Part shown: in pieces, positions 1-64,000 of the stretch
Position numbering within the stretch: position 1 is the stretch's first letter
How the letters are laid out: each line of letters begins with the position of its first letter
Assembly: GCA_031082125.1 (NCBI GenBank)
Contig: JAVHLM010000019.1
Coordinates: 62,001-126,000, forward strand
Direction: 5' to 3'
Length of the DNA: 64,000 nt
Origin: Candidatus Eremiobacterota bacterium
Lineage (GTDB): Bacteria > Vulcanimicrobiota > CADAWZ01 > Ess09-12
Made by a program: the position numbers and the translations under genes
Notes under the pieces: model-generated
What the model was told of the DNA's origin: nothing
Seen by the model: the letters and a program-made list of their open reading frames with translations, nothing else
Databases searched by the model: none

Positions 1-14
1 GATGAGAAAGCTCC

Positions 15-365
15 CTAGAAGGCTTGCTCGATATGCTCCAGCTCCCCCGTGCAGAGCACGATGGAGATCACATCAAAGCGGCATGGTGCTTCCTGGAGGC
101 TCTTTTGCTGAAGATATGAAAGGGCTGCCTGGCGGATTCTCCTCTGTTTGCCCCTGTCTACTGCCTCGGTGGGATCGCCGAAATCACGGGTTCTTCTCGT
201 CTTTACCTCAACGAAGACCATTTCCTCGCCCAGGCGGGCTATGATGTCAATTTCTTTTCTCAGGGCACGGAAGTTTGTCTCAAGGATTGTGTAGCCTTTC
301 CCCCTGAGATACTGCTGCGCTCTCTCCTCTCCCTCTCTCCCTTTCCTGATATGGCTGCTCTTCAC
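15..365 (-). CDS. yraN: YraN/UPF0102 family nuclease-like protein
   Basis: 116 residues, the normal size for the UPF0102 family. The PD-(D/E)XK-like core is visible as E38-x-D40 followed by E53-V-K55 in 'FVEVKTRR'. The family is predicted to have a restriction-endonuclease fold; its cellular role is not settled. The start is GTG at 365, preceded by GGAGGTGAG, and this ribosome binding site contains the TGA stop of rnhB, so translation is probably coupled. It is the last gene of the ffh-to-yraN operon seen here, and rnhB-yraN adjacency is common in bacteria. Family assignment is firm; function is inferred from the family only. Confidence 0.9.
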   Translation of the reverse strand: MKSSHIRKGREGEERAQQYLRGKGYTILETNFRALRKEIDIIARLGEEMVFVEVKTRRTRDFGDPTEAVDRGKQRRIRQAALSYLQQKSLQEAPCRFDVISIVLCTGELEHIEQAF

Positions 366-371
366 TGGAAC

Positions 372-1136
372 TCACCTCCCATGACTCACCTGGAGGCATT
401 CCTTCACCGGGCCGAAGGAGCGGCGGTGGACAGGAAGGACTCCCCGCTCCCTGAGAGCTCTCAGGTGCTCTGCCGTGGGATATCCCTTATGGCGTGAGAA
501 GCCGTACCCTGGGTACTGCCTCTCATACCCCTCCATGATGGCATCTCTGGTGGTCTTTGCCATGATCGATGCGCAGGCTATGGAGAAAGAGAGGGAATCG
601 CCTTTCACAACGGCCTGCTGCGCCCCATTGAAACCGGGAAGGGTGAAAAGCCCGTCAACAATGAGCAGGTCCGGCATGAGCGGAAGCTCCCTCACCGCGC
701 GGGCCATGGCTTCGAGAGAAGCCCTGTGCACGTTGAGGGAATCTATTTCGTAGTGCTCGACGATGCCGATTCCCACGGCCGCTGCATGGGAGCGGATCCA
801 CCGTGACAGCTGAAGCCTTTCCCCCTCCAGCAGCTTTTTGGAGTCGTCCACAAAAGGGATAAAGGGGGCATCGGTGAAAACAACCGCTGATGCCACCACG
901 GGGCCGGCAAGAGGCCCCCTTCCGGACTCATCAAGGCCTGCAATAACCCTGCAGCCTCCCTTTCCCCTTTCATAGCCCTGAAGCTCCCTTATCCTGATGC
1001 GCTCCCGCTCCAGGAAATCCAGGCATTCCCGCGGCAGCTCAGTACCGCAGGGGCCTTTCTCAGAGGATGCGGCGGGGAATTCCCCCCCCACATCGTACCG
1101 AGCGGCAAGCAGAGAGAAAATACCCTTACGCGTCAT
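372..1136 (-). CDS. rnhB: Ribonuclease HII
   Basis: RNase HII removes RNA from RNA/DNA hybrids and misincorporated ribonucleotides. The catalytic set is present: D69-E70 in 'GLDESGRGPLAGPV', D161 in 'LIVDGL' and D180 in 'VKGDSLS'. I place the start at ATG 1136 because GGAGG lies five bases upstream; an in-frame TTG at 1172 has no such site. This gives 254 residues with an N-terminal extension of about 65 residues before the catalytic core, as in Bacillus-type RNase HII. The start overlaps the end of the upstream GTPase gene by 11 bases, which suggests translational coupling. Confidence 0.95.
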   Translation of the reverse strand: MTRKGIFSLLAARYDVGGEFPAASSEKGPCGTELPRECLDFLERERIRIRELQGYERGKGGCRVIAGLDESGRGPLAGPVVASAVVFTDAPFIPFVDDSKKLLEGERLQLSRWIRSHAAAVGIGIVEHYEIDSLNVHRASLEAMARAVRELPLMPDLLIVDGLFTLPGFNGAQQAVVKGDSLSFSIACASIMAKTTRDAIMEGYERQYPGYGFSRHKGYPTAEHLRALRERGVLPVHRRSFGPVKECLQVSHGR

Positions 1137-1974
1137 GGGGTCCTCCAGGGCTTTCGTGAGGGGGCTCTTCAAGGGTGAAAGGACCGTATGTCCCCTCCCT
1201 GAAGCTCTTTATTACCGAGAGGGCGGTCCTGTGAGCGTCCACCGAGGCTTCCTTTCCTATCAGCCCCATTTTCCTCCCAATCTGTTCCAGCAGCTCAGCA
1301 GGCGGGCCCGTCATGCCCTTAAGGCAGGGGGCTTGCACGGCCGAGAGAAAAGAGAGAATTTTCAGGGCGAGCTCATCAACCGGCAGCAGCTCCTCCCTGA
1401 CGGTGCCTACTGCCGCAAGATGCCAGGCATGCTCTTCGTTGTCCACACGGGGATAGAATATGCCGGGGATATCCAGGAGCTCACCGTTACCAGGAAGGGC
1501 AATCCATTGAAGCCCTCTCGTGACGCCGGGGTTTTTACCTACACGGACGACGTTCCTGCCGGAGAGCCTGTTGATGACACTTGATTTTCCCACGTTGGGG
1601 ATACCCATCACCATAAGCCTGATTTCCTCGTCGCGCCTTCCCCGCTTCTTCCGCGATTCCACCACCTCTCCCCGCCGCTCTTCAATCATCTTCCTGAGCA
1701 TCTTGAAACCCTCACCGGACCTCGACGAGACGGCAAGGCCTTCTCCCTTGAAATAGGAAAGCCACCGGGAAGTGGCCTGCGGAGAGGCAAGATCAGACTT
1801 GTTCAAAAGAAACAGCACCTCGCGACCTGCCAGAATCCCTTCAATCTCAGGGTTCCTTGAGCTTGAGGGGATCCGCGCATCAAGCACCACGAGGACAAGA
1901 TTGACAAGGGGCAGCGATTCTTTCACTACCCTAAGAGCTTTCTTCATGTGGCCGGGGAACCAGGATACTCTCAC
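1126..1974 (-). CDS. rbgA: Ribosome biogenesis GTPase RbgA/YlqF
   Basis: A circularly permuted GTPase of 282 residues. The G4 motif 'NKSD' (about residue 58) comes before the P-loop 'GIPNVGKSS' (about 125) and the G3 'DIPGI', the order typical of YlqF/RbgA. The N-terminal 'WFPGHM' is also a family hallmark. RbgA acts in the cytoplasm in late assembly of the 50S subunit. The gene follows lepB by 12 bases and overlaps rnhB; in Bacillus the same rplS-ylqF-rnhB order is found. The start is GTG with only a weak Shine-Dalgarno. Assignment is firm. Confidence 0.95.
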   Translation of the reverse strand: MRVSWFPGHMKKALRVVKESLPLVNLVLVVLDARIPSSSRNPEIEGILAGREVLFLLNKSDLASPQATSRWLSYFKGEGLAVSSRSGEGFKMLRKMIEERRGEVVESRKKRGRRDEEIRLMVMGIPNVGKSSVINRLSGRNVVRVGKNPGVTRGLQWIALPGNGELLDIPGIFYPRVDNEEHAWHLAAVGTVREELLPVDELALKILSFLSAVQAPCLKGMTGPPAELLEQIGRKMGLIGKEASVDAHRTALSVIKSFREGTYGPFTLEEPPHESPGGPHDA

Positions 1975-1986
1975 TCCGGGCCGGCC

Positions 1987-2595
1987 CTACTTGAGAACCC
2001 TGATTCTCTGGGGGGGCCAGAATATCAGAAAGGCTTTCCCCACGACATTTTTCCTGGGAAGAAAGCCCCATCGGTGGCTGTCATCGCTGTTATTCCTGTT
2101 GTCGCCCATCACGAAAAGGCTCCCCTCGGGGACCTTGCGCTTCTCCATCAGATACTCAGGCGCTTCATTGATGAAAGGCTCATCCTGAACGACATTATTG
2201 ATGAATACCTTTCCCTCTTTCACCTCTATCTCGTCATTCTCAACGGCAATGACCCTCTTGATGAAGTCCTTGCCTCCCGCGTTGGCACTCTCAGGGGGAT
2301 GGAACACTACAATTTCCCTCCGCTCCGGCGTCTTGAAGCGGTAAATGAACTCATTCACCATGATATAGTCGTGCTTGACAAGAGTCGGCACCATCGAGGT
2401 AGAGGGAATATAAAAGGTCCGCACCACAAAGTGAATAAGGACAAGCGCCGTCACCCCCGCGATGATTATTGAATCGAGGTATTCATAGAGAACCTTGCGG
2501 CGCTTCTCTTCAATCTTTATCTTCTTTGAGAAATGAAGTATCACCCTTACGATAAGAAGGATTCCTATAAGGATTGCCAGTTGGGTTGGCGTCAC
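1987..2595 (-). CDS. lepB: Signal peptidase I
   Basis: 202 residues with two hydrophobic segments near the N terminus (about 5-23 and 42-58) followed by the catalytic domain. Serine S67 in 'STSMVPTL' and lysine K113 in 'DFIKRVIA' form the Ser/Lys dyad; 'MGDNRNNSDDSHRWG' is the conserved box E. The enzyme is membrane anchored and removes signal peptides from exported proteins; several genes in this window encode such precursors. It starts at GTG 2595, 15 bases after rplS, inside the ribosomal operon. Confidence 0.95.
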   Translation of the reverse strand: MTPTQLAILIGILLIVRVILHFSKKIKIEEKRRKVLYEYLDSIIIAGVTALVLIHFVVRTFYIPSTSMVPTLVKHDYIMVNEFIYRFKTPERREIVVFHPPESANAGGKDFIKRVIAVENDEIEVKEGKVFINNVVQDEPFINEAPEYLMEKRKVPEGSLFVMGDNRNNSDDSHRWGFLPRKNVVGKAFLIFWPPQRIRVLK

Positions 2596-2610
2596 GCGCT
2601 ATTCCCCCTC

Positions 2611-2982
2611 TTATGCTTTCTTTGTCCTTCCCGCATCGGTGAGCTTCTTTTCCTTTACGCGGGCCTGCTTGCCTATCTTGTCACGGAGATAGTAGAGACG
2701 GGACTTTCTCACCTCGCCCCTTCTCACCACATCTATTTTCTGAAGCATGGGCGAATGGATGAGGAGGGTCCTCTCCACGCCTACCCCATGGGATATCTTC
2801 CTGAGAGTGAAGGACTCCTTGAGGCCCGCGTTCATGCGCGCGATGCAGACCCCCTCGAAGGCCTGGCTTCTTTCCTTTCCTCCCTCAACGACCTTGATCT
2901 GCACCTTCAGGGTGTCACCGGGCTTGAAGCTGGGCAGCTCACTTTTCATCTGCTCCCGTTCTATGAGTTTGATCGAATCCAT
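2611..2982 (-). CDS. rplS: 50S ribosomal protein L19
   Basis: 123 residues, slightly longer than the usual 115 or so because of a basic C-terminal tail. The L19 core is recognisable in '[20 protein letters not shown]', '[13 protein letters not shown]' and '[13 protein letters not shown]'. L19 lies at the 30S/50S interface. The ATG at 2982 has AAGGAGA a few bases upstream. The start lies inside the 3' end of trmD, overlapping it by 44 bases in another frame, so the two are probably translationally linked. Confidence 0.97.
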
Positions 2983-3760
2983 GGCAATCTCCTTTCAAGT
3001 CATCATATTGCTGAGACCCTGCACAAGGGCAGGGGTTGCTTTCATCGCTTATCTGCTGGTAAAACTTCCCGATCTCCTCATCGCCCCTGAGCTTCTCGAG
3101 AAGATCCGGCCGCTTCAGCGCCGTGCGCCTTACACGCTCCTTATTTCTCCACTGCCCAATCAGGGCATGATTTCCTGAGAGCAGCACCTCCGGCACAGAC
3201 CAGCCCCGGAACTGCGACGGCCTCGTATAGTGCGGATAATCCAGAAGGCCGCCGTCAAAGGATTCAAGAGCGGCAGACTCGCTGTCTATCACGCCGGGGA
3301 TGAGTCTTACCACGGCATCAATGACCACCATCGCGGGGAGCTCGCCTCCCGTGAGGACATAGTCTCCTATGGAAAGCTCCTCGTCCGCGAGGTGCTCAGT
3401 GACTCTCTCATCAATCCCTTCATAATGGCCCGCAACAAGAATAAGCCTGGAGAGGCCTGCAAGCTCGCGGCAGCGGGCCTGCGTAAAAACCTGGCCTTGC
3501 GGCGACAGCAGAATCACTCTCCCCCGGGGTTCTTCTTTTTGAAGCCGATCCAGGGCCTTGAAGAGCGGCTCAATCTTGAGAATCATTCCTGCCCCGCCGC
3601 CGTAAGGAGCGTCATCGACGGTCCTGTGCCGGTCATCGGTGTAGTCCCTCAGGTTGTGAAGGTGAATCTTCACAAGATGGGCATCCCGGGCGCGCCTTAT
3701 GATGCTTTTCTCCAGAGGGGTAAAAACCTCAGGGAAGAGCGTGATGACATCAATCCTCAA
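2939..3760 (-). CDS. trmD: tRNA (guanine-N1)-methyltransferase TrmD
   Basis: TrmD methylates G37 of tRNAs using S-adenosylmethionine and prevents frameshifting. The SPOUT knot motifs are present: 'GGGAGM' (about 54-59), '[13 protein letters not shown]' (about 108-120) and '[10 protein letters not shown]' (131-140). The start is TTG at 3760 ('[11 protein letters not shown]'), overlapping the rimM stop, with GGGAGA upstream. At 273 residues it is about 25 longer than most TrmD proteins; the extra C-terminal tail is encoded over the rplS ribosome binding site and first codons, and looks unlike the conserved family end. Confidence 0.96.
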
Positions 3761-4274
3761 AGCCTGTTATCATCTCCCGGTCAATCCACATCCTCCGTGC
3801 CTCAAGATCGACTTTTTTGATAACCTTCTTCAGGGCAGGGATCAGAATCTCTTTTTCGCCTTGTACCACATACACATCGTGATTCGGCGTATGAAGTATC
3901 TGCGAGACCGTGCCGATAAACCCTCCTTCCAGGTAATATACTTTCAGGCCCACTATCTGAAAGTGGTAGAAAGAATCATTGGGAAGGGGCCTGACTTCCT
4001 CCTTGTTGATCTGAAAGAAGGCTCCCATGAGCTCCTTGGCGTCCTCCCTTGTTTCAATCCCCTTGACCTTCACGAGCAGATGCCCCTTGTGGGGCCTTGA
4101 GCTCTCTATCAGCACAAGACGATCCTTCTTCTCATCATCTTTCCAGCCGAGCTCCATCTTGGAGTGCACTGAAAAGCGCTCGGGAAAGTCGGTAAGGACC
4201 TTCACCTTGAGCTCTCCTTCTTTGCCGTGAACGCCTGTCACCTGACCAACAAGAATCTTCTGCCGCTCTTCCAT
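3750..4274 (-). CDS. rimM: 16S rRNA processing protein RimM
   Basis: 174 residues, normal for RimM, which binds S19 and assists 30S head maturation. '[28 protein letters not shown]' is the typical N-terminal RimM domain, and '[21 protein letters not shown]' is the C-terminal PRC-barrel-like domain. The start at 4274 overlaps the last base of ylqD (tandem ATG/stop overlap), and its stop overlaps the TTG start of trmD. Position between ylqD and trmD matches the Bacillus operon. Confidence 0.95.
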
Positions 4275-4675
4275 CAGGCCTCTCTTATTTCCACCACTTT
4301 CCAGTCCTGGATAACCACTTCAGCGCGCGTCAACTTGTCCAGGAAGTTATCACCCACCCGAAGTGTTACGGGCCCCTCAAAAACCCTGAAGGGGAGCTCG
4401 GCGCCATTCTGCACCGCTTCAAGCTCTGCGACCCTCCAGTTAAGCTCCTTTTCCAGCTGCATGAGGCGGGCTTTTTCCAACTCTATCTGCTTCCGAAGCT
4501 CCTGCCCTTCCCCTCCCGGGGCTGCCGCCTGCTGTTCCAGGGCGAGCTCCATATGCTTGAGGTTATCCTCAATTCTTGCGAGTGTCTCCCGTGCCTCAAG
4601 GATAAGCTGCTTGCGAAAATCATCGGTCATCAAGACCTTTATCGCCACAGGCCTTCTCAGCTCAATCTGCTCCAT
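4274..4675 (-). CDS. ylqD: YlqD family protein
   Basis: 133 residues. The first 30 ('IELRRPVAIKVLMTDDFRKQL') and last 45 residues flank a long charged helix (about 28-88) likely to form a coiled coil. The protein resembles the small YlqD family, which in Bacillus lies between ylqC/khpA and rimM exactly as here. Its function is unknown; the setting suggests a link to ribosome or tRNA maturation. The name rests on position as much as on sequence similarity, so it is slightly less sure than its neighbours. Confidence 0.8.
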   Translation of the reverse strand: MEQIELRRPVAIKVLMTDDFRKQLILEARETLARIEDNLKHMELALEQQAAAPGGEGQELRKQIELEKARLMQLEKELNWRVAELEAVQNGAELPFRVFEGPVTLRVGDNFLDKLTRAEVVIQDWKVVEIREA

Positions 4676-4686
4676 AGCCGCTCCTC

Positions 4687-4914
4687 CTATATGATTTCAA
4701 TCATAACCCTCTTTCCATCTTTGACTGCGGCAGCCTTCACTATGGTCCTGAGGGCCTGTGCAATCCTTCCCTGCTTCCCGATTACCTTTCCCATGTCATC
4801 GGGAGATACACGAAGCTCCAGGATAACGGATCTCTCACCCTCGAGCTGGCTCACCTCTACCTCTTCAGGCTTGTCTACAAGTGATTTGGCAAGATATTCA
4901 AGAAGTTCCTTCAT
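4687..4914 (-). CDS. khpA: KH-domain RNA-binding protein KhpA (YlqC)
   Basis: 75 residues, almost entirely one KH domain with the GxxG loop as 'GKQG' at 46-49 in 'MGKVIGKQGR'. KhpA (YlqC) binds RNA, often as a dimer with KhpB/Jag, and affects cell-size and small-RNA biology in Gram-positive bacteria. The ATG at 4914 is preceded by GGAGG. It follows rpsP by 74 bases and precedes ylqD by 11, the conserved rpsP-ylqC-ylqD order. Confidence 0.93.
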   Translation of the reverse strand: MKELLEYLAKSLVDKPEEVEVSQLEGERSVILELRVSPDDMGKVIGKQGRIAQALRTIVKAAAVKDGKRVMIEII

Positions 4915-4988
4915 ATATTTCCTCCGCTTTCATAGGTTATTCCAAAAGGCCTGTTTCCCTTCCGGGTTCTCTTTCAATGGAGGGAATT

Positions 4989-5264
4989 CTATGAAGATTT
5001 CGGCTTTTCCTTAGGTTCCTCCCTTTTCATTATGCCGCACGCCACAAGCACTCTTCTCACTGACTCGGTGGGCTGGGCCCCTTCTTTCAGCCAGTTGTTG
5101 AGCTTCTCTTCCTTCACGACGATGGTGGGAGGCTCCGTCCTGGGGTTATAATGGCCTATGTTCTCAACAAAGCGCCCGTCACGGGGGCTCCTTGAATCTG
5201 CCACCACGATGCGGTAGCTGGGCTGTTTTTTCTTTCCTACTCTCCTGAACCTGATCTTGACCAC
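4989..5264 (-). CDS. rpsP: 30S ribosomal protein S16
   Basis: 91 residues. '[20 protein letters not shown]' and '[21 protein letters not shown]' are diagnostic of S16, which binds early in 30S assembly. The start is GTG at 5264 with AGGAGG about ten bases upstream. It lies 38 bases after ffh and begins the ribosomal part of the operon. Confidence 0.97.
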
Positions 5265-5302
5265 GTCTTGTTCCTCCTTACGTACATTATATTGCCCGTC
5301 CT

Positions 5303-6637
5303 TTAGAATGGGAGCTTGAATGCAGGCCGCCTTTTCGTCTTCTCGAAGCCTGCAAGCTGCTTCACCATTTTCTTTGCCATATCATACTGTTTCAGAAGCC
5401 TGTTCACATCAGCCACGGAAGTGCCCGATCCCGAGGCAATCCTCCTTCTCCTGCCGGCGTTGAGGATGGAGGGGACATTTCTCTCCTGGGGAGTCATTGA
5501 CTGGATGATAGCCTCAATCCTGCCGAGCTGCTTCTCATCGACGACCATCCCTTTCATGTTGCCCATCCCCGACATGCCGGGGATCATATCCAGGAGCTGA
5601 TCAAGGGGACCCATCTGGCGGACCTGCTGGAGCTGCACCAGGAAATCCCCGAGGGTGAGCTCCTGGGTCCTGAGCTTCTTTTCCAGCTCCTCGGCCTTCT
5701 CGACATCAAAAGTCGCCTCAGCCTTCTCAATAAGGCCCAGCACGTCTCCCATCCCCAGGATTCTCGAGGCCATCCTGTCTGGATGAAATACCTCGATGGC
5801 ATCGAGCTTCTCACCGACACCGACAAACTTGATGGGCTTTCCCGTCACTGCCTTCACCGAGAGAGCCGCTCCGCCGCGGGCGTCACCATCCATCTTGGTG
5901 AGGACCACTCCGTCGATGGAGAGGGCTTTGTTGAAGCTCTCGGCGATATTCACGGCATCCTGCCCGGTCATCGCATCGACGACGAGGAGGATCTCATGGG
6001 GTGATATACTGCTCTTTACCTCGACAAGCTCTTTCATGAGCTCTTCATCAATATGGAGCCGCCCTGCCGTGTCAATTATCACGATGTCCCTGCCTGAAGT
6101 GGCGGCGGCCTTCATTGCGCCCTTGCAGATGTTCACCGGCGACTGTTTTTCTCCAAGGGTGTAGACGGGCACCTCCAGCTTGTCACCGAGCACTTTCAGC
6201 TGTGCAATTGCTGCAGGCCTGTAAATATCCGTCGCCACGAGGAGAGGGTGATGGCCTTTCTCCTTGAAATGGCCGGCAAGCTTGCCGCATGTCGTCGTCT
6301 TTCCTGAGCCATGGAGACCCACGACCATCACAATCGTCGGCGGGTCAGGGGAGAGATCGAGGCGGGAGCTTGTGCTCCCCATGAGCTCTACAAGCTCGTC
6401 CTTGACAAATTTTATCACCAGCTGGCCCGGGGTGAGGCTCTTCCAAACCGCTTCGCCCACCGCCTTTTCCTTGACGCGGTTTATGAAGTCCCTCACCACT
6501 TTGAGGTTCACGTCGGCTTCAAGCAAAGCCTGGCGGACTTCCCTGAGGGCGAGCTCCACGTCCTTTTCCGTGAGCTTTCCCCGGCTTCTGAGCTTCTTAA
6601 AGATATTCCCTAGTTTTTCCTGAAGCGATTCAAACAT
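5303..6637 (-). CDS. ffh: Signal recognition particle protein Ffh
   Basis: 444 residues with the three SRP54 parts: helical N domain, G domain with P-loop '[10 protein letters not shown]' (about 109-118), 'DTAGRLHID' and '[10 protein letters not shown]', and a methionine-rich M domain (about 300-440) with '[14 protein letters not shown]' and the RNA-binding '[14 protein letters not shown]'. Ffh binds signal sequences on ribosomes and works with SRP RNA and FtsY to target proteins to the membrane. It is the first gene of the operon; the usual partner gene ylxM is not present upstream, where a long leader is found instead. Confidence 0.97.
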
Positions 6638-6867
6638 GGCCCTGCGCTCTGCTACCCTGATATCTATCCTGCAAGTGATGACTTCCAGCGTGAGAGATGA
6701 ACCTCTTCGCGGCTCATCGGTGAGCCTTCACCAGCGCCCCCGGGGATTTCTCGGAGACTCCCGGGATCACCGAAGAATCTTTTCTGCTGTTTCCACATCA
6801 CTTTATTATGACGAAAAAACAGTAAAACGGTGAAATGATGCACCGGCAAAGAAAATATAGCTCTCAT

Positions 6868-6896
6868 AGTATAGTATAGTGCACGGTGAATGTCAA
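6868..6896 (-). promoter_or_regulatory. sigma70-type promoter of the ffh operon
   Basis: Read on the minus strand: TTGACA (6896-6891), a 17-base spacer, then TATACT (6873-6868). Five or six of six bases match consensus in each box. It points toward ffh and would give a leader of roughly 220 bases. Confidence 0.8.
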
Positions 6897-6986
6897 GTAA
6901 TATGCCCTGAGAGGAGGGGCCTCGCAATGAAGGGAGCCGGAAGCCTGTTGCCAGAGCCAGCGATGCCTATTATTTTTTTGCCATGG

Positions 6987-7007
6987 CTTGACAACATGAG
7001 GCTCAAC
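6987..7007 (+). promoter_or_regulatory. HAIR-like operator (predicted HspR site)
   Basis: CTTGACA-N7-GCTCAAC. The known HspR box (HAIR) is CTTGAGT-N7-ACTCAAG; this site matches 10 of 14 arm positions with exactly the same spacing. It covers the -35 box and spacer of the grpE promoter, and an hspR gene ends the same cluster. The left arm partly matches because it is also the -35 hexamer; the right arm is the independent support. Confidence 0.6.
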
Positions 7008-7016
7008 TATTATAAT
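6988..7016 (+). promoter_or_regulatory. Consensus sigma70 promoter of the chaperone cluster
   Basis: TTGACA at 6988-6993, a 17-base spacer, and TATAAT at 7011-7016: a perfect match to the vegetative consensus in both boxes and spacing. Transcription would start near 7023, leaving a leader of about 25 bases before the grpE ATG. Confidence 0.88.
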
Positions 7017-7047
7017 ACAAAATGTTAAAACTTTGGGAGGTACTTTT

Positions 7048-7752
7048 ATGAGCGAATATGATATACATGACCCCTACCACGCCAGGAGGCACAAAGTAAA
7101 ATCGGCGCTGAAAAAGGATGTAAAAAGAGAGCCTGACGTATTCAAGATCCCCATAGAGGCAGGAGGAGCAAAAGATCAGGAACAGAAGCCGATGACCATA
7201 GAAAAAGCGGAGGAGGGCCCTGCGAAGCTTGATACGGCAACGCCATCGGATCCCCCTGCGGGAAAAACGGGAGAGAACCTTCCCGCAGAGATGCCTGAGG
7301 AGAGCAAGAAAGACAAAGACCGTATCCAGGAGCTCGAGGAGCAGGTGAAGAGGCTCCAGGCCGATTTTGAGAACTTCAGGCGCCGCAAGGAAGAGGAAGT
7401 TGCCAAGGCCGGCAAGTACGCCGCGGAAAAAGTCATCGTCGCGATGCTCCCCATTATAGACAACTTTGACAGGGCCGTTGCCGCGTCGCAGCTTTCCAAA
7501 AACTATGATGCTCTCGTGGAAGGCATCCAGATGGTGCAGAAGCAGGTATGGTCCATGCTGGAGAAGGAGGGCGTCACCGAGATAAAAGCCCAGGGGGAGC
7601 CCTTCAATCCCTCTCTCCATCAGGCCGTTTCGAGCGAGGAAAATGACGATCTCCCCGAAGAGACGGTGACAAAAGAGCTTCAGAAGGGATTTCTTCTCAA
7701 GGACAGGGTAATAAGGCCCGCAATGGTGGTAGTATCCAAAAAAAGCGCATAA
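7048..7752 (+). CDS. grpE: Nucleotide exchange factor GrpE
   Basis: GrpE releases ADP from DnaK. An acidic and charged N-terminal region of about 90 residues leads into the long coiled coil ('RIQELEEQVKRLQADFENFRRRK') and the beta domain ending 'GFLLKDRVIRPAMVVVS', the family signature. I choose ATG 7048 because GGGAGG lies seven bases upstream; the longer in-frame TTG at 7033 would sit inside that site. The resulting protein has 234 residues, somewhat longer than usual through the N-terminal region. First gene of the chaperone cluster; expected to be repressed by HspR. Confidence 0.95.
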   Translation: MSEYDIHDPYHARRHKVKSALKKDVKREPDVFKIPIEAGGAKDQEQKPMTIEKAEEGPAKLDTATPSDPPAGKTGENLPAEMPEESKKDKDRIQELEEQVKRLQADFENFRRRKEEEVAKAGKYAAEKVIVAMLPIIDNFDRAVAASQLSKNYDALVEGIQMVQKQVWSMLEKEGVTEIKAQGEPFNPSLHQAVSSEENDDLPEETVTKELQKGFLLKDRVIRPAMVVVSKKSA

Positions 7753-7788
7753 GAATCAATGAATCGAAAATCAGAAGGAGGGAATTGC

Positions 7789-9669
7789 ATGTCTAAAGTA
7801 GTGGGAATCGATCTGGGAACCACAAACTCAGTAGTGGCAGTCATGGAGGGCGGCAAGCCCGTAGTGATACCGAATGCCGAGGGAAACAGGATCACCCCCT
7901 CGGTGGTGGGATTTTCCAAGACAGGGGAGCGCCTCGTGGGCGAGCTCGCCAAGCGGCAGGCCGTGAGCAACCCCGACAAGACCGTCGTGTCAATCAAAAG
8001 AAAGATGGGAACGGACTACAGGGTCACTATTGACGGGAAGAACTACAGCCCTGAAGAGATATCATCGATGATCCTGAAAAAGCTCAAGGACGATGCGGAA
8101 AAATACCTGGGCACCACCGTCACCCAGGCAGTGATCACCGTGCCTGCCTACTTCAACGACTCGCAGCGCCAGGCCACCAAGAATGCCGGCACTATCGCAG
8201 GCCTTGAAGTGCTCCGCATCATCAACGAGCCCACGGCCTCGGCCCTTGCATACGGCCTGGACAAGCAGGAGCAGATGCTGAAGGTCCTCGTCTTTGACCT
8301 GGGGGGGGGCACTTTTGACGTGTCCATCCTGGACATAGGCGAAGGGGTATTCGAGGTGAAATCAACGTCGGGCAACACGCAGCTCGGAGGCGACGACTGG
8401 GACAACGAGATCATGAACTGGCTCGCCGATGAGTTCAAGAGAATGCACGGCATTGACCTTCGCAAGGACAATATGGCCAGGCAGCGCCTCAAGGAGGCCT
8501 CGGAGAAGGCCAAAATCGAGCTTTCATCGGTGCTCCAGACCAACATCAACCTGCCCTTCATCACGGCAGACCAGTCAGGGCCCAAGCACCTTGACATGAC
8601 CCTCACAAGGGCCAAGTTTGAAGAAATGACCTACTACCTTGCCGAGAAATGCCAGGGACCCGTGAAGCAGGCCCTTGCCGATGCGAAGCTCGACCCCAAG
8701 GATGTGGACAGGGTCCTCCTCGTGGGAGGATCGACGAGAATGCCCATGATTGTGGACTATGTGCGCAAGACCTTCGACAAGGAACCCAACAAGGACATCA
8801 ACCCCGATGAGTGCGTCGCTCTTGGCGCGGCGATCCAGGCAGGCGTCCTTTCCGGCGAGGTAAAGGACATTGTGCTTGTGGACGTGACGCCCCTCACGCT
8901 GGGCATCGAGACCCTCGGCGGCGTGATGACAAAGCTCATCAACAGAAATACGGCGATCCCTTTCAAAAAGACCGAAACCTTCTCCACCGCCGCTGATTTT
9001 CAGCCTGCCGTGGAGATACATGTCCTCCAGGGCGAGAGGGACTTCGCCGCCGACAACAAGACCCTCGGCAAGTTCATCCTGGCCGAGATCCCGCCGGCTC
9101 CCCGCGGCGTCCCTCAGATCGAGGTCACTTTTGACATCGACTCCAACGGCATTCTGAGCGTGACCGCCCAGGACAAGGCCACGGGAAAATCCCAGCAGAT
9201 AAAGATTACAGCTACGACGAACCTCTCAAAGGACGACGTAGACACGATGGTCAAGGAGTCAGAGAGGCATGCCGAGGAGGACAAGAAGCGCCTTGCCAAG
9301 GTAGAGCTCAAGCACCGCGCCGACACCCTTGTCTACCAGAGCGACAAGACCCTCAGGGAGCTCGGCGACAAGGCGAGCCCGGGCCTCAAGAGCAAGGTGG
9401 AGGAGGTCAGGACAAAGCTCCAGGAGGCCATCAGCTCGGAGAACGAGGAGGGAATGAAGCAGGGCATCGAAAGCCTCTCGCAGGCCCTCTCGGACTTCAC
9501 CTCCGACATCTACTCAAAGACCTCGCCCGCAGGATCGGGAGGAGCGGGAGGTCCCGGCGGCACAGGCCCGGGAACAGCCGGAGAGCATGGCGGGGCACCG
9601 GGAGGCGAGAGCAGGCCGCCTTCGGGAGATGACGACGTCATTGACGCCGAGTACAAAGTGAAAGAGTAG
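7789..9669 (+). CDS. dnaK: Molecular chaperone DnaK (Hsp70)
   Basis: 626 residues. The ATPase domain begins '[15 protein letters not shown]' and contains '[14 protein letters not shown]' and '[12 protein letters not shown]'; the interdomain linker is '[14 protein letters not shown]'; the substrate-binding domain and lid follow, ending in a Gly/Pro-rich tail and '[13 protein letters not shown]', typical of DnaK. The start is ATG 7789 with AAGGAGGG upstream; an earlier in-frame ATG (7759) has none. It lies 36 bases after grpE and works with GrpE and DnaJ in protein folding. Confidence 0.98.
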
Positions 9670-9714
9670 CAAAGGGAAAAAGACCCTTATATTTGAGCAA
9701 AGGAGGTACTTTAC

Positions 9715-10152
9715 ATGTTCAGATGGTTTGAGGATCTCAACGCGGTACAGGAGCAGCTGAACCAGGTCTATGAGGAGGCTTACGGCAGAAAGCCCCAGGG
9801 AAGGGCAAGGGAGCAGGGAGTCGCATCATGGATGCCTCCCGTGGAGGTCTGGGAGAACGAGAGCTCCATTTATCTCTCTTTCGATCTTCCCGGGCTCACC
9901 ATCCAGGAGATTGACCTGCAGATCGAGGGAGAGCAGCTCATCATCAAGGGCGAGCGCAAGGCTCCCGAGGAGAAGAGAAACTACCGCCGCAGGGAGAAGC
10001 TTTACGGCAACTTCTACCGCGCCTTCAATATCACCACGCCGGTGGACAGGGAGAAGGTTGCAGCATCCTACAGGAACGGAATGCTCGAAGTGATGCTTCC
10101 CAAGAGCGAGGCCGTGAAGCCGAAGCAGATCAAGATCAGCGTGGAGGAATAA
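9715..10152 (+). CDS. Small heat shock protein (Hsp20 family)
   Basis: 145 residues with an alpha-crystallin domain (about 38-135): 'PPVEVWENESSIYLSFDLPGL', 'IIKGERKAPEEKRNYRRREKLYGNFYRAFNI' and 'ASYRNGMLEVMLPK' are typical. The C-terminal IKI matches the I-x-I assembly motif. Such ATP-independent holdases keep unfolded proteins soluble for DnaK. AAAGGAGG precedes the ATG. Its position inside the dnaK cluster suggests HspR control. Confidence 0.94.
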   Translation: MFRWFEDLNAVQEQLNQVYEEAYGRKPQGRAREQGVASWMPPVEVWENESSIYLSFDLPGLTIQEIDLQIEGEQLIIKGERKAPEEKRNYRRREKLYGNFYRAFNITTPVDREKVAASYRNGMLEVMLPKSEAVKPKQIKISVEE

Positions 10153-10159
10153 GCACAAG

Positions 10160-10190
10160 GGCCGGCATCATTAACAGGATGGTGCCGGCC
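10160..10190 (+). other. GC-rich hairpin between hsp20 and dnaJ
   Basis: GGCCGGCA (10160-10167) is exactly complementary to TGCCGGCC (10183-10190), with CAT/ATG allowing further pairing inside. No U-tract follows, so it is more likely an mRNA processing or stability element than an intrinsic terminator. Confidence 0.5.
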
Positions 10191-10246
10191 TCCGGACCCC
10201 GGGAACTTCAGAAATGGCTCCCTGTGCCATTGGGAAGCGGTGAGCA

Positions 10247-11344
10247 GTGGATTACAAGGACTATTACAAGATACTCGGCGTGGATAAGAATTCCGCTGAG
10301 AAGGACATCAAGAAGGCTTACAGGAAGCTTGCGAGGCAGTACCACCCCGACGTGAATCCTCAAGACAAGGCTTCCGAGTCGAAATTCAAGGAGATAAACG
10401 AAGCCTACGAGGTTCTTGGCGACAAGGAGAAGCGGGCCCAGTACGATCAGCTCGGCCCCTACTTCCAGGGGGGGAAGATCCCTGAGGACATGTTCCGCCA
10501 ATACGGCCAGAGAGGCTCTTCCAGGGGAAGAGGAGGAGGCGCCCACTTCGACTACAATGATCTCGGGAGCTTTCAGGGCGCCGGAACAGGGGATATGGGA
10601 GGATTCTCCGATTTCTTCAACATGTTCTTCGGCGGCGGAGGCGGCGGCAGCAGCAGAGCCGGGGGAAAGCAGCCGCGGGGAGGCTATTCCAGCACCATCA
10701 ACCTTGAAGACATCCTGGGAGGGCAATCCTTTGCCAGGGCGTCATCAAAGCGGGCCCAGCCCCAGATCCAGGAGCTGGCCCTTGAGCTTTCCCTCGAGGA
10801 GGCAGCATTCGGCACCAACAGGCTCCTCCAGGCGGAGAAACAGATGCCCTGCGACAAGTGCCAGGGGAGCGGCTCCGTGAACGGGAAGCCCTGCATGGAG
10901 TGCCGGGGAGGAGGCTTCAGGACGAAGCCCACCACCTTGGAGGTAAAGATCCCTGCAGGGGTGAAAAACGGCTCCAGGATAAAAGTAGAGGACTTCCTGC
11001 TGGTGGTAAGAATCAAGCCCCACCATTTCTTCGAGCTGAAAGGCAACGACCTTTACTGCGAGGTGCCTGTCACGATCACCGAGGCGGTCCTGGGAGGCGA
11101 AATCGACATTCCCACTCTCAAGGGCACCATCTCCACGAAGATAGCCCCCGAGACACAGGCGGGAAAGACGCTCCGCTTCACCGGGCAGGGAATGCCTGTC
11201 CTGAAAGGGGAGCCGGGGAATCTCTACGCGAAAATCAAGGTGGTGATTCCCTCGAAGATTGACGCAAAAGAGAAGAAGCTTTTTGAAGAGCTCGGGAAGC
11301 TTGTCAGGGAGAATCCGAGAAAAGATCTCTACAGGCGCAAGTAA
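10247..11344 (+). CDS. dnaJ: DnaJ-type co-chaperone with half a zinc finger
   Basis: 365 residues. The J domain (about 4-69) has the HPD motif at 33-35, followed by a Gly/Phe-rich region (about 86-145) and two substrate-binding beta domains. Canonical DnaJ has four CxxCxGxG motifs; only two are present here, C202-C205 and C216-C219, enough for one zinc site. The segment after the finger is also shortened. It stimulates the DnaK ATPase and delivers substrates. Start is GTG 10247 with a weak ribosome binding site. I call it dnaJ from context; it is intermediate between DnaJ and CbpA-type proteins. Confidence 0.88.
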   Translation: MDYKDYYKILGVDKNSAEKDIKKAYRKLARQYHPDVNPQDKASESKFKEINEAYEVLGDKEKRAQYDQLGPYFQGGKIPEDMFRQYGQRGSSRGRGGGAHFDYNDLGSFQGAGTGDMGGFSDFFNMFFGGGGGGSSRAGGKQPRGGYSSTINLEDILGGQSFARASSKRAQPQIQELALELSLEEAAFGTNRLLQAEKQMPCDKCQGSGSVNGKPCMECRGGGFRTKPTTLEVKIPAGVKNGSRIKVEDFLLVVRIKPHHFFELKGNDLYCEVPVTITEAVLGGEIDIPTLKGTISTKIAPETQAGKTLRFTGQGMPVLKGEPGNLYAKIKVVIPSKIDAKEKKLFEELGKLVRENPRKDLYRRK

Positions 11345-11393
11345 TGGGAGCGCCTCCGGGCTTTGAAACCATATGGGAAAGGAGATAACCGCC

Positions 11394-11741
11394 ATGGACC
11401 AGGACTCTGAACCTTATTATGTAATAAGTGTTGTCTCCAAGATGCTCAAGGTACATCCCCAGACAATCCGCCATTATGAAAGGCTTGGCCTCCTCTCTCC
11501 GCCCCACCGCACCCAGGGGAACATGAGGCTCTATTCAAAGCGTGACGTGGAACGCCTTGAACAGATATGCAGCTTTACCAACGTGGGAGTCAACCTTGCA
11601 GGCGTTGAAGTCATTGTGAAGCTCCTTGAGAAGATGGAGAGCATGAGAGTCGATATGCTCAAGGAGATGGAAGACATGAGGGGACGTCTGGAATCTTCGG
11701 TCAGGAACCTTCACACCGAGGATAATGCCGACGATATTTGA
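11394..11741 (+). CDS. hspR: MerR-family heat-shock repressor HspR
   Basis: 115 residues. A MerR-type winged helix-turn-helix at the N terminus ('SKMLKVHPQTIRHYERLGLL', 'RLYSKRDVERLEQI') is followed by a short coiled coil. HspR represses dnaK operons at HAIR sites, using DnaK as co-repressor in the species studied. I choose ATG 11394, which has AAGGAG upstream; the earlier ATG (11373) has none. Location as last gene of the cluster and the HAIR-like site at the grpE promoter support autoregulation. Confidence 0.9.
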   Translation: MDQDSEPYYVISVVSKMLKVHPQTIRHYERLGLLSPPHRTQGNMRLYSKRDVERLEQICSFTNVGVNLAGVEVIVKLLEKMESMRVDMLKEMEDMRGRLESSVRNLHTEDNADDI

Positions 11742-11744
11742 GCC

Positions 11745-12467
11745 CTATATCGCTCCTCCCTCGTCAAGCATTGCCTCAAGGCACCTGAGGTAGCAGGAGA
11801 TGACCTCCCTTACCTCGTCCTGCAGGCTGCGGTCCACCTCATGATGAGTCTTTTTCCTGTCCCTGAAGGCATCGAGGTAATGGGTAAAACGGACCTTCAG
11901 AAAGGCGCCTCTCCTGTCAAGAATCATGTAAGGAAAGAAGAAGAGCCTCTTCGAGGGAAGGGAGAGCTTGTTAAGCTCCAGGTCAATATTTGAGATGTTG
12001 GCCCCCAGGGAGCGGTAAAACTCCCTGTCTTCGAACTCTTTGATCCTGTCTTCCCTGAAAAACTCCTGGAAGAATTTCTTTTCAAGCACCGCCGGCGAGA
12101 TGAGCTCCTGGAAATCCCTGGAGAAAGCCTTTTTTCCCAGGTACTCCCTGCACTTCACGCGGTCGTCGGTCTTCATCACGAAGAGGGGAAAAGGCGACTC
12201 AATCTCCTCGGTCTTGAAGGCAAGGTCAAGGTTGAAAATGCCGTACGTCTTGTAGCGGGGCTTTATGACAAGGAGAAAGGGGAACCTGCCTGATATCCTT
12301 ATGCAGAGGAAATCGGCACCGCTCTCCTTTTGGAAGAAGATACTCAGGGGCTTTGCGCGAAGGGTTCCCTTGAGCTTGGGGTGGGCAGAGGTAAAGATAC
12401 CCCCGCGTGTCACCGAGCCTTCCACCTCTTCGGCAAGCTTTCTGAAGGCCTCAAAAAGTATTCCCAT
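11745..12467 (-). CDS. Protein of unknown function, 240 residues
   Basis: I do not recognise this protein. It has no signal peptide or membrane segment and is rich in Phe, Lys and Arg. Residues 1-75 alternate short strands ('FLCIRISGRFPFLLVIKPRY'), and the C-terminal third is predicted helical ('DEVREVISCYLRCLEAML'). It converges with hspR with three bases between the stops and lies 28 bases downstream of the large response regulator on the same strand, so it may be co-transcribed with it. Real gene status is supported by clean codon use and tight packing. Confidence 0.7.
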   Translation of the reverse strand: MGILFEAFRKLAEEVEGSVTRGGIFTSAHPKLKGTLRAKPLSIFFQKESGADFLCIRISGRFPFLLVIKPRYKTYGIFNLDLAFKTEEIESPFPLFVMKTDDRVKCREYLGKKAFSRDFQELISPAVLEKKFFQEFFREDRIKEFEDREFYRSLGANISNIDLELNKLSLPSKRLFFFPYMILDRRGAFLKVRFTHYLDAFRDRKKTHHEVDRSLQDEVREVISCYLRCLEAMLDEGGAI

Positions 12468-12495
12468 TGCCTCTCATTGCCTTTTCGCCATGGTC

Positions 12496-15075
12496 TCAGA
12501 GCGTGAGCTCCACAGGCTCACCATGGATCATTTTAAGGTAGAACTCCATGATCCTCGGCGGCGGGGCGAGATCAAGCTCCTTCTTGAGAGTCTGCGTGCA
12601 TTCGTGATAAATCCTTATAGCCTCGTTGTTTTTCTCAAGTGCATAGTGGCACATCATGAGCCCGAGGTAGGCATCTTCAAAACAGTTGTCCCAGTTAAGA
12701 ATGGTTTTCCAATAGTCAATGCTCACCTTGTATTTCTTCTTGTCGAAGAAGTAGTGGGCCATTATCTGGAGTATTTCCAGGAACTTTGTCTGCAGCTTGA
12801 AGCGGAGGCTGTCGCTCCACTCTTCGTACGATCCCTCAAGGAAGGGCCCCCCGTAGAGCCTCTCGGCCCGCTGCAGCGACAGGAGGGCCTCGTCCCATTT
12901 CCCCTGGTCGGCAAGGTATTTCCCCCGGTGGTAATGCTCGTCGAACTCCTCGATATCAACCCAGCAGTGGAGCTTCTTGTTGAAGAGATAGCCATCCTTC
13001 CTTTTCTGAATAATGGTCTTCGCCGCGATGCCCACGAGTGGGGTGAATATCTTTCTGATCTGCGAAATGGCATTATAAAGGGAGTGGCGGGCCTTGTCAC
13101 CGCCCTGGGACCAGAAAAGCTCCATGAGCTTCTCTTCGTTTATCACCTCGCCCCTCCGTGAGGCGAGATAGGAAAAGAGGTTACGCGTCTTGCGCGTGTC
13201 CCAGATGTCCTCATCAATAGGCTCGCTGTTAACGGCAACGCGGAATTTCCCCAGGAAATAGACCTGCAGCACCGCTTCGGTCTTCTCGAGAGGAGACTTT
13301 GAGATAAGGAGCGAAGATTTCTTCGCTACGGCAGGATCACTGTCATTGGCGGCCCTCGAGAGCAGCTCAAGTGCCCCTTTCCCCTTCATTGCCGAGAGTA
13401 TGTCCAGGACCTTGAGCTTTGTGCCCTGGTGGTCTGCGCCGATGAGCTTTTCGATGAGGGGGAGAACTCCAGGCTCGCTCTCATCAGATAACACGCGTGA
13501 GATGACGTCGCAGAGAATGTCTTTCTCAAGGGCGTGCCTGACAACAGGGTACACAAGGTCGCCATAAAGGGTCATGACATCATAGAACCTCCCGCCCTCC
13601 ATTCTCAGCAGGAAACTCTTCAGATGCTCCTCGAAGCGGGATGCCTGGCCGCCCGGCCCCTCTTCCCTCATTACCTGGAGGGCGCTTGAAAAGAGGTCGG
13701 TCACGCAGATATCATAGGCAGACTCCCAGAGGTGAAAAGTCTCCCTCACGGCGGCAAGCTCCTCTGCAAGGCCCTTGAAGTCCCGCTCCTTCATTCTGAG
13801 GGAGATGGTGAAGAGGGTGATCTGCGCGAAGGCAAACTGGAGCGACTGCTCCTTCGCGAATTCAAGTGCCGCCCGGGCCTCTTCAAGAGCTTCCTTGAGC
13901 TTCCCGTCTCGTGCAAGGAGGTGGATCTTTTCAAACTTTACCCGCGCCATAAGCTCTGGGGCGCATACCTCCTCCCTGAGAAGCTCCTCCGCCGAGGCGA
14001 AAGCCGCCCGGGCCACTTCACTGTTTCCCATCTGCGCGTAAGTGTGGGCGATGTTCAGAAGGAACGTTGCCTTTGCAGGCCCTTCGATCAGCAAGGGAAG
14101 CGGTGCAGGGGAACCATCCTGGAGGCGTGTTTCCATGACTGCAGTGAAGGCCTTCACGAGGGCCGGGTCAAAGCTCCTGGCGCTCTCCCGCCCTATATGG
14201 GCGAGAGCCTCTGCCCTGTCGAGCTTTTTCCGGTAAGGACGCTCGTTGGTGAGGCTGTCAAAGGTCTCCGCAATGGCGATTATCCTCGATTCAATGGGAA
14301 TCTTCTCGCCGGTGAGCCCCGACGGGTAGCCGCCGCCTTCCCATCTCTCGTGATGATGGAGCACCATCGTGGCAATTTCTCTCAGTTCCTTGAAGGGAGC
14401 GAGGAGGTCCCTGGCCAGGATCGGGTGGTTCTTGATGAGCTCATATTCGGCGGCCATAAGCTCGCTTTTCTCCAGCAGAGGTGCGGGAAGCTCCACAATG
14501 CCTATATCATGGAGAAGGGAGGCGAGGTAGAGGCTCTGGGTCCGCTGGGGTGAAAAGCCCAGTTCACGGGCCATCGCAAGGGCCATCCCTGCCACCCGCT
14601 CCGAGTGGCCCACAAGATACGAGAAGCGGCTTTCGGCAAAGATCCCCATCAGGAGCTTCACAAAGCTCTCCCTGAAGCGGAGCCGGCTTGAGTCCTGGAG
14701 CGAGTGCTGGCGATAGCGCTCCAGGGATATGTGGACGCTCTTGAGGAAATCCTCCGAAGAGAAGGGCTTCATGAGATAATCGTCAACCCTCATCTTGATT
14801 GCCGACACAGGCGCATCGGGGCTCGCGTAGCCGGTGATGACGATGCTCTTTGCCATGGGCTGAAACTCCCTTATGGCCGAAAGGGCATCAATGCCGCTCA
14901 TCCCCGGCATCCTCACGTCTGTCACCACGAGGTCAAAGGTCTCCTTCTTGGCGAGCTCGATGGCGGAGTAGCCGTTCTCTGCGGCCGTCACCTTGTACCC
15001 GGCGGCCTCGAGCTCCATCTGGAGGCTTGCCCGCATAAACTCGTCATCATCCACTACAAGTATGTGCTCTGCCAT
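12496..15075 (-). CDS. Response regulator with HD-GYP, helical repeat and SARP-like DNA-binding domains
   Basis: 859 residues in an unusual order. A receiver domain (1-120; phospho-site D53, K103) is followed by an HD-GYP domain (about 150-300; H157, HD 189-190, HHxE near 241, GYP 250-252 region), which in other proteins hydrolyses cyclic di-GMP. A helical TPR-like region (about 330-480) and a HEAT-like stretch follow. The C-terminal part has an OmpR-like winged helix ('WDTRKTRNLFSYLASRRGEV') and a bacterial transcriptional activator domain, as in SARP regulators. AAGGAG precedes the ATG. The histidine kinase 24 bases upstream is the probable partner. Confidence 0.85.
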   Translation of the reverse strand: MAEHILVVDDDEFMRASLQMELEAAGYKVTAAENGYSAIELAKKETFDLVVTDVRMPGMSGIDALSAIREFQPMAKSIVITGYASPDAPVSAIKMRVDDYLMKPFSSEDFLKSVHISLERYRQHSLQDSSRLRFRESFVKLLMGIFAESRFSYLVGHSERVAGMALAMARELGFSPQRTQSLYLASLLHDIGIVELPAPLLEKSELMAAEYELIKNHPILARDLLAPFKELREIATMVLHHHERWEGGGYPSGLTGEKIPIESRIIAIAETFDSLTNERPYRKKLDRAEALAHIGRESARSFDPALVKAFTAVMETRLQDGSPAPLPLLIEGPAKATFLLNIAHTYAQMGNSEVARAAFASAEELLREEVCAPELMARVKFEKIHLLARDGKLKEALEEARAALEFAKEQSLQFAFAQITLFTISLRMKERDFKGLAEELAAVRETFHLWESAYDICVTDLFSSALQVMREEGPGGQASRFEEHLKSFLLRMEGGRFYDVMTLYGDLVYPVVRHALEKDILCDVISRVLSDESEPGVLPLIEKLIGADHQGTKLKVLDILSAMKGKGALELLSRAANDSDPAVAKKSSLLISKSPLEKTEAVLQVYFLGKFRVAVNSEPIDEDIWDTRKTRNLFSYLASRRGEVINEEKLMELFWSQGGDKARHSLYNAISQIRKIFTPLVGIAAKTIIQKRKDGYLFNKKLHCWVDIEEFDEHYHRGKYLADQGKWDEALLSLQRAERLYGGPFLEGSYEEWSDSLRFKLQTKFLEILQIMAHYFFDKKKYKVSIDYWKTILNWDNCFEDAYLGLMMCHYALEKNNEAIRIYHECTQTLKKELDLAPPPRIMEFYLKMIHGEPVELTL

Positions 15076-15099
15076 CGCTGGCTCCTTTCATTTTCATGA

Positions 15100-16410
15100 T
15101 TACGGGCACGGTTCCACGAGGCTCTCCCTGAACAAGAGGGTAAAGACGGAGCCTTTCCCGGGCTCCGAGGCTACCGATATCTCGCCGCCGTACTTTGCCA
15201 TGAGCTGGAAGCATACGGAGAGCCCGAGGCCTACCCCCTCACCGACAGTCTTTGTGGTGAAAAATGGCTCAAATATGCGATCTCTCGTGGCTTCGTCCAT
15301 TCCCTTGCCATTGTCGGTAATCTTGATCACCACCCGGCCCGCCCCGCGGGCGGTGGTGATTTTCACCAGGCGGGGCTGCCCGGGGGGGAGCCCTTTCAGC
15401 GCGTCCTTCGCGTTGAGGAGAATGTTCATAATCACCTGGGAAAATTCGCCCTGGTTCCCGCAGACCGCGAGATCGCCCGGGATTCTTCTCTCGACGGCCA
15501 CATTCTCCTTGCTGAGCTGGTGCTCAATGAGCTCAAGGGTGCTCGCCACGAGGTCCCCGACGGCTATCATCTCGACGGTGTCATAGGAGGGATGGGAGAA
15601 GCGCAGCAGCTTTTCCACTATGGCCTTGCAGCGGAGGGCCGCCTTTTCGATGATGTCAAGGCGGCGCTTGAGACCCTCTTCCAGAAGGTCGCGCTTGAGG
15701 GACGAAACATTGAGGGTTATGGCACCGATAGGGTTGTTTATCTCATGGGCCACGCCCGCTGCGAGCTGCCCTACTGCCGCCATTTTAGAGGACTGGAAAA
15801 GCTGCGCCTGAGTGTGGGCAAGCTCGCGGCGCGCTTTCTCCATGCTCTCCTCGTGAACCCTCCTGAGCTCATCGTAAAGCAGGGCGTTTTCCAGGGCAAT
15901 GGCAGCCTGGCGGGCGATGGATTCAAGCAGGGACTTTTCGTTGTGCTTGAAGACTCCTGTTTCCATGCGGTTATCAACATAGATGACACCGAGAACCTTT
16001 TCCCTGATGATAAGGGGCACGCAGAGGATGGACTTGAGGGCGTAAAGAGAGATGCTCGCCTGCCCTTTGAAGCGGCTGTCCTGCACGGCATCGCTCGTAA
16101 GGACGGCCTTTCCCTCGCGGGCCACCCTGTCCACGATTCCTCTGCTTATACGGAACTCCTCGCGCCCCAGGACTTCCCTGTCAATGGCCCTGGCGCTCAT
16201 GAAATCCCAGGGCTCTCCCTCACCGGTGCGCATCATGACAAAGCCGCGCTCGGCCTTGAGGACTTCTATCACCTGGTCCATGAGCCTGTCCAGAATTTCG
16301 TGAATGTTAAGCGAAGAGCCCAGGAGCTCGCTTGCCCGCACCAGGAGGGCAAGATGCTCTTTGTCAAGCGCCATTTCAGGAGCCCTGGGTGGGGCGGGGT
16401 TCTTGTCCAT
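15100..16410 (-). CDS. GAF-domain sensor histidine kinase
   Basis: 436 residues. A GAF domain (about 30-180) is followed by a coiled coil and the dimerisation box with the phospho-accepting histidine H222 in 'GVAHEINNPIGA'. The ATPase domain has the N box 'VIMNILLNAKDAL', G1 'DNGKGMD', F box 'FEPFFTTK' and G2 'GVGLGLSV'. No membrane segment is visible, so it is a cytosolic sensor of an unknown ligand. It is 24 bases upstream of the REC/HD-GYP regulator and likely phosphorylates it. Confidence 0.92.
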   Translation of the reverse strand: MDKNPAPPRAPEMALDKEHLALLVRASELLGSSLNIHEILDRLMDQVIEVLKAERGFVMMRTGEGEPWDFMSARAIDREVLGREEFRISRGIVDRVAREGKAVLTSDAVQDSRFKGQASISLYALKSILCVPLIIREKVLGVIYVDNRMETGVFKHNEKSLLESIARQAAIALENALLYDELRRVHEESMEKARRELAHTQAQLFQSSKMAAVGQLAAGVAHEINNPIGAITLNVSSLKRDLLEEGLKRRLDIIEKAALRCKAIVEKLLRFSHPSYDTVEMIAVGDLVASTLELIEHQLSKENVAVERRIPGDLAVCGNQGEFSQVIMNILLNAKDALKGLPPGQPRLVKITTARGAGRVVIKITDNGKGMDEATRDRIFEPFFTTKTVGEGVGLGLSVCFQLMAKYGGEISVASEPGKGSVFTLLFRESLVEPCP

Positions 16411-16488
16411 AAATAGAGAGTTCTTGTGGCTCTCCCAATTTCCTGCAAGGGGAGGCTCAGAGGAGGCTTTGATGCCACTTCCCGGACC

Positions 16489-18066
16489 TTACTGCTGCTT
16501 CTTCTGGATCCTTATTCCTCCCACATTCACCCACTCATCGAATTCCTCTACTTCGGCCTTCCCCTCACCGGAGGGCACCTCGTTTTCAAGGTCCCTGGCG
16601 GCAAGCCCGTAGCAGTGATCGGCTTCACTGTCGGTAAGAGTGGTCAGGGTGCCGCTTTCCATGTCGAGTGAATATGCCTTCGCTCCCCCTCCTTCTTTGA
16701 GGATGACATGGTGATCGCCTTCCAGTCGTTCCGCAAAGAAGCGGCCCTTGCTGACATCGAGCGTATGGCTCTTTATAAGTTCGCCCTGGCTGTCAAAGCG
16801 GGAGAATTTATTTTCGCCGAGGGAGATGACAAAGGATCCGCTCTTTTTATCCACCAGGATCTTCTCCACCTTCCCCTCAACGGTGAAGGCTTCATCAACC
16901 TTCTTGCCTCCCGGGGTGATCTTTCCGATATAGACCCGCCCCGAGGGGATGGTTTTCCCCTGGTAGGCGAAGGGATCGCCCCCGTTCTCCTTGTAGTTCG
17001 GGTTGGGTATCATCTCGTTCCTGTTCACTGAGAACACGAGTGCGCCGTCAGGGAGGGGGGCATAGATACCTTTGTCGTCAAGACCATCGACCTTCCAGCT
17101 TAACTTCCCCGCACCGTCATATTTCTCAAGGGTGAAATCGGTATAGACCTGCATGTCATAGATGGGATCTTCATGAGGGGGAAGGTGGGGCCTCCCGCCG
17201 AAGGGCCTTCCAAAGCCCCCTCCGAAGCCCATGCCAAAGTCATCGTACCGGGGCGGCGGAGGGCTCACGGTGGTGTTCTCGATGAAGAGGCGCACATTCC
17301 CCTCGGCGTCAAGCTCCGAATGGTCAATATGGCGGGCGAAGTTGGGCTTCTGCTCTACCGTGTCCTTCCAGGCAAACCCGCCGGTTTTCGTCCCTTTTTC
17401 AAGGTCCACCATGGTGAGGGTGGTGCCGTCGCGCACGCAGAGGGTTCCCCCGGGGCCTTCGGCAATTTCCTGGCCCTTGATTCCCTTGAGGCCCCCGGGA
17501 AGATCGCGGGGCAAGCCATCTGGTCCTGTCATAAAGAATTCGCGGCTTCCGCTCTTAATGAAATAATGGTTTCCCGAGGAATCGGCGTAATGGCCGCTCA
17601 TTGCCTCGGGAAGCTTCTGGTCAAACTTCACGGTGCCGTCGGCATGGAGTGCCGTAAAATTTCCCGATGAGCGGATGAAAAGGGTGCCCTCGGCGTCCGA
17701 GGAGATGCTGTAAATGGTTTCCAGGGCAAGCGGGCGCTCCCAGCGGATCTCGCCCTGCGGCGACACTGCTGAGATATAGGAGCTTACGGCGGCCTTTTCC
17801 TTTCTGGATGAGGTATAGGCCACGTACGTGGTGCCTCCTGGAGCTGATGCAGTGGCTGTGACGCGGAAATCATTCTGCTTCTTGCTGAGACCCCTGGCTT
17901 CAAGCACCGACGAAGTGAGCGAGGCGAACTGTGCCTTTGGTGCGGTGCCTTCTCCGGACATGCCGGGAGTGAAGGCATCACCGGGGCTGGAAGGCGCGCC
18001 ATCCTTCTGCACAGGTGCTCCTGAAGGGACAGAATGAGGGATGAAACCGCTTTTCTGAATCTCCAT
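16489..18066 (-). CDS. Propeller-like protein of unknown function
   Basis: 525 residues made of repeated short strands with turns such as 'DAEGTLFIRSSGN', 'DSSGNHYFIKSG' and 'DAEGNVRLFIEN', suggesting a PQQ/WD40-like beta propeller. There is no N-terminal signal peptide; the first 50 residues are Pro/Ser/Gly-rich and probably disordered. A Gly/Phe/Pro-rich insert ('GMGFGGGFGRPFGG', about 280-294) interrupts the repeats. No enzymatic motif is recognised. It could be a scaffold or a surface protein exported by another route. Confidence 0.65.
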   Translation of the reverse strand: MEIQKSGFIPHSVPSGAPVQKDGAPSSPGDAFTPGMSGEGTAPKAQFASLTSSVLEARGLSKKQNDFRVTATASAPGGTTYVAYTSSRKEKAAVSSYISAVSPQGEIRWERPLALETIYSISSDAEGTLFIRSSGNFTALHADGTVKFDQKLPEAMSGHYADSSGNHYFIKSGSREFFMTGPDGLPRDLPGGLKGIKGQEIAEGPGGTLCVRDGTTLTMVDLEKGTKTGGFAWKDTVEQKPNFARHIDHSELDAEGNVRLFIENTTVSPPPPRYDDFGMGFGGGFGRPFGGRPHLPPHEDPIYDMQVYTDFTLEKYDGAGKLSWKVDGLDDKGIYAPLPDGALVFSVNRNEMIPNPNYKENGGDPFAYQGKTIPSGRVYIGKITPGGKKVDEAFTVEGKVEKILVDKKSGSFVISLGENKFSRFDSQGELIKSHTLDVSKGRFFAERLEGDHHVILKEGGGAKAYSLDMESGTLTTLTDSEADHCYGLAARDLENEVPSGEGKAEVEEFDEWVNVGGIRIQKKQQ

Positions 18067-18193
18067 GCCATACCCCCCGATCTTTGTGACGCTCTCACAA
18101 TCGTAGCAGATACCGCCGGGGAAGTCAATTGATGTCCCTTGACAGTCATAAGAGGAGCGGCAAGTCCATCTGCCTGGTGAACCCGGCGGCCCC

Positions 18194-18718
18194 TCAATCA
18201 GAAAAGCTGGCCGCCTTCACCACGAAATAATACTGCAGCGTGACAGGCGTTGAGGAAGTGTCGCCTCTGCGCCATATCTCCACCAGCAGCGTCTTTGCCC
18301 CCTCGTTGATGTTCTTGGGGTTTGCCAGAGCTGTGGCAATAGTTACCTGCTGCCCGGCCCGCGGCATCAGCTCATTGATGGTGGCGCTGTAATAACTGTA
18401 TATCCTGGCCTCCCCGGTCCCCGAATCCCCTGTCACTCCTTTGGGATCCTTCAGCACGAAGGTGACCTGGATGTCCTTGGCGCGCCTGTCGGACCCATTC
18501 TGCACATAGGCTTCAACAACGAGGTTGTTTGAAAAGCTGCTGTCGGTTTTAAGCTTGCAGCTTGTGACCGAGAGGCTTTGAGCTGGATCAGCCTGCGCCA
18601 CGAGAGGAACCGTACTTTCAGAAGAGCCTTGCATGCCGGCAAAACAGGCACCTCGGGGGTTCATGCACCACCACGCAGAGAGCACTGCACATATGACGAT
18701 GAAACGCAATTTTACCAT
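18194..18718 (-). CDS. Secreted protein of unknown function
   Basis: 174 residues with an N-terminal signal peptide (positive 'MVKLRF', hydrophobic core, cleavage probably after 'CFA'). The mature part resembles an immunoglobulin-like beta sandwich: 'NLVVEAYVQNGSDRRAKDIQVTFVLKDP' and a Tyr-rich 'RIYSYYSATI'. No specific family is recognised. The ATG has AAGGAGG upstream, and a promoter with TTGCAA and TATTAT boxes precedes it. Confidence 0.7.
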   Translation of the reverse strand: MVKLRFIVICAVLSAWWCMNPRGACFAGMQGSSESTVPLVAQADPAQSLSVTSCKLKTDSSFSNNLVVEAYVQNGSDRRAKDIQVTFVLKDPKGVTGDSGTGEARIYSYYSATINELMPRAGQQVTIATALANPKNINEGAKTLLVEIWRRGDTSSTPVTLQYYFVVKAASFSD

Positions 18719-18744
18719 AGCGACCCTCCTTTGTGTTCATTCCA

Positions 18745-18773
18745 ATAATACCGCATTTTGCTCCACTTTGCAA
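18745..18773 (-). promoter_or_regulatory. Promoter of the secreted-protein gene
   Basis: On the minus strand: TTGCAA (18773-18768), 17-base spacer, TATTAT (18750-18745). The -35 hexamer is self-complementary and is also the -35 of the divergent promoter. Confidence 0.6.
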
Positions 18774-18797
18774 GAAGTACGCACTCTATGGTATAAT
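18768..18797 (+). promoter_or_regulatory. Promoter of the leader/Tat/thioredoxin-radical SAM unit
   Basis: TTGCAA (18768-18773), 18-base spacer, TATAAT (18792-18797). Transcription would start near 18804, about 32 bases before the ATG, with GGGGGAGG between. Confidence 0.7.
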
Positions 18798-18835
18798 GCT
18801 CATATCTGGAATTATTACCAATGTGGGGGAGGTAC

Positions 18836-19687
18836 ATGATGAGCAGACGACCGAAGGATGATAAATCGCCTCTTTACGGCGGCACTGTCCCTCAGGGCCA
18901 GGCGAGCCCGCCCAGGACCATTGTGGGAGGGCGGCCTCCCGAGAAGGAGAAGGCCCTCTCGGGGCTCCCCCAGGGCATCCAGAAGCTCATCATCGCTTCA
19001 TCAATGAACGAGGAATTCAAGGATCGGCTCATGAAGGACCCGATGGCAGCCGCATCTTATCTGGGAGTCACCCTTGCCCCCTCGGAGCAGGCCATTCTCG
19101 CTGCCGTGCCAAAAAGCCAGCTCGTCACCATGATAGACCACATGAAAGTCCCCTCCATTCCGCGGCGCCAGTTCATCAAGAACTCGGCAGCATCGCTCGC
19201 CCTTGCCGCCGCGGCTTCCCTGGGCTTTACCACCGACGCCCTGGGGCAGGTCATCTGCACGGGGATCTCACCCGATAAAGGGGAAGTCCGCACAAGGGGC
19301 ATCTCCTTTGACACTCCCGAGGTGAAATGGCACACGACACTTGAAAGTGCCTTTGCCGAGGCAAAAGAGAAACACATGCCCGTCATGGCCGTGTTCTTCC
19401 TGGTCGATCCCAAAGTGACTCTCCCGCCTGATGTGGTCGAATCGATGAAAGTGTGCTATCTCATCGACAAAAGCCTTCGAAGCTATATAGTGACCGAGGG
19501 CTTTGTGGCCGCAAAGTTCAATGATGAAAAAACAGCGGGTAAATACAAGGTCAAGCAGTATCCTACGGTGGTATTCTTTACTCCCAAAGGAGCAGAGCTC
19601 TCACGGTGCGTCAAGCCCGCAACGAAAGCCGATCTCCAGAAGGCGGCAAAGAGCGCCATGGATGCCTTCGAGAAGAATCCCGAATAA
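18836..19687 (+). CDS. RiPP-leader-like region fused to Tat signal and thioredoxin-like domain
   Basis: 283 residues. Residues 47-104 ('FKDRLMKDPMAAASYLGVTL', 'SEQAILAAVP') resemble nitrile-hydratase-type leader (NHLP/Os1348-like) regions of peptide natural-product precursors. A twin-arginine signal follows internally: R110-R111 in 'PRRQFIKNS' plus an Ala-rich core to about 136. The rest (about 155-280) is thioredoxin-like, with the cis-Pro loop 'KQYPTVVFF', but the CxxC active site is missing ('FFLVDPKVTLPP'), so redox exchange is unlikely. ATG 18836 follows GGGGGAGG. The stop is eight bases before a B12 radical SAM gene, which may modify or depend on it. Function is inferred. Confidence 0.65.
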   Translation: MMSRRPKDDKSPLYGGTVPQGQASPPRTIVGGRPPEKEKALSGLPQGIQKLIIASSMNEEFKDRLMKDPMAAASYLGVTLAPSEQAILAAVPKSQLVTMIDHMKVPSIPRRQFIKNSAASLALAAAASLGFTTDALGQVICTGISPDKGEVRTRGISFDTPEVKWHTTLESAFAEAKEKHMPVMAVFFLVDPKVTLPPDVVESMKVCYLIDKSLRSYIVTEGFVAAKFNDEKTAGKYKVKQYPTVVFFTPKGAELSRCVKPATKADLQKAAKSAMDAFEKNPE

Positions 19688-19695
19688 GAGGCTCC

Positions 19696-21207
19696 ATGAA
19701 GGACATCACCCTGGTCAATCTCAACATGCTCTACGTGCGCCATTTTGACCGCGTGGAGCGGGAATACCACGTACCCCTCGGTCCCCTCTACCTCACGGCG
19801 GCCCTGGAGCGGGAAGGATTCTCCGTTGATTTCAGGGATTACCAGTTCTGCCAGAGCAGCGACCCGTTCTCTGCGGAAGCCATCGTGGATTTTGTCAAAG
19901 AGCCTTCGGAAATCCTGGGATTCTCGGTGATGGCCAATCTCCTCCCCTTCACCCTCATGGCCCTTGAAAAAGTCAAGGAGCGGTACCCCGACAGGACCAT
20001 CATCCTCGGCGGCGTGGGGCCAAAGTCAGTAGAGCGCGCCATCCTGGAGCGCTTTCCATGGATTGACCTCATCGCCGTGGGAGAGAGCGAGCGCTCAGCA
20101 CCGGCACTGGTAAGGACTCTTCAGCAGAAAGGCGATCTCGGCAGAGTGCCGGGAATACTGTACCGCCGGGAGGGGACCATCGTTGAGAACCCCAGGCCGC
20201 CGCGCATCGAAGACCTCGATGCCATTCTATTCCCCGCCTTTCACCACATAGATCTCTCGAAATACGAGGGCTACGGTGTGCTCACCTCAAGGGGGTGCCC
20301 TTACGGCTGCACTTTTTGCTCCGTGGCGCCCATCTGGGACAGGAAAAGCTATTCCCGATCCGCGGAAAATATCGTCAAGGAGATGCGCCTCGTCCACGAG
20401 AAAGCAGGCGCCGACCTTTTTCTTTTCCAGGACGAGTTTTTTGTCTCGTCAAAAAAGCGCGTGCTGGAATTCTGCAGGGTGCTGAAAAAAAGCGGCCTCC
20501 CCTTGTACTGGAAGACCTTCGGACGGGTGGACCTTACTGACGGTGAAACACTCAGGGAAATGGCCCGCGCAGGGTGCCTCGAGGTGCGCTATGGCATTGA
20601 ATCCGGGTCGGCTGCAATCCTGGAGCGCACCAGGAAGGGGTTCACCCCTGAAGAGGCGGTGGCCGTCGTCTCCGAGGCCCTCCGCCACATTCCCCGTGTT
20701 GACACCTTTTATGTCTGGGGCTTCCCCTTCGAGACCATGAGGGATTTCTACCAGTCCCTCTTCCAGATGATCAACTTCCGCACCATGGGAGCCAGGGTCC
20801 TTCCCAGCCTTCTGTGCTTCCTCCCCCAGACCGACATCTACGGCGAATACCGCGGAGATGACAGGTTCACTTTCTGCCCGGACCTCTTCCCTGAGTATAT
20901 GGTGACAGGCCACGAGGTGTGCAGGGGCGCCCGCGCTTCTGTCCTCCCGGCCCACAGGGCGATTTTCCGCTTTATTGAGGAAAACCGAGACCTGTTCCCC
21001 GGCTTTTTCCACTATGCTCTCGCGGAGAATGTGAACCCCAAGCTTGCCCTGCTGCAGGAATTCGGCTTTTACCTGGAAAGCGAGGCGCCGCAGGCCGAGA
21101 CAGACTCTTGCGGAGCGCATTCTCCAAAGGTGAATGCGCAGTTCAAGAGCGACAGACCCGCTTCCTCACCTGCCGCAACGGCAACCGGTTCACGCCGCCT
21201 TGTTTAA
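19696..21207 (+). CDS. B12-binding radical SAM enzyme
   Basis: 503 residues. Residues 1-145 form a cobalamin-binding Rossmann-like domain ('VPLGPLYLTAALEREGF', 'TIILGGVGP'). The radical SAM domain carries the 4Fe-4S motif C201-x3-C205-x2-C208 in 'SRGCPYGCTFC', then 'RYGIESGS'. Such enzymes often do methylations or rearrangements on peptides, tetrapyrroles or lipids; the substrate here is unknown. The start is ATG 19696 (AGAGG upstream); a longer in-frame ORF begins inside the previous gene. The 45-residue tail is Ser/Ala-rich and probably disordered. The tight coupling with the upstream leader-like gene is the main clue. Confidence 0.85.
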   Translation: MKDITLVNLNMLYVRHFDRVEREYHVPLGPLYLTAALEREGFSVDFRDYQFCQSSDPFSAEAIVDFVKEPSEILGFSVMANLLPFTLMALEKVKERYPDRTIILGGVGPKSVERAILERFPWIDLIAVGESERSAPALVRTLQQKGDLGRVPGILYRREGTIVENPRPPRIEDLDAILFPAFHHIDLSKYEGYGVLTSRGCPYGCTFCSVAPIWDRKSYSRSAENIVKEMRLVHEKAGADLFLFQDEFFVSSKKRVLEFCRVLKKSGLPLYWKTFGRVDLTDGETLREMARAGCLEVRYGIESGSAAILERTRKGFTPEEAVAVVSEALRHIPRVDTFYVWGFPFETMRDFYQSLFQMINFRTMGARVLPSLLCFLPQTDIYGEYRGDDRFTFCPDLFPEYMVTGHEVCRGARASVLPAHRAIFRFIEENRDLFPGFFHYALAENVNPKLALLQEFGFYLESEAPQAETDSCGAHSPKVNAQFKSDRPASSPAATATGSRRLV

Positions 21208-21716
21208 ATGTCCTTGAGGTAACTCCCCACGATCTCTCCGAAGTAGACCGTATGATAATCACCGGAGCCGTAATATTTCTCCGTGACCTTGCTGTCGAGC
21301 ATGGCAGGGTTCATGGGCTGCCTGAAGAGGACACGACATTCATAAATCCATTCGCAGTCAGCTATGAATGGTACTGAGACACGCCTGCCCGGCGAGGCCG
21401 TCAGTCCCGTTTCTCTGAATTTATCCACATCTCTTCCCGACTTGGTCCCGCAGAACAGAAGCTCTTTCTTCAGCGAGTTTTCATGGGGAACATTCACCGT
21501 GAACTCTCCCCACTCCTCAATCAATGAAAAGCTGTGGCGTGTTGGCCTTACCAGCACGGTAAAGATGGGAAATTTCCATATGACCGCCACGCTTCCCCAT
21601 CCGATGGTCATGATATTGGGCCTCTCGCGACCCGTCACGAGAAAAACGCCGTCGTCATAAAGACGGACAAGGGTGTGCTGCGCGCCATGATGGTAAGGTA
21701 CTTCCAGAAACATCAT
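21204..21716 (-). CDS. Flavin reductase-like FMN-binding protein
   Basis: 170 residues matching the flavin reductase-like (split-barrel FMN) family: 'VFLVTGRERPNIMTIGWGS' near the N terminus, 'TVLVRPTRHSFSLIEEWGEFTVNVP' and 'GTKSGRDVDKF'. These proteins bind FMN and act as flavin reductases or as partners of oxygenases. The stop overlaps the radical SAM stop on the other strand by four bases, so the two genes converge tightly. Specific substrate unknown. Confidence 0.85.
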   Translation of the reverse strand: MMFLEVPYHHGAQHTLVRLYDDGVFLVTGRERPNIMTIGWGSVAVIWKFPIFTVLVRPTRHSFSLIEEWGEFTVNVPHENSLKKELLFCGTKSGRDVDKFRETGLTASPGRRVSVPFIADCEWIYECRVLFRQPMNPAMLDSKVTEKYYGSGDYHTVYFGEIVGSYLKDI

Positions 21717-21730
21717 ACAAGAGCTCCTTT

Positions 21731-22234
21731 CTAATTATGGGCCCCATGGTTCCTTAAGAAACGGCATACTTCGCGGTGCTTACCGCTTTCGGCAAGCGAG
21801 AGAGGCGTATCGCCGCCCGAGGTTTTCACATCGAGGTCAGCACCGCTTTTCACCAGCAGCGAGACGACCTCGTGGCGCCCTGTTCTCGAGGCGCAGTGAA
21901 GGGGGGTCACACCGTCCTTGCTTTTCATATTGACAGGGGCGCCTTGTGCGAGAAGAAGGGTAACTATATCCTTGCTCCCGTCAAGGGATGCCCAGTGCAG
22001 GGCTCCGTATCCACATGAGTCCTGGGCTTTCGCAAGCCCGGGCTCTTTGGCAAGGATGCGGGATACTTCCTTGTAATCGGCCTTTCTCACGGCTCCGTTA
22101 ATCTCCCTGAACTGCCTGTCATAGAGCGATCCCCCCATGCGCTCTATCTTGCGGGCACAGGCGCCGCACAGGAGGGCCAGAATCACCAGGGCTCCCAGGA
22201 ACAGCCTTCCCGCAGGCATAGGCACCTCGCTCAC
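21731..22234 (-). CDS. Ankyrin-repeat lipoprotein
   Basis: About 167 residues if it starts at GTG 22234, which has GGAGG upstream; GTG 22249 and ATG 22219 are alternatives. A hydrophobic segment ends in 'LLCGAC', a lipobox with an atypical Cys at -3. Three to four ankyrin repeats follow ('GYGALHWASLDGSKDIVTLL', 'GVTPLHCASRTGRHEVVSLL', 'GDTPLSLAESGKHREVCRFL'). Predicted to be membrane anchored on the outer face and to bind a protein partner. It lies 14 bases upstream of the flavin reductase on the same strand's far side, but no functional link is evident. Confidence 0.75.
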   Translation of the reverse strand: MSEVPMPAGRLFLGALVILALLCGACARKIERMGGSLYDRQFREINGAVRKADYKEVSRILAKEPGLAKAQDSCGYGALHWASLDGSKDIVTLLLAQGAPVNMKSKDGVTPLHCASRTGRHEVVSLLVKSGADLDVKTSGGDTPLSLAESGKHREVCRFLRNHGAHN

Positions 22235-22366
22235 CAGTATTTCCTCCACTCAATTCTTGCTCTCTTTTTCTGTGCCATGGAGAATCTTCCTCTCGGGGAA
22301 CCACTGTTTCTTCCCCCATGAGTATGGATGCTTCACCTCCGCAGATGGTCAAAGGCGCCATGATCT

Positions 22367-23317
22367 TCATAAGCCCGCCAGGAATTCCTGGATGCTCTGC
22401 AAGGGTGAGGGCTTCTGTGAGTGATAATCGATGAAGCGGCTCTCATTGGTCACAAGCAAAAGTTTCTGCCAGCGGTAGTCCTTTGATATGACGCGCACCA
22501 GCATATCCCCCCCGTTGTAGGCCCAGTGGCGTCCGTCTGAGTAAAAATGGTGGATCTTTTCGCCCTGCCTCGTCTTGATATGGTGCAAATCGGCAGGTGC
22601 CTCCCAGGAGCAGTCTATGATGAAAAGAAGGGTCTGCCAGAAGCTGCCTGAAGGCAGAAAGCCCTGCGAGATGGCAATCCCTGAGTCGTTGGGAAGGCCG
22701 AAGGCGAGGCAGTGGGGAAGACCGCGGGCGAGACGCTGTATCTGGCGGCGCCTTGCCTGCGAAAAATGGACGGCTGTCACAATGTCGCGTGCAAGGCCAA
22801 TCCCGCAGGCATCAAGGGCTGAATGGCTTATAATCCCTGAAAGATATTCACCAAGCTGATCGGCTCCCGCAGAGAAGCCCACGGTGAGGGCCCCCCGCTC
22901 CTGCCGTGCAATGAGCACTTTCCTGAAAAGATCTCCGTCACCGCAATAGCGCATTCCCATGGCCCGGTAGCGCATCATTCCGAGAAAGCTGCTCCCGCCT
23001 CCGAGCACGACGACCTGCGAGCCATGAAGCATTTTAAAAAAAATATCCAGGTCCTGGTTTCTGAGGTGCTCATTCCAGTAAAAGGGGTAATAGCGGAGGC
23101 CCCTCCCCCTGAAGTGCATATAGTACCACCTGAAGCGGCCATAATCAAAGCGCTGGCCTCTCTGGCTCTTCACGGAGACGGGCAGGTGGAGAATGGTCCT
23201 GTCACCTCTCAGCCCCCTCAAGGCCCTGTCGATGATGAACTCGCGGTGAAGATAGTCACAGCGGTTATGGGAAGAATAAAGCAGCACCGTGGGAAGCATG
23301 GCTATGGCGGTATCCAT
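22367..23317 (-). CDS. S51-like (cyanophycinase/peptidase E-type) protein, copy 1
   Basis: 316 residues. The signature 'VVVLGGGSS' (103-110) followed by 'VGFSAGADQLG' with the probable nucleophile S149 resembles peptidase S51 and cyanophycinases, which cleave Asp-containing di- or polypeptides. The protein is unusually aromatic between 60 and 82 ('FRWYYMHF', 'YYPFYW'). It shares this architecture and many identical segments with the next gene (23424-24353), so the two are tandem duplicates. Start is uncertain between 23317 and 23299. Substrate unknown; no signal peptide. Confidence 0.75.
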   Translation of the reverse strand: MDTAIAMLPTVLLYSSHNRCDYLHREFIIDRALRGLRGDRTILHLPVSVKSQRGQRFDYGRFRWYYMHFRGRGLRYYPFYWNEHLRNQDLDIFFKMLHGSQVVVLGGGSSFLGMMRYRAMGMRYCGDGDLFRKVLIARQERGALTVGFSAGADQLGEYLSGIISHSALDACGIGLARDIVTAVHFSQARRRQIQRLARGLPHCLAFGLPNDSGIAISQGFLPSGSFWQTLLFIIDCSWEAPADLHHIKTRQGEKIHHFYSDGRHWAYNGGDMLVRVISKDYRWQKLLLVTNESRFIDYHSQKPSPLQSIQEFLAGL

Positions 23318-23423
23318 CCTCTGAGAGTATCAAGCCAGGGAAGCAGCGCCTCCCGGTTCTATGGAAAATCAAAAAGGGCGCGCGGCAAAACAGTGCCTGC
23401 GCGCCCCGGCTAAGCCATTGAAA

Positions 23424-24353
23424 TCAGTTGTTGTGCATGATCTGCTCAATGCTGTGATATTCCGAAGGCCACTGGGTCCAGTAGTCTATGTACTGCCCCT
23501 GGTTGGTGATGACGGTGATATCCTGATAGAGGTTGTCCTGCGACATGACCCGGACCATCATGTCCCCGCCGTTGAAGGACCAATGCCTGCCGTCATTGTA
23601 GACATGCTGAATCTTGACTCCCTGCCTGGTCTTGATATGGAACTGGTGCTGGGGCACATCCCAGGAATTGTCGGTAATGAACCATATGGCCTGGAAGATA
23701 TTCCCCGAGGGGAGATAGAACTGGTGGGTGCCAATGCCTGAGTCATTGGGCAGGCCGAAGACCATGCAGTGGGGCAGGTTCCCTGCAAGGTGCCATATCT
23801 CCCCTTCCCTTCCATGCTCGAAGTGAAGGGTCGTCACGACATTGCGCGCCAGGCCGAACCCATGAGGATCGTGAAGATGGCTGCTCGCCACCTCGCAGAG
23901 GTACTGGCCGAGCTGATCAGCCCCGGCGGAAAAGCCCACGGTGAGAAGGCCCCTGTCCTGCCGCTCATGGAGGATCCTCTCGAAAAGATAATGGTCGTTG
24001 TAATACCAGTCTCCCAGGGCCTTGTAGCGGCCGAGACCCAGGGAGCTGTTGCCTCCTCCCAGCACTACCACCTCGGAACTCCAGAGCAGATGGAAAAAGA
24101 GGTCTATATCCTCCCTCCTGAGATGGTCATCCCAGTAGAAGGGGAAATACTGGAGGCCCCACTGGCCAAAGCGGTCGTAATACCATCTGAAATTGTTGTA
24201 GTCCCATTCCTGGCTTGCCCTGCTGCGCTGCGACATGGGAAGGTGCATGAGCGTCTTGTTGTGCCAGCTCTGAAGGGCGCGCTCGATGATAAACGAGCGG
24301 TGAATGTATTCACAGCGGTCATGGGCAGAATAAATCAGTGCAGTCGGTTTCAT
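23424..24353 (-). CDS. S51-like (cyanophycinase/peptidase E-type) protein, copy 2
   Basis: 309 residues, a close paralogue of the downstream gene. Nucleophile S142 lies in 'VGFSAGADQLG', preceded by 'VVVLGGGNSS'. Shared C-terminal segments include 'HIKTRQG', 'DGRHW' and 'GGDMMVRV'. AAAGGAG precedes the ATG. A double-hairpin repeat lies just upstream. The family link to S51 is based on the GxSAGA and GGG motifs; overall similarity to characterised enzymes may be low. Confidence 0.75.
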   Translation of the reverse strand: MKPTALIYSAHDRCEYIHRSFIIERALQSWHNKTLMHLPMSQRSRASQEWDYNNFRWYYDRFGQWGLQYFPFYWDDHLRREDIDLFFHLLWSSEVVVLGGGNSSLGLGRYKALGDWYYNDHYLFERILHERQDRGLLTVGFSAGADQLGQYLCEVASSHLHDPHGFGLARNVVTTLHFEHGREGEIWHLAGNLPHCMVFGLPNDSGIGTHQFYLPSGNIFQAIWFITDNSWDVPQHQFHIKTRQGVKIQHVYNDGRHWSFNGGDMMVRVMSQDNLYQDITVITNQGQYIDYWTQWPSEYHSIEQIMHNN

Positions 24354-24417
24354 TAGATAGTACTCCTTTCTTTAGTGCCAAGAAAACTTCGACAGGCTCA
24401 AGATTCGCTGCGCGATT

Positions 24418-24479
24418 TACTGACGCACGTCATAATCTCAGGTATAATGATGCCGTCAGTAATGCTCTGTGAGTATAAG
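24418..24479 (+). repeat. Double-hairpin interspersed repeat, copy A
   Basis: Starts TACTGACGCAC and ends GAGTATAAG. The outer arms ACTGACG and CGTCAGT pair, with an inner AT-rich stem (CATAAT...ATAATG), followed by a second small hairpin ATGCTC...GAGTAT. Two further copies occur at 24593-24652 and 38084-38146 (minus strand). Confidence 0.75.
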
Positions 24480-24542
24480 TCTTTTCTTTGGACATGAAAG
24501 ATTCTACACGGCCGCTTTTTTCCCTTTTCCCCGGGAAGGCCT

Positions 24543-24574
24543 GGAAAAATAGCCAGATGAAAGGATATTTTTCC
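24543..24574. other. Inverted repeat, nine-base perfect arms
   Basis: GGAAAAATA (24543-24551) pairs exactly with TATTTTTCC (24566-24574) around a 14-base loop. It lies between two copies of the double-hairpin repeat. Its role is unknown. Confidence 0.5.
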
Positions 24575-24592
24575 TGTGAGGAGAATTAGATA

Positions 24593-24652
24593 TACTGACG
24601 CACATAATGCTCCAAAGCATTATGATGGCGTCAGTTATGCTGAGGAGCATAA
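24593..24652 (+). repeat. Double-hairpin interspersed repeat, copy B
   Basis: The best-paired copy. ACTGACGC pairs with GCGTCAGT, and CATAATGCT with AGCATTATG around a CCAA loop; the second hairpin is TTATGCT-GAGG-AGCATAA. It ends about 34 bases before the next gene. Confidence 0.8.
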
Positions 24653-24686
24653 CGAATTCATATCATGACAGGAAACAGAGGAACGT

Positions 24687-25076
24687 ATGGAACCAACGCT
24701 GAGAAGCTTCATATTCTGCGACGCCGTGGTGCCTGCCCTTGACGGCAAGCTGATCTGCTATGGAGTCTTTTCCGATCTCTTTACCGCCAAGTTTCCCATT
24801 ACGTATCCCCAGTTCTGCATCCTCACGACATGGACAAAGGGAGAGGGATTTCACATTCAGCAGATCAAAGTCCTCAACCCTTCCCAGACAATGATCATGT
24901 GCCAGTCGCCCGAAATGTATTTTACCCTCAATGACCAGACCGAGACGGCCAACGTGAAAACCGACGTGAACCAGATAGTGTTCTCGGAGCCGGGGACCTA
25001 CATCTTCCAGGTCTACCTCGACAGCGAGCTGATTGGTGATTTTCCCCTCCACTTCAGGCTGAGAGAAGCCAAGTAA
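24687..25076 (+). CDS. Protein of unknown function (DUF6941-like)
   Basis: 129 residues. The pattern 'FIFCDAVVPALDGKLICYGVFSDLF' near the start and 'GTYIFQVYLDSELIGDFPL' near the end resembles a small beta-sandwich family annotated as DUF6941; I am not certain of that number. There is no signal peptide. It stands alone between a repeat-rich region and a strong terminator at 25091-25124, so it is probably monocistronic. Function unknown. Confidence 0.7.
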   Translation: MEPTLRSFIFCDAVVPALDGKLICYGVFSDLFTAKFPITYPQFCILTTWTKGEGFHIQQIKVLNPSQTMIMCQSPEMYFTLNDQTETANVKTDVNQIVFSEPGTYIFQVYLDSELIGDFPLHFRLREAK

Positions 25077-25090
25077 CGACAAAAAAACAA

Positions 25091-25130
25091 ACGAAGGAGC
25101 AAGAGTGTCATGCTCCTTCGTTTTATTTTC
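25091..25130 (+). terminator. Bidirectional intrinsic terminator
   Basis: ACGAAGGAGCA (25091-25101) pairs exactly with TGCTCCTTCGT (25111-25121) and is followed by TTTATTTT on the plus strand. On the minus strand the stem is followed by TTTGTTTTTTT, so it can serve both the plus-strand gene ending at 25076 and the minus-strand gene ending at 25159. Confidence 0.9.
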
Positions 25131-25158
25131 CCGGTCTGTACTTTGAAAGCTTACCCGT

Positions 25159-25536
25159 CTAGCCTTCGGCAGGGGACTTGAAGACGCCCGCCTTCTGGAG
25201 GCCTGGCTCAAGGCCTGACTGGACTCCCGAGACTGAATTGAGGGCGAAAGAGGGCTGCGCTCCCTGTTCAAAGCCCTGGCCCTGCTGCAGGCTGCCCCTT
25301 ATCGCCTGAAGGTTGGCACCGCCCGCATCTTCAGCCTTGTCGGTTTTCGAAACGTCAACCTTGTCGCTTATCTTTTCTACGCTCGATGCTTCCTGTGCCT
25401 GAGAGGTTTCCGCCGGTCCCGATACCTGCTGGTTAAACTGGGCACCCTGGAGGGACGCGGCAAGCGACGATGCGCCGGCTTCCTTGCTTTCTCTCGAGCC
25501 GCCTATTCCTTTGATCTCGTCTATCATTTCTATCAC
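25159..25536 (-). CDS. Low-complexity protein of unknown function
   Basis: 125 residues rich in Gln, Ser, Ala, Gly and Glu, probably disordered, with no recognised domain, signal or membrane segment. The reading frame is open between a likely promoter (25584-25614) and the terminator at 25091-25130, which supports a real short transcript. Identity unknown; coding status is moderately supported. Confidence 0.5.
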   Translation of the reverse strand: MIEMIDEIKGIGGSRESKEAGASSLAASLQGAQFNQQVSGPAETSQAQEASSVEKISDKVDVSKTDKAEDAGGANLQAIRGSLQQGQGFEQGAQPSFALNSVSGVQSGLEPGLQKAGVFKSPAEG

Positions 25537-25583
25537 TCCCTTTTGTCTCCCGCCCTGGCACTGGGAGACTTTATCTTGATACT

Positions 25584-25614
25584 ATTATATCATGCATGGG
25601 CGCCATGACGTCAA
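25584..25614 (-). promoter_or_regulatory. Possible promoter of the low-complexity gene
   Basis: On the minus strand TTGACG (25614-25609) precedes TATAAT (25589-25584), but the spacer is 19 bases; a GATATA at 25592-25587 would give 16. About 50 bases before the start codon. Confidence 0.4.
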
Positions 25615-25649
25615 CGAGGGTATTGTAAACATCATGTTACTTTGTTTCC

Positions 25650-25685
25650 ATTTTGTAAAAATTATGTTAACAGGAAGTTAACATA
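25650..25685 (-). terminator. AT-rich hairpin after nrnA
   Basis: TATGTTAAC (25663-25671) and GTTAACATA (25677-25685) are perfect nine-base inverted arms around a five-base loop. On the minus strand the stem is followed by ATTTTTAC, so it could end the nusA-infB operon. A GC-poor stem is weak for an intrinsic terminator, and a dimeric repressor site is the alternative. Confidence 0.5.
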
Positions 25686-25725
25686 AGGGATTTCAAAGCC
25701 GTGGCGCGGGAATAAGGCGAAGGTC

Positions 25726-26718
25726 TCAGCAGCCCCTCGCCTCCATAAAGGCTGCGAGCGCTCCAAGCACCTCGTCCTGGACACTCTCGAGGGAGCCTTC
25801 GACGGTGCATCCTGCAGCAAGGACATGGCCCCCGCCGCCGTACCGGGATGCCACCTCATTGACGGGAACAAGCGGAGTGGTGCTCCTCATGCTTACCCTC
25901 ACGGCGCCCTCGTCAATCTCCTTGAAGAGAACCACCACGAGGCTTCCTTTCACCACGTTAAGCTCCTCGACAAAAAACTGTGTCTCCTCGTCCTCAACGC
26001 CGTAGAGCCTGAGAGAATCAAGAGTGACGGTGCTCCATACGATCTTTCCGCCCATGCTCGAGCGGAGCCGCGCCATCACATCCCCTTCCAGCCTCAGCAC
26101 ATCGAGGGAGACTTCCCTGAAGATGTGGCGGGATATCTCGTCAACCTTGAGGGGGAACCGGAGAAGGTCAGCCACTATCCTGTGGGTCTTTGCCGTGGTG
26201 TTGGCGAACTGGAATCCCCCCGTGTCGGTCAGGATGGCCACGTAGAGGCCCATGGCCATGGCCATGTCAAGGGGAACGGAAAGGAGCATGAGCAGGTCAT
26301 AGACTATTTCGCCGACGGCGGCGGCACTGCAGTCGATATAATTGAGATCGCCCTCTATCCTGTTCCCGGGGTGGTGATCGATGTTGACGACGGTGGCCAC
26401 GTGGGCCCTGAGATCAATGCTCCGGGGAAGACGGGAGGCATTGGTGCACTCCATCAGAAGGGCGCTGTCAAAAGTGCCTTCAGGAAGGGTGGAAGAGACT
26501 TTCTCTATCGAAGGCAGAAAGCTGAAGAGAGGAGGGACCGGGTCATGGCTTATGATGTGCGCCACCTTGCCGAGCTTTGCCAGTCCCATTGAGAGGGCGA
26601 TCATGGAGCCGAGATCGTCGCCGTCGATGCCGATGTGGGGAAGCAGAATGAAGGAGTGCTTTTCCTCTATGTGCCTTGCGATATCCTCAAGGGAGCTGAG
26701 GCGCCGCTCACTCATCAT
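25726..26718 (-). CDS. nrnA: DHH-family oligoribonuclease / pAp phosphatase (NrnA-like)
   Basis: 330 residues from ATG 26718 (AAGGA upstream; an in-frame ATG at 26742 is less well placed). The DHH domain has 'GDDLGSMIALSMGLAKLGK' and the 'NIDHHPGN' motif, and the C-terminal DHHA1 domain has 'GGGGHVLAAGC'. NrnA degrades short RNA oligomers and dephosphorylates 3',5'-pAp. Its start overlaps the stop of rbfA, as in the conserved infB-rbfA-nrnA order. Assignment is good; the exact substrate preference is inferred. Confidence 0.9.
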   Translation of the reverse strand: MMSERRLSSLEDIARHIEEKHSFILLPHIGIDGDDLGSMIALSMGLAKLGKVAHIISHDPVPPLFSFLPSIEKVSSTLPEGTFDSALLMECTNASRLPRSIDLRAHVATVVNIDHHPGNRIEGDLNYIDCSAAAVGEIVYDLLMLLSVPLDMAMAMGLYVAILTDTGGFQFANTTAKTHRIVADLLRFPLKVDEISRHIFREVSLDVLRLEGDVMARLRSSMGGKIVWSTVTLDSLRLYGVEDEETQFFVEELNVVKGSLVVVLFKEIDEGAVRVSMRSTTPLVPVNEVASRYGGGGHVLAAGCTVEGSLESVQDEVLGALAAFMEARGC

Positions 26719-27082
26719 GATGTCCTTGTTTAGACTGTGCATCCTGAGCTGTCACCTTGTTGATAAGGTTGAGGACCCTTACGCCTTCCTCTATGGAATC
26801 ATCGGCCACAAAGGCTATCTCGGGGATATGCCTGAGGGAAATCTGCTTTGAGAGCTCCCTGCGGATAAAGCCTTTTGCGTTGGTGAGCCCTTCAATTGTC
26901 TCCTTCTTGCTTTTCTCATCACCCAGGATGCTCACATAAATCTTGGCATGGCCCAGATCGGGCGAAACCTTCACCTGGGTGATGGAGGCAAATCCCACGC
27001 GGGGATCCTTGAGCTCCCTTATGATATCGCTCGTCACCTCTTTAATCAGCTCCGCAACTCGCTCGAGCCTGAAACCCGCCAT
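26708..27082 (-). CDS. rbfA: Ribosome-binding factor A
   Basis: 124 residues, normal for RbfA, a cold-shock and 30S maturation factor with a KH-like fold. Conserved segments include 'RLERVAELIKEVTSDIIRELKDPRVGF', 'VSPDLGHAKIYVSILGDE' and 'ISLRHIPEIAFVAD'. The start is ATG 27082, ten bases after the infB stop; the longer open frame upstream overlaps infB and is not conserved. The gene overlaps nrnA by 11 bases. Confidence 0.94.
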   Translation of the reverse strand: MAGFRLERVAELIKEVTSDIIRELKDPRVGFASITQVKVSPDLGHAKIYVSILGDEKSKKETIEGLTNAKGFIRRELSKQISLRHIPEIAFVADDSIEEGVRVLNLINKVTAQDAQSKQGHHDE

Positions 27083-27092
27083 ACCTCGGCAC

Positions 27093-29303
27093 CTATCTTT
27101 CCTTTTTCTGGAGCTGGTAAGCTTCCAGAATGTCACCGGAGAGGAGGCCATCAAACTTTTCCACGCCGATGCCGCACTCGAAACCCTCAAGCACTTCCTT
27201 CACGTCATCCTTGAAGCGCTTGAGCGAGTCTATCCTGCCCTGGTGTATCAGCTCAGTTCCTCTCATCACACGCACGTCGGCGCTGCGGAGAATCTTGCCG
27301 GAGAGTACATGGCTCCCCGCGATGACACCAATCTTGGAGATCCTGAAAACCTGCCTCACTTCTGCTCTTCCCAGTATTACTTCCTCATATTCAGGCTCGA
27401 GCATGCCTTTCATAGCAAGCTTAATATCCTCAATAACGTGATAGATCACGTTATAAAGGCGGATGTCAATTTTCTCCTGCTCGGCAAGCTTCTTGATATT
27501 GGGATCCATGCGGATGTTGAAGCCGATTATGATGGCCTGTGACGCATTGGCGAGGAGGATGTCCGATTCGGAGACGGTTCCCACGCCGCTGTGGATCACG
27601 CTGATTTTCACCTCTTCGTCAGATATCTTGACAAGAGACTGCCTGAGGGCTTCCACTGAGCCCTGGCCATCGGCCCTCACGATGATGTTGAGCTCCTTCT
27701 TCTCGCCATGCTCAATGTTCCTGAAGACATCCTCCAGGGTGGTCTTGGGCCCCGACACAAGGGTCCTCTCCCTTGTCCTGGCCACGCGGTCAAGAGTGAT
27801 CTGCCGCGCCAGTTTTTCATCCCTCACGACCTGCAGTACATCGCCGGCGCGGGGCACTTCCGAGAGGCCCACGATCTCTGCCGGTATGGAAGGAGTGGCT
27901 TTCTTTATCCTCTCTCCCTTGTCATTGATAAGGACGCGCACCTTGCCGCTCGCAAGCCCTGCGATGATCGAGTCTCCCAGGCGGAGGGTGCCCTTCTGCA
28001 CCAGCACCGTGGCCACAGGGCCAAGCCCCTTGTCCAGCTTTGACTCGATGATGATTCCGTGGGCCCTTCTTTTAGGGTTGGCCTTCAGCTCCTGCATTTC
28101 AGCCACAAGGATAATCATCTCAAGAAGCTCGTCAATCCCTGTCTTCTCCCGGGCTGACACGGGGATACAGATGGTATCGCCACCCCAGTCCTCGGAGAGC
28201 AGCTCCAGGTCGGCAAGCTGCTGCTTGACCCTGTCGGGGTTGGCCTGGGGTTTGTCAATCTTGTTGATGGCCACAATGATGGGGACCTTGGCGGCCCTTG
28301 CATGATTGATGGCCTCTATGGTCTGGGGCATCACGCCGTCGTCGGCAGCGACGACGAGGATGGCAATATCGGTGACCTGGGCGCCGCGGGCTCTCATGGC
28401 GGTGAAGGCTTCGTGGCCCGGAGTATCTACAAAGACTATCTTTTTCCCTTCGTGCTCCACGGTGTATGCGCCGATCTTCTGGGTGATGCCGCCTGCCTCG
28501 CTTGCCGTCACATTGGTCTTCCTTATGGAATCGAGAAGTGAGGTCTTTCCATGATCGACATGACCCAGAATGGTCACGACAGGAGGGCGCGGCATCAGGA
28601 ACCGGGGATCCTCTTCCTCTACGGGCGGAGGAGGCGCTTCCTCTTTGAACCTTATTGCTTCGGGCTTTATGGAGAAAAGCTCGGCGATGAGCTCCACATC
28701 CCTTTTCTCCAGGGACTTGTTGATTGCCACCATCTGGCCGCGGTCCATCATCTTCCTGATGATGTCGTTGGCCCTGAGCCCCAGCTTCTGGGCGCACTGC
28801 CCCAAAGTGAGGGGAAAGGAGATCTCTAGTGCCTCAGCAGGTTTTGCCTTTTCAATGTCTGCAGGGGGTACAGGCTTCTCCTGGGAAACCGCAGGGGGTT
28901 CAGGCTTCTCCTGGAGAGCCGCAGGGGGTTCAGGCTTCTCCTGGGAAACCGCAGGGGGCACTGGCTTCTCCTCGACAGGCTTCTTGGGAGGCAAAGGCCT
29001 TTCTACGGCTGGTTTCTGCAAGGGAGGCGCCGCGATCCCTTTATCCTTTTCCGGCGGGGTCTTGGCCTCTGCTGCCGCCGGCATGGGAACCGGCTTTTTT
29101 TCCTGCTTCGCCGCAGGCGCCTCAAGAGGTGCCTTTCCTTTTTTCCTGGCTTCAAGCACCTCCATCACACGCTTGACAGCAGGTTCCTCAATGCCGCTCT
29201 GGTGAGTTTTTGCCTCGATTCCAAGCTCCTTGAGAATATCAAGAAGATCCTTGTTGCTCTGTCCTGTTTCCTTTGCAAGTTCATATACCCTGATTTTTGC
29301 CAT
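27093..29303 (-). CDS. infB: Translation initiation factor IF-2
   Basis: 736 residues. The N-terminal domain ('[20 protein letters not shown]') is followed by a Pro/Lys/Glu-rich linker (about 55-155) with ten-residue repeats, then the G domain with '[15 protein letters not shown]', '[15 protein letters not shown]' and 'NKID', and the C-terminal fMet-tRNA-binding domains. IF-2 delivers initiator tRNA to the 30S subunit. It lies 56 bases after the rnpM gene in the nusA-infB operon. Confidence 0.97.
28861..28980. repeat. Thirty-base tandem repeats in the infB linker
   Basis: Four imperfect 30-base units (from about 28861, 28891, 28921 and 28951) encode variants of the decapeptide [10 protein letters not shown]. 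They keep the reading frame and lie only in the flexible linker of IF-2. Confidence 0.75.
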
Positions 29304-29359
29304 CCTTCCACATCCTTTGCCCGTACGACCTGTCTTGATTTACAAGGCCTTCATTATAA

Positions 29360-29662
29360 TTATGCCTGTTTTCGTTCCTTCATGGTGTGCCCCGTCTCGC
29401 GGCACCGCCCGGCAAGCGCCTGCTGCTCGCTCTCGCTCATGAACCGGTGAAACCGCTTTTTATACTTCTTGTCTTTCAAAAATACTGCGGGGCACTCGCG
29501 GTCCGCGCAGAGATAAATCCCTTTTCCCGGTGAAGCCTTTCCTTGCGGAATAAGAATCTCCTGGCCTTTCACGAACGCCAGCCTTATCAGCTCATCTTTT
29601 CCCCTGAAGGCACCGCACACCACGCATTTCCTGAGAGGCTTTCTCCCTGCCCCGTCATCCAT
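29360..29662 (-). CDS. rnpM: YlxR/RnpM family RNA-binding protein
   Basis: 100 residues. 'RKPLRKCVVCGAFRGKDELIRL' at the N terminus and 'GKGIYLCADRECPAVFLK' are the conserved parts of the YlxR (DUF448) family. In Bacillus, YlxR (RnpM) binds RNase P RNA and modulates its activity. It sits between nusA and infB, its conserved place. Family assignment is strong; the regulatory role is transferred from Bacillus. Confidence 0.92.
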   Translation of the reverse strand: MDDGAGRKPLRKCVVCGAFRGKDELIRLAFVKGQEILIPQGKASPGKGIYLCADRECPAVFLKDKKYKKRFHRFMSESEQQALAGRCRETGHTMKERKQA

Positions 29663-29680
29663 TTCCTTTATCAGTATGGT

Positions 29681-31267
29681 CTACCTGACCTCTTTCCAGA
29701 AATATTCTTCATATTCATCTACTTCCTCTTCCGTGAGGCGCGTGCGCTTAGCCTTCTTCTTCTTCTTGGGCGCCATGTCCTCCATTTCTTCTTCGGCACG
29801 CCGTTCTTTCCTCTTCTTCTTCTTCTTGGCCGCTTCACTCTCAACCGCCTCGGAAGGAGCCGCTGCTGCCTCGGTTTTCAGGCGCGCTTCTTCTTCCGTT
29901 CTCCAGCGCTCCTCGGCCTCCCTGCGAAGCCTCTCCTCTTCTTCCCACTTGCGGGCTTCCTCTTCGGCTTTCAGGCGCGCCTCTTCCTCGAGTTTCCTGC
30001 GCACCTCATCGACAGCCTGCTGCTCGGCCACTTCACTGGCTTTCTTCTGAGCCTCTTCACTGGCCTTCTTCTGAGCCTCTTCACTGGCCTTCTTCTGAGC
30101 CTCTTCACTGGCCTTCTTCCTGGCTTCTTCCTCGGCCTTCTTCCTGGCCTCCAGCTCAGCCTTCTTCCTGGCCTCCTCCTCGGCCTTGAGGCGGGCCATC
30201 TCGGCGGCCTTCGCCTCAAGCTCTTCCTTCATGGTGCCGTACTGGCTCTCGCTCTTGATATCGATCTTCCACCCCGTGAGCTTGGCCGCAAGGCGCACGT
30301 TCTGGCCTTCCTTGCCTATGGCGAGCGAAAGCTGGTGATCGGGCACCACCACGAAGGCAGACTTGTCATAGTCGTAAAGGATTACCGTCACGACCTTCGC
30401 CGGACTGAGGGAGTTGGAAAGATACATGGTGGGGTCGGCGCTCCAGCTGATTATGTCTATCTTCTCTCCCTTGAGCTCATCGACTATATTCTGGACCCTC
30501 GAACCCTTGGGTCCCACGCAGGCCCCCACGGGATCGACCTTCGTGTCTTTCGATACGACGGCTATCTTGGAGCGGTGGCCCGGCTCCCTCACCACAGACT
30601 TTATCGTGATAAGGCCGCTTGAGATCTCGGGAACCTCCATCTCAAAGAGACGCTTTATCAGGTTTGGATGGGACCGCGACAGGACGACCTGGGGACCCCT
30701 GGCGGTCTTTTTCACCTCCAGGATAAGAGCCTTTATCCTGTCTCCATGCTTGAAATGCTCGCCGGCAACCTGCTCGGTAGAGGGAAGGACTCCTTCCAGC
30801 TTGCCGAGATCAACCATGCAGTTCTTCTGCTCATAGCGCTGCACCACGCCGCTTATGACATCTTCCTCACGCTTGGTGAACTCGGTGAAAATTATCTCCC
30901 GCTCGGCCTCGCGGATACGCTGCACGATGACCTGCTTGGCGGTCTGGGCGGCAATCCTGCCAAAATCAGAGGGCGTGACCTCCATGTCGATCTCATCGCC
31001 CTTCTGCGCATCGGGGTTGATTTTCTTTGCTTTCGCAAGAGTTATTTCATTCTGGGGATCGCTCACGCGGGCCACAACGGTTTTTTGGGCCGTTGCCTGA
31101 AGTGCTCCCGTGATCCTGTCAATTTTTATGGCCACATTCTGCGTAGGGCCATAGTTCCTTTTATAGGCGGCGCCGAGGGCATCCTCTATGGCTCCCAGGA
31201 TGACTTCCAGGGGTATGGCTCTCTCTTTTTCAATCTGCTTGAGTGCAGCAATGAAATCAGGATTCAC
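29681..31267 (-). CDS. nusA: Transcription factor NusA with a long charged tail
   Basis: 528 residues. The conserved part (about 1-345) has the N-terminal RNA-polymerase-binding domain, an S1 domain and two KH domains ('DPVGACVGPKGSRVQNIVDEL', 'LAIGKEGQNVRLAAKLTGW'). NusA controls pausing, termination and antitermination. The last 180 residues are Lys/Glu/Ala-rich helix with three exact KKASEEAQ units and a basic end, replacing the AR repeats seen in proteobacteria. It follows rimP by 41 bases. Confidence 0.95.
   Translation of the reverse strand: MNPDFIAALKQIEKERAIPLEVILGAIEDALGAAYKRNYGPTQNVAIKIDRITGALQATAQKTVVARVSDPQNEITLAKAKKINPDAQKGDEIDMEVTPSDFGRIAAQTAKQVIVQRIREAEREIIFTEFTKREEDVISGVVQRYEQKNCMVDLGKLEGVLPSTEQVAGEHFKHGDRIKALILEVKKTARGPQVVLSRSHPNLIKRLFEMEVPEISSGLITIKSVVREPGHRSKIAVVSKDTKVDPVGACVGPKGSRVQNIVDELKGEKIDIISWSADPTMYLSNSLSPAKVVTVILYDYDKSAFVVVPDHQLSLAIGKEGQNVRLAAKLTGWKIDIKSESQYGTMKEELEAKAAEMARLKAEEEARKKAELEARKKAEEEARKKASEEAQKKASEEAQKKASEEAQKKASEVAEQQAVDEVRRKLEEEARLKAEEEARKWEEEERLRREAEERWRTEEEARLKTEAAAAPSEAVESEAAKKKKKRKERRAEEEMEDMAPKKKKKAKRTRLTEEEVDEYEEYFWKEVR
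30041..30112. repeat. Twenty-four-base tandem repeats in nusA
   Basis: Three nearly identical 24-base units (30041-30064, 30065-30088, 30089-30112) encode KKASEEAQ in the coiled-coil tail of NusA. Copy-number change would keep the frame. Confidence 0.85.
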
Positions 31268-31308
31268 TATGCTCTCCCCTCTCTCACACGATATTAGGCG
31301 CAGCTATG

Positions 31309-31599
31309 CTACCCGTTAATACTCTCAATCCCCGGTGAACTCACTTCAAGGTAATAGTGTTCCTTTATAAGATCGAGCTCATCAAGCTTCTTGCTCAATG
31401 CGCGGCTTATTGCCGCGCATTCCTGGGTGCCGATACCTTCTTCCTTTGCGATGACAACGCGGAGTACCATGCTTCCATGCTCTTTCAGGTATTCCACGGT
31501 CTTCAGCTCCACCCCGTTGAACACTGCAATCCTCTCGGCAACGGACCTGAGCTGCTCCATTGCCTGCGGTGACATCGTGAACACCACTCGCCCTTTCAT
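31309..31599 (-). CDS. rimP: Short RimP, N-terminal domain only
   Basis: 96 residues compared with about 150 in typical RimP. The alpha/beta N-terminal domain is intact to 'YYLEVSSPGIESING', where the usual SH3-like C-terminal domain should begin, but the frame stops. Only 41 bases separate the stop from nusA, so the missing domain is not encoded nearby. RimP assists 30S maturation; the C-terminal domain normally contacts S12. An internal ATG at residue 9 ('MSPQAMEQ') is another possible start. Position before nusA supports the name. Confidence 0.82.
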   Translation of the reverse strand: MKGRVVFTMSPQAMEQLRSVAERIAVFNGVELKTVEYLKEHGSMVLRVVIAKEEGIGTQECAAISRALSKKLDELDLIKEHYYLEVSSPGIESING

Positions 31600-31618
31600 T
31601 TTTCCCCTTTATAACAAA

Positions 31619-31651
31619 AGAGTGGGTGCTCCCACTCTCTGAAAGTGACAG
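31619..31651 (-). promoter_or_regulatory. rimP leader hairpin / possible attenuator
   Basis: In the minus-strand leader, AGAGTGGG pairs with CCCACTCT around AGCA (31638-31619) and is followed by TTTTG, resembling a terminator before rimP. A second hairpin, CTCTG...CAGAG (31651-31635), overlaps its left arm by two to four bases, so the two may compete. Confidence 0.6.
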
Positions 31652-31669
31652 AGAATTTTTTGCAAAACA

Positions 31670-31698
31670 ACTATAGCATAATCAGCGGATTTTGGCAA
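31670..31698 (-). promoter_or_regulatory. Promoter of the rimP-nusA-infB operon
   Basis: On the minus strand: TTGCCA (31698-31693), a 17-base spacer, TATAGT (31675-31670). It points to rimP and lies just upstream of the leader hairpin. Confidence 0.75.
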
Positions 31699-31779
31699 GT
31701 ATATGGGCAATTTTTCCATAAGAGGAATGATCCTTGATTTCGAGAATGTAATGAAGAGCATACAAGGAGGTCCTTCACC

Positions 31780-32058
31780 ATGGGGTATGAAATCACCGAG
31801 ATGGAGTTCAGCGAGGAATGCAACTACTGCAAGGAACCGATGAAAGGCTTCATAGTCTTTGGAAGGCACACGCCTAAGAAATCGGGGGGGCATGTGGAGT
31901 TCAACGAATACGTGTTCAGCAAGAGAATGGAGGGCGATGCGGAAATTCTCTCCCTTATCCTCACTGCGAAATGCCCCAGCTGCAACCTGAAGAATCTCTG
32001 GAGAATAGAATATGACATCAAGAACAATACTTACAAGGGTCTCGACATCCCTTCCTGA
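31780..32058 (+). CDS. Small putative zinc-binding protein
   Basis: 92 residues with two CxxC pairs, C14-C17 ('ECNYC') and C65-C68 ('KCPSC'), that could bind one zinc ion. The ATG is preceded by AAGGAGG at a good distance. A longer open frame on the opposite strand (31609-32088) is judged a shadow. No family is recognised; the regulatory role that such small zinc ribbons can have is only a possibility. Confidence 0.65.
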   Translation: MGYEITEMEFSEECNYCKEPMKGFIVFGRHTPKKSGGHVEFNEYVFSKRMEGDAEILSLILTAKCPSCNLKNLWRIEYDIKNNTYKGLDIPS

Positions 32059-32078
32059 TTTCTTCCGTTGCCCTCTCA

Positions 32079-32107
32079 TTGATCTCAAGTGTTGTTTGTG
32101 CTATATT
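32079..32107 (+). promoter_or_regulatory. Promoter upstream of the AAA+/vWA/kinase cassette
   Basis: TTGATC (32079-32084), 17-base spacer, TATATT (32102-32107). It lies about 43 bases before the TTG start of the small membrane protein and may drive all four genes to 36816. Confidence 0.6.
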
Positions 32108-32149
32108 GATACTGGACGGTCATTTCTATACCTCAAAGGATAGGGTGCC

Positions 32150-32539
32150 TTGTTTGACATCTTTTTCACCTACTTCTTCCCCTCGCTTCTCATTGCCGGA
32201 ACACTGCTGCTGGGCTACAAGGAGGTAAGAAACCATCTTCACCTCAAGGCCCAGGACAGGATCCCGCCATGGGCCAACAAGAGACTCACCAGGAGGGTCG
32301 TAGGGCTTGCCATCATGCTCGTCATAGGAATCATGATCTTTGTGGGAGTCTCTTTCCTCCAGTCATCAAAGCTTTCAGTCTATTACTGGCTTGTATGCCT
32401 TTTCCTGGTGGTCTGCGTGCTCGTTCTGGCTCTCTGGGACGCCATCTGCGAGATTCGGATCATCAAGGAGTACGTGGACGACTTCCACAACACCGAGCTT
32501 CAGAATCTCAAGAACAAGTTCAAGATATATCACAACTGA
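32150..32539 (+). CDS. Small membrane protein of unknown function
   Basis: 129 residues with three predicted membrane segments (about 5-21, 50-70 and 76-97) and a charged C-terminal tail. The start appears to be TTG 32150, with AAAGGA upstream, because no ATG precedes the first hydrophobic segment. It lies 72 bases before the AAA+ gene and has the only clear promoter of this stretch, so it may belong to the cassette. Unrecognised. Confidence 0.6.
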   Translation: MFDIFFTYFFPSLLIAGTLLLGYKEVRNHLHLKAQDRIPPWANKRLTRRVVGLAIMLVIGIMIFVGVSFLQSSKLSVYYWLVCLFLVVCVLVLALWDAICEIRIIKEYVDDFHNTELQNLKNKFKIYHN

Positions 32540-32611
32540 TCCGCCTGCCCTCCTGAATCCTGGGGAGCCTCGCTGAATCTTAAAAAGAGAATCCTTTGAG
32601 GGGGTGATACA

Positions 32612-34111
32612 ATGCAATTGCCTTCTACCCTTGGCATATTGAAGAAATCAGGCTACAGGGCCCTGCCCGTCCGCGATGAGATAAGAAAAAATCTCCTGGA
32701 GAAGATAAGGCGGGGAGAAAAGCTGTTCCCAGGCCTCGTGGGCTATGACAAGACCGTCATTCCCTCCCTCATTAACGCCCTCCTTGCAAAGCATAACTTT
32801 ATCCTGCTGGGACTGAGGGGGCAGGCAAAGTCCAGGATCCTGAGAAGCCTCGTCACTTTTCTGGATGAGTATATCCCCATGGTGGCGGGGTGCCCTCTTC
32901 ATGACAGCCCCCTTTCCCCTCTCTGCATAAGCTGCAGGACCCGTCGTGAGAGCGAGGGGGACGATCTTCCCATTGAATGGCTCCACCGCGGGGAACGCTA
33001 TAACGAGAAGCTCGCCACGCCCGACGTCTCCATTGCTGACCTCATAGGCGACATCGACCCTATCAAGGCGGCGGCCGAGAAGCGCTCCCTCTCCGATGAA
33101 GAGGTGATCCACTACGGGATAATCCCTCGGAGCAACAGGGGAATATTTGCCATCAACGAGCTCCCTGACCTGCAGCCCCGCATCCAGGTGGGACTCCTGA
33201 ACCTTCTGGAAGAGGGGGACATCCAGATCCGCGGCTTTCCCGTAAGGATGCCCCTCGACATGCTCATCGCTTTCTCGGCCAACCCCGAGGACTACACCAA
33301 CAGGGGCAATATCATCACGCCCCTGAAGGACCGCATAGACTCCCAGATTATGACCCATTACCCCAGGACCATGGCCGACGCCTTGGCCATCACCTCCCAG
33401 GAGGCATGGCTTGAGAGAGAGAGCCCTGCCCGTATACTCATTCCCCCCTCCATGGGGGAGCTTATCGAGGAGATTGCTTTCATGGCCAGGGAAAGCGAGT
33501 ATGTCTACCAGAGCTCGGGGGTGAGCGCAAGGCTCTCCATAAGCGCTATAGAGAATCTCAAGAGCAACCTTGAAAAGAGAGCCCTCCTGACGGGGGAGCA
33601 CACGGTGTACCCGAGGATCTGTGACCTCGGAGCCGTCATCCCTTCAATCACGGGGAAAATCGAGCTTGTCTACGAGGGAGAGCAGGAGGGAGCTTCTGGA
33701 GTGGCAAAAAGGCTCATAGGAGGCGCCGTAAAAAAGATATTCGAGAGAATCTTCCCCAAGGCAGCGTCCCCTAAGCCCCCGCCCAGGGGCGAGCAGGTCA
33801 TTCCCCAGGCGGACTCTCTTTACCGGGAGATTATCACCTGGTTCGGGAAAGGGAACAGGATAGACCTCTCAGATGAGATGCCCTGGGATGACTATTACAG
33901 GGAGCTCAAAAGGGTGCCCGCACTTCTCGAGATAGCCCAGAAGCACCTGAAAACGGGCGATATGCACGAAACCGCCTTCGGGATGGAGCTCATCCTGGAG
34001 GGCCTCCACCAGCACTCCCTCATTGCCAAGGAGAGCGCCGACTCCGGGTCCTCCTACTTCGACATGCTCAAGATCATGTTTGACCAGATGAAGGGGCACT
34101 ATGAACTATAG
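32612..34111 (+). CDS. MoxR/Mg-chelatase-like AAA+ ATPase
   Basis: 499 residues. The Walker A is atypical, 'GLRGQAKS' (67-74), with Ala where Gly is usual; Walker B is near 'GIFAINELPDL'. A segment resembling the chelatase insert has 'VSIADLIGDIDPIKAA', and the sensor region has 'FSANPEDYTNRG'. Cysteines in 'CPLHDSPLSPLCISC' could bind metal. The C-terminal part has no obvious domain. The stop overlaps the vWA gene by 11 bases. MoxR-type ATPases usually act with vWA proteins as chaperone-like assembly machines; the client is unknown. Confidence 0.8.
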   Translation: MQLPSTLGILKKSGYRALPVRDEIRKNLLEKIRRGEKLFPGLVGYDKTVIPSLINALLAKHNFILLGLRGQAKSRILRSLVTFLDEYIPMVAGCPLHDSPLSPLCISCRTRRESEGDDLPIEWLHRGERYNEKLATPDVSIADLIGDIDPIKAAAEKRSLSDEEVIHYGIIPRSNRGIFAINELPDLQPRIQVGLLNLLEEGDIQIRGFPVRMPLDMLIAFSANPEDYTNRGNIITPLKDRIDSQIMTHYPRTMADALAITSQEAWLERESPARILIPPSMGELIEEIAFMARESEYVYQSSGVSARLSISAIENLKSNLEKRALLTGEHTVYPRICDLGAVIPSITGKIELVYEGEQEGASGVAKRLIGGAVKKIFERIFPKAASPKPPPRGEQVIPQADSLYREIITWFGKGNRIDLSDEMPWDDYYRELKRVPALLEIAQKHLKTGDMHETAFGMELILEGLHQHSLIAKESADSGSSYFDMLKIMFDQMKGHYEL

Positions 34112-35189
34112 GTATCTCAAGTGGGACGAGGAGGAACTGAAAAGGCTCATGCACCTCATGGGGCTCATGAGCCTTTTCAACGAGCTCCTGCTGGTGACTA
34201 ACGGCGACGTCGAGGAAGCCTTCAGGATCCTGGAGCTCCTCCAGGCCCGGGGCATTATAGGGAACTCCCTGAACCTGGAGGAGTTTCGCTCTGAGATCGA
34301 GAGAAAAAAAATCGTCTACCGCGACAACGAAGGGATTTCGCACCTCTCGAAAAGCGGCGAGAAGAAGCTCCGCGAGCACTTTCTCCATGAGATCTTCAAT
34401 ACCCTGAAGAGGGACGGGCCGGGAGACCATCTCACAGAGCACCTGGGGACAGGCTGCGAGATGCTCCCCGAGCTCGTGCCCTACCAGTTCGGAGACTCTC
34501 TTGACCGCATCGCCATCAAGGAATCGCTCCAGATGGCAATGAGGCGGGGCATAGACGAGATAAGCATCACCGAGAAGGATCTGATGGTCCATGAGACGGC
34601 TTTTAATGCGAGCTGCGCCACGGTGATAATGCTCGATATAAGCCACAGCATGATCCTGTACGGAGAAGACAGGATCACCCCCGCCAAGAAGGTGGCCCTG
34701 GCCCTGGCCGAGCTTGTACTGAAGAACTATTCCCATGACAGCCTTCACTGCGTGCTCTTCGGCGATACTGCCTGGGAGGTGAAGCTCGAGGACCTCCCCT
34801 ATGCCGGCGTCGGCCCCTACCATACCAACACCAGGGCCGGCCTTGAGCTCGCCCAGAAAATACTTCTCGGCACGCACCAGGCGAACAGGCAGATTTTCAT
34901 GATCACCGATGGCAAGCCGTCGTGCATCACGAAAGGAGGGTGCCTTTACAAGAACGCCTGGGGACTCGATCCCGAGATAGTGAACAAGACCCTCAACGAG
35001 GCGGGAAACTGCAGAAAAAACGGCATCGCCATCATCACCTTCATGATTGCCCGCGATGCCCTCCTTGTCGATTTCATCGAGCGCCTCACCCGCATCAACA
35101 GAGGAAGAGCCTACTATACCTCCCCTTCAAGGCTCGGCGAATACCTGCTCTCAGACTACCTCAGGAACAGGAAAAAAAGGATACGATAG
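34101..35189 (+). CDS. von Willebrand factor A (vWA) protein
   Basis: 362 residues. The C-terminal vWA domain (about 170-350) has a complete metal-ion-dependent adhesion site: D179-x-S181-x-S183 in 'LDISHSM', Thr in 'HTNTRAG' and Asp in 'MITDGKPS'. The N-terminal half is helical and unrecognised. There is no signal peptide, so it is cytosolic. It overlaps the AAA+ gene upstream and lies seven bases before the kinase gene, forming one translational unit. It resembles ViaA/CoxE-type partners of MoxR ATPases in arrangement. Confidence 0.85.
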   Translation: MNYRYLKWDEEELKRLMHLMGLMSLFNELLLVTNGDVEEAFRILELLQARGIIGNSLNLEEFRSEIERKKIVYRDNEGISHLSKSGEKKLREHFLHEIFNTLKRDGPGDHLTEHLGTGCEMLPELVPYQFGDSLDRIAIKESLQMAMRRGIDEISITEKDLMVHETAFNASCATVIMLDISHSMILYGEDRITPAKKVALALAELVLKNYSHDSLHCVLFGDTAWEVKLEDLPYAGVGPYHTNTRAGLELAQKILLGTHQANRQIFMITDGKPSCITKGGCLYKNAWGLDPEIVNKTLNEAGNCRKNGIAIITFMIARDALLVDFIERLTRINRGRAYYTSPSRLGEYLLSDYLRNRKKRIR

Positions 35190-35196
35190 AGAAAAA

Positions 35197-36816
35197 ATGC
35201 CTATGGGCATGCTCTTTCCCGGCGATACGGTAGAGTCCTACATGATAATGAGGCTTCTTGGCGAGGGGGGCATGAACTACGTCTACCTTGTGGAGCATAA
35301 GGAAAGCGGCAGGCTCTTTGCCATGAAGGTCACGAAGGACCTCACCGGGAGCGATTCCGATGCGGTGGAAGTCTATAACCGCTTCCTGAGGGAGATCTCC
35401 ATCCTCACCACTGTATCCCACCAGGGACTCCCCCATATAGAGGACTACTTCACCAGGGGGGACCTCTGTTATATAATAGAAGAATATATAGAGGGAAAAT
35501 CCCTGGAAGAGGCCCTCCTCGTGGAATTACCCTCCCAGGAGCAGGCGGCACGCTGGGGCATGGAGCTCTGCGCCATCCTGGAGGTGCTCCACGGAAACGA
35601 CATCATCTTCCGCGATCTCAAGCCTTCAAATATCATCATAGGGCGGGACGGAGAACTGAAGCTCGTGGACTTTGACATCGCCAGGCGCTATGTCGAGGGG
35701 AAGGCCCATGACACGATGCTCCTCGGCACACCGGGCTACGCGGCGCCAGAGACCTACGGAAAGGCCCAGAGTGACGCCCGCTCAGATATCTATTCCCTCG
35801 GCGCAACACTCCACCACCTCATGACAGGCATGGCGCCCCTCTCATATCCCTTCCAGTTTCAGCCCCTCGAGCAGTTAAAGCCCGACGTGGACAGAGCCTT
35901 TGCGGCCCTCATAATGAAATCGCTCTCGGACAGGCCGGAGCACCGCTTCGGGAGCGCCCGCGAGATGAGAGAGAGCCTGGAGGTGCTCTTCCCTGAAGCC
36001 GTCCCACCCCCACCAAAGCCTTCGCCCGTGCCGCCTCAGGCACCGGTAACACCTGCTGCGCCTGTATTCCCTCAGGCTCAGCCTCCCGCTCCCGGCGCGA
36101 TAAGCAGATTCTTCAACACGCAGATGGGAAATAAAACACCGCTGCAGATCGGGGCCGGCATCATCATGGTCGTTCTCTTCCTGTGGGGCCTGGTTTCCTT
36201 TATAAGACTCCTGTTCCCCGACGAGCTTCGCCCCGCCCCCCCGGGAACGCAAGTCGCGGCCGCCGGGGCCCTTGAGCCCTCGGTGAACCCCAAGCGGGAC
36301 TGGGGAAATTTCGGCTTCAACTCACAGACGGTATATCCCCCCACCTATTGCTATTACCCCTCCGAGGTGGCAAAGCCGCATATGACCATCAGGCAGAAGA
36401 CCGATTCCGGCGCCCTCTTTCCCCACCTGGAGATATCCTTTGAATTCCAGACAAGAGGAAGCGGCTCACCGTACACCACTGATCCCCATGAACTCACTCT
36501 GTATTGCGTCATGCCCACCGACGGAAGCTACCTCGTGGGAGGGGGAAAATTCAGCACCATACGGGGGGGCTTCAGGAAGCTCACTTTGAAAACAAGAGAC
36601 CGACATACCTGTGAAAAGAACAGGGCGACCATATACGTGGGGGAAAAGGGCGGAAAAGTGAAGGGATCAGTAATATACGATATATCATGGGATGACTATA
36701 TCCCCGGGTACAGCCCCGACAAGCCATGGCAGGGGCCCCGCGTGCTTCTTTACATGAAGGCGCCAGATTATTCCTGGGAGTACACGAAGGGCTTCATCGC
36801 GAAATACCCTCTCTGA
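35197..36816 (+). CDS. Membrane Ser/Thr protein kinase
   Basis: 539 residues from ATG 35197 (35203 and 35209 are alternatives). The kinase domain (about 13-265) has 'LGEGGMNYVY', K44, catalytic D140 in 'FRDLKPSN', and 'VDFD' (157-160) in place of DFG, with 'APE' in the activation segment. A Pro-rich linker, one membrane helix (about 317-340) and a beta-rich outer domain of about 190 residues follow. It could sense an external signal and act on the AAA+/vWA pair. The gene converges with pilT, with seven bases between the stops. Confidence 0.88.
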   Translation: MPMGMLFPGDTVESYMIMRLLGEGGMNYVYLVEHKESGRLFAMKVTKDLTGSDSDAVEVYNRFLREISILTTVSHQGLPHIEDYFTRGDLCYIIEEYIEGKSLEEALLVELPSQEQAARWGMELCAILEVLHGNDIIFRDLKPSNIIIGRDGELKLVDFDIARRYVEGKAHDTMLLGTPGYAAPETYGKAQSDARSDIYSLGATLHHLMTGMAPLSYPFQFQPLEQLKPDVDRAFAALIMKSLSDRPEHRFGSAREMRESLEVLFPEAVPPPPKPSPVPPQAPVTPAAPVFPQAQPPAPGAISRFFNTQMGNKTPLQIGAGIIMVVLFLWGLVSFIRLLFPDELRPAPPGTQVAAAGALEPSVNPKRDWGNFGFNSQTVYPPTYCYYPSEVAKPHMTIRQKTDSGALFPHLEISFEFQTRGSGSPYTTDPHELTLYCVMPTDGSYLVGGGKFSTIRGGFRKLTLKTRDRHTCEKNRATIYVGEKGGKVKGSVIYDISWDDYIPGYSPDKPWQGPRVLLYMKAPDYSWEYTKGFIAKYPL

Positions 36817-36823
36817 GCACCCG

Positions 36824-38056
36824 TCAGAACATCTCCTCGTCGCCGCCCTCCTTCTTGACATAGACATCGCTTCCGGCGATGCGGAGCCTGGACTCCTTGA
36901 GCGCCTCAAGCTTCTTGATGTCAAGCTCCATCTCCCAGTCAATGGTGAACTGGCGGCGCAGCCCCGGAGGCATCTGGGCCAGGAAGGCCTCCTTCTCGTT
37001 GCAGAATGAAAAGGCGTCCTCCCATGAGATAATCCCGTTGTTCCCGTGATTTACCAGGGACTGCTCCATGGTGATCATCCCATGCTCCGAGGCGATTTCC
37101 ATTGCCGAGTGGAGGAGGTGCATCCTGTCCTGCCTTATGAGATGCCGTATGGCCGTGGTGCCCAGGAGCAGCTCGCAGGCCGCCACGCGGCCTTCTTTGT
37201 TCTTGGTGAGGATAAGGTTCTGGCAGACCACGGCAAGAAGGCAGTCCGACACCTGGAGCCTGGCGCCGCCCCGGTGATCGTCGGAGAAGAGGGAAAGAAA
37301 GCGGCTGATGGTCTCCTGGGCGCTCCTTGTATGGAGGGTGGCAATGACCAGGGCACCCACCTGCGCCGATCTGAGGGTCATCTGGGCTGTCTCCTCATCG
37401 CGTATCTCCCCCACAAGGATCACATCGGGCGTTTCCCTGAGGGCGCTCCTGAGCGCTATGTGGAAATCGGGCACGTGGGTCCCTATTTCCCTCTGCTCAA
37501 TGAGGGAGCGCTTGTTCTGGAAGACTATCTCGATGGGATCCTCTATGGTGATGATGTGCTTTTCCGACCGCTGGTTGATGATTTCAATCATTGCGGCAAG
37601 CGTGGTGGATTTCCCGCTCCCCGTGGCACCGGTGACCAGCACGAGGCCCGACCGCTCGAGGGCAAGCTCCTCAAGTTTCTTGGGCAGCCCGAGTTCCTCG
37701 AGGGACCTCAGGCGGTTGGACAGCACTCTCATCACGATCGAGGAGCCGTGATACTGCTTGAATACATTGATCCTGAAGCGCCTTCCCGTGGAAGGCATCT
37801 CCACGGTGTAATCCAGGTCGCGGGGATTCTCGCCGAAAAAATCCGAGAGCATGAAGCGGTTGGTGAGAAGGCGCACTATCTTGTCAACATCTTCGCCGGT
37901 GAGCACCATGTCGCTGAGAGGAACCACTTTCCCGTGGATACGGGCAGTGGGAGGATTCCCCGGACAGAGATGGATGTCCGACGCGTCCTTCTTGAGAGCG
38001 CTCTGTATTATCCCTGAGTCAAGCAGAATTTTTTCCGATTCCCCGTCAAGCAGCAT
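36824..38056 (-). CDS. pilT: PilT-family type IV pilus retraction ATPase
   Basis: 410 residues. Walker A 'GATGSGKST' (143-151), the Asp box 'IITIEDPIEIVF', Walker B 'ILVGEIRDEET' and His box 'ATLHTRSA' are typical of PilT. The C-terminal part is extended by about 50 residues compared with classic PilT, and the end is charged. PilT disassembles type IV pili for twitching motility. AAGGAGG precedes the ATG. No other pilus gene is present here; PilU-like paralogues cannot be excluded. Confidence 0.88.
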   Translation of the reverse strand: MLLDGESEKILLDSGIIQSALKKDASDIHLCPGNPPTARIHGKVVPLSDMVLTGEDVDKIVRLLTNRFMLSDFFGENPRDLDYTVEMPSTGRRFRINVFKQYHGSSIVMRVLSNRLRSLEELGLPKKLEELALERSGLVLVTGATGSGKSTTLAAMIEIINQRSEKHIITIEDPIEIVFQNKRSLIEQREIGTHVPDFHIALRSALRETPDVILVGEIRDEETAQMTLRSAQVGALVIATLHTRSAQETISRFLSLFSDDHRGGARLQVSDCLLAVVCQNLILTKNKEGRVAACELLLGTTAIRHLIRQDRMHLLHSAMEIASEHGMITMEQSLVNHGNNGIISWEDAFSFCNEKEAFLAQMPPGLRRQFTIDWEMELDIKKLEALKESRLRIAGSDVYVKKEGGDEEMF

Positions 38057-38083
38057 GGAAGGCTCCTCCTTGCAATGGTTCTC

Positions 38084-38146
38084 CTTATACTCAAGAGCAT
38101 GACTGACGGCATCATTATCCTCCAGAGAGCATAATGTGCGTCAGTA
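38084..38146 (-). repeat. Double-hairpin interspersed repeat, copy C
   Basis: The reverse complement shares with copies A and B the start ATACTGACGCACAT, the middle ATAATGATGCCGTCAGT and the end GAGTATAAG. It lies 27 bases upstream of pilT, about 13.5 kb from the other two, in opposite orientation. Confidence 0.8.
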
Positions 38147-38202
38147 TATCAGATATGACAGACCCTGACATTCTCCTTCACAGGCCTCACCGCCCGTCGA
38201 AA

Positions 38203-38240
38203 GGGGAAAAAATAAGAAGGCCTGGCTCATGCCGGGCCTT
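38203..38240 (-). terminator. Intrinsic terminator of the small secreted protein gene
   Basis: AAGGCCTGGC (38217-38226) and GCCGGGCCTT (38231-38240) form a ten-base stem with one mismatch and a TCAT loop. Read on the minus strand it is followed by CTTATTTTTTCC, a good U-tract. Confidence 0.85.
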
Positions 38241-38261
38241 CCCTGTATGATGACTGAAAAA

Positions 38262-38633
38262 TTACTTCTTCCAGCCTGTGCGATTCTGCCATTCTACGAA
38301 AGGAAGAATCTCGAAAGATTTAGCGTGATTGAACTCATCGGATTTCACAATCACATATACGCCATCTCTGAGCTTGACCGAAGAGGGATGAAACTGAGTT
38401 CCATTGCTAAGCAGGAATTTCTGTGAACCCTTGTCCTTGGTATCAACAACGATCATCGAACCCCACTGTGGGAGTTTCCCGTTCCATGTTACGAAACCCT
38501 CATATGTCCTTGCCGTGTCTGTCCCATAGAAGGGTACCTGAGGAGCCATCACCGAAGTAGTGACCTGTGCATGGGCAGCCGCGAAAGTCAAAAGGACGAA
38601 TGCCACCGCCATAACGAGCATAACCTTTCTCAT
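38262..38633 (-). CDS. Small secreted protein of unknown function
   Basis: 123 residues with a clear Sec signal peptide ('MRKVMLVMAVAFVLLTFAAA', cleavage likely after 'AHA'). The mature part of about 100 residues is beta-rich ('GKLPQWGSMIVVDTKDK', 'LRDGVYVIVKSD') with no cysteines or known motif. GGAGGTGA precedes the ATG, and a terminator follows, so it is a monocistronic gene. A palindrome AATTAC-TAG-GTAATT (38692-38706) upstream might be an operator. Confidence 0.75.
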   Translation of the reverse strand: MRKVMLVMAVAFVLLTFAAAHAQVTTSVMAPQVPFYGTDTARTYEGFVTWNGKLPQWGSMIVVDTKDKGSQKFLLSNGTQFHPSSVKLRDGVYVIVKSDEFNHAKSFEILPFVEWQNRTGWKK

Positions 38634-38691
38634 ATTGTCACCTCCTTTCTTGAATTCTTATATCGTGGAACCTCCGTTCCATTCTCGGGAA

Positions 38692-38706
38692 AATTACTAG
38701 GTAATT
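38692..38706. promoter_or_regulatory. Palindrome upstream of the small secreted protein gene
   Basis: AATTAC-TAG-GTAATT, perfect six-base arms, with a second inverted repeat GGAAC-N4-GTTCC at 38667-38680 nearer the gene. Both could be protein-binding sites or RNA stems; no regulator is identified. Confidence 0.35.
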
Positions 38707-38784
38707 CTACCCCTTTTCCCTTTATCCTTTTTTCAAGAGAAATTTATTCACCGTCACGTTCCGATATTCCTTCTTGGCACCTCG

Positions 38785-38823
38785 AAAGCCTTATGCGGCA
38801 AGAGAAGGTATCTATAAGGCTTT
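38785..38823. other. Ten-base perfect inverted repeat
   Basis: AAAGCCTTAT (38785-38794) pairs exactly with ATAAGGCTTT (38814-38823) around a 19-base loop. It ends 42 bases before the next start codon and could be a leader hairpin or an operator. Confidence 0.45.
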
Positions 38824-38865
38824 GTTGAATGATTCACCATAGCAGTTCCTTTAAGGAGTGAGAAC

Positions 38866-39237
38866 ATGACGACGAGGATCACCTTTACCACCATGGGAAA
38901 GAACTACCTCGAGGGGGCCATGAGCGAAGAAGACTTTGCCGCCTATTTTGAGGGCTTTGTGCCTTCCCTCATGCTCTTCAGGGACGAGTTCAAGCAGAAG
39001 ATTGAGCCTGCCATCTTCTTTAACCCCGACTCGAAAAAACTGGCTGAAAAGAGCGCCGCCTTCACCGCCATCTTTGACGGAATGGAGCGGGGCGTCGCCC
39101 TCATCAAGGAGAGCCTCTCCGCCAAAGAGAAGAAGCGCTTTGAAAAGGGCTACAGGATGATCATCGATTCCACGGAAAAACTTGCAGCGCTAAAAACAGA
39201 AGTAAGCGAGATCATGAAGACCATGTCCCCCCTTTAG
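38866..39237 (+). CDS. Small helical protein of unknown function
   Basis: 123 residues, mostly predicted helix and charged, without signal peptide, cysteine or membrane segment. 'FKQKIEPAIFFNPDSKKLAEKSAAF' and 'KRFEKGYRMIIDSTEKLAALKTEV' suggest a helical bundle. AAGGAG precedes the ATG. It lies 97 bases upstream of moxR on the same strand and could share its transcript. Not recognised. Confidence 0.6.
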   Translation: MTTRITFTTMGKNYLEGAMSEEDFAAYFEGFVPSLMLFRDEFKQKIEPAIFFNPDSKKLAEKSAAFTAIFDGMERGVALIKESLSAKEKKRFEKGYRMIIDSTEKLAALKTEVSEIMKTMSPL

Positions 39238-39334
39238 GCGGCAGTGAACCCTTCAGGGATGCCCCCCTGCTCGAGCCATCCCACCGGGCACCGGAAGGGC
39301 TCCATTCCTTTTGAGCAGAGAACAGGAGCGCTCC

Positions 39335-40273
39335 ATGACAGAGAGACAGGAAAGACCATACGACGGTCTCGAGCAGAACCTTTCAAAAGTCATCAAGGGA
39401 AAGCATGAAGCCATAGAGTACCTCATGCTCGCCCTTTTCAGCGGGGGCCATGTCCTCATCGAGGACGTGCCCGGCGTGGGGAAGACCACCATGGCAAAAG
39501 CCCTGGCCATGTCCATAAGCGGGGGATTCAGGCGCATTCAGTTTACTCCCGACCTCCTGCCCACCGACATCCTGGGCTCCTCCATCTATAATCCGGGAGA
39601 CGGGACTTTCGTCTTCCACGAAGGCCCTATTTTCACCAACATTCTCCTCGCCGACGAGATAAACAGGGCTTCACCCCGTACGCAATCAAGCCTCCTGGAG
39701 GCCATGAGCGAGAGGCAGGTGACCGTTGAGGGAAAAAGCAACACACTGTCGGAGCCATTCCTGGTGATCGCCACGCAGAACCCCATTGAATTCCATGGCA
39801 CGTACCCCCTCCCCGAGGCCCAGCTTGACCGCTTCGCCCTCCAGATCTCCATGGGCTATCCCCGGACCGACGACGAGCTCGCGATTCTCTACGGCCAGGC
39901 CGAGAAGCACCCCATAGACGATCTGGTGCCGGTGATGGATCTCACCGCCGTCGTGGGACTCCAGAAAGAAGTGAGGGCAGTGAGGGTGGAGAAAAGCATT
40001 GCCCTCTACATGCTCGCCCTCGTGGAGGCTACCAGGAAAAAAAGTGAGCTCCAGCTCGGCGTGAGCCCCCGGGGCTCCCTGATGCTCTACCGCGTCTCGC
40101 AGGCCCTGGCATTTATGCGGAACCGCGAATATGTGCTCCCCGACGACGTGAAGGAAGTGGCCCCCCTGGTCCTCTCCCACAGGATTGTGCTGGAGACCAA
40201 GGCAAAGTACTCCGGAGTCTCCAAGAAGGGGATCATCGAAGAGATTATCGCGAAAACAAAGATCCCGACATGA
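39335..40273 (+). CDS. MoxR family AAA+ ATPase
   Basis: 312 residues. Walker A 'EDVPGVGKTTMAKAL' (43-57), Walker B 'ILLADEINRASPRTQ', sensor 'VIATQNPIEFHGTYPLPEAQLDRF' are the MoxR hallmarks. I choose ATG 39335, with AGGAGC upstream, over an earlier TTG at 39311. MoxR ATPases help fold or insert metal-cofactor or membrane complexes. The stop overlaps the DUF58 start (ATGA), in the common MoxR-DUF58-transglutaminase operon. Confidence 0.94.
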   Translation: MTERQERPYDGLEQNLSKVIKGKHEAIEYLMLALFSGGHVLIEDVPGVGKTTMAKALAMSISGGFRRIQFTPDLLPTDILGSSIYNPGDGTFVFHEGPIFTNILLADEINRASPRTQSSLLEAMSERQVTVEGKSNTLSEPFLVIATQNPIEFHGTYPLPEAQLDRFALQISMGYPRTDDELAILYGQAEKHPIDDLVPVMDLTAVVGLQKEVRAVRVEKSIALYMLALVEATRKKSELQLGVSPRGSLMLYRVSQALAFMRNREYVLPDDVKEVAPLVLSHRIVLETKAKYSGVSKKGIIEEIIAKTKIPT

Positions 40274-41532
40274 TGGACCCACAGAGACCCCGCATAAGGC
40301 TCTTTTACTGGCTCCAGTCAGCCTATATGAGAAAGCTCACCCCCTCGGGAAGGATTATCTTCTGGATCCTTGTCCTCTCTTCGGGGCTGGGCTTTTACAG
40401 CTTCACCATCAAGATTTATTATGTCTTCATCATCCTTTTTGCCCTCTTCTTTGTCTCCTTCATATACACAGGACTCTTTTCCTACCTGAAGCCCCCTCGC
40501 CTCGAGGTAAGTCACGCCCCTCCGGGACGGAGCACATGCGGCCATTCGGTGAGGGTCAGGATACAGGTGAGAAACCTGTCGGCAAAGAACTACTATGATC
40601 TTACGGTCACCGAGGGAGCACTTCCCCCCTTCATACACGAGCACCAGGAAGGGGCCCACTATATCCCGCACCTTCCTCCCCATGGGGAGACCTCATGCGA
40701 GGTGGTCCTGGAGTTTACCCGCCGCGGCCACTACGTGCTTCCCGGCATTGAAGTGGAGTCCTCCTTTCCTTTCGGCATCGGCAAGGGAATGCGCCGCTTC
40801 CCCCAGGAGAAAAGCCTCCTTGTGTACCCGCGCTTTCATCACCTCACCTCGCTTGACATCCCCGTGGGAAAGCGCTATCAGCCCGGCGGCATAGCTCTCA
40901 CGTCGAACCTGGGCGAATCGACGGAGTTCATCTGCACCAGAGAATACCGCGTGGGGGACAGCCCGCGCTTTATCCACTGGCGCTCCTCGGCACGCCTGGG
41001 AAAGCCTGTCGTCAAGGAGTTCCAGGAGGAATATTTCTGCCGCATCGCCCTGCTGCTGGACACCTACGTTCCCCCGGGGTCGAAACAGAAGGCCTTCGAG
41101 AGCCTCGAGGCGGCCATCTCTCTCTCAGCGGCCGTGGCTGACAACCTCTCCCGGAAGGAATACATCATCGACATCTTTGCCGCGGGGCCCAATGTGTATC
41201 ACCTCCAGGCGGGAAGGAGCCTCGCCTACCTGGAGAACATCCTGGACATCCTCGCCTGCATCGAGCACTGCTCCACACCGCCCTTTGAGAAGCTCGAGCC
41301 CATCCTGCTTGAGAACCTCTCGCAGATCACCACGTGCATCATGGTGTTTCTGGACTGGGACGAGCCAAGGGAGCGCCTCGTGCGGACCGCCAGGGCGCTC
41401 GGCACGGCAGTGAAAGCCATTATTGTCCGCGATGGAGCCCCTTCCGCCGACCCTGCGCCATACGAGGGCCTCGTGGGAAAGATAGCTCTGATAAGCCCCG
41501 ATGATGAGAAAAGGGGGATAGCCACGCTGTGA
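40270..41532 (+). CDS. DUF58 domain membrane protein
   Basis: 420 residues. Two hydrophobic segments (about 28-42 and 45-70) are followed by a beta domain and the DUF58 core 'EYRVGDSPRFIHWRSSARLGKPVVKEF' (about 220-246), then a degenerate vWA-like C-terminal region. DUF58 proteins regularly pair with MoxR and transglutaminase proteins; their molecular role is not established. The start overlaps the moxR stop, and the stop overlaps the next GTG start, so all three genes are translationally coupled. Confidence 0.9.
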   Translation: MMDPQRPRIRLFYWLQSAYMRKLTPSGRIIFWILVLSSGLGFYSFTIKIYYVFIILFALFFVSFIYTGLFSYLKPPRLEVSHAPPGRSTCGHSVRVRIQVRNLSAKNYYDLTVTEGALPPFIHEHQEGAHYIPHLPPHGETSCEVVLEFTRRGHYVLPGIEVESSFPFGIGKGMRRFPQEKSLLVYPRFHHLTSLDIPVGKRYQPGGIALTSNLGESTEFICTREYRVGDSPRFIHWRSSARLGKPVVKEFQEEYFCRIALLLDTYVPPGSKQKAFESLEAAISLSAAVADNLSRKEYIIDIFAAGPNVYHLQAGRSLAYLENILDILACIEHCSTPPFEKLEPILLENLSQITTCIMVFLDWDEPRERLVRTARALGTAVKAIIVRDGAPSADPAPYEGLVGKIALISPDDEKRGIATL

Positions 41533-43622
41533 GACACGATGCCCTCCAGCCTGTGGGAATCATAATGGCGGCCGCCGCGATGCTGTCGCTTGCGAAGACG
41601 CCGACGGATTATGTGGTGCTCTCATTCCTCGCGCTCCTCTGCCTTGCATCGCTCGTGATTCCGCTGAAGCTTTCCTTCTCAATGAGGGCCTTTTTCATCG
41701 GGGGGCTCCTTGGCTTTATTCCCGTCCTTGCCTATTATTTCTTCACGCGCTTCACGCCTGAGACTTTCATCTTCGTGAGGCTTTTCAACCTTACGGGGCT
41801 CTACCTCTCTCTTCTTATCGTGATTTTCGCGTTCAGAAAATCTGAGCCCCGGGACAGCTCCATGCTCCTCCTTCTCATCCTGCTCCTGCTTGTAGTCTCG
41901 GGCTACCAGGCGAGCCCCCTTTACAAGTTCGCCATTGTGGCCCTCACGCCGCTTATCGCATACTACTGCATCGAGAAGGAGCACCTTCTGGCCGCTCCCC
42001 TGGTAAAGAGGGGGACGCGCTACTGGGCGGTCCTCGCCGCGATCAGCGTGGTAATCCTTGCAATTGCATGGGGAACAGCCAGGTTCTTCCTCTGGTCGGA
42101 GAGCAAGGTGAACTCGCTGGTCTTTCTCACAATGCCTTCCCTTTCATTTTCGCCGGCCTTCGCCGACAAGACCCACCTCTCGGCAGTGACAAACCTGAAA
42201 GGCTCACACCGCGTCGTGATCAGGGTCTTCTCCTCGACTCCCCCCACCTATCTGGTAGGCAAGGTCTTTCAGAAGTTCGTCAACAACACGTGGGAATCGG
42301 ACCGGAACAGAACTCTCATATATCCACTCGGGGAGCCTGAGGCGCAGCAGATAAGGAGGCATTTCCCCGATAAGGAAGGCTCGGTCTACCATGCGGCCGA
42401 AAAGGGCGACCGGGAAACCCACCTTGCCGCCGTCACTCACTTCATGAGCCTTTACCTCACCTCAACAAGCACCGACACCTTCTTCGCCCCCCGGGGCTCC
42501 CTCTTCGCCCTCATCGAGGGAGAGCCGATCAGCAGGGATGACCCGGGAGTCGTGCACGGCGATATGAAGGCGGCCCGCGGCGAATACCACCTAGCCCTCA
42601 GGCCCACCTTCACCGCCCCGGCCCCCTTGACTGAGAAGGAGGTGGCGCTCTACACGGCCCTCCCGGACACCATTGCGCCGGCCGTCATAGAGTTCAACAA
42701 AGCCCATGTGAACCCTGACGATAAACCCTGGACCATTGCCCAGACCTATATGGACATGTTCCACAATGAATACAGATACGGCGCGGGCCCCCGGTATCCC
42801 GGGGGAAAGAATATTCTTGAGGAGTTTCTTATCGAGAAGCGCGAGGGCCACTGCGAATTCTTCGCCACGGGCCTCACGGTGCTGCTGCGTCTCAACGGCA
42901 TCCCGGCGCGCTATATAAACGGCTTCCTGGGCGAGGAATACAACCGGATGGGCGGGTTCTACCTGATCCGCGAGAAGGACGCCCATGCCTGGGTGGAGGC
43001 CTGGTTTCCCGGCCGGGGGTGGACGACCCTCGACCCCACGCCCCCTTCCAATGTCCAGGGCTCCCCCTTTTCGCCGGTGAAGGACTTTCTCAAGGAGCTC
43101 TGGGAAACCCTGGCCCTGAAATATGACATGATGAGGGCCCGCCTTTCTGTCGGCGATATAAAGGGCTTTTTCAAGGCGCTTTTCCTCCAGGTCCGCGACG
43201 CCCTCATATGGACATTTTCTTCAAAGCGTCGAGCCATCGTGTTCATTGCCGTCATCGCGGCCTTTTACCTCTCCACAAAGGGCCGGAAGGGTTTTCTGAC
43301 AGTCCTCAGGAAAGGGAAAAAACCTCACAGCAGTCAGGTCTCGCCCGAGGCGAAGCTCCTCGAGGAGCTCATCGCCAGGCTTGAGAAATCACTTGCGAAG
43401 AGAAAGATTGTACGGGAAGGCTCCGTGCCGCTGTTGGAGTTTTCTCGCCGCCTTGAGCCGAAAGCGAAGAGCGGGCGCCCCCTCTCCGATGAGGAAAAGG
43501 CCTCGGTGAGGGCATTCCTGTCCGAGTACTGCACCATAAGGTTCGGCAGGGAGCATATAAACCCCGGTGATATCGAAGCCCTCAGCGGGCGCCTCGGGGA
43601 TCTCCTCACCACACTCCGGTAG
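41529..43622 (+). CDS. Transglutaminase-like membrane protein (DUF3488-type N terminus)
   Basis: 697 residues. At least six membrane helices in the first 190 residues precede a transglutaminase-like domain with a Cys-His-Asp triad: C442 in 'EGHCEFFA', H486 in 'DAHAWVEA' and D502 in 'TTLDPTPP'. Another hydrophobic segment (about 575-590) and a DUF4129-like charged C-terminal region follow. The catalytic domain faces outside and may act as a protease or cross-linking enzyme. The GTG start overlaps the DUF58 stop. Confidence 0.92.
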   Translation: MRHDALQPVGIIMAAAAMLSLAKTPTDYVVLSFLALLCLASLVIPLKLSFSMRAFFIGGLLGFIPVLAYYFFTRFTPETFIFVRLFNLTGLYLSLLIVIFAFRKSEPRDSSMLLLLILLLLVVSGYQASPLYKFAIVALTPLIAYYCIEKEHLLAAPLVKRGTRYWAVLAAISVVILAIAWGTARFFLWSESKVNSLVFLTMPSLSFSPAFADKTHLSAVTNLKGSHRVVIRVFSSTPPTYLVGKVFQKFVNNTWESDRNRTLIYPLGEPEAQQIRRHFPDKEGSVYHAAEKGDRETHLAAVTHFMSLYLTSTSTDTFFAPRGSLFALIEGEPISRDDPGVVHGDMKAARGEYHLALRPTFTAPAPLTEKEVALYTALPDTIAPAVIEFNKAHVNPDDKPWTIAQTYMDMFHNEYRYGAGPRYPGGKNILEEFLIEKREGHCEFFATGLTVLLRLNGIPARYINGFLGEEYNRMGGFYLIREKDAHAWVEAWFPGRGWTTLDPTPPSNVQGSPFSPVKDFLKELWETLALKYDMMRARLSVGDIKGFFKALFLQVRDALIWTFSSKRRAIVFIAVIAAFYLSTKGRKGFLTVLRKGKKPHSSQVSPEAKLLEELIARLEKSLAKRKIVREGSVPLLEFSRRLEPKAKSGRPLSDEEKASVRAFLSEYCTIRFGREHINPGDIEALSGRLGDLLTTLR

Positions 43623-43650
43623 CACCTCCGCACGAGCTTTACACGAACGC

Positions 43651-43709
43651 GGGGACAGTATCTTTTTCATTCAGAAACGCTTTCCGTCAGGGAAAAAGAG
43701 CCTGTCCCC
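43651..43709. repeat. REP-like long hairpin element
   Basis: GGGGACAG (43651-43658) pairs with CTGTCCCC (43702-43709), and TCTTTTTC with GAAAAAGA just inside. Elements with GGGGACAG/CTGTCCCC ends are widespread and often linked to REP-associated tyrosine transposases; none is encoded here. It may also terminate the upstream operon. Confidence 0.7.
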
Positions 43710-43788
43710 GTCACTTTAGGATAATATAGGAGTCTTTCCCTGTCCTCCCGAATATCTCATTGGAAAACGTCGCAAAGGAGCCCGCATC

Positions 43789-45849
43789 ATGAAAAACAAG
43801 CGTCTTGCCAGTCATCCAATTCTACCCGTGCCTCAGCGCAAGAGCGTGCAGTTCACCTTCAACGGGAAAAAATACAAAGCCCTCGAAGGAGAGGTCATCT
43901 CCTCTGCCCTCTTTGCCCACGGCATCAAGATATTCGGCCATCACCCCAGGGACGGGAGCCCCCAGGGCATCTTCTGCGCGAACGGGCAGTGCGCACAGTG
44001 CACCGTCATTGCCGACGGTCTCCCCGTCAAGGCCTGCATGGCGGCCGTGAGGGAGGGAATGGTCATCACTCCCTGCGACGGGCTGCCGGCGCTCCCTGAA
44101 GAGACTGGCGAGGCTCCAATCTGCCATTCCATCCCCCTCATAAAGTGCGAGGTCCTCGTCATCGGCGCCGGACCCTCGGGCCTCACGGCGGCCATAGAAC
44201 TGGGGCGCCTTGGGAAGGACGTGATAATAGCTGATGACAAGGCCTCGCCGGGAGGCAAGCTGGTGCTCCAGACCCACACCTTTTTCGGCTCCATCTCCGA
44301 CTGTTACGCCGGCACAAGGGGCATCGACATCGCCACGAAGCTCGCCGAAGAGCTCCGTGGCTTCCCTTCCGTCAAGCTCTGGCTCAACTCGACGGCCATA
44401 GGCGTCTTCAAGGACAGGAAGGTGGGAATCCTGAGCGGCGACCGTTATGTCCTCGTTGAGCCCCAGAAGCTTCTCATCGCCGCAGGTGCCCGGGAAAAGG
44501 CCCTCTCCTTTCCCGGGTGGGATCTCCCCGGCGTTTACGGCGCCGGGGCTTTCCAGACACTGCTGAACAGAGATCTCGTCAAGGCCTCGGAGCGCCTCTT
44601 CATCATCGGGGGGGGCAACGTGGGAATCATTGCGGGGTACCATGCCCTCCAGGCAGGCATCAAGGTCATCGGCCTCGTGGAAGCCATGCCGCAGGTGGGA
44701 GGCTACCTGGTTCATGCCAACAAGCTCCAGCGCTTCGGCGTCCCTCTTTACGTGTCTCATACCGTCGTGGAATGCCTCGGCGGTGAGAAGGGTGTAGAGG
44801 AGATCACTATCTGCGAGATTGACCCGGCCTTCCGCCACAAGGAGGGCACCTTCAAGACCTTCAAGGTGGATACGGTCCTCGTGGCCGTAGGGCTCACCCC
44901 CATCGATGAGCTTTTCCACATGGCCCGCTCATTCGGGATGGATGTCTTCGCCGCCGGTGATGCCGAAGAGATTGCCGAGGCGAGCGCCGCCATGTTCAGC
45001 GGGAAGATAAAAGGTCTTGAGATAGCGGCCGACCTCGGGGAAAAGATCACCATTCCCCGGGAATGGCGCGAAAAGAACGAGGTGCTGAAAAGCAAGCCGG
45101 GGAAAATCATGGCGGCTGCCTTTTCAAGAAACGGCGCCCTCCAGTTCCCCGTCTTTCACTGCGTGCAGGAGATTCCCTGCAATCCCTGCACCGAGGTCTG
45201 CCCCAACAATTCCATCACCATCCCCGGCGGCGACATCATGGGAATCCCCCGCTTCGAAGGGAAATGCAGTGGTTGCCAGCGCTGCATCGCCATATGCCCG
45301 GGCCTCGCCGTCACGACAGTGGACCTTCGCCAGAGCGGCAGGGCCCTCGTCTCGCTGCCCTTCGAGCTTGACCGTTCATGGCTCGAAGAGGGCCAGGAGG
45401 TAGCCCTTGTGGACATCAGGGGAACCTTTGTGACCAGGGCGCCCATTGAAAAGATCGCCGACAGGAAATTCCAGGACCGCACCCTTATTGTCACCGTTCC
45501 TGTGCCCCCCGAGCTTGCAGGACGAATTGCGGGAATCAGGCTCTTTGAGGAAGAAAAGGCCCTGGAGAGCCATGAGGCCTCCCCCGATGACGAGGTTATC
45601 ATATGCCGCTGCGAGCGCATCACTGCCGGGAGGGTCAGGGAAGCCATCAGGGAAGGCCTCCGCGATATGAATGAGCTCAAGACCATGCTCAGGTGCGGCA
45701 TGGGCTCCTGCGGCGGCAAGACATGCTCGCAGCTTATCGAGCGTCTCTTCCGGGGCGAGAAGGTGAAGGAGGGGGAGGTAACCCCTTTCACCAAGCGGCC
45801 TCTTGAGATGGAGGTTACCCTTGAGATTTTCGCCGGCATCACCGAATAA
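43789..45849 (+). CDS. FAD/NAD-binding, iron-sulfur dehydrogenase (sarcosine oxidase alpha / hydroxyproline dehydrogenase-like)
   Basis: 686 residues combining several modules. A 2Fe-2S domain (C63, C68, C71, C83) is followed by a two-dinucleotide-binding flavoprotein domain ('VLVIGAGPSGLTAA' near 123, 'LFIIGGGNVGIIAG' near 280). A ferredoxin-like part ('PCNPCTEVCPNN', 'CSGCQRCIAICPG') and a C-terminal BFD-like cluster ('CRCERITAGRV', 'CGMGSCGGKTC') follow. Such fused proteins partner with a DAO-type subunit to oxidise sarcosine, proline or hydroxyproline; a DAO-type gene is found about 8 kb away (53899). The real substrate is unknown. Confidence 0.85.
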   Translation: MKNKRLASHPILPVPQRKSVQFTFNGKKYKALEGEVISSALFAHGIKIFGHHPRDGSPQGIFCANGQCAQCTVIADGLPVKACMAAVREGMVITPCDGLPALPEETGEAPICHSIPLIKCEVLVIGAGPSGLTAAIELGRLGKDVIIADDKASPGGKLVLQTHTFFGSISDCYAGTRGIDIATKLAEELRGFPSVKLWLNSTAIGVFKDRKVGILSGDRYVLVEPQKLLIAAGAREKALSFPGWDLPGVYGAGAFQTLLNRDLVKASERLFIIGGGNVGIIAGYHALQAGIKVIGLVEAMPQVGGYLVHANKLQRFGVPLYVSHTVVECLGGEKGVEEITICEIDPAFRHKEGTFKTFKVDTVLVAVGLTPIDELFHMARSFGMDVFAAGDAEEIAEASAAMFSGKIKGLEIAADLGEKITIPREWREKNEVLKSKPGKIMAAAFSRNGALQFPVFHCVQEIPCNPCTEVCPNNSITIPGGDIMGIPRFEGKCSGCQRCIAICPGLAVTTVDLRQSGRALVSLPFELDRSWLEEGQEVALVDIRGTFVTRAPIEKIADRKFQDRTLIVTVPVPPELAGRIAGIRLFEEEKALESHEASPDDEVIICRCERITAGRVREAIREGLRDMNELKTMLRCGMGSCGGKTCSQLIERLFRGEKVKEGEVTPFTKRPLEMEVTLEIFAGITE

Positions 45850-45870
45850 CGGGAAGTGAAAGGAGGCTCC

Positions 45871-47625
45871 ATGGAGCCAGCCAATGCCTTTGTCCGCCCC
45901 CTGCTCACAGACCTCTACCAGCTCACCATGGCCTATGCCTACTGGAAAAGCGGCCGCCATGAAGCTCAGGCAGTCTTTGACCTCTTTTTCCGCAAGAACC
46001 CCTTCGGAGGTGAGTTCACCATCTTTGCCGGCCTCGAGGAGGTGCTGCGCCTTGTGGACACTTTCCGCTTCACCGGCGATGACATCGCCTACCTCAAGGA
46101 GGGCGTCCGCCTGAGGGAAAAGCACTTAAGCCATGCCTTCGAGGAGGGCGTGAGCCAGGGATACCTGAGAAAAACCGCTTCAGGTTATGAGCAGAAGCAC
46201 CACGACGAAGAAGGAAGGGAAAGCTGGATTCCCGTCGAGCCGCCCCGCGGCGACGAGATGGTGCCCCCTCTCCTGGCGCGATGCGACAGCGGATTCTTCG
46301 ACTGGCTCGCCTCGATAGACTGCTCGCGCATCAAGATTCACGCCATCCCGGAGGGCACCATGGTGTTCCCGCGGATCCCCCTGGTCCGCGTCGAAGGCCC
46401 CCTGGCCGTTGCCCAGCTCCTTGAGACAACCCTTCTCTCCCTGGTGAACTACCCGAGCCTGGTGGCCACCAAGGCGGCCCGCCTCAGGCTTGCGGCGGGC
46501 TCGGGGAAAACCCTCATGGAGTTCGGCCTCAGGAGGGCCCAGGGCCCTGATGGCGCCATGTCAGCCTCCCGCTACTCTTATATCGGCGGCTTTGACAGCA
46601 CAAGCAATGTCCTGGCGGGTCAGCTTTTCGGCATCCCCACCAGGGGAACTCATGCCCATTCCTTTGTCTCCACCTTCCTCAGCCTTGACGAGGTGACCAC
46701 GAGAACCCTTGCTGCCCCTGACGGCACCGTTCACGACCTCGTGGCCCTGGCCCTCAGGTTCCGTGAGGAGCTGGAATTCACCACCACCAATGAGGGAGAG
46801 CTCGCCGCCTTTCTCACCTATGCCCAGGCCTTCCCGGAGCAGTTCCTGGCCCTGGTGGACACTTACGACACCCTCAAATCCGGCGTCCCCAACTTCATCT
46901 GCGCGGCCCTGGCTCTCATGCACATAGGCTACAAGCCCATGGGGATAAGGCTTGACTCAGGCGATCTCTCCTATTTCTCGAAAAAGACGCGGGATCTCTT
47001 CCGCATGGCAGGCGAGAGATACGGCCTCGATCTCTCACGGCTCACCATCGTGGCAAGCAACGACCTTGACGAATCGACGCTGCTGTCGCTTAACCAGCAG
47101 GGCCACGAAATAGACGTCTTCGGCATCGGGACCCATCTCGTGACCTGTTACGGGCAGCCTGCCCTGGGCGGGGTATACAAGCTCGTCGTGGTGAACGACC
47201 ACCCGAGGATAAAGATATCGCAGGACGTGAGCAAGGTGACAATCCCGGGGAAAAAGAAGGCGTATCGCCTCATAGGCTCCCAGGAGTATCCCCTGCTGGA
47301 TATCATGATGGGTGATGAGGAGGCGCCGCCCGGCGAGGGAAAACAGATTCTCTGCCGCCACCCCTTTGACGAAACAAAACGGGCCTATGTGGTCCCCCAG
47401 AGGGTCCTTCCCCTTCACCGCCTGGTCTGGGACGGGAGGCTCTCTGCTCCCTTTGAATCACTTCAGCAGACAAGGGCTCATACCCTGAAGCAGCTTGCCA
47501 CCACGAGGGAGGACCATATCAGGGCCCTTAATCCAACGCCTTACAAGGTCTCAGTGAGCGACACCCTTTACCGCTACATCCACAAGCTCTGGATGGACGA
47601 GGCCCCTATCCCGGTGATCCACTGA
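45871..47625 (+). CDS. pncB: Nicotinate phosphoribosyltransferase
   Basis: 584 residues, longer than many (about 480-490). 'LLTDLYQLTMAYAYWKSGRH' at the N terminus, 'FGLRRAQGPDGAMSASRYSY', 'GTHAHSF' and 'GIRLDSGDLSYFSKK' are typical. The enzyme makes nicotinate mononucleotide from nicotinic acid for NAD salvage. ATG 45871 has AAAGGAGG upstream; the earlier in-frame GTG would lie on that site. It follows the dehydrogenase by 21 bases and converges with the nicotinamidase-like gene. Confidence 0.95.
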   Translation: MEPANAFVRPLLTDLYQLTMAYAYWKSGRHEAQAVFDLFFRKNPFGGEFTIFAGLEEVLRLVDTFRFTGDDIAYLKEGVRLREKHLSHAFEEGVSQGYLRKTASGYEQKHHDEEGRESWIPVEPPRGDEMVPPLLARCDSGFFDWLASIDCSRIKIHAIPEGTMVFPRIPLVRVEGPLAVAQLLETTLLSLVNYPSLVATKAARLRLAAGSGKTLMEFGLRRAQGPDGAMSASRYSYIGGFDSTSNVLAGQLFGIPTRGTHAHSFVSTFLSLDEVTTRTLAAPDGTVHDLVALALRFREELEFTTTNEGELAAFLTYAQAFPEQFLALVDTYDTLKSGVPNFICAALALMHIGYKPMGIRLDSGDLSYFSKKTRDLFRMAGERYGLDLSRLTIVASNDLDESTLLSLNQQGHEIDVFGIGTHLVTCYGQPALGGVYKLVVVNDHPRIKISQDVSKVTIPGKKKAYRLIGSQEYPLLDIMMGDEEAPPGEGKQILCRHPFDETKRAYVVPQRVLPLHRLVWDGRLSAPFESLQQTRAHTLKQLATTREDHIRALNPTPYKVSVSDTLYRYIHKLWMDEAPIPVIH

Positions 47626-47629
47626 GCCA

Positions 47630-48670
47630 TTACCCGCCCGGGATCCCCGGCCATGAGGCCATGGGCTCCCCTGAACTGACAAGGTGCATCCCTGCTTTAC
47701 GGAAGCGGCTGAAAGCCTTGTCCGCCTCATGGGAGAAGTCCGCGACGCCCGGAACCACTACCGGCGAGGTGCAGTCCTCAAGCAGGTAGACCTTCCCTGC
47801 CAGGGAGGCATCGCGGGCCTCTATCTCACCGAGAAGATCATCGACAGTCCAGGCCACGCAGTGGCTTTTTGCCTCGCCCGCAATTATCACGGCATCGAAG
47901 CCAAGGAGGCGAGTGATGAGCTCTCTGTTTTTTTCCGCGAGAGGCTCACCGCCGGGGCCTTCCCGTATCTCGGGGCTCAATACGGAGTAGTTTTCCGTGA
48001 GGGCATTCCCTCCCTTGAGCTCAAAGGAAGCCTGCGCTGACCGGCAGACTCCATGGAAAAAGAGGGCCTCTTCAAAGGCCGGCACAAGGGCATGGCCTAT
48101 TCCTCCGAGCATGGCATGGTAAGGCCATATCATAAGCTCATATTTTCCCCCCCTGCGGAGGGCCTCAGCATAATGAAGCACATGCTGCTGCAGCTCACCG
48201 TAGTCACCTCCATGGGTAAGAGCGGCCGCATGGGGACTGGCCCGCCATATGCCGTTCCTCAGGTCCTCTGCCGGGATGACCGTCATGGGATCGGGATGGG
48301 CTCCCTCGCTGTTGATGAAAAAGAGGGGATGAAAAATCTGCATGGCCCGGTGAGTATCCATCGTGGGCACAATCTCAGTAATGCTCTGCAGGTTCCGGTA
48401 AATGAACCTGCAGAGCCGTGCCGTATCTTCGACAGCCCCGTTCCCCGAGGGACCCGCCACGTAAAGCTCAAAACCGGGAATGCAGAAGGTGTTCTGCACA
48501 TCGATGGCAAGGAGCGCTATGCGGAAGCGGTCCTCGGAAGAAGGCCCTATGCGGTGTGACCGTGCCCATTCAAGGGCCTCGCGGGCCCTGTCATAATAGG
48601 GCACCCTGAAGATATCGCCCGTTTTTCCGGGATCGAAATGAGAGGGAAGGGGCAGCTCATCGCACTTCAT
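47630..48670 (-). CDS. Isochorismatase-family hydrolase, probable nicotinamidase
   Basis: 346 residues. The fold is recognised from D57 in 'LLAIDVQNTF', the metal/active-site segment 'TMDTHRAMQIFHP', 'WPYHAMLGGIGHALV' and the nucleophile Cys in 'AGEAKSHCVAWTVDDL'. At 346 residues it is larger than typical nicotinamidases (about 200). It faces pncB with four bases between the stops, which supports nicotinamide to nicotinate conversion. ATG 48670 has AGGAG upstream. The substrate is inferred from context. Confidence 0.85.
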   Translation of the reverse strand: MKCDELPLPSHFDPGKTGDIFRVPYYDRAREALEWARSHRIGPSSEDRFRIALLAIDVQNTFCIPGFELYVAGPSGNGAVEDTARLCRFIYRNLQSITEIVPTMDTHRAMQIFHPLFFINSEGAHPDPMTVIPAEDLRNGIWRASPHAAALTHGGDYGELQQHVLHYAEALRRGGKYELMIWPYHAMLGGIGHALVPAFEEALFFHGVCRSAQASFELKGGNALTENYSVLSPEIREGPGGEPLAEKNRELITRLLGFDAVIIAGEAKSHCVAWTVDDLLGEIEARDASLAGKVYLLEDCTSPVVVPGVADFSHEADKAFSRFRKAGMHLVSSGEPMASWPGIPGG

Positions 48671-48830
48671 AGGCATCTCCTTTCGCTGGCTCCTGGCTCC
48701 TGGATTCTTACTCCCCTCTCCCGATTCCTCTCTGCGGGCTCCCTGGTTCCCCGATGCAGGAAAAGTCATGCCACTGTGTAAATAAGCTGAAAGGGACAAT
48801 ATCTCACCATTTTACCTCAAGAGGAGCACT

Positions 48831-49898
48831 ATGGCGGAAAAGCATAAAACCCTCGCAGCCTACGGCATATGGCTTCTGGCCTTTGGTTACTTCATCACTT
48901 ACTGGCCTTACAGCGCCCTCACCAAGGCGCTTTCAGACGGCCTCCTCGCGGGGATGCCCCGCGGGATCTCCTCCTTCGAGCTCCTCCCTCTCACCTCTGT
49001 CGGCGCAGTATCGGGCATGATATTTTTTCTCTCCATCAAGGGGTGGTGGAAATACGCGGGAAGGAAAAAAATTCTCGGCATCAATTGTTTCTGGCCGAGC
49101 AAATATACGTTTTACTCAGGAATCTGCTGCTCCCTTATCATTATGACCACCACGCTTGCCTATACCTTCAGGGGCGTCTCCATCGTCTTCATCATGCTTC
49201 TGATGAGGGGCGGGCTGCTCATTATGGCGCCTCTTGTGGACTTTTTCAGCAAGAGAAAGGTGCGGTGGTTCTCCTGGGCCGGCCTGGTATTGAGCATGCT
49301 CGCGCTCCTTGTGGCTTTTTCCGAAAAGGGCGGCTACTGCATCACCATCGCCTGTGCCCTCAATGTGACAATTTACCTGATAGCCTATTTCATAAGGCTC
49401 CGCTTCATGAGCAAGGTGGCAAAGTGCGATGATGAGAACGCCAACACGAGGTATTTTGTGGAAGAACAGATCGTCTCAAGCCCCCTTATGCTTATCGGCC
49501 TCTGTGTCTTCGCCATGATTAATTACGGACCCAGCATGCACGAGGTCCGCTCGGGCTTTACGGCCATTTTCAGCACCGGCTTTGCTCTCCACACCTTTAT
49601 TCTCGGGCTTCTCTCGTCAGGAACGGGCTTCTTCGGCGGCCTTATCCTGCTTGACAAGAGTGAGAACACTTACTGCGTGCCAGTAAATCGCTCATCGAGC
49701 ATCATGGCGGGGATCTTCGCCTCGTACACCCTCACGTACCTCTTCGGCCAGCGCCCGCCAAGCCTCAGCAATCTTATCGGCGCCGGTCTCATAATTATGG
49801 CCATCGTGTTCCTCACGATCCCGCTTATTTTTAAGAAAAAGGAGCCTCCAGTCGCCTGTGAAGCACCACTCCAGGAAGCTCCCGAAGAAAAGAGGTAA
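48831..49898 (+). CDS. DMT-like membrane transporter
   Basis: 355 residues with about ten hydrophobic segments and a charged C-terminal tail, in the range of drug/metabolite transporter (EamA-like) proteins. There is no signal peptide. AAGAGGAG precedes the ATG. It is divergent from the nicotinamidase gene and six bases upstream of the PstS-like gene. Its substrate is unknown; a role in vitamin uptake next to NAD salvage is only a guess. Confidence 0.7.
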   Translation: MAEKHKTLAAYGIWLLAFGYFITYWPYSALTKALSDGLLAGMPRGISSFELLPLTSVGAVSGMIFFLSIKGWWKYAGRKKILGINCFWPSKYTFYSGICCSLIIMTTTLAYTFRGVSIVFIMLLMRGGLLIMAPLVDFFSKRKVRWFSWAGLVLSMLALLVAFSEKGGYCITIACALNVTIYLIAYFIRLRFMSKVAKCDDENANTRYFVEEQIVSSPLMLIGLCVFAMINYGPSMHEVRSGFTAIFSTGFALHTFILGLLSSGTGFFGGLILLDKSENTYCVPVNRSSSIMAGIFASYTLTYLFGQRPPSLSNLIGAGLIIMAIVFLTIPLIFKKKEPPVACEAPLQEAPEEKR

Positions 49899-49904
49899 TA
49901 TGCC

Positions 49905-50816
49905 GTGAGGTATCTATCAGTGATTCTTCTCGTGCTCCTCATAATCAGTCTTTCCGCGGGCTGCACGAGACAGCCCGCCGCGGTGGACTCGAGTCCCATA
50001 AAAATCGACGGCTCCACGATGCTCTATGAGCTCTCAATGAAATGGGCCGAGACCTTCATGAAGGAGAATCCCACCATCACCATTGAAGTGCTGAAAAGCG
50101 GCACCAAGGCGGGCATAGATTCCTTTCTGGCAGGGACCTGCGATATCGTCGAGACCTCCCGGAGGCTCACCACCCAGGAGATTTTCGAGGCTCGCAGAAA
50201 AGGGGTGCAGGTCGAAGAATCCTATGCAGGCTTTGCCATATACACGGTGGCGGTGAACCCCGGGAACCCCGTCTCCCAGCTCGATGACGGGCAGGTGAGG
50301 CAGATATTCCTCGGCAAGACGGCTAACTGGAAGGAAGTGGGCGGCAACGACATGCCCATCACGGTGCTCTATCATTCATTCGGCAAGGACCAGTACGATT
50401 TCTTCCTGGAGAATTTTCTGGACATAAGCAAAAATATTGATCTCAACAACCTTCCCTCCCACATCGAGATACTGGACAAGCCTGCCGAGACCATGGAGAG
50501 GCTCCGCCATGACCCCGGGGCCATTGGCTATTATTATCTCTACAAGGATCCGAAAGGCACCAAGGCCATTGCCATCGCGAAAAAAGGGAGCACCATCTAC
50601 AGGAAGCCCACGCTCGAGGAAGCCATAGACGGCTCCTATCCCATCCTGAGGCCCTATTTCCTCTACAAGAACAGGAGCTCGAAGAAGCCCCTCAAGAAGT
50701 TCATCGATTTCATTTACAGCGACAAAGGGCTTGAGATCACCAAGAGCATGAATTTCGTGCCGGTGCCCACACGAAACGGCGACGTGGACAGGACGGTCCT
50801 CTTCGAATACAACTAG
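49905..50816 (+). CDS. PstS-like substrate-binding lipoprotein
   Basis: 303 residues with a lipoprotein signal ('LLIISLSAGC'). 'IKIDGSTMLYELSMKWAETF' and the phosphate-binding-type region 'VSQLDDGQVRQIFLGKTANWKEVGG' match PstS family proteins, which bind phosphate outside the membrane for ABC uptake. Start is GTG 49905, six bases after the transporter stop. No pstCAB genes follow, so it may serve another uptake system or a sensor role. Confidence 0.88.
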   Translation: MRYLSVILLVLLIISLSAGCTRQPAAVDSSPIKIDGSTMLYELSMKWAETFMKENPTITIEVLKSGTKAGIDSFLAGTCDIVETSRRLTTQEIFEARRKGVQVEESYAGFAIYTVAVNPGNPVSQLDDGQVRQIFLGKTANWKEVGGNDMPITVLYHSFGKDQYDFFLENFLDISKNIDLNNLPSHIEILDKPAETMERLRHDPGAIGYYYLYKDPKGTKAIAIAKKGSTIYRKPTLEEAIDGSYPILRPYFLYKNRSSKKPLKKFIDFIYSDKGLEITKSMNFVPVPTRNGDVDRTVLFEYN

Positions 50817-50835
50817 GAAATCGGTGACGGGGGAG

Positions 50836-53703
50836 CTAAAGCGCCCCGCAGGAGCGGAGCAGCTCGGCGATATCGTCACGCTCCCGCCCGAGGGCGACAT
50901 CAAGGGGCGTCTGCCCGTCGTGGGTTTCGGCATTCACGTCGGCACCGTTCTCTATGAGAAGATCGATAATATCAAGGTTCCCCTTCTTCACCGCCCAGTG
51001 CAGCGGTGTCTGCCCCCTGAAGGTGCGCACGTTCACGTCGGCACCGCGGTAAAGAAGCAGGTCCACGGCGTCAATCAGGTTTTTTTCCACAGCCCGGTGA
51101 AGGGGCGTCCATCCGTCATAGTTTTTGCCGTCCAGCGAGATACCCGAGGCGATGAAGCCGTCTATGCCGTCAAGATCATTCCGGTCCACGGCCTCGAAGA
51201 TATCCTTAAATTTCCTTGACACTTTCACCGGGGGAGGGGGAGCCCCTTCAGCAAGGCGGCTTTCAGGAGGCGGGGACGCTTTTGAGGGAGCAGGAATCAC
51301 TTTTACCGGTGGAGGGCCCGCCCTGGCTTCCCTTGCCACGGGAAGCTCAAGAACTTTCTGGGGAGCCCTGGCTTCCATGACAGGGACAGGCTCCGGAAGA
51401 ACGGCACCCTGGCGGAGGGCATCACGCCTTCCCTCTTCTTCGAGAAAATCAGCCACCTCCCCGTAATCCCGTTCAATGGCCCAGTCAACGGGCGTTTTCC
51501 CGTCCTGAGCCTGGGCATACACGTCGGCGCCGCGGTCTACAAGGAGCTCAATCATGGCGCCGTTTCCCTTCTTTATCGCCCAGTGAAGAGGAGTGGTCCC
51601 CCGGAAAGTCCTCACGTTGATATCGGCACCGCGGGCAACGAGAATCTCGGCAGCCCTGAGGCTCCCCTTTTCCACTGCCCAGTGAAGCGGCGTCCAGCCG
51701 TCATAATTCTTGCTGTTGAGGGGAGCACCCTGGGTGACGAAGGCGCTCACCGCATCGGGATCCTGCTTTTCAATCGCCTGGAATATGTCGCGGTATTTTC
51801 TTGTCTCCCTGGGGCCCTGGGCGCGGATCAGCTCGGCGATTTCCCAGCAGCGGTTCTCATTGGCGCACTGTACGGCCGTCCTCCCCAGGGAATCCACAAG
51901 AGTCACGTCAGCGCCCCTGGTCACGAGCAGAGAGACCAGATCGCCGTTTTCGCTCTGCACTGCCCAGTGCAGCGGCGTGAGGCCCTGGGAATCCTGCACA
52001 TTCACCTGGCAGCCTCTCGAGAGAAGCATCTCGGCCAGCTCAGTGTAAGCCTTTTTCGCCGCCCAGTGCAGCGGCGTCGAGTTGTTGTTGGTAAGGGCAT
52101 TAAGTGCGGCGCCTCCCCTGATGAGGACCTCGGCAACGTCCTTCTGGTTCCTGTCAACAGCCCAGTGGAGGGCGGTCCAGCCGAAATTGTTCTTCTCATC
52201 GGGATTGGCTCCCTTTTCGAGGAGAAGAGCCGCTACGGCTCCATGGCCATAGCAGGCGGCGAGATGGAGAGGTGTCCATCCATTGTGAGCTTTGGCGTTT
52301 ATCTGGGCTCCCTTTTCGATAAGCAGATCGGCAACCACGGGGTACCCCTTTTCCGCCGCCGCGTGCAGCGGCGTCGAGCCATCCATGGCATGCGTGGCAA
52401 CTGAAGCGCCGCAGGCCACCAGGCGCTCCACAATAATGCTGTGGCCCTTGTAAACTGCCGAGTGGAGGGGAGTCTGGCCGTCGTTGGTGATGCAGTTCAC
52501 GTTGGCGCCTTTCGCGATAAGGAGCTCCGCGATGACGCTGTGGCCCTCCTGGGCTGCCATGTGAAGAGGGGTCCAGTCCTCGTGGTCGCTGGCTTCAATG
52601 TTCGCCCCGCGGGAGATAAGGGTCACCGCTGCTTCGGTGAAGCCCTTGTTGGCCACCCAGTGAAGGGGGGTCCACCCCTCCTCGTCGGATGAATTCACGT
52701 TATCGATGAGGGCCACCATCTCATTGATCGCCTCGCAATCACCCTCGGCAAGAGCCTCAAAGACGGTCCCATAGCGCTCGGCGGATATTCTCCCTGATGA
52801 CCGCCCCTCAAGGGCTTCTAAAATCTCCTGAACCGACGAGGGGCGGCTGTCAGGCACAATTTCCAGCATCTTCATCAGGATCTGATCGACTGCTTCAGGA
52901 ACCTTGGGATTCTTTATCGAGGGAGGGTCGAAGCTGAAAAGGTTTTTCGTGAGGTCAGAAGGATCCTCACCGGTGAGGAGCTGGTGGATGACCACCCCGA
53001 GGGAATAAATATCGCTGCGGGGCTCGGCATAGCCCTTGAACTGCTCGGGCGGCGCATATCCCGGCGTGCCGATTACCACAAGCGTACCTTCCTTGTGAGG
53101 GTCAAACATGCGGGCGATGCCGAAATCTATCAGAAAAAGCTTGCCGTTATTGATCATGATATTTGAGGGCTTCATATCGCGATATACGACGGGAGGCTGC
53201 TGCGTATGGAGATAATTCAGTATGGAGAGGGCCTGCCTGAAATAATTGAGAGCCTCCTCGAGAGGAAAGATCGCTCCTTTTCGCTCATTGAAAATAGTTT
53301 CAAGATCCTTGCCGTCTATAAAGGTCATGGCAAGGTAAAAGGTGTTCTTCTGCGTTTCGGGGTCCCTTATGGAGAAAAAATCTATCACCTTGGGGAGGCC
53401 GCCATGGTGGAGCTTGGAGAGAAGGCGGGCCTCCTCCTTGAAACGCTGCTCAATGTAAAAAACCTCTTCAGGATTTGACGAGGGGGAGACCATCTTTTTG
53501 ATCGCCACGACGGTATTGAGCCTTGTGTCCCTTGCCTTGAAGACACAGCCCATGCCGCCGGACTTTATCGTGGCGAGAATATCGTAGCGGTCGTCGAGAA
53601 GCTCCTTTTTCGTCTGCTCCCTGGGAATATTGCGCATGCACCCGTCGCAGAAAAGGGATTCATCAAGATTTTCATGATGGCAGAAGGGACACTGGATTCC
53701 CAA
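50836..53703 (-). CDS. Zinc-ribbon Ser/Thr kinase with three ankyrin blocks
   Basis: 955 residues from TTG 53703, chosen because GGAGG lies seven bases upstream and the zinc ribbon ('IQCPFCHH', 'CDGC') then begins at the N terminus; a longer frame has no ribosome binding site. The kinase domain (about 33-300) has 'IKSGGMGCVFKA', K in 'AIKKM', 'YRDMKPSN' and 'IDFGIAR'. Some 17 to 18 ankyrin repeats follow in three blocks separated by 'KYRDIFQAIEKQD' and 'KFKDIFEAVDRND'; the last two blocks are near duplicates, with a Pro-rich linker between. No membrane segment is evident. Confidence 0.88.
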   Translation of the reverse strand: MGIQCPFCHHENLDESLFCDGCMRNIPREQTKKELLDDRYDILATIKSGGMGCVFKARDTRLNTVVAIKKMVSPSSNPEEVFYIEQRFKEEARLLSKLHHGGLPKVIDFFSIRDPETQKNTFYLAMTFIDGKDLETIFNERKGAIFPLEEALNYFRQALSILNYLHTQQPPVVYRDMKPSNIMINNGKLFLIDFGIARMFDPHKEGTLVVIGTPGYAPPEQFKGYAEPRSDIYSLGVVIHQLLTGEDPSDLTKNLFSFDPPSIKNPKVPEAVDQILMKMLEIVPDSRPSSVQEILEALEGRSSGRISAERYGTVFEALAEGDCEAINEMVALIDNVNSSDEEGWTPLHWVANKGFTEAAVTLISRGANIEASDHEDWTPLHMAAQEGHSVIAELLIAKGANVNCITNDGQTPLHSAVYKGHSIIVERLVACGASVATHAMDGSTPLHAAAEKGYPVVADLLIEKGAQINAKAHNGWTPLHLAACYGHGAVAALLLEKGANPDEKNNFGWTALHWAVDRNQKDVAEVLIRGGAALNALTNNNSTPLHWAAKKAYTELAEMLLSRGCQVNVQDSQGLTPLHWAVQSENGDLVSLLVTRGADVTLVDSLGRTAVQCANENRCWEIAELIRAQGPRETRKYRDIFQAIEKQDPDAVSAFVTQGAPLNSKNYDGWTPLHWAVEKGSLRAAEILVARGADINVRTFRGTTPLHWAIKKGNGAMIELLVDRGADVYAQAQDGKTPVDWAIERDYGEVADFLEEEGRRDALRQGAVLPEPVPVMEARAPQKVLELPVAREARAGPPPVKVIPAPSKASPPPESRLAEGAPPPPVKVSRKFKDIFEAVDRNDLDGIDGFIASGISLDGKNYDGWTPLHRAVEKNLIDAVDLLLYRGADVNVRTFRGQTPLHWAVKKGNLDIIDLLIENGADVNAETHDGQTPLDVALGRERDDIAELLRSCGAL

Positions 53704-53898
53704 GGGACTTCCTCCGGGTGCAAGAATCATGCATCTTGAAATATTCCACCCTCTTTTTATTTCCCCTATCATATGCTGCTGTGGATAAAAATCGGCACTC
53801 TTGGCCCGGGACATGGTTCTGAAGGAAATGCAGAAGAAGCGCAGTAATATTGAGTGAGCAGGAGACCAAAGAGGTGCTCCATTTACAGGAGGATTGTC

Positions 53899-55047
53899 AT
53901 GAAAACCTACGACGTAATAATCATTGGTGCAGGAAGCATCGGCCTCCCGCTTGCCTGGACGCTCTCAGGCGAATCTCTCAAGGTGCTGGTCATCGAAAGG
54001 CTCGCCTCGCCCGGCCAGGGACAGAACAAAGCAGCCATCGGGGGCATCAGGGCCACCCATTCAGACCCCGCCAAGATAACGGTCTGCCAGCAGAGCCTTG
54101 AGGTCTTCTCCACGTGGCAAGAGCGCTACGGTGACGACATAGGATGGGTAAAGGGAGGCTACGCCTTCCCCGCTTATACGGAGCAGATAGAGAAAACCCT
54201 CAGGGAGCTCCTTGTCATCCAGAAGAAATACCGGCTCGCCATAGAGTGGGTTGATGGAAAGACGCTCAGGGAAATAATCCCGGGCCTCTCAGAGAGAGAC
54301 CTGCGGGGCGGCACCCTCTCAGGAGAAGACGGGAACCTCTGCCCTCTCATGGCGGCCGAGGCCTTCTACAGGGCGGCAAAACGGCAGGGCGCCCGCTTCC
54401 ATTTCCAGGAAGAGGTCACCGAGGTGGCTTTAAAGAACGGGAAAAAACAGGTAAAGACTACGAAGGGCTCCTATGAAGCGCGGTACTGTATCTTTGCCGC
54501 AGGCGCTGAAGCCCGCGAGGCGGGGAAGATGCTGGGCCTTGAGATCCCCGTGACGCCTGACTGCCACGAGGCGGGCATTACCGAGCCCGTGGCCCTTTTC
54601 TTCAAGCCCCTCGTCGTGGACATAAGGGAGAGGCCCGGCTCAAAGAACTTCTATTTCTACCAGAACGACCTGGGGCAGATCGTCTTCTGCATCACCCCTT
54701 CTCCCCTCATCGTGGGCCATGACAGGGATTCCACGTCGGAGTTCCTTCCCATGGTGGCCCAGCGCCTCATCGAGGTGATGCCGCGCCTCAGGCACATCAA
54801 GGTGAGAAGGACCTGGAGGGGCCTCTATCCCATGACACCCGACGGGATCCCCTTTGTAGACGAGGTCAAGGGCTCCGACGGCGTCTATATCGCCGCGGGA
54901 ATGTGCGGCCAGGGGCTCATGCTGGGACCGGGAATTGCCAGAAACCTCACAAGCCTCATACTGCGGGGTAAACCCCTCGTAGAGGAAGAAATATTCAGAG
55001 CTTTCTCCCTCTGCCGGGAATTCACCTGCGTCGAGCTCTTGAAATAG
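53899..55047 (+). CDS. FAD-dependent oxidoreductase (DAO family)
   Basis: 382 residues. The dinucleotide-binding motif 'VIIIGAGSIGLPLAW' opens the protein and 'YIAAGMCGQGLMLGPGIA' near the end is typical of DAO/sarcosine oxidase beta-like proteins. AGGAGG precedes ATG 53899. It probably oxidises an amino acid or N-methyl amino acid, perhaps with the multi-cofactor protein at 43789. The 3' end overlaps the esterase on the opposite strand by 26 bases. Confidence 0.88.
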   Translation: MKTYDVIIIGAGSIGLPLAWTLSGESLKVLVIERLASPGQGQNKAAIGGIRATHSDPAKITVCQQSLEVFSTWQERYGDDIGWVKGGYAFPAYTEQIEKTLRELLVIQKKYRLAIEWVDGKTLREIIPGLSERDLRGGTLSGEDGNLCPLMAAEAFYRAAKRQGARFHFQEEVTEVALKNGKKQVKTTKGSYEARYCIFAAGAEAREAGKMLGLEIPVTPDCHEAGITEPVALFFKPLVVDIRERPGSKNFYFYQNDLGQIVFCITPSPLIVGHDRDSTSEFLPMVAQRLIEVMPRLRHIKVRRTWRGLYPMTPDGIPFVDEVKGSDGVYIAAGMCGQGLMLGPGIARNLTSLILRGKPLVEEEIFRAFSLCREFTCVELLK

Positions 55048-56167
55048 GAGCGCGTGGTGAGAGCCTTGCTTTCCGGTCTTTTGACAAGGCCTTCACGGGA
55101 TGGGGATGGACTGCCACGGGGGGAAAGGACTCCGGGTGCATAAGGCGCAGATTGGTCCGCCTCAGCCTCCCGGCAAAAATCTGAATAGGGATGTGAAATC
55201 GCTCGGCCCAGTGCTTCTCGCTGTGCTCCGCAAGGGGAAAGGCAAAATGCACCATATTGATTCCTATCCTGAAACCGCGGGCCATGAGTGCCGACGCCAT
55301 CTCGATGGTCACGTCATAGTTATCGCCGGGCCAGCCGCTGTCAAGATAAACCCTGAAATCCCGGTGAGACTCAAGGGGCTCATCCTGCACGCGCTCGATA
55401 AGGTTGTCGCCGAGTGAAAAGCTGCTGGAGAGGCAGGCCGCATAGCCGAATTTGTCGGGATGCTGCCAGGCAAGATAGAAGGACACGACGCCTCCCATGG
55501 AGGAGCCCATGACGGCCGTCTGCCAGGGCCCCGTGAGGGTGCGGAACTCACTGTCCACGGAAGGGACAATCTCTTTTGTCATGAATTCCCCGTAGCGCTC
55601 ATACCCCGGAAGAGTGTATTCCTTTTCGCGCTTTTCGGCGTACACCCCCACAATAATGAGCTGTTCCGTAAGGTTCATCTTGTTGAGAAGGTCAAGGTTC
55701 TCGTCAATTTTCCAGTCCTGCCCCAGGAAAGCCTCCTGGGGGAAAAAGAGGTTCTTCCCGTCCTGCATGTACACCACCGAGTAGCGCTTGAGGGTATTCT
55801 CCTGGTAGCCCTCGGGAAGGTAGGCCCTCAGAAGCCGGTGGGTCCGGTAGACTTTTGAATGGAAGACATGAATTCCGGTAATGGTGCCTCCCGTGTCGGA
55901 AAAAAAATAGGGATAGATATCATTAGGCATATTGTCGCCCAGAATGGCAAGCCTGTTGGTCCCGCGGGCCCAGTGAAATGCCCGTGGCGTTCTCATGCAG
56001 GGCTTGTAATTGAGTACCGGGTGCCTGTGGGCGATTTCAAAAATATAGCAATGGCTTTTCTCGTCAATGAAGGCCGGTTCAATGTCCTTTTTCCAGTCCT
56101 CCTCCGTGCGGAGCACAATGATTCCCTTTCCCAGGGGGTAAAAAACCCTTATGGTGGCTTTGTGCAT
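55022..56167 (-). CDS. Esterase family alpha/beta hydrolase
   Basis: 381 residues. The nucleophile elbow 'VMGSSMGGVVS' (S223), 'YLDSGWPGDNYDV' (acid) and 'AEHSEKHW' (His) give a plausible triad of the esterase D/enterochelin esterase-like family; the N-terminal 100 residues may form a carbohydrate-binding-like domain. ATG 56167 follows AAGGAG; the longer frame overlaps the next gene. Substrate unknown. The C-terminal 40 residues are basic and low complexity and lie in the overlap with the convergent gene. Confidence 0.82.
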   Translation of the reverse strand: MHKATIRVFYPLGKGIIVLRTEEDWKKDIEPAFIDEKSHCYIFEIAHRHPVLNYKPCMRTPRAFHWARGTNRLAILGDNMPNDIYPYFFSDTGGTITGIHVFHSKVYRTHRLLRAYLPEGYQENTLKRYSVVYMQDGKNLFFPQEAFLGQDWKIDENLDLLNKMNLTEQLIIVGVYAEKREKEYTLPGYERYGEFMTKEIVPSVDSEFRTLTGPWQTAVMGSSMGGVVSFYLAWQHPDKFGYAACLSSSFSLGDNLIERVQDEPLESHRDFRVYLDSGWPGDNYDVTIEMASALMARGFRIGINMVHFAFPLAEHSEKHWAERFHIPIQIFAGRLRRTNLRLMHPESFPPVAVHPHPVKALSKDRKARLSPRAPISRARRR

Positions 56168-56195
56168 GGCCGTCTCCTTCCTTGCAGGGGCTCTC

Positions 56196-56957
56196 TCACT
56201 CCTTTGCGCCAAAGGAGGTGAGAAGCTCGGTAATCTCGTGGTGATGGTGCTCGTTGGCAAGCTTGAGGGCTGTTTTCCCGTTATTAGTCCTTGCGGCGAT
56301 ATCGGCGCCTTTCAGGAGAAGATAACCCGCCACCTTCGGGTGGTTCCATGAGGCCGTGAGGTGAAGAGCAGTATATCCGTTATCGTCTTTTGCGTCAATA
56401 GTGGCTCCGTGCTCGACAAGAAACTCGACAGTCTCCCTGCTTCCCAGGCGTGCCGCCTTGTGGAGCGGAGTATGGCCGAAAAAGCCCTTCATATTTACAT
56501 CGGCGCCTCTCCTTACAAGTACCTCTATAGCCCCTGCAAAGCCTTCCTGGGCCGCCAGATGGAGAGCCGTGTCCTCCATCTCGTTCCGCTCATTCATTTC
56601 CGCACCATGGGCCAGAAGGGCCTCCACGGCCTCGGTGTATCCCTCTTTAGCCGCCTTGTGGAGAGGCGTCCACCCATGGGAGCCATGGGCGTTCACTTCC
56701 ACCCCCATGGTGAGCAGTCTCTTCACTGAAGGATAATCTCTTTTCTCTATTGCCTCGAAAATGTTGCTGACCTCGCCTCCCTCTTCTGCGGTCACACTCT
56801 TGAGGGCCTCGCCGCAGGCATCACAGAACCTTGCCTTCCCCCTGTTGTCAGTCTGGCATTTCCTGCATCGTATGAAGGCGAGCTTTTCGCCGCAGGCATC
56901 ACAGAATTTTGCCTTCTCCCTGTTGTCACTGCCGCATTTCTGACAGTAAAGCACCAT
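56196..56957 (-). CDS. Double zinc-ribbon ankyrin protein
   Basis: 253 residues. Two tandem zinc ribbons, nearly duplicated ('CQKCGSDNREKAKFCDACGE' and 'CRKCQTDNRGKARFCDACGE'), occupy residues 1-50. A short linker then leads to five ankyrin repeats, beginning with 'IFEAIEKRDYPSVKRLL' and 'GWTPLHKAAKEGYTEAVEAL'. The cap and repeats resemble those of the large kinase at 50836, so they probably share ancestry. AGGAGG precedes ATG 56957. Likely a cytosolic protein-binding adaptor. Confidence 0.85.
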   Translation of the reverse strand: MVLYCQKCGSDNREKAKFCDACGEKLAFIRCRKCQTDNRGKARFCDACGEALKSVTAEEGGEVSNIFEAIEKRDYPSVKRLLTMGVEVNAHGSHGWTPLHKAAKEGYTEAVEALLAHGAEMNERNEMEDTALHLAAQEGFAGAIEVLVRRGADVNMKGFFGHTPLHKAARLGSRETVEFLVEHGATIDAKDDNGYTALHLTASWNHPKVAGYLLLKGADIAARTNNGKTALKLANEHHHHEITELLTSFGAKE

Positions 56958-57138
56958 GGTGTCCTCCTTCGCACAAGGCATATAACCCCCTCACAATATT
57001 CTCTCTTATGGCCATTCTTCCTGGATTTTCCGAAAAACGTCACTTTCACCATGGCAGTGGCTGCAGCGGCATTCCCTCCATTCCCCGGTGGAGGGGATCC
57101 CTCTCCTTAATTGTAGCGAAAATGTTACATTTTCTCTC

Positions 57139-57168
57139 TTGAATAGCTGCGCCTCTCGCGGTTATAAT
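57139..57168 (+). promoter_or_regulatory. Promoter of the lipoprotein gene
   Basis: TTGAAT (57139-57144), 18-base spacer, TATAAT (57163-57168). An in-frame ATG at 57167 overlaps the -10 box, which confirms that the real start is downstream at 57203. Confidence 0.7.
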
Positions 57169-57202
57169 GGCAGTACTTATCTCAAGACAGGGGGGATTGT
57201 TT

Positions 57203-59053
57203 ATGAAAAACGCTTTGTACGTGGCAATCGGCATTATCATCGCCTTCTGCCTGGCACTGGCAGGCTGCGGCGGAGGAGGAGGAAGCGCTGCAGGGGGAGG
57301 AGGCATAGGGGGAGGCGGCATCACCCCCATCCCCACCGTGGCACCCACTGCTCAGCCAGGCGCTTACGGCACAAGCGGCTACGTGTACCGCTCAGCAGGG
57401 CTCAGGGCAGGGAACGAAAAACTCATCGTGCTCCCGCAGGCTACCGCTCCTTCAGGCTTTATCCCCGCCGCAGGCATCGTGGTGCAGATCTGCTCAGATC
57501 CGCCGCTGATGCAGCGCACCGACAGCAATGGGTTCTTTGACTTCGGCGAGGTGCCCTCCTCACTTCTTGGCGATCTCTCGTTTCCCGACGTTATTGTTGA
57601 CGATCCGGGATCGTCAGTGCCTCCTTCGAGCTATCCCATGCTCTGGGAGCCCATGGAGAGCTCTCAGCTCACCGACATGAGGATCGTGCCGCCTTGGAGC
57701 GAGACGGGAGAGCAGGCATGGTCCCTCGTGGCAGGCCAGGTTGAATGGTTCACCGTCGTAGGCAGGTACCAGGGCGAATGGCATCCCGTTTCCGACACAA
57801 TCACCTGGTCGGTAAGCAGCGCGAACCTGGGAGAGTTCGACGATTACGGCATATTCTACTCCAACAGCGCCATCACTGCGACGGCGACGGGCACCGTGAC
57901 GGCTTCCTTCGGCGGGAAGAGCCTCACCCTCACCCTTAAGGTCCTTGGGCCCGACAGCATAGGGAGCCTCTCCGGCACCGTGAAGGACACGAAGGGCAAC
58001 CCTGCCGTCAATACCATCGTGCAGATCATGGCCGATACCACCTCGCCCAACTGCTCATCGGGCTGCGCCATCACCGACGAGACGGGAGCTTACGAGATCA
58101 CGGGCATCCCCTTCGGCACCTACCAGGTAGAGGTCTATAGCCTTTACGGCTCTTCGATAGTATCGGAAAAAGTGGAGATCAACGGAAAAGTGGTGAAAAA
58201 CTTCACCGTCTCCGAGACGGCGGCGACACTCTATGCCACGACCAGCACCGACAAGATCGCCTACAAGCCCGGCGAGACCATCAAGGTCCAGGTGGCCCTC
58301 ATGAACATGGGAAGCTCAACGACAACCTTCACCTATACGGCCATCAAATTTGACCTGGTGAAGACCGACTTCGCCACAGGCGAGAGCACGGTCATCTCTT
58401 CCGTCACCACGGAAGGCGGCACGGCCACCGTGGCAGGCTACGGGTATACCGTCACCCCCGAAACCGCCGCATCCCTCGACGTTCCCCAGTCCGCGCCTGA
58501 AAACGAGGCTTACAGCATAAAGACCACCTTCACGGCATCACAGGCACTGACGGTGTGGGACGGCTTCGTGATAATCGGCGACGAGCCCATCCCTTACCCC
58601 ATGCCCGAGCCGACGGGGACTGTTGAGCCCCAGCCTTACCCTACGGCGTCACCCTCGACGACCTCAACGACCAACCCGTCTTACAACGACGACAAGTATT
58701 ATCTCGGCGAGATCAAGTCACGGCTCAGCAGCGCATATTCCGACATTTACAGTTACGCGAACAGGGCTTACTATGGCGAAGACGTGTCATATTACGTCAA
58801 CGGGGGAAGCAATGTCCAGGACAGCCTGAAATACTGCAGGAACTGGCTCATGCCTTACCTGAAAAAAGTGAGCTACTCCGGCTGGCAGAGCGAGATTGAC
58901 TCGGTGCTGCGCGATCTTGACCGTTACGCTTACAGCGGGGGGACGTACAGCGACCTTTACAGCGCGAGCAACAGCCTGAGCGGCCTGATCTCCGAGGTAG
59001 ACCAGGCTTACTGGAGCGGCTCGAAACGCCCGAAGAAGCTCCGGAGAAAGTAG
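57203..59053 (+). CDS. Large lipoprotein with carboxypeptidase-regulatory-like domain
   Basis: 616 residues with a lipoprotein signal ('AFCLALAGC') and a Gly-rich linker. A beta domain, then a carboxypeptidase regulatory-like domain ('GSLSGTVKDTKGNPA...', 'DETGAYEITGIPFGTYQVEV'), then a BsuPI-like beta domain ('YKPGETIKVQVALMNMGSST') follow. The last 110 residues are Tyr-rich and helical. The ATG at 57203 has a GGGGGA box upstream. Predicted to be surface exposed; function unknown. Confidence 0.75.
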   Translation: MKNALYVAIGIIIAFCLALAGCGGGGGSAAGGGGIGGGGITPIPTVAPTAQPGAYGTSGYVYRSAGLRAGNEKLIVLPQATAPSGFIPAAGIVVQICSDPPLMQRTDSNGFFDFGEVPSSLLGDLSFPDVIVDDPGSSVPPSSYPMLWEPMESSQLTDMRIVPPWSETGEQAWSLVAGQVEWFTVVGRYQGEWHPVSDTITWSVSSANLGEFDDYGIFYSNSAITATATGTVTASFGGKSLTLTLKVLGPDSIGSLSGTVKDTKGNPAVNTIVQIMADTTSPNCSSGCAITDETGAYEITGIPFGTYQVEVYSLYGSSIVSEKVEINGKVVKNFTVSETAATLYATTSTDKIAYKPGETIKVQVALMNMGSSTTTFTYTAIKFDLVKTDFATGESTVISSVTTEGGTATVAGYGYTVTPETAASLDVPQSAPENEAYSIKTTFTASQALTVWDGFVIIGDEPIPYPMPEPTGTVEPQPYPTASPSTTSTTNPSYNDDKYYLGEIKSRLSSAYSDIYSYANRAYYGEDVSYYVNGGSNVQDSLKYCRNWLMPYLKKVSYSGWQSEIDSVLRDLDRYAYSGGTYSDLYSASNSLSGLISEVDQAYWSGSKRPKKLRRK

Positions 59054-59082
59054 AGCTTCGGGGAGATCAAATCTTGAAGTGA

Positions 59083-59121
59083 CAGGGACGGGCTTATGAG
59101 CGCATCATAAGGCCGTCCCTG
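59083..59121. other. Long perfect-armed hairpin after the lipoprotein gene
   Basis: CAGGGACGGGCTTATGA (59083-59099) pairs with TCATAAGGCCGTCCCTG (59105-59121) with one mismatch. No U-tract follows on the plus strand; it may be a terminator, processing site or REP-like element shared with the convergent purB gene. Confidence 0.65.
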
Positions 59122-59160
59122 ATTGCTTCGGAACGGATTGCTTCGGAACGGATTGCTCCG
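59121..59160 (+). repeat. Fifteen-base tandem repeats
   Basis: GATTGCTTCGGAACG occurs twice in tandem (59121-59135, 59136-59150), followed by a partial third copy GATTGCTCCG (59151-59160). The array fills the gap between the hairpin and purB. Confidence 0.85.
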
Positions 59161-59177
59161 CACCATGTTCCGGAACG

Positions 59178-60473
59178 CTAAAGACCGAAGCGGCGGTATA
59201 TCTCGTCTACATGGCGGAGGTACCAGGAATAGTCAAAAAGGGCCTCAAGCTCAGATTCCGCGAGATGGCGGCCCACCTCCCCGCAGCTTTTGAGCTCGTC
59301 AAAGAGGCTCAGGGACTTGTCTTCCCAGACTCTCCCCGCCGCCTCCTGAATTACCCGGTAAGCGCTGTCCCTCTCCATCCCCTTGTCGATAAGGGCCAGA
59401 AGGACCCTCTGTGAAAAGACAAGGCCCCTGGTGAGCTCCAGGTTCTCCCTCATCCGCCCCTGGTCTATGGAGAGCCCCGCCATGAGGGCCGTGAGCCTTG
59501 CAAGCATATAGTCCGCCAGCTGCGAGCTGTCGGGAAGGATGATGCGCTCTGCCGATGAGTGGCTGATATCCCGCTCATGCCAGAGGGCCACGTCTTCATA
59601 GGCAGTGACCACATGACCCCTGAGGACTCTCGAGAGGCCGCAGAGGTTCTCCGCCGACACGGGATTCCTCTTGTGGGGCATGGCCGAAGAGCCTTTCTGG
59701 CCCTTCCCGAAGCCTTCCATGGCTTCCATTACCTCGGTGCGCTGGAGGTGCCTGAGCTCCGTCGCTATCTTCTCGATGGTGGCGCCCAGAAGGGCCAGGA
59801 GCGCCACGTAGCGGGCATGGCGCTCGCGCTGCACAATCTGCGTGGATATGGGCGCCGGCTCAAGGCCGAGCTGCCGGCACACTGAGCGCTCCACGGCGGG
59901 CTCCACAGTTGCATAGGTCCCCACGGCGCCTGAGATCTTTCCCGTCTTCACCTCTCGTCTCACTTCCTTCAGATGCTCCCGGTGGCGCAGCATCTCATCA
60001 TACCAGAGGAGGAACTTGAGGCCGAAGCTCATGGGCTCGGCATGAACCCCATGGGTCCTCCCGGCGGCAGGAGTGGTTTTGTGGGCCACGGCCATATCCC
60101 TCAGAACCTCCCCAAGAGCTTCAATTCTTTTTTCTATCAGGTCGAGGGATTCCCCCATGATGAGCGCCTGCGCCGTGTCAAGGATATCGGAGGAAGTGAC
60201 GCCGAGATGGATGAAGCGACCCTCGGGTCCCACCTGCTCCTGAACATTCTGCAGAAAGGCCGCCACGTCGTGGCGGGTCTCGTGCTCCAGCTCCTCGATT
60301 CTTGAAGCGGTGAAGGAGGCTTTTTCAAGAATCACGGAAAGCGCATCTCGGGAGATCATACCGAGCTCATTCCAGGCCCTGCATACGGCAAGCTCCACTG
60401 AGAGCCACATGCGGTACTTGTTTTCAATGCTCCAGAGAGCCGACATTTCAGGCGTTCGATACCGTGGCACCAT
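59178..60473 (-). CDS. purB: Adenylosuccinate lyase
   Basis: 431 residues, the normal size. The signature 'GSSAMPHKRNPVSAE' is present, along with 'ETRHDVAAF', 'GVTSSDILDT' and 'GRTHGVHAEPM'. PurB acts twice in purine synthesis, releasing fumarate from SAICAR and from adenylosuccinate. I choose ATG 60473 because GGAGG lies nine bases upstream and the protein then begins 'MVPRYRTPEM', the family start; an ATG at 60521 would add 16 residues. It is followed by a repeat-rich intergenic region. Confidence 0.96.
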   Translation of the reverse strand: MVPRYRTPEMSALWSIENKYRMWLSVELAVCRAWNELGMISRDALSVILEKASFTASRIEELEHETRHDVAAFLQNVQEQVGPEGRFIHLGVTSSDILDTAQALIMGESLDLIEKRIEALGEVLRDMAVAHKTTPAAGRTHGVHAEPMSFGLKFLLWYDEMLRHREHLKEVRREVKTGKISGAVGTYATVEPAVERSVCRQLGLEPAPISTQIVQRERHARYVALLALLGATIEKIATELRHLQRTEVMEAMEGFGKGQKGSSAMPHKRNPVSAENLCGLSRVLRGHVVTAYEDVALWHERDISHSSAERIILPDSSQLADYMLARLTALMAGLSIDQGRMRENLELTRGLVFSQRVLLALIDKGMERDSAYRVIQEAAGRVWEDKSLSLFDELKSCGEVGRHLAESELEALFDYSWYLRHVDEIYRRFGL

Positions 60474-60579
60474 GGGAAGAGTCCTCCGAATCCTGTGAAA
60501 ATACTGCCTGAGATAGTTCACTCAAGGGCGGGCCTTCTCCTCTGTGGCTTCCCCCCCGTATGAGGAGCTCCCCCGCGGC

Positions 60580-61842
60580 TCAGCGGATCAACACTTCCAC
60601 TCCTTTGAGCACCACAGGGTCTTTAGTGACGGGAGGCACAGGGTACACCGACTCGGCCGCCACGGAAGGGGCAAGGCCTTTGAAAAGAATGTCATCGCCC
60701 CGGGGGGTGTAATAGCGCGAGGTGGTGAGCTTGAGGGCGGCATTCCCCGGGAGGGAGTAGACAGACTGCACGAGGGCCTTCCCGAAAGACCGCGTCCCCA
60801 CGAGAGTCGCCAGGCCGTTCTGGGCCAGGGCGCAGGCGAAGACCTCCGAAGCGCTCGCCGATCCCTCGTTGATGAGGATCACCGTCCTGAACTGGTAGGA
60901 GGGGCCTTTCTCGGGATAGATATCAGAGGGGGCTCCCCCCTTTTTCTGCACCTTGATGAGGGGCTTCCCTTTGACGAAAAGCGACGCCATCCTGAGGCTC
61001 GAGCCGAAGTCCCCGCCGGGATTGTTGCGGACGTCAAAAATGACTGCCTTCACGCCCTTTTCCGCGAGCCTGTCAAGGGCTCTCCTTACCTCGCTGTCGG
61101 TGGACTGCCCGAAGTAGGGGATCTTGATGTAGCCCACAGGGGGCTTTGAGCCAAGGAGCTTGGCGCTTACGGGGTCAAACCTTATATTGTCCCGCACTAT
61201 GGTGAAGTCAAGGACCTTCGGGCCCCTCCTCACCGAGAGGAGCAGGGCGCTCCCCTTGAGCCCGTCAAACATCGAGAGGACCTCGTAATAATCCTTTCCT
61301 TCTATGGATTGCCCTCCTACCTTCACAACGAGGTCGCCTGGCCTGATGCCGGCTTTCTCGGCGGGGCTTCCTTCAAGGGGAGCGGTGATGACAAGCTTTC
61401 CGTTCTTCACGGCAAGCTCGACCCCGATGCCGGCGAAGCTCTCGCCCGACGAGACTCTCCTGTAATAGTCCCATTCCTTGGGCGAGAGGAAGAGGGAGTA
61501 CGGATCGCCGAGGCTCTTCACCATGCCTCTGATGGCTGCCTCGCCCAGGGGCGACGCGGCAGCGGGGTTGCGCCCGTATGCACTGTCAAAAAGGGCCTCG
61601 AAGGCGCCCCAGGTGGCGCAGGGCTTCCCCGCGAGAGAGGCATCGACGCGGGCCATCTCCTTCACGGCGCCCGCCAGGAGCGTCTCATCCTTTACCTGGT
61701 AAACGTATTCATTTCTGATCGTGGCGAGGACATCCCCGAGGGTGCTCTTGATGTACGACGATTTGACGTCGCCCGCCTGCCCCCAGGCGGCCTGCGTAAT
61801 GACAAGCGCAAGGACAAGCCCGAGAGCCGTTGAAAACTTCAT
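60580..61842 (-). CDS. S41 family C-terminal processing protease
   Basis: 420 residues with a signal peptide ('LGLVLALVITQAAWG'). A PDZ domain (about 118-190; 'GIGVELAVKNGKLVITAP') precedes the S41 catalytic domain, with Ser in 'NEGSASASEVFA' and Lys in 'GTRSFGKALVQ'. These proteases cut exported proteins near their C termini. It lies 106 bases after purB on the same strand and 34 bases before a lipoprotein esterase. Its target is unknown. Confidence 0.9.
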   Translation of the reverse strand: MKFSTALGLVLALVITQAAWGQAGDVKSSYIKSTLGDVLATIRNEYVYQVKDETLLAGAVKEMARVDASLAGKPCATWGAFEALFDSAYGRNPAAASPLGEAAIRGMVKSLGDPYSLFLSPKEWDYYRRVSSGESFAGIGVELAVKNGKLVITAPLEGSPAEKAGIRPGDLVVKVGGQSIEGKDYYEVLSMFDGLKGSALLLSVRRGPKVLDFTIVRDNIRFDPVSAKLLGSKPPVGYIKIPYFGQSTDSEVRRALDRLAEKGVKAVIFDVRNNPGGDFGSSLRMASLFVKGKPLIKVQKKGGAPSDIYPEKGPSYQFRTVILINEGSASASEVFACALAQNGLATLVGTRSFGKALVQSVYSLPGNAALKLTTSRYYTPRGDDILFKGLAPSVAAESVYPVPPVTKDPVVLKGVEVLIR

Positions 61843-61876
61843 AAAAACTCACCTTTTCCCTTCGCTCGAGCTGCTT

Positions 61877-63520
61877 TCATTCGCCGAGGGCCTTCTCGCA
61901 GAACTCACAGTATTTCTTCCTGAGCCCGCCGGCCGCCTTGATATCATCGCCGAGCTCAAGGTATTCGTCTGGAGAGCTCTCATAGACGGGCCAGGCAGGG
62001 AGGCCCGGGCCGTTGGGATCGCCCTTTGCGGCGAAGTTCACCCAGTAGCTCCCCATGGCATGAGAGAGCTTTCTGTTCTTTTCAGAAGGCTTCCAGAATT
62101 TCCCCTCATAGCCGAAGACATAGGCCACTTCAAGGCCGTGAAAAGAGCCCATATTGAGGGCTTTCGCCGCCGCCGGCTTCTTTGTGAAATAGTAAAGATA
62201 GGCCGGGCTCCCCGCATTCCTCACTTCCCTCACTGCATACTTCACCGGCATGAGAAAAATCAGGTCCGTGATGAGGGCGCCGAGAGCTCCGGGCACCTCG
62301 CGGTCATCTGAGGCGGGGTAGAGGGCCAGGGCATCTTCCGCCCTTTCCCGGAAGCGGGCCTTGAGGAAACGTTTATAGCCCTCTACGGTAGAGACAGGCA
62401 TCTGCTTCACAAAGATGCTTCCCTCGTCGGCATTGATGCCGCTCATGAAGGGGACGGGGTGCTGCTTCCCTTCTGCAAAAACCTTCACGGGGTCCTGAGG
62501 CAGCACGTAGCCGTCAATGACGGGGCGGAACGTCACCCCCTTGCCCGTGAGACCCTTGACAGGGTCAGAGGCGCCGATGAGCTCACCGGGGCTTTTTGCC
62601 CTGAGCTCTTTGAGGACATCCCCTTCCTCTTTCACGCCAAGCTTGCGGGCGATGTCCACCCCCACCTCCTCATAGGCTTTCATCAGTCGTTTCCTCTCCT
62701 TGAGGGCCGGGAGGCCTATGGCAAAATTGCTCTCGGCGATGGCCCGGTGGAAGAGGCCTTGTGCCAGGGGCGACGCCATGAGGCACGTGACGCTCATGGA
62801 GCCGGCGGACTCGCCGAAGATGGTGACGCAGCCTGGATCGCCGCCGAATGCGGCGATATTCTGCTTCACCCACGTGAGGGCTGCAATCATATCAAGTATG
62901 CCATAGTTTCCCGATACCCCATGGTCCGATTCTTTTGAGAGGGCGGGGTGGGCGAAGAAGCCGAGGGGCCCCAGGCGGTAGTTTATCGTGACAATGACGG
63001 CGCCCTTTTTCGCAAGGTGCGTCCCGTCATATGCGGGATTTGAGCCGGCGCCGGTGACAAAGCTCCCGCCGTGGATCCAGACCATGACAGGAAGCTTCTC
63101 ATCAGCGCTCTTTGCCGGCGTCCAGACGTTGAGGTAAAGGCAGTCCTCGCTCTGGTCCCTGTCGCTTCTCGCGAGGAGCGACTCGGGCTGAGGACAGCGG
63201 GGCCCGAAGCCGGTGCAGTCCCGGGTGCCTTTCCAGGGCTCCGGGGCCTGTGGGGGCCTCCACCGGAGAGCGCCTACGGGCGGCTTCGCGTAGGGGATGC
63301 CCTTGAAGATGAGAAGTCCCTCCTGCTTCTCCCCTTTCAGCGTCCCGGAAGCACTCGTCACCTCGCTGCCGCTGAAAGCTTTTCCCCTATTCGAGGGGGA
63401 TGTGGAAGCTGAAAGGGAGGGTCCTCCCCGGTCCCCTGCAGGGTGGCGGCCGCAGGCGCCGCAGAGCAGGAAGATGAGCACAAAAAGAATGACGGGAAAT
63501 GATCGGGTGATGGTTCGCAT
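61877..63520 (-). CDS. Type-B carboxylesterase lipoprotein
   Basis: 547 residues. A hydrophobic N-terminal segment ends in 'LLCGAC', a probable lipobox. The carboxylesterase type-B core has the oxyanion 'HGGSF', nucleophile Ser in 'GESAGSMS', Glu in 'NADEGSIF' and His in 'SFHGLEVAYVFG'. These enzymes hydrolyse carboxylic esters and are likely anchored outside the cytoplasm. Upstream lies about 430 bases without a gene. Confidence 0.92.
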   Translation of the reverse strand: MRTITRSFPVILFVLIFLLCGACGRHPAGDRGGPSLSASTSPSNRGKAFSGSEVTSASGTLKGEKQEGLLIFKGIPYAKPPVGALRWRPPQAPEPWKGTRDCTGFGPRCPQPESLLARSDRDQSEDCLYLNVWTPAKSADEKLPVMVWIHGGSFVTGAGSNPAYDGTHLAKKGAVIVTINYRLGPLGFFAHPALSKESDHGVSGNYGILDMIAALTWVKQNIAAFGGDPGCVTIFGESAGSMSVTCLMASPLAQGLFHRAIAESNFAIGLPALKERKRLMKAYEEVGVDIARKLGVKEEGDVLKELRAKSPGELIGASDPVKGLTGKGVTFRPVIDGYVLPQDPVKVFAEGKQHPVPFMSGINADEGSIFVKQMPVSTVEGYKRFLKARFRERAEDALALYPASDDREVPGALGALITDLIFLMPVKYAVREVRNAGSPAYLYYFTKKPAAAKALNMGSFHGLEVAYVFGYEGKFWKPSEKNRKLSHAMGSYWVNFAAKGDPNGPGLPAWPVYESSPDEYLELGDDIKAAGGLRKKYCEFCEKALGE

Positions 63521-63948
63521 GGTATCCCTTCTTTCTCAGCCCGGGTGGCACGATGGCTCCCTGGTGTACATTTCCCCCCGGGAGATTCTATTCCTTCAGC
63601 TGCCCCTGAAAGATACCACGTCAGCCCTCAATCTGTTCCCGCGACAATCCTTGTGGCTCGCGCTTGAAAATCCAGGTCACCGTGAAGCCGGCGAACTGAA
63701 GCTTGATGCGTCTCCATGACCGCTGATACGAAAGGGCCCTGTCAGGTGAACAAGGATGGTACTCTAAGACCTTATACTCACAGGCTTTGTAGAGATTTAG
63801 CGCCTCCCCTGGAGGGCCTTTTGCGGTAATTCAAGAAATGAGCGCATGCCAGAAGAATACAGCAGGATCTCCTTTTGGCGATGTGGAAGGCTCCGGTCAC
63901 AGGCTTATGCCCATTCAGACACTCACCAGGGCTCAAAGAGGAGGTACA
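63521..63948. other. Intergenic region before the right-edge gene
   Basis: 428 bases without a supported gene. Short open frames on both strands lack ribosome binding sites and conserved features. No consensus promoter or strong hairpin was seen. Confidence 0.5.
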
Positions 63949-64000
63949 ATGAACGTTGAAGAGTATTTTCATGGAAAAGGGTGCGTCGTCACCGGGGCGG
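63949..64000 (+). CDS. 5' end of a probable short-chain dehydrogenase
   Basis: Only 17 codons are visible, 'MNVEEYFHGKGCVVTGA', with GAGGAGG upstream of the ATG. 'VVTGA' is the start of the TGxxxGxG cofactor-binding motif of SDR proteins. The gene runs off the window, so the product is provisional. Confidence 0.55.
   Translation, partial: MNVEEYFHGKGCVVTGA

Follow-up and report, generated by a model that had tools for sequence, protein, structure and literature searches.

Leader-guided radical SAM chemistry is a route to peptide natural products, and in the proteusins the substrate carries a leader of the NHLP clan, while cobalamin-dependent radical SAM enzymes at large also cyclise, ring-contract or dehydrate. 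The proteusin peptide is C-methylated by a B12 radical SAM methyltransferase (PMC5682303), ApyD beta-methylates a tyrosine of a RiPP precursor (PMC11117315), and the substrate of MgmA is methyl-coenzyme M reductase, in which it C-methylates a glutamine (PMC11796369). For Os1348, a small stand-alone protein, the neighbours are a SagB-type dehydrogenase and a HEXXH-domain protein, and the paper concerned makes no mention of a radical SAM enzyme (PMC7726476). Here I compare with these systems a pair of adjacent genes, A and B, found in a 64,000-nucleotide stretch of a Candidatus Eremiobacterota genome (the window), and argue that the two are probably substrate and enzyme.

Architecture of the A/B unit

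Between the TAA of A and the ATG of B lie 8 bases (19688-19695), the spacing given by an earlier sequence-only reading of this DNA, and A and B form a two-gene unit (Table 1), flanked by predicted ORFs of the other strand at 18194-18718 and 21204-21716. Protein A begins with an unstructured N-terminus that contains TIVGGRPP, continues with a helical domain and the signal PRRQFIKNSAASLALAAAASLGF (residues 109-131), and ends, after CTGISPD and TRGISFDTP, with a C-terminal domain. Elsewhere in the window, at 22367-24353 on the minus strand, two adjacent paralogues of 316 and 309 aa have GFSAGADQLG in common, and I take them to resemble serine-peptidase/cyanophycinase-type proteins.

Table 1. Genes A and B and their parts, in window coordinates.
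Feature	Positions	Strand	Length or residues	Basis or remark
Gene A, leader/export signal/GIxPD motif/thioredoxin-like protein	18836..19687	+	283 aa	ATG at 18836; ORF
TIVGGRPP motif, start of leader region	18917..18940	+	28-35	35-row leader alignment
NHLP-clan (Os1348-like) helical leader domain	18965..19147	+	44-104	NF038399, AlphaFold, 6LK7
Twin-arginine-type export signal (RRQFIK + hydrophobic stretch)	19160..19249	+	109-138	TIGR01409
Motif copy 1, CTGISPD	19256..19276	+	141-147	fits G[IAS][RSQ]PD
Motif copy 2, TRGISFDTP	19292..19318	+	153-161	degenerate: T-R-G-I-S-x-D-x-P, Pro to Phe
CxxC-less thioredoxin-like domain	19319..19684	+	162-283	PF00085, four-relative profile
Gene B, B12-binding radical SAM enzyme	19696..21207	+	503 aa	ATG at 19696
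Cobalamin-binding domain of B	19765..20109	+	24-138	PF02310
CPYGCTFC = CxxxCxxC [4Fe-4S] motif of B	20296..20319	+	201-208	sequence
C-terminal tail SCGAHSP of B	21106..21126	+		conserved among homologues

The N-terminal segment of A is a real leader-type domain of the NHLP clan. The NCBIfam model NF038399 ('Os1348 family NHLP clan') matches residues 57-98 (E 2.8e-6) with 27.3 bits, under a curated cut-off of 40 bits that a relative at L063 passes (46.9), the NHLP leader model TIGR03793 matches weakly (E 0.009), and a profile of 59 upstream proteins from other genomes, with the window excluded, finds A with an E of 4e-32. An AlphaFold model made with 32 sequences shows a confident helical bundle at residues 46-102 (pLDDT 90-98), the signal as a long helix and the motif region at low confidence; when it is submitted to Foldseek, the Os1348 crystal structure 6LK7 is the top PDB match (probability 0.99) and thioredoxin-fold proteins rank after it with weak scores. 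Searched against PDB sequences, the leader family profile likewise finds 6LK7 first (E 1.8e-6), followed by nitrile hydratase alpha subunits and NHLP leader peptides. IVG is invariant in the 35-row leader alignment, where the T is kept in more than 90% of rows; the TIVGGRPP pattern occurs once in the window's genome, and no NCBIfam model covers the leader family as such. The sequence-only reading had called this segment precursor-like and named a lack of similarity to leader models as grounds against the idea; NF038399 and TIGR03793 both match.

Two further parts that it had proposed, an internal twin-arginine signal and a thioredoxin-like domain without CxxC, are also found. The twin-arginine model TIGR01409 gives A 14.7 bits, under a cut-off of 16.7 that the relatives L059 (17.5) and L095 (17.0) exceed, and the window's genome encodes TatC (PF00902, E 4.8e-61). 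A hydrophobic segment directly follows the helical domain in 96 of 100 leader proteins, with RRx[FLMVI] in 42 and a lipobox-like Cys in 34. For the C-terminal domain, PF00085 stays under gathering (E 0.0099) and a profile of L061, L064, L096 and L192 reaches an E of 3e-8; the only cysteines in A are 141, 207 and 258, with no CxxC among them, and an oxidoreductase role is therefore unlikely.

The assignment of B as a B12-binding radical SAM enzyme is secure, with Radical_SAM PF04055 (E 1.4e-18) and B12-binding PF02310 (E 4e-10) both above gathering and with Cys 201, 205 and 208 of the CxxxCxxC motif invariant in 18 homologues; the SCGAHSP tail pattern recurs in 67 of 80. The closest NCBIfam model is that of ApyD (NF050148, E 1.7e-48), at 165.5 bits against an equivalog cut-off of 750, the MgmA model (TIGR04014) scores 86.3 bits against 360, and no NCBIfam model is above its cut-off for B. 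Pfam finds no RRE-type (PqqD) domain in the protein, so that binding of a leader is not accounted for in this way. By sequence profile the closest solved structure is MgmA 9CCB (E 7.8e-25), and by fold (model pTM 0.83) OxsB and then MgmA.

Co-occurrence of leader and enzyme

Because A alone as a query found nothing clear in the 148 genomes of the window's phylum, where the leader is present in one (the window's own), the scan of GTDB r220, one genome per species and blind to A, started from B aligned to a pair of distant homologues; the family came to light by this route only. The scan yielded 80 loci, the best of them 60-63% identical to B, with 16 phylum labels in the tree, including Myxococcota, Planctomycetota, Riflebacteria, Armatimonadota, Spirochaetota, Chloroflexota, Elusimicrobiota, Lentisphaerota, Kiritimatiellota, Verrucomicrobiota, Zixibacteria and others. 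The genomes are mostly metagenome bins, gene starts are ORF-based throughout, and since the GTDB scan relied on two peptide patterns the cassette family is larger than listed here. At nearly all B loci the protein directly upstream has TIVGGRPP, the helical domain and the hydrophobic segment. The window's type of B is encoded at 70 of the 80 loci, 66 of which have a leader protein, inside the locus (63) or elsewhere in the genome (L091, L104 and L120); at the remaining four (L064, L092, L132 and L135) the contig breaks off within or ahead of the upstream gene, with a GIRPD-type motif still visible at the contig edge of L064. The nearest leader gene ends a median of 22 bp upstream of B (61 loci), and more than one leader gene is present at 20 loci.

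The seven relatives of B that have no tail (L122 and L125-L130, from Desulfobacterales and neighbours) belong to genomes without a leader protein, which is absent too from the outgroup loci L133, L136 and L137. Upstream of these seven is a protein with a Sec-like signal and a nearly invariant C-terminus, RTPSAVAGVRG; it probably represents another type of substrate, targeted at its C-terminus, for this SCGAHSP-less sister subtype. An in-frame TGA in the Desulfobacterales B genes, considered as recoding, proved to be an ordinary stop overlapping the next gene.

Across 392 Planctomycetota genomes, in which B of the window's type was called at E below 1e-230, eight have both genes, one has the leader only and none has B only (Fisher P 7e-16, or 8e-11 without three already known genomes). 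The single genome with a leader and no B, G351 (L190), may owe this to bin incompleteness or loss. The pair is thus conserved in relatives, and the absence of co-occurrence that the sequence-only reading had held out as its refutation did not come about. Pairwise leader and B distances correlate (r 0.715, where 2000 permutations reach at most 0.249), meaning that the two travel together, which is not proof of binding and could be explained by joint inheritance alone. Clustering of neighbouring ORFs gives no third conserved gene (protease, transporter or RRE), its most widespread cluster being antisense shadow ORFs of B. The leader is absent from viral scans, whose sole radical SAM relative is 26% identical, and at the thresholds used there are no plasmid or phage records with B.

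The window's genome has three leader proteins and one B. The two others (C29 and C13) match the 59-protein profile with E 2e-17 and 4e-14; the two, at L040:6754-7359 and L041:6867-7709, have neither an export segment nor a radical SAM neighbour and carry degenerate motifs (TGIDAEYPG in the former, TRGVNADYP and TRGISAHHD in the latter). One B for three leader proteins suggests action in trans, although both distant copies are degenerate and devoid of an export segment. This genome also encodes, at L055:7385-7567, an Os1348-type protein of 60 aa that stands alone (NF038399, 36 bits) and shows no obvious core.

Other loci met during the survey are of a different make. At L188:10405-10969 small Cys-repeat peptides (CREGCKEGCKDGCKDGC) lie within a few kb of a PqqD-like gene and of distant B homologues in tandem, in what appears to be a radical SAM RiPP locus of its own. 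L039:3362-7264, from a relative in the window's phylum, is a different RiPP-like cluster in which PqqD, a SPASM radical SAM protein and a B homologue of 37% identity follow one another, and at L038:7598-8341 a protein of CVTHNN/CIAHYN repeat units, with no match in Pfam or NCBIfam, stands beside several radical SAM/SPASM genes.

The GIxPD motif and competing readings

What stays constant in A-type proteins is TIVGGRPP, the helical leader and the hydrophobic export segment, usually with copies of G-[IAS]-[RSQ]-P-D-x-P behind the latter. Behind the leader, the 4-mers met most often are GIRP (38 of 97 proteins), IRPD and TRGI, where shuffles reach a maximum of 9. Leader proteins contain 153 instances of G[IAVSTLM]xPD in 15,072 aa and other ORFs 41 in 300,326 aa (10.2 against 0.14 per 1000 aa, or 74-fold), and the strict form [TSA][RKEMQ]?G[IAS][RSQ]PDxP is present 54 times against none, an enrichment that is only descriptive because the motif was derived from the same data. 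Conservation is the stronger argument: in orthologue pairs from loci whose B are at least 68% identical, identity is 74% at the G, P and D of the motif and 40% at other G, P and D. A protein may hold up to five copies, often with Pro-rich linkers between them, and 35 of the 97 leader proteins have no strict copy; searches of the open-licence literature found no description of the motif strings.

Behind the signal the mature parts vary, from motif-bearing Pro-rich sequence alone to thioredoxin-like, PHB-esterase-like, acyl-carrier-like, TonB_C/AgmX or T2SS-G/BiPBP_C domains, and at L192:4773-6137 GIRPD motifs are placed before the leader, after the signal, and inside and behind the thioredoxin-like domain. 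Since relatives carry other folded domains or none, and the cysteines of the domain are not kept, while the short motif recurs, the GIxPD motif is the likely target on sequence grounds, and the thioredoxin domain or Cys, which the sequence-only reading had favoured, was dropped as a general target.

From what is directly seen (leader homology, adjacency and co-occurrence, motif enrichment and conservation, the export segment) I consider it probable that A and B are an enzyme-substrate pair in which the leader guides modification of the motif before export. B would recognise TIVGGRPP and the helical leader at the N-terminus of A, an element read as its docking site because it is found at every testable locus and is tied to one B subtype. 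In the cytoplasm it would then modify the flexible G-[IAS]-x-P-D-x-P behind the export signal, that is CTGISPD and TRGISFDTP in A, and my guess is that the reaction would most likely be C-methylation at an sp3 carbon, favoured because this is what the closest characterised relatives of B, MgmA and ApyD, carry out. The order of leader, export signal and mature part would place this step before export, whereupon A would leave through Tat, and other members as lipoproteins or Sec/Tat substrates, with leader and signal left behind or cut off; mature A would comprise the modified motif and a thioredoxin-like domain without a redox-active CxxC. An oxygen-sensitive B, in other words, probably recognises a handle on its partner and alters G-I-R-P-D-x-P before that partner leaves the cell. 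Leader-directed modification ahead of export was already the proposal of the sequence-only reading, and this part stands, given a real leader, a conserved pair and a fitting order of parts; the target has changed, and the description as an unusual protein-scale modification must be tempered by a precedent, the action of MgmA and Mmp10 on methyl-coenzyme M reductase (PMC11796369, PMC5943407).

A wider version of the same idea is more tentative, namely that one B, a transplantable NHLP-type leader and a GIxPD motif modified both in cis and in trans may amount to a general bacterial system for protein tagging. It is possible, though less likely than not, that many different exported or surface proteins are marked in this way and that the modified motif, not a released product, is the function; if so, the motif might act outside the cell as, for instance, an anchor, a cross-link or a recognition tag.

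The opposite view, that this is an ordinary multi-core RiPP whose GIRPDxP repeats are core peptides cut out and released, with incidental folded domains, is unlikely: an NHLP leader with a radical SAM enzyme is classical RiPP grammar, the linker-separated repeats would suit it, and distant homologues of B do sit in PqqD-containing RiPP-like clusters, but no peptidase or transporter gene is conserved in the neighbourhoods, the precursor contains an export signal, and in L062, L095 and L192 folded domains stand behind or between the motif copies. I also find it rather improbable that A serves as a scaffold or partner through which B reaches another substrate or the membrane, with the motif as a sorting or interaction signal read by something else, as a single B often comes with several leader proteins (the 20 loci above and the window's own genome) and no third gene is conserved, even if a leader at the far N-terminus would remain cytoplasmic and the motif is missing from some leader proteins. 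Modification of the folded thioredoxin-like domain or its Cys, for which one may cite the presence of the domain in A and four relatives and the protein-level chemistry of MgmA, is very improbable: most leader proteins have no such domain, B is 56-63% identical where they do not, and the relatives with the domain have not retained Cys 141, 207 and 258. A chance pairing of neighbours or a mis-read domain can be set aside as negligible: the Os1348, Tat and thioredoxin scores of A are each under a curated cut-off, but the independent-genome profile (E 4e-32) and the near-perfect co-occurrence rule it out.

Comparison with described systems

Among the closest systems in design are the proteusins, where the polytheonamide pathway (PoyA/PoyB/PoyC) includes a cobalamin radical SAM enzyme as here, and where the defining combination of an NHLP-type leader protein and a B12 radical SAM enzyme in one locus is the one found in A and B. 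In contrast to proteusins, the A/B family has an export signal after the leader, a folded protein can make up its mature part, the proposed target is a repeated GIxPD motif, and the cassette has two genes only; moreover, B has CxxxCxxC, whereas PoyB and PoyC are given as Cx7CxxC. ApyD, to whose NCBIfam model B comes closest, is likewise a B12 radical SAM enzyme that acts on a RiPP precursor, but it carries an RRE, sits in an MNIO/P450 cluster and has another type of precursor. MgmA, like the proposed B, modifies a protein and not a peptide natural product, but it is archaeal and methylates a Gln of McrA, not a repeated motif. Os1348 (NF038399, 6LK7) corresponds to the leader domain of A in both sequence and fold. 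The CUAEP/CCAEP-tail radical SAM proteins (NF040546) have, by name, a fixed Cys-containing C-terminal tail as B does, but the tail of B is SCGAHSP and its score is 51 bits against a 500-bit cut-off.

The A/B cassette is apparently undescribed, as no curated family or paper was found for it and searches of the open-licence literature gave no description of NHLP combined with Tat/lipoprotein signals and radical SAM. The same leader logic would here be applied to whole exported proteins in about 16 phyla, mostly uncultured, and if the motif is modified, bacterial export proteins would have a post-translational modification of a new class; a short motif, a portable leader and a single enzyme would also be an attractive means of adding C-methyl or other radical modifications to proteins of choice. 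NHLP leaders working with B12 radical SAM enzymes are already known from the proteusins, and modification at the level of the protein from methyl-coenzyme M reductase, so that what is new is the combination: a leader ahead of an export signal, a repeated GIxPD motif, exchangeable domains and only two genes, spread over some 16 phyla.
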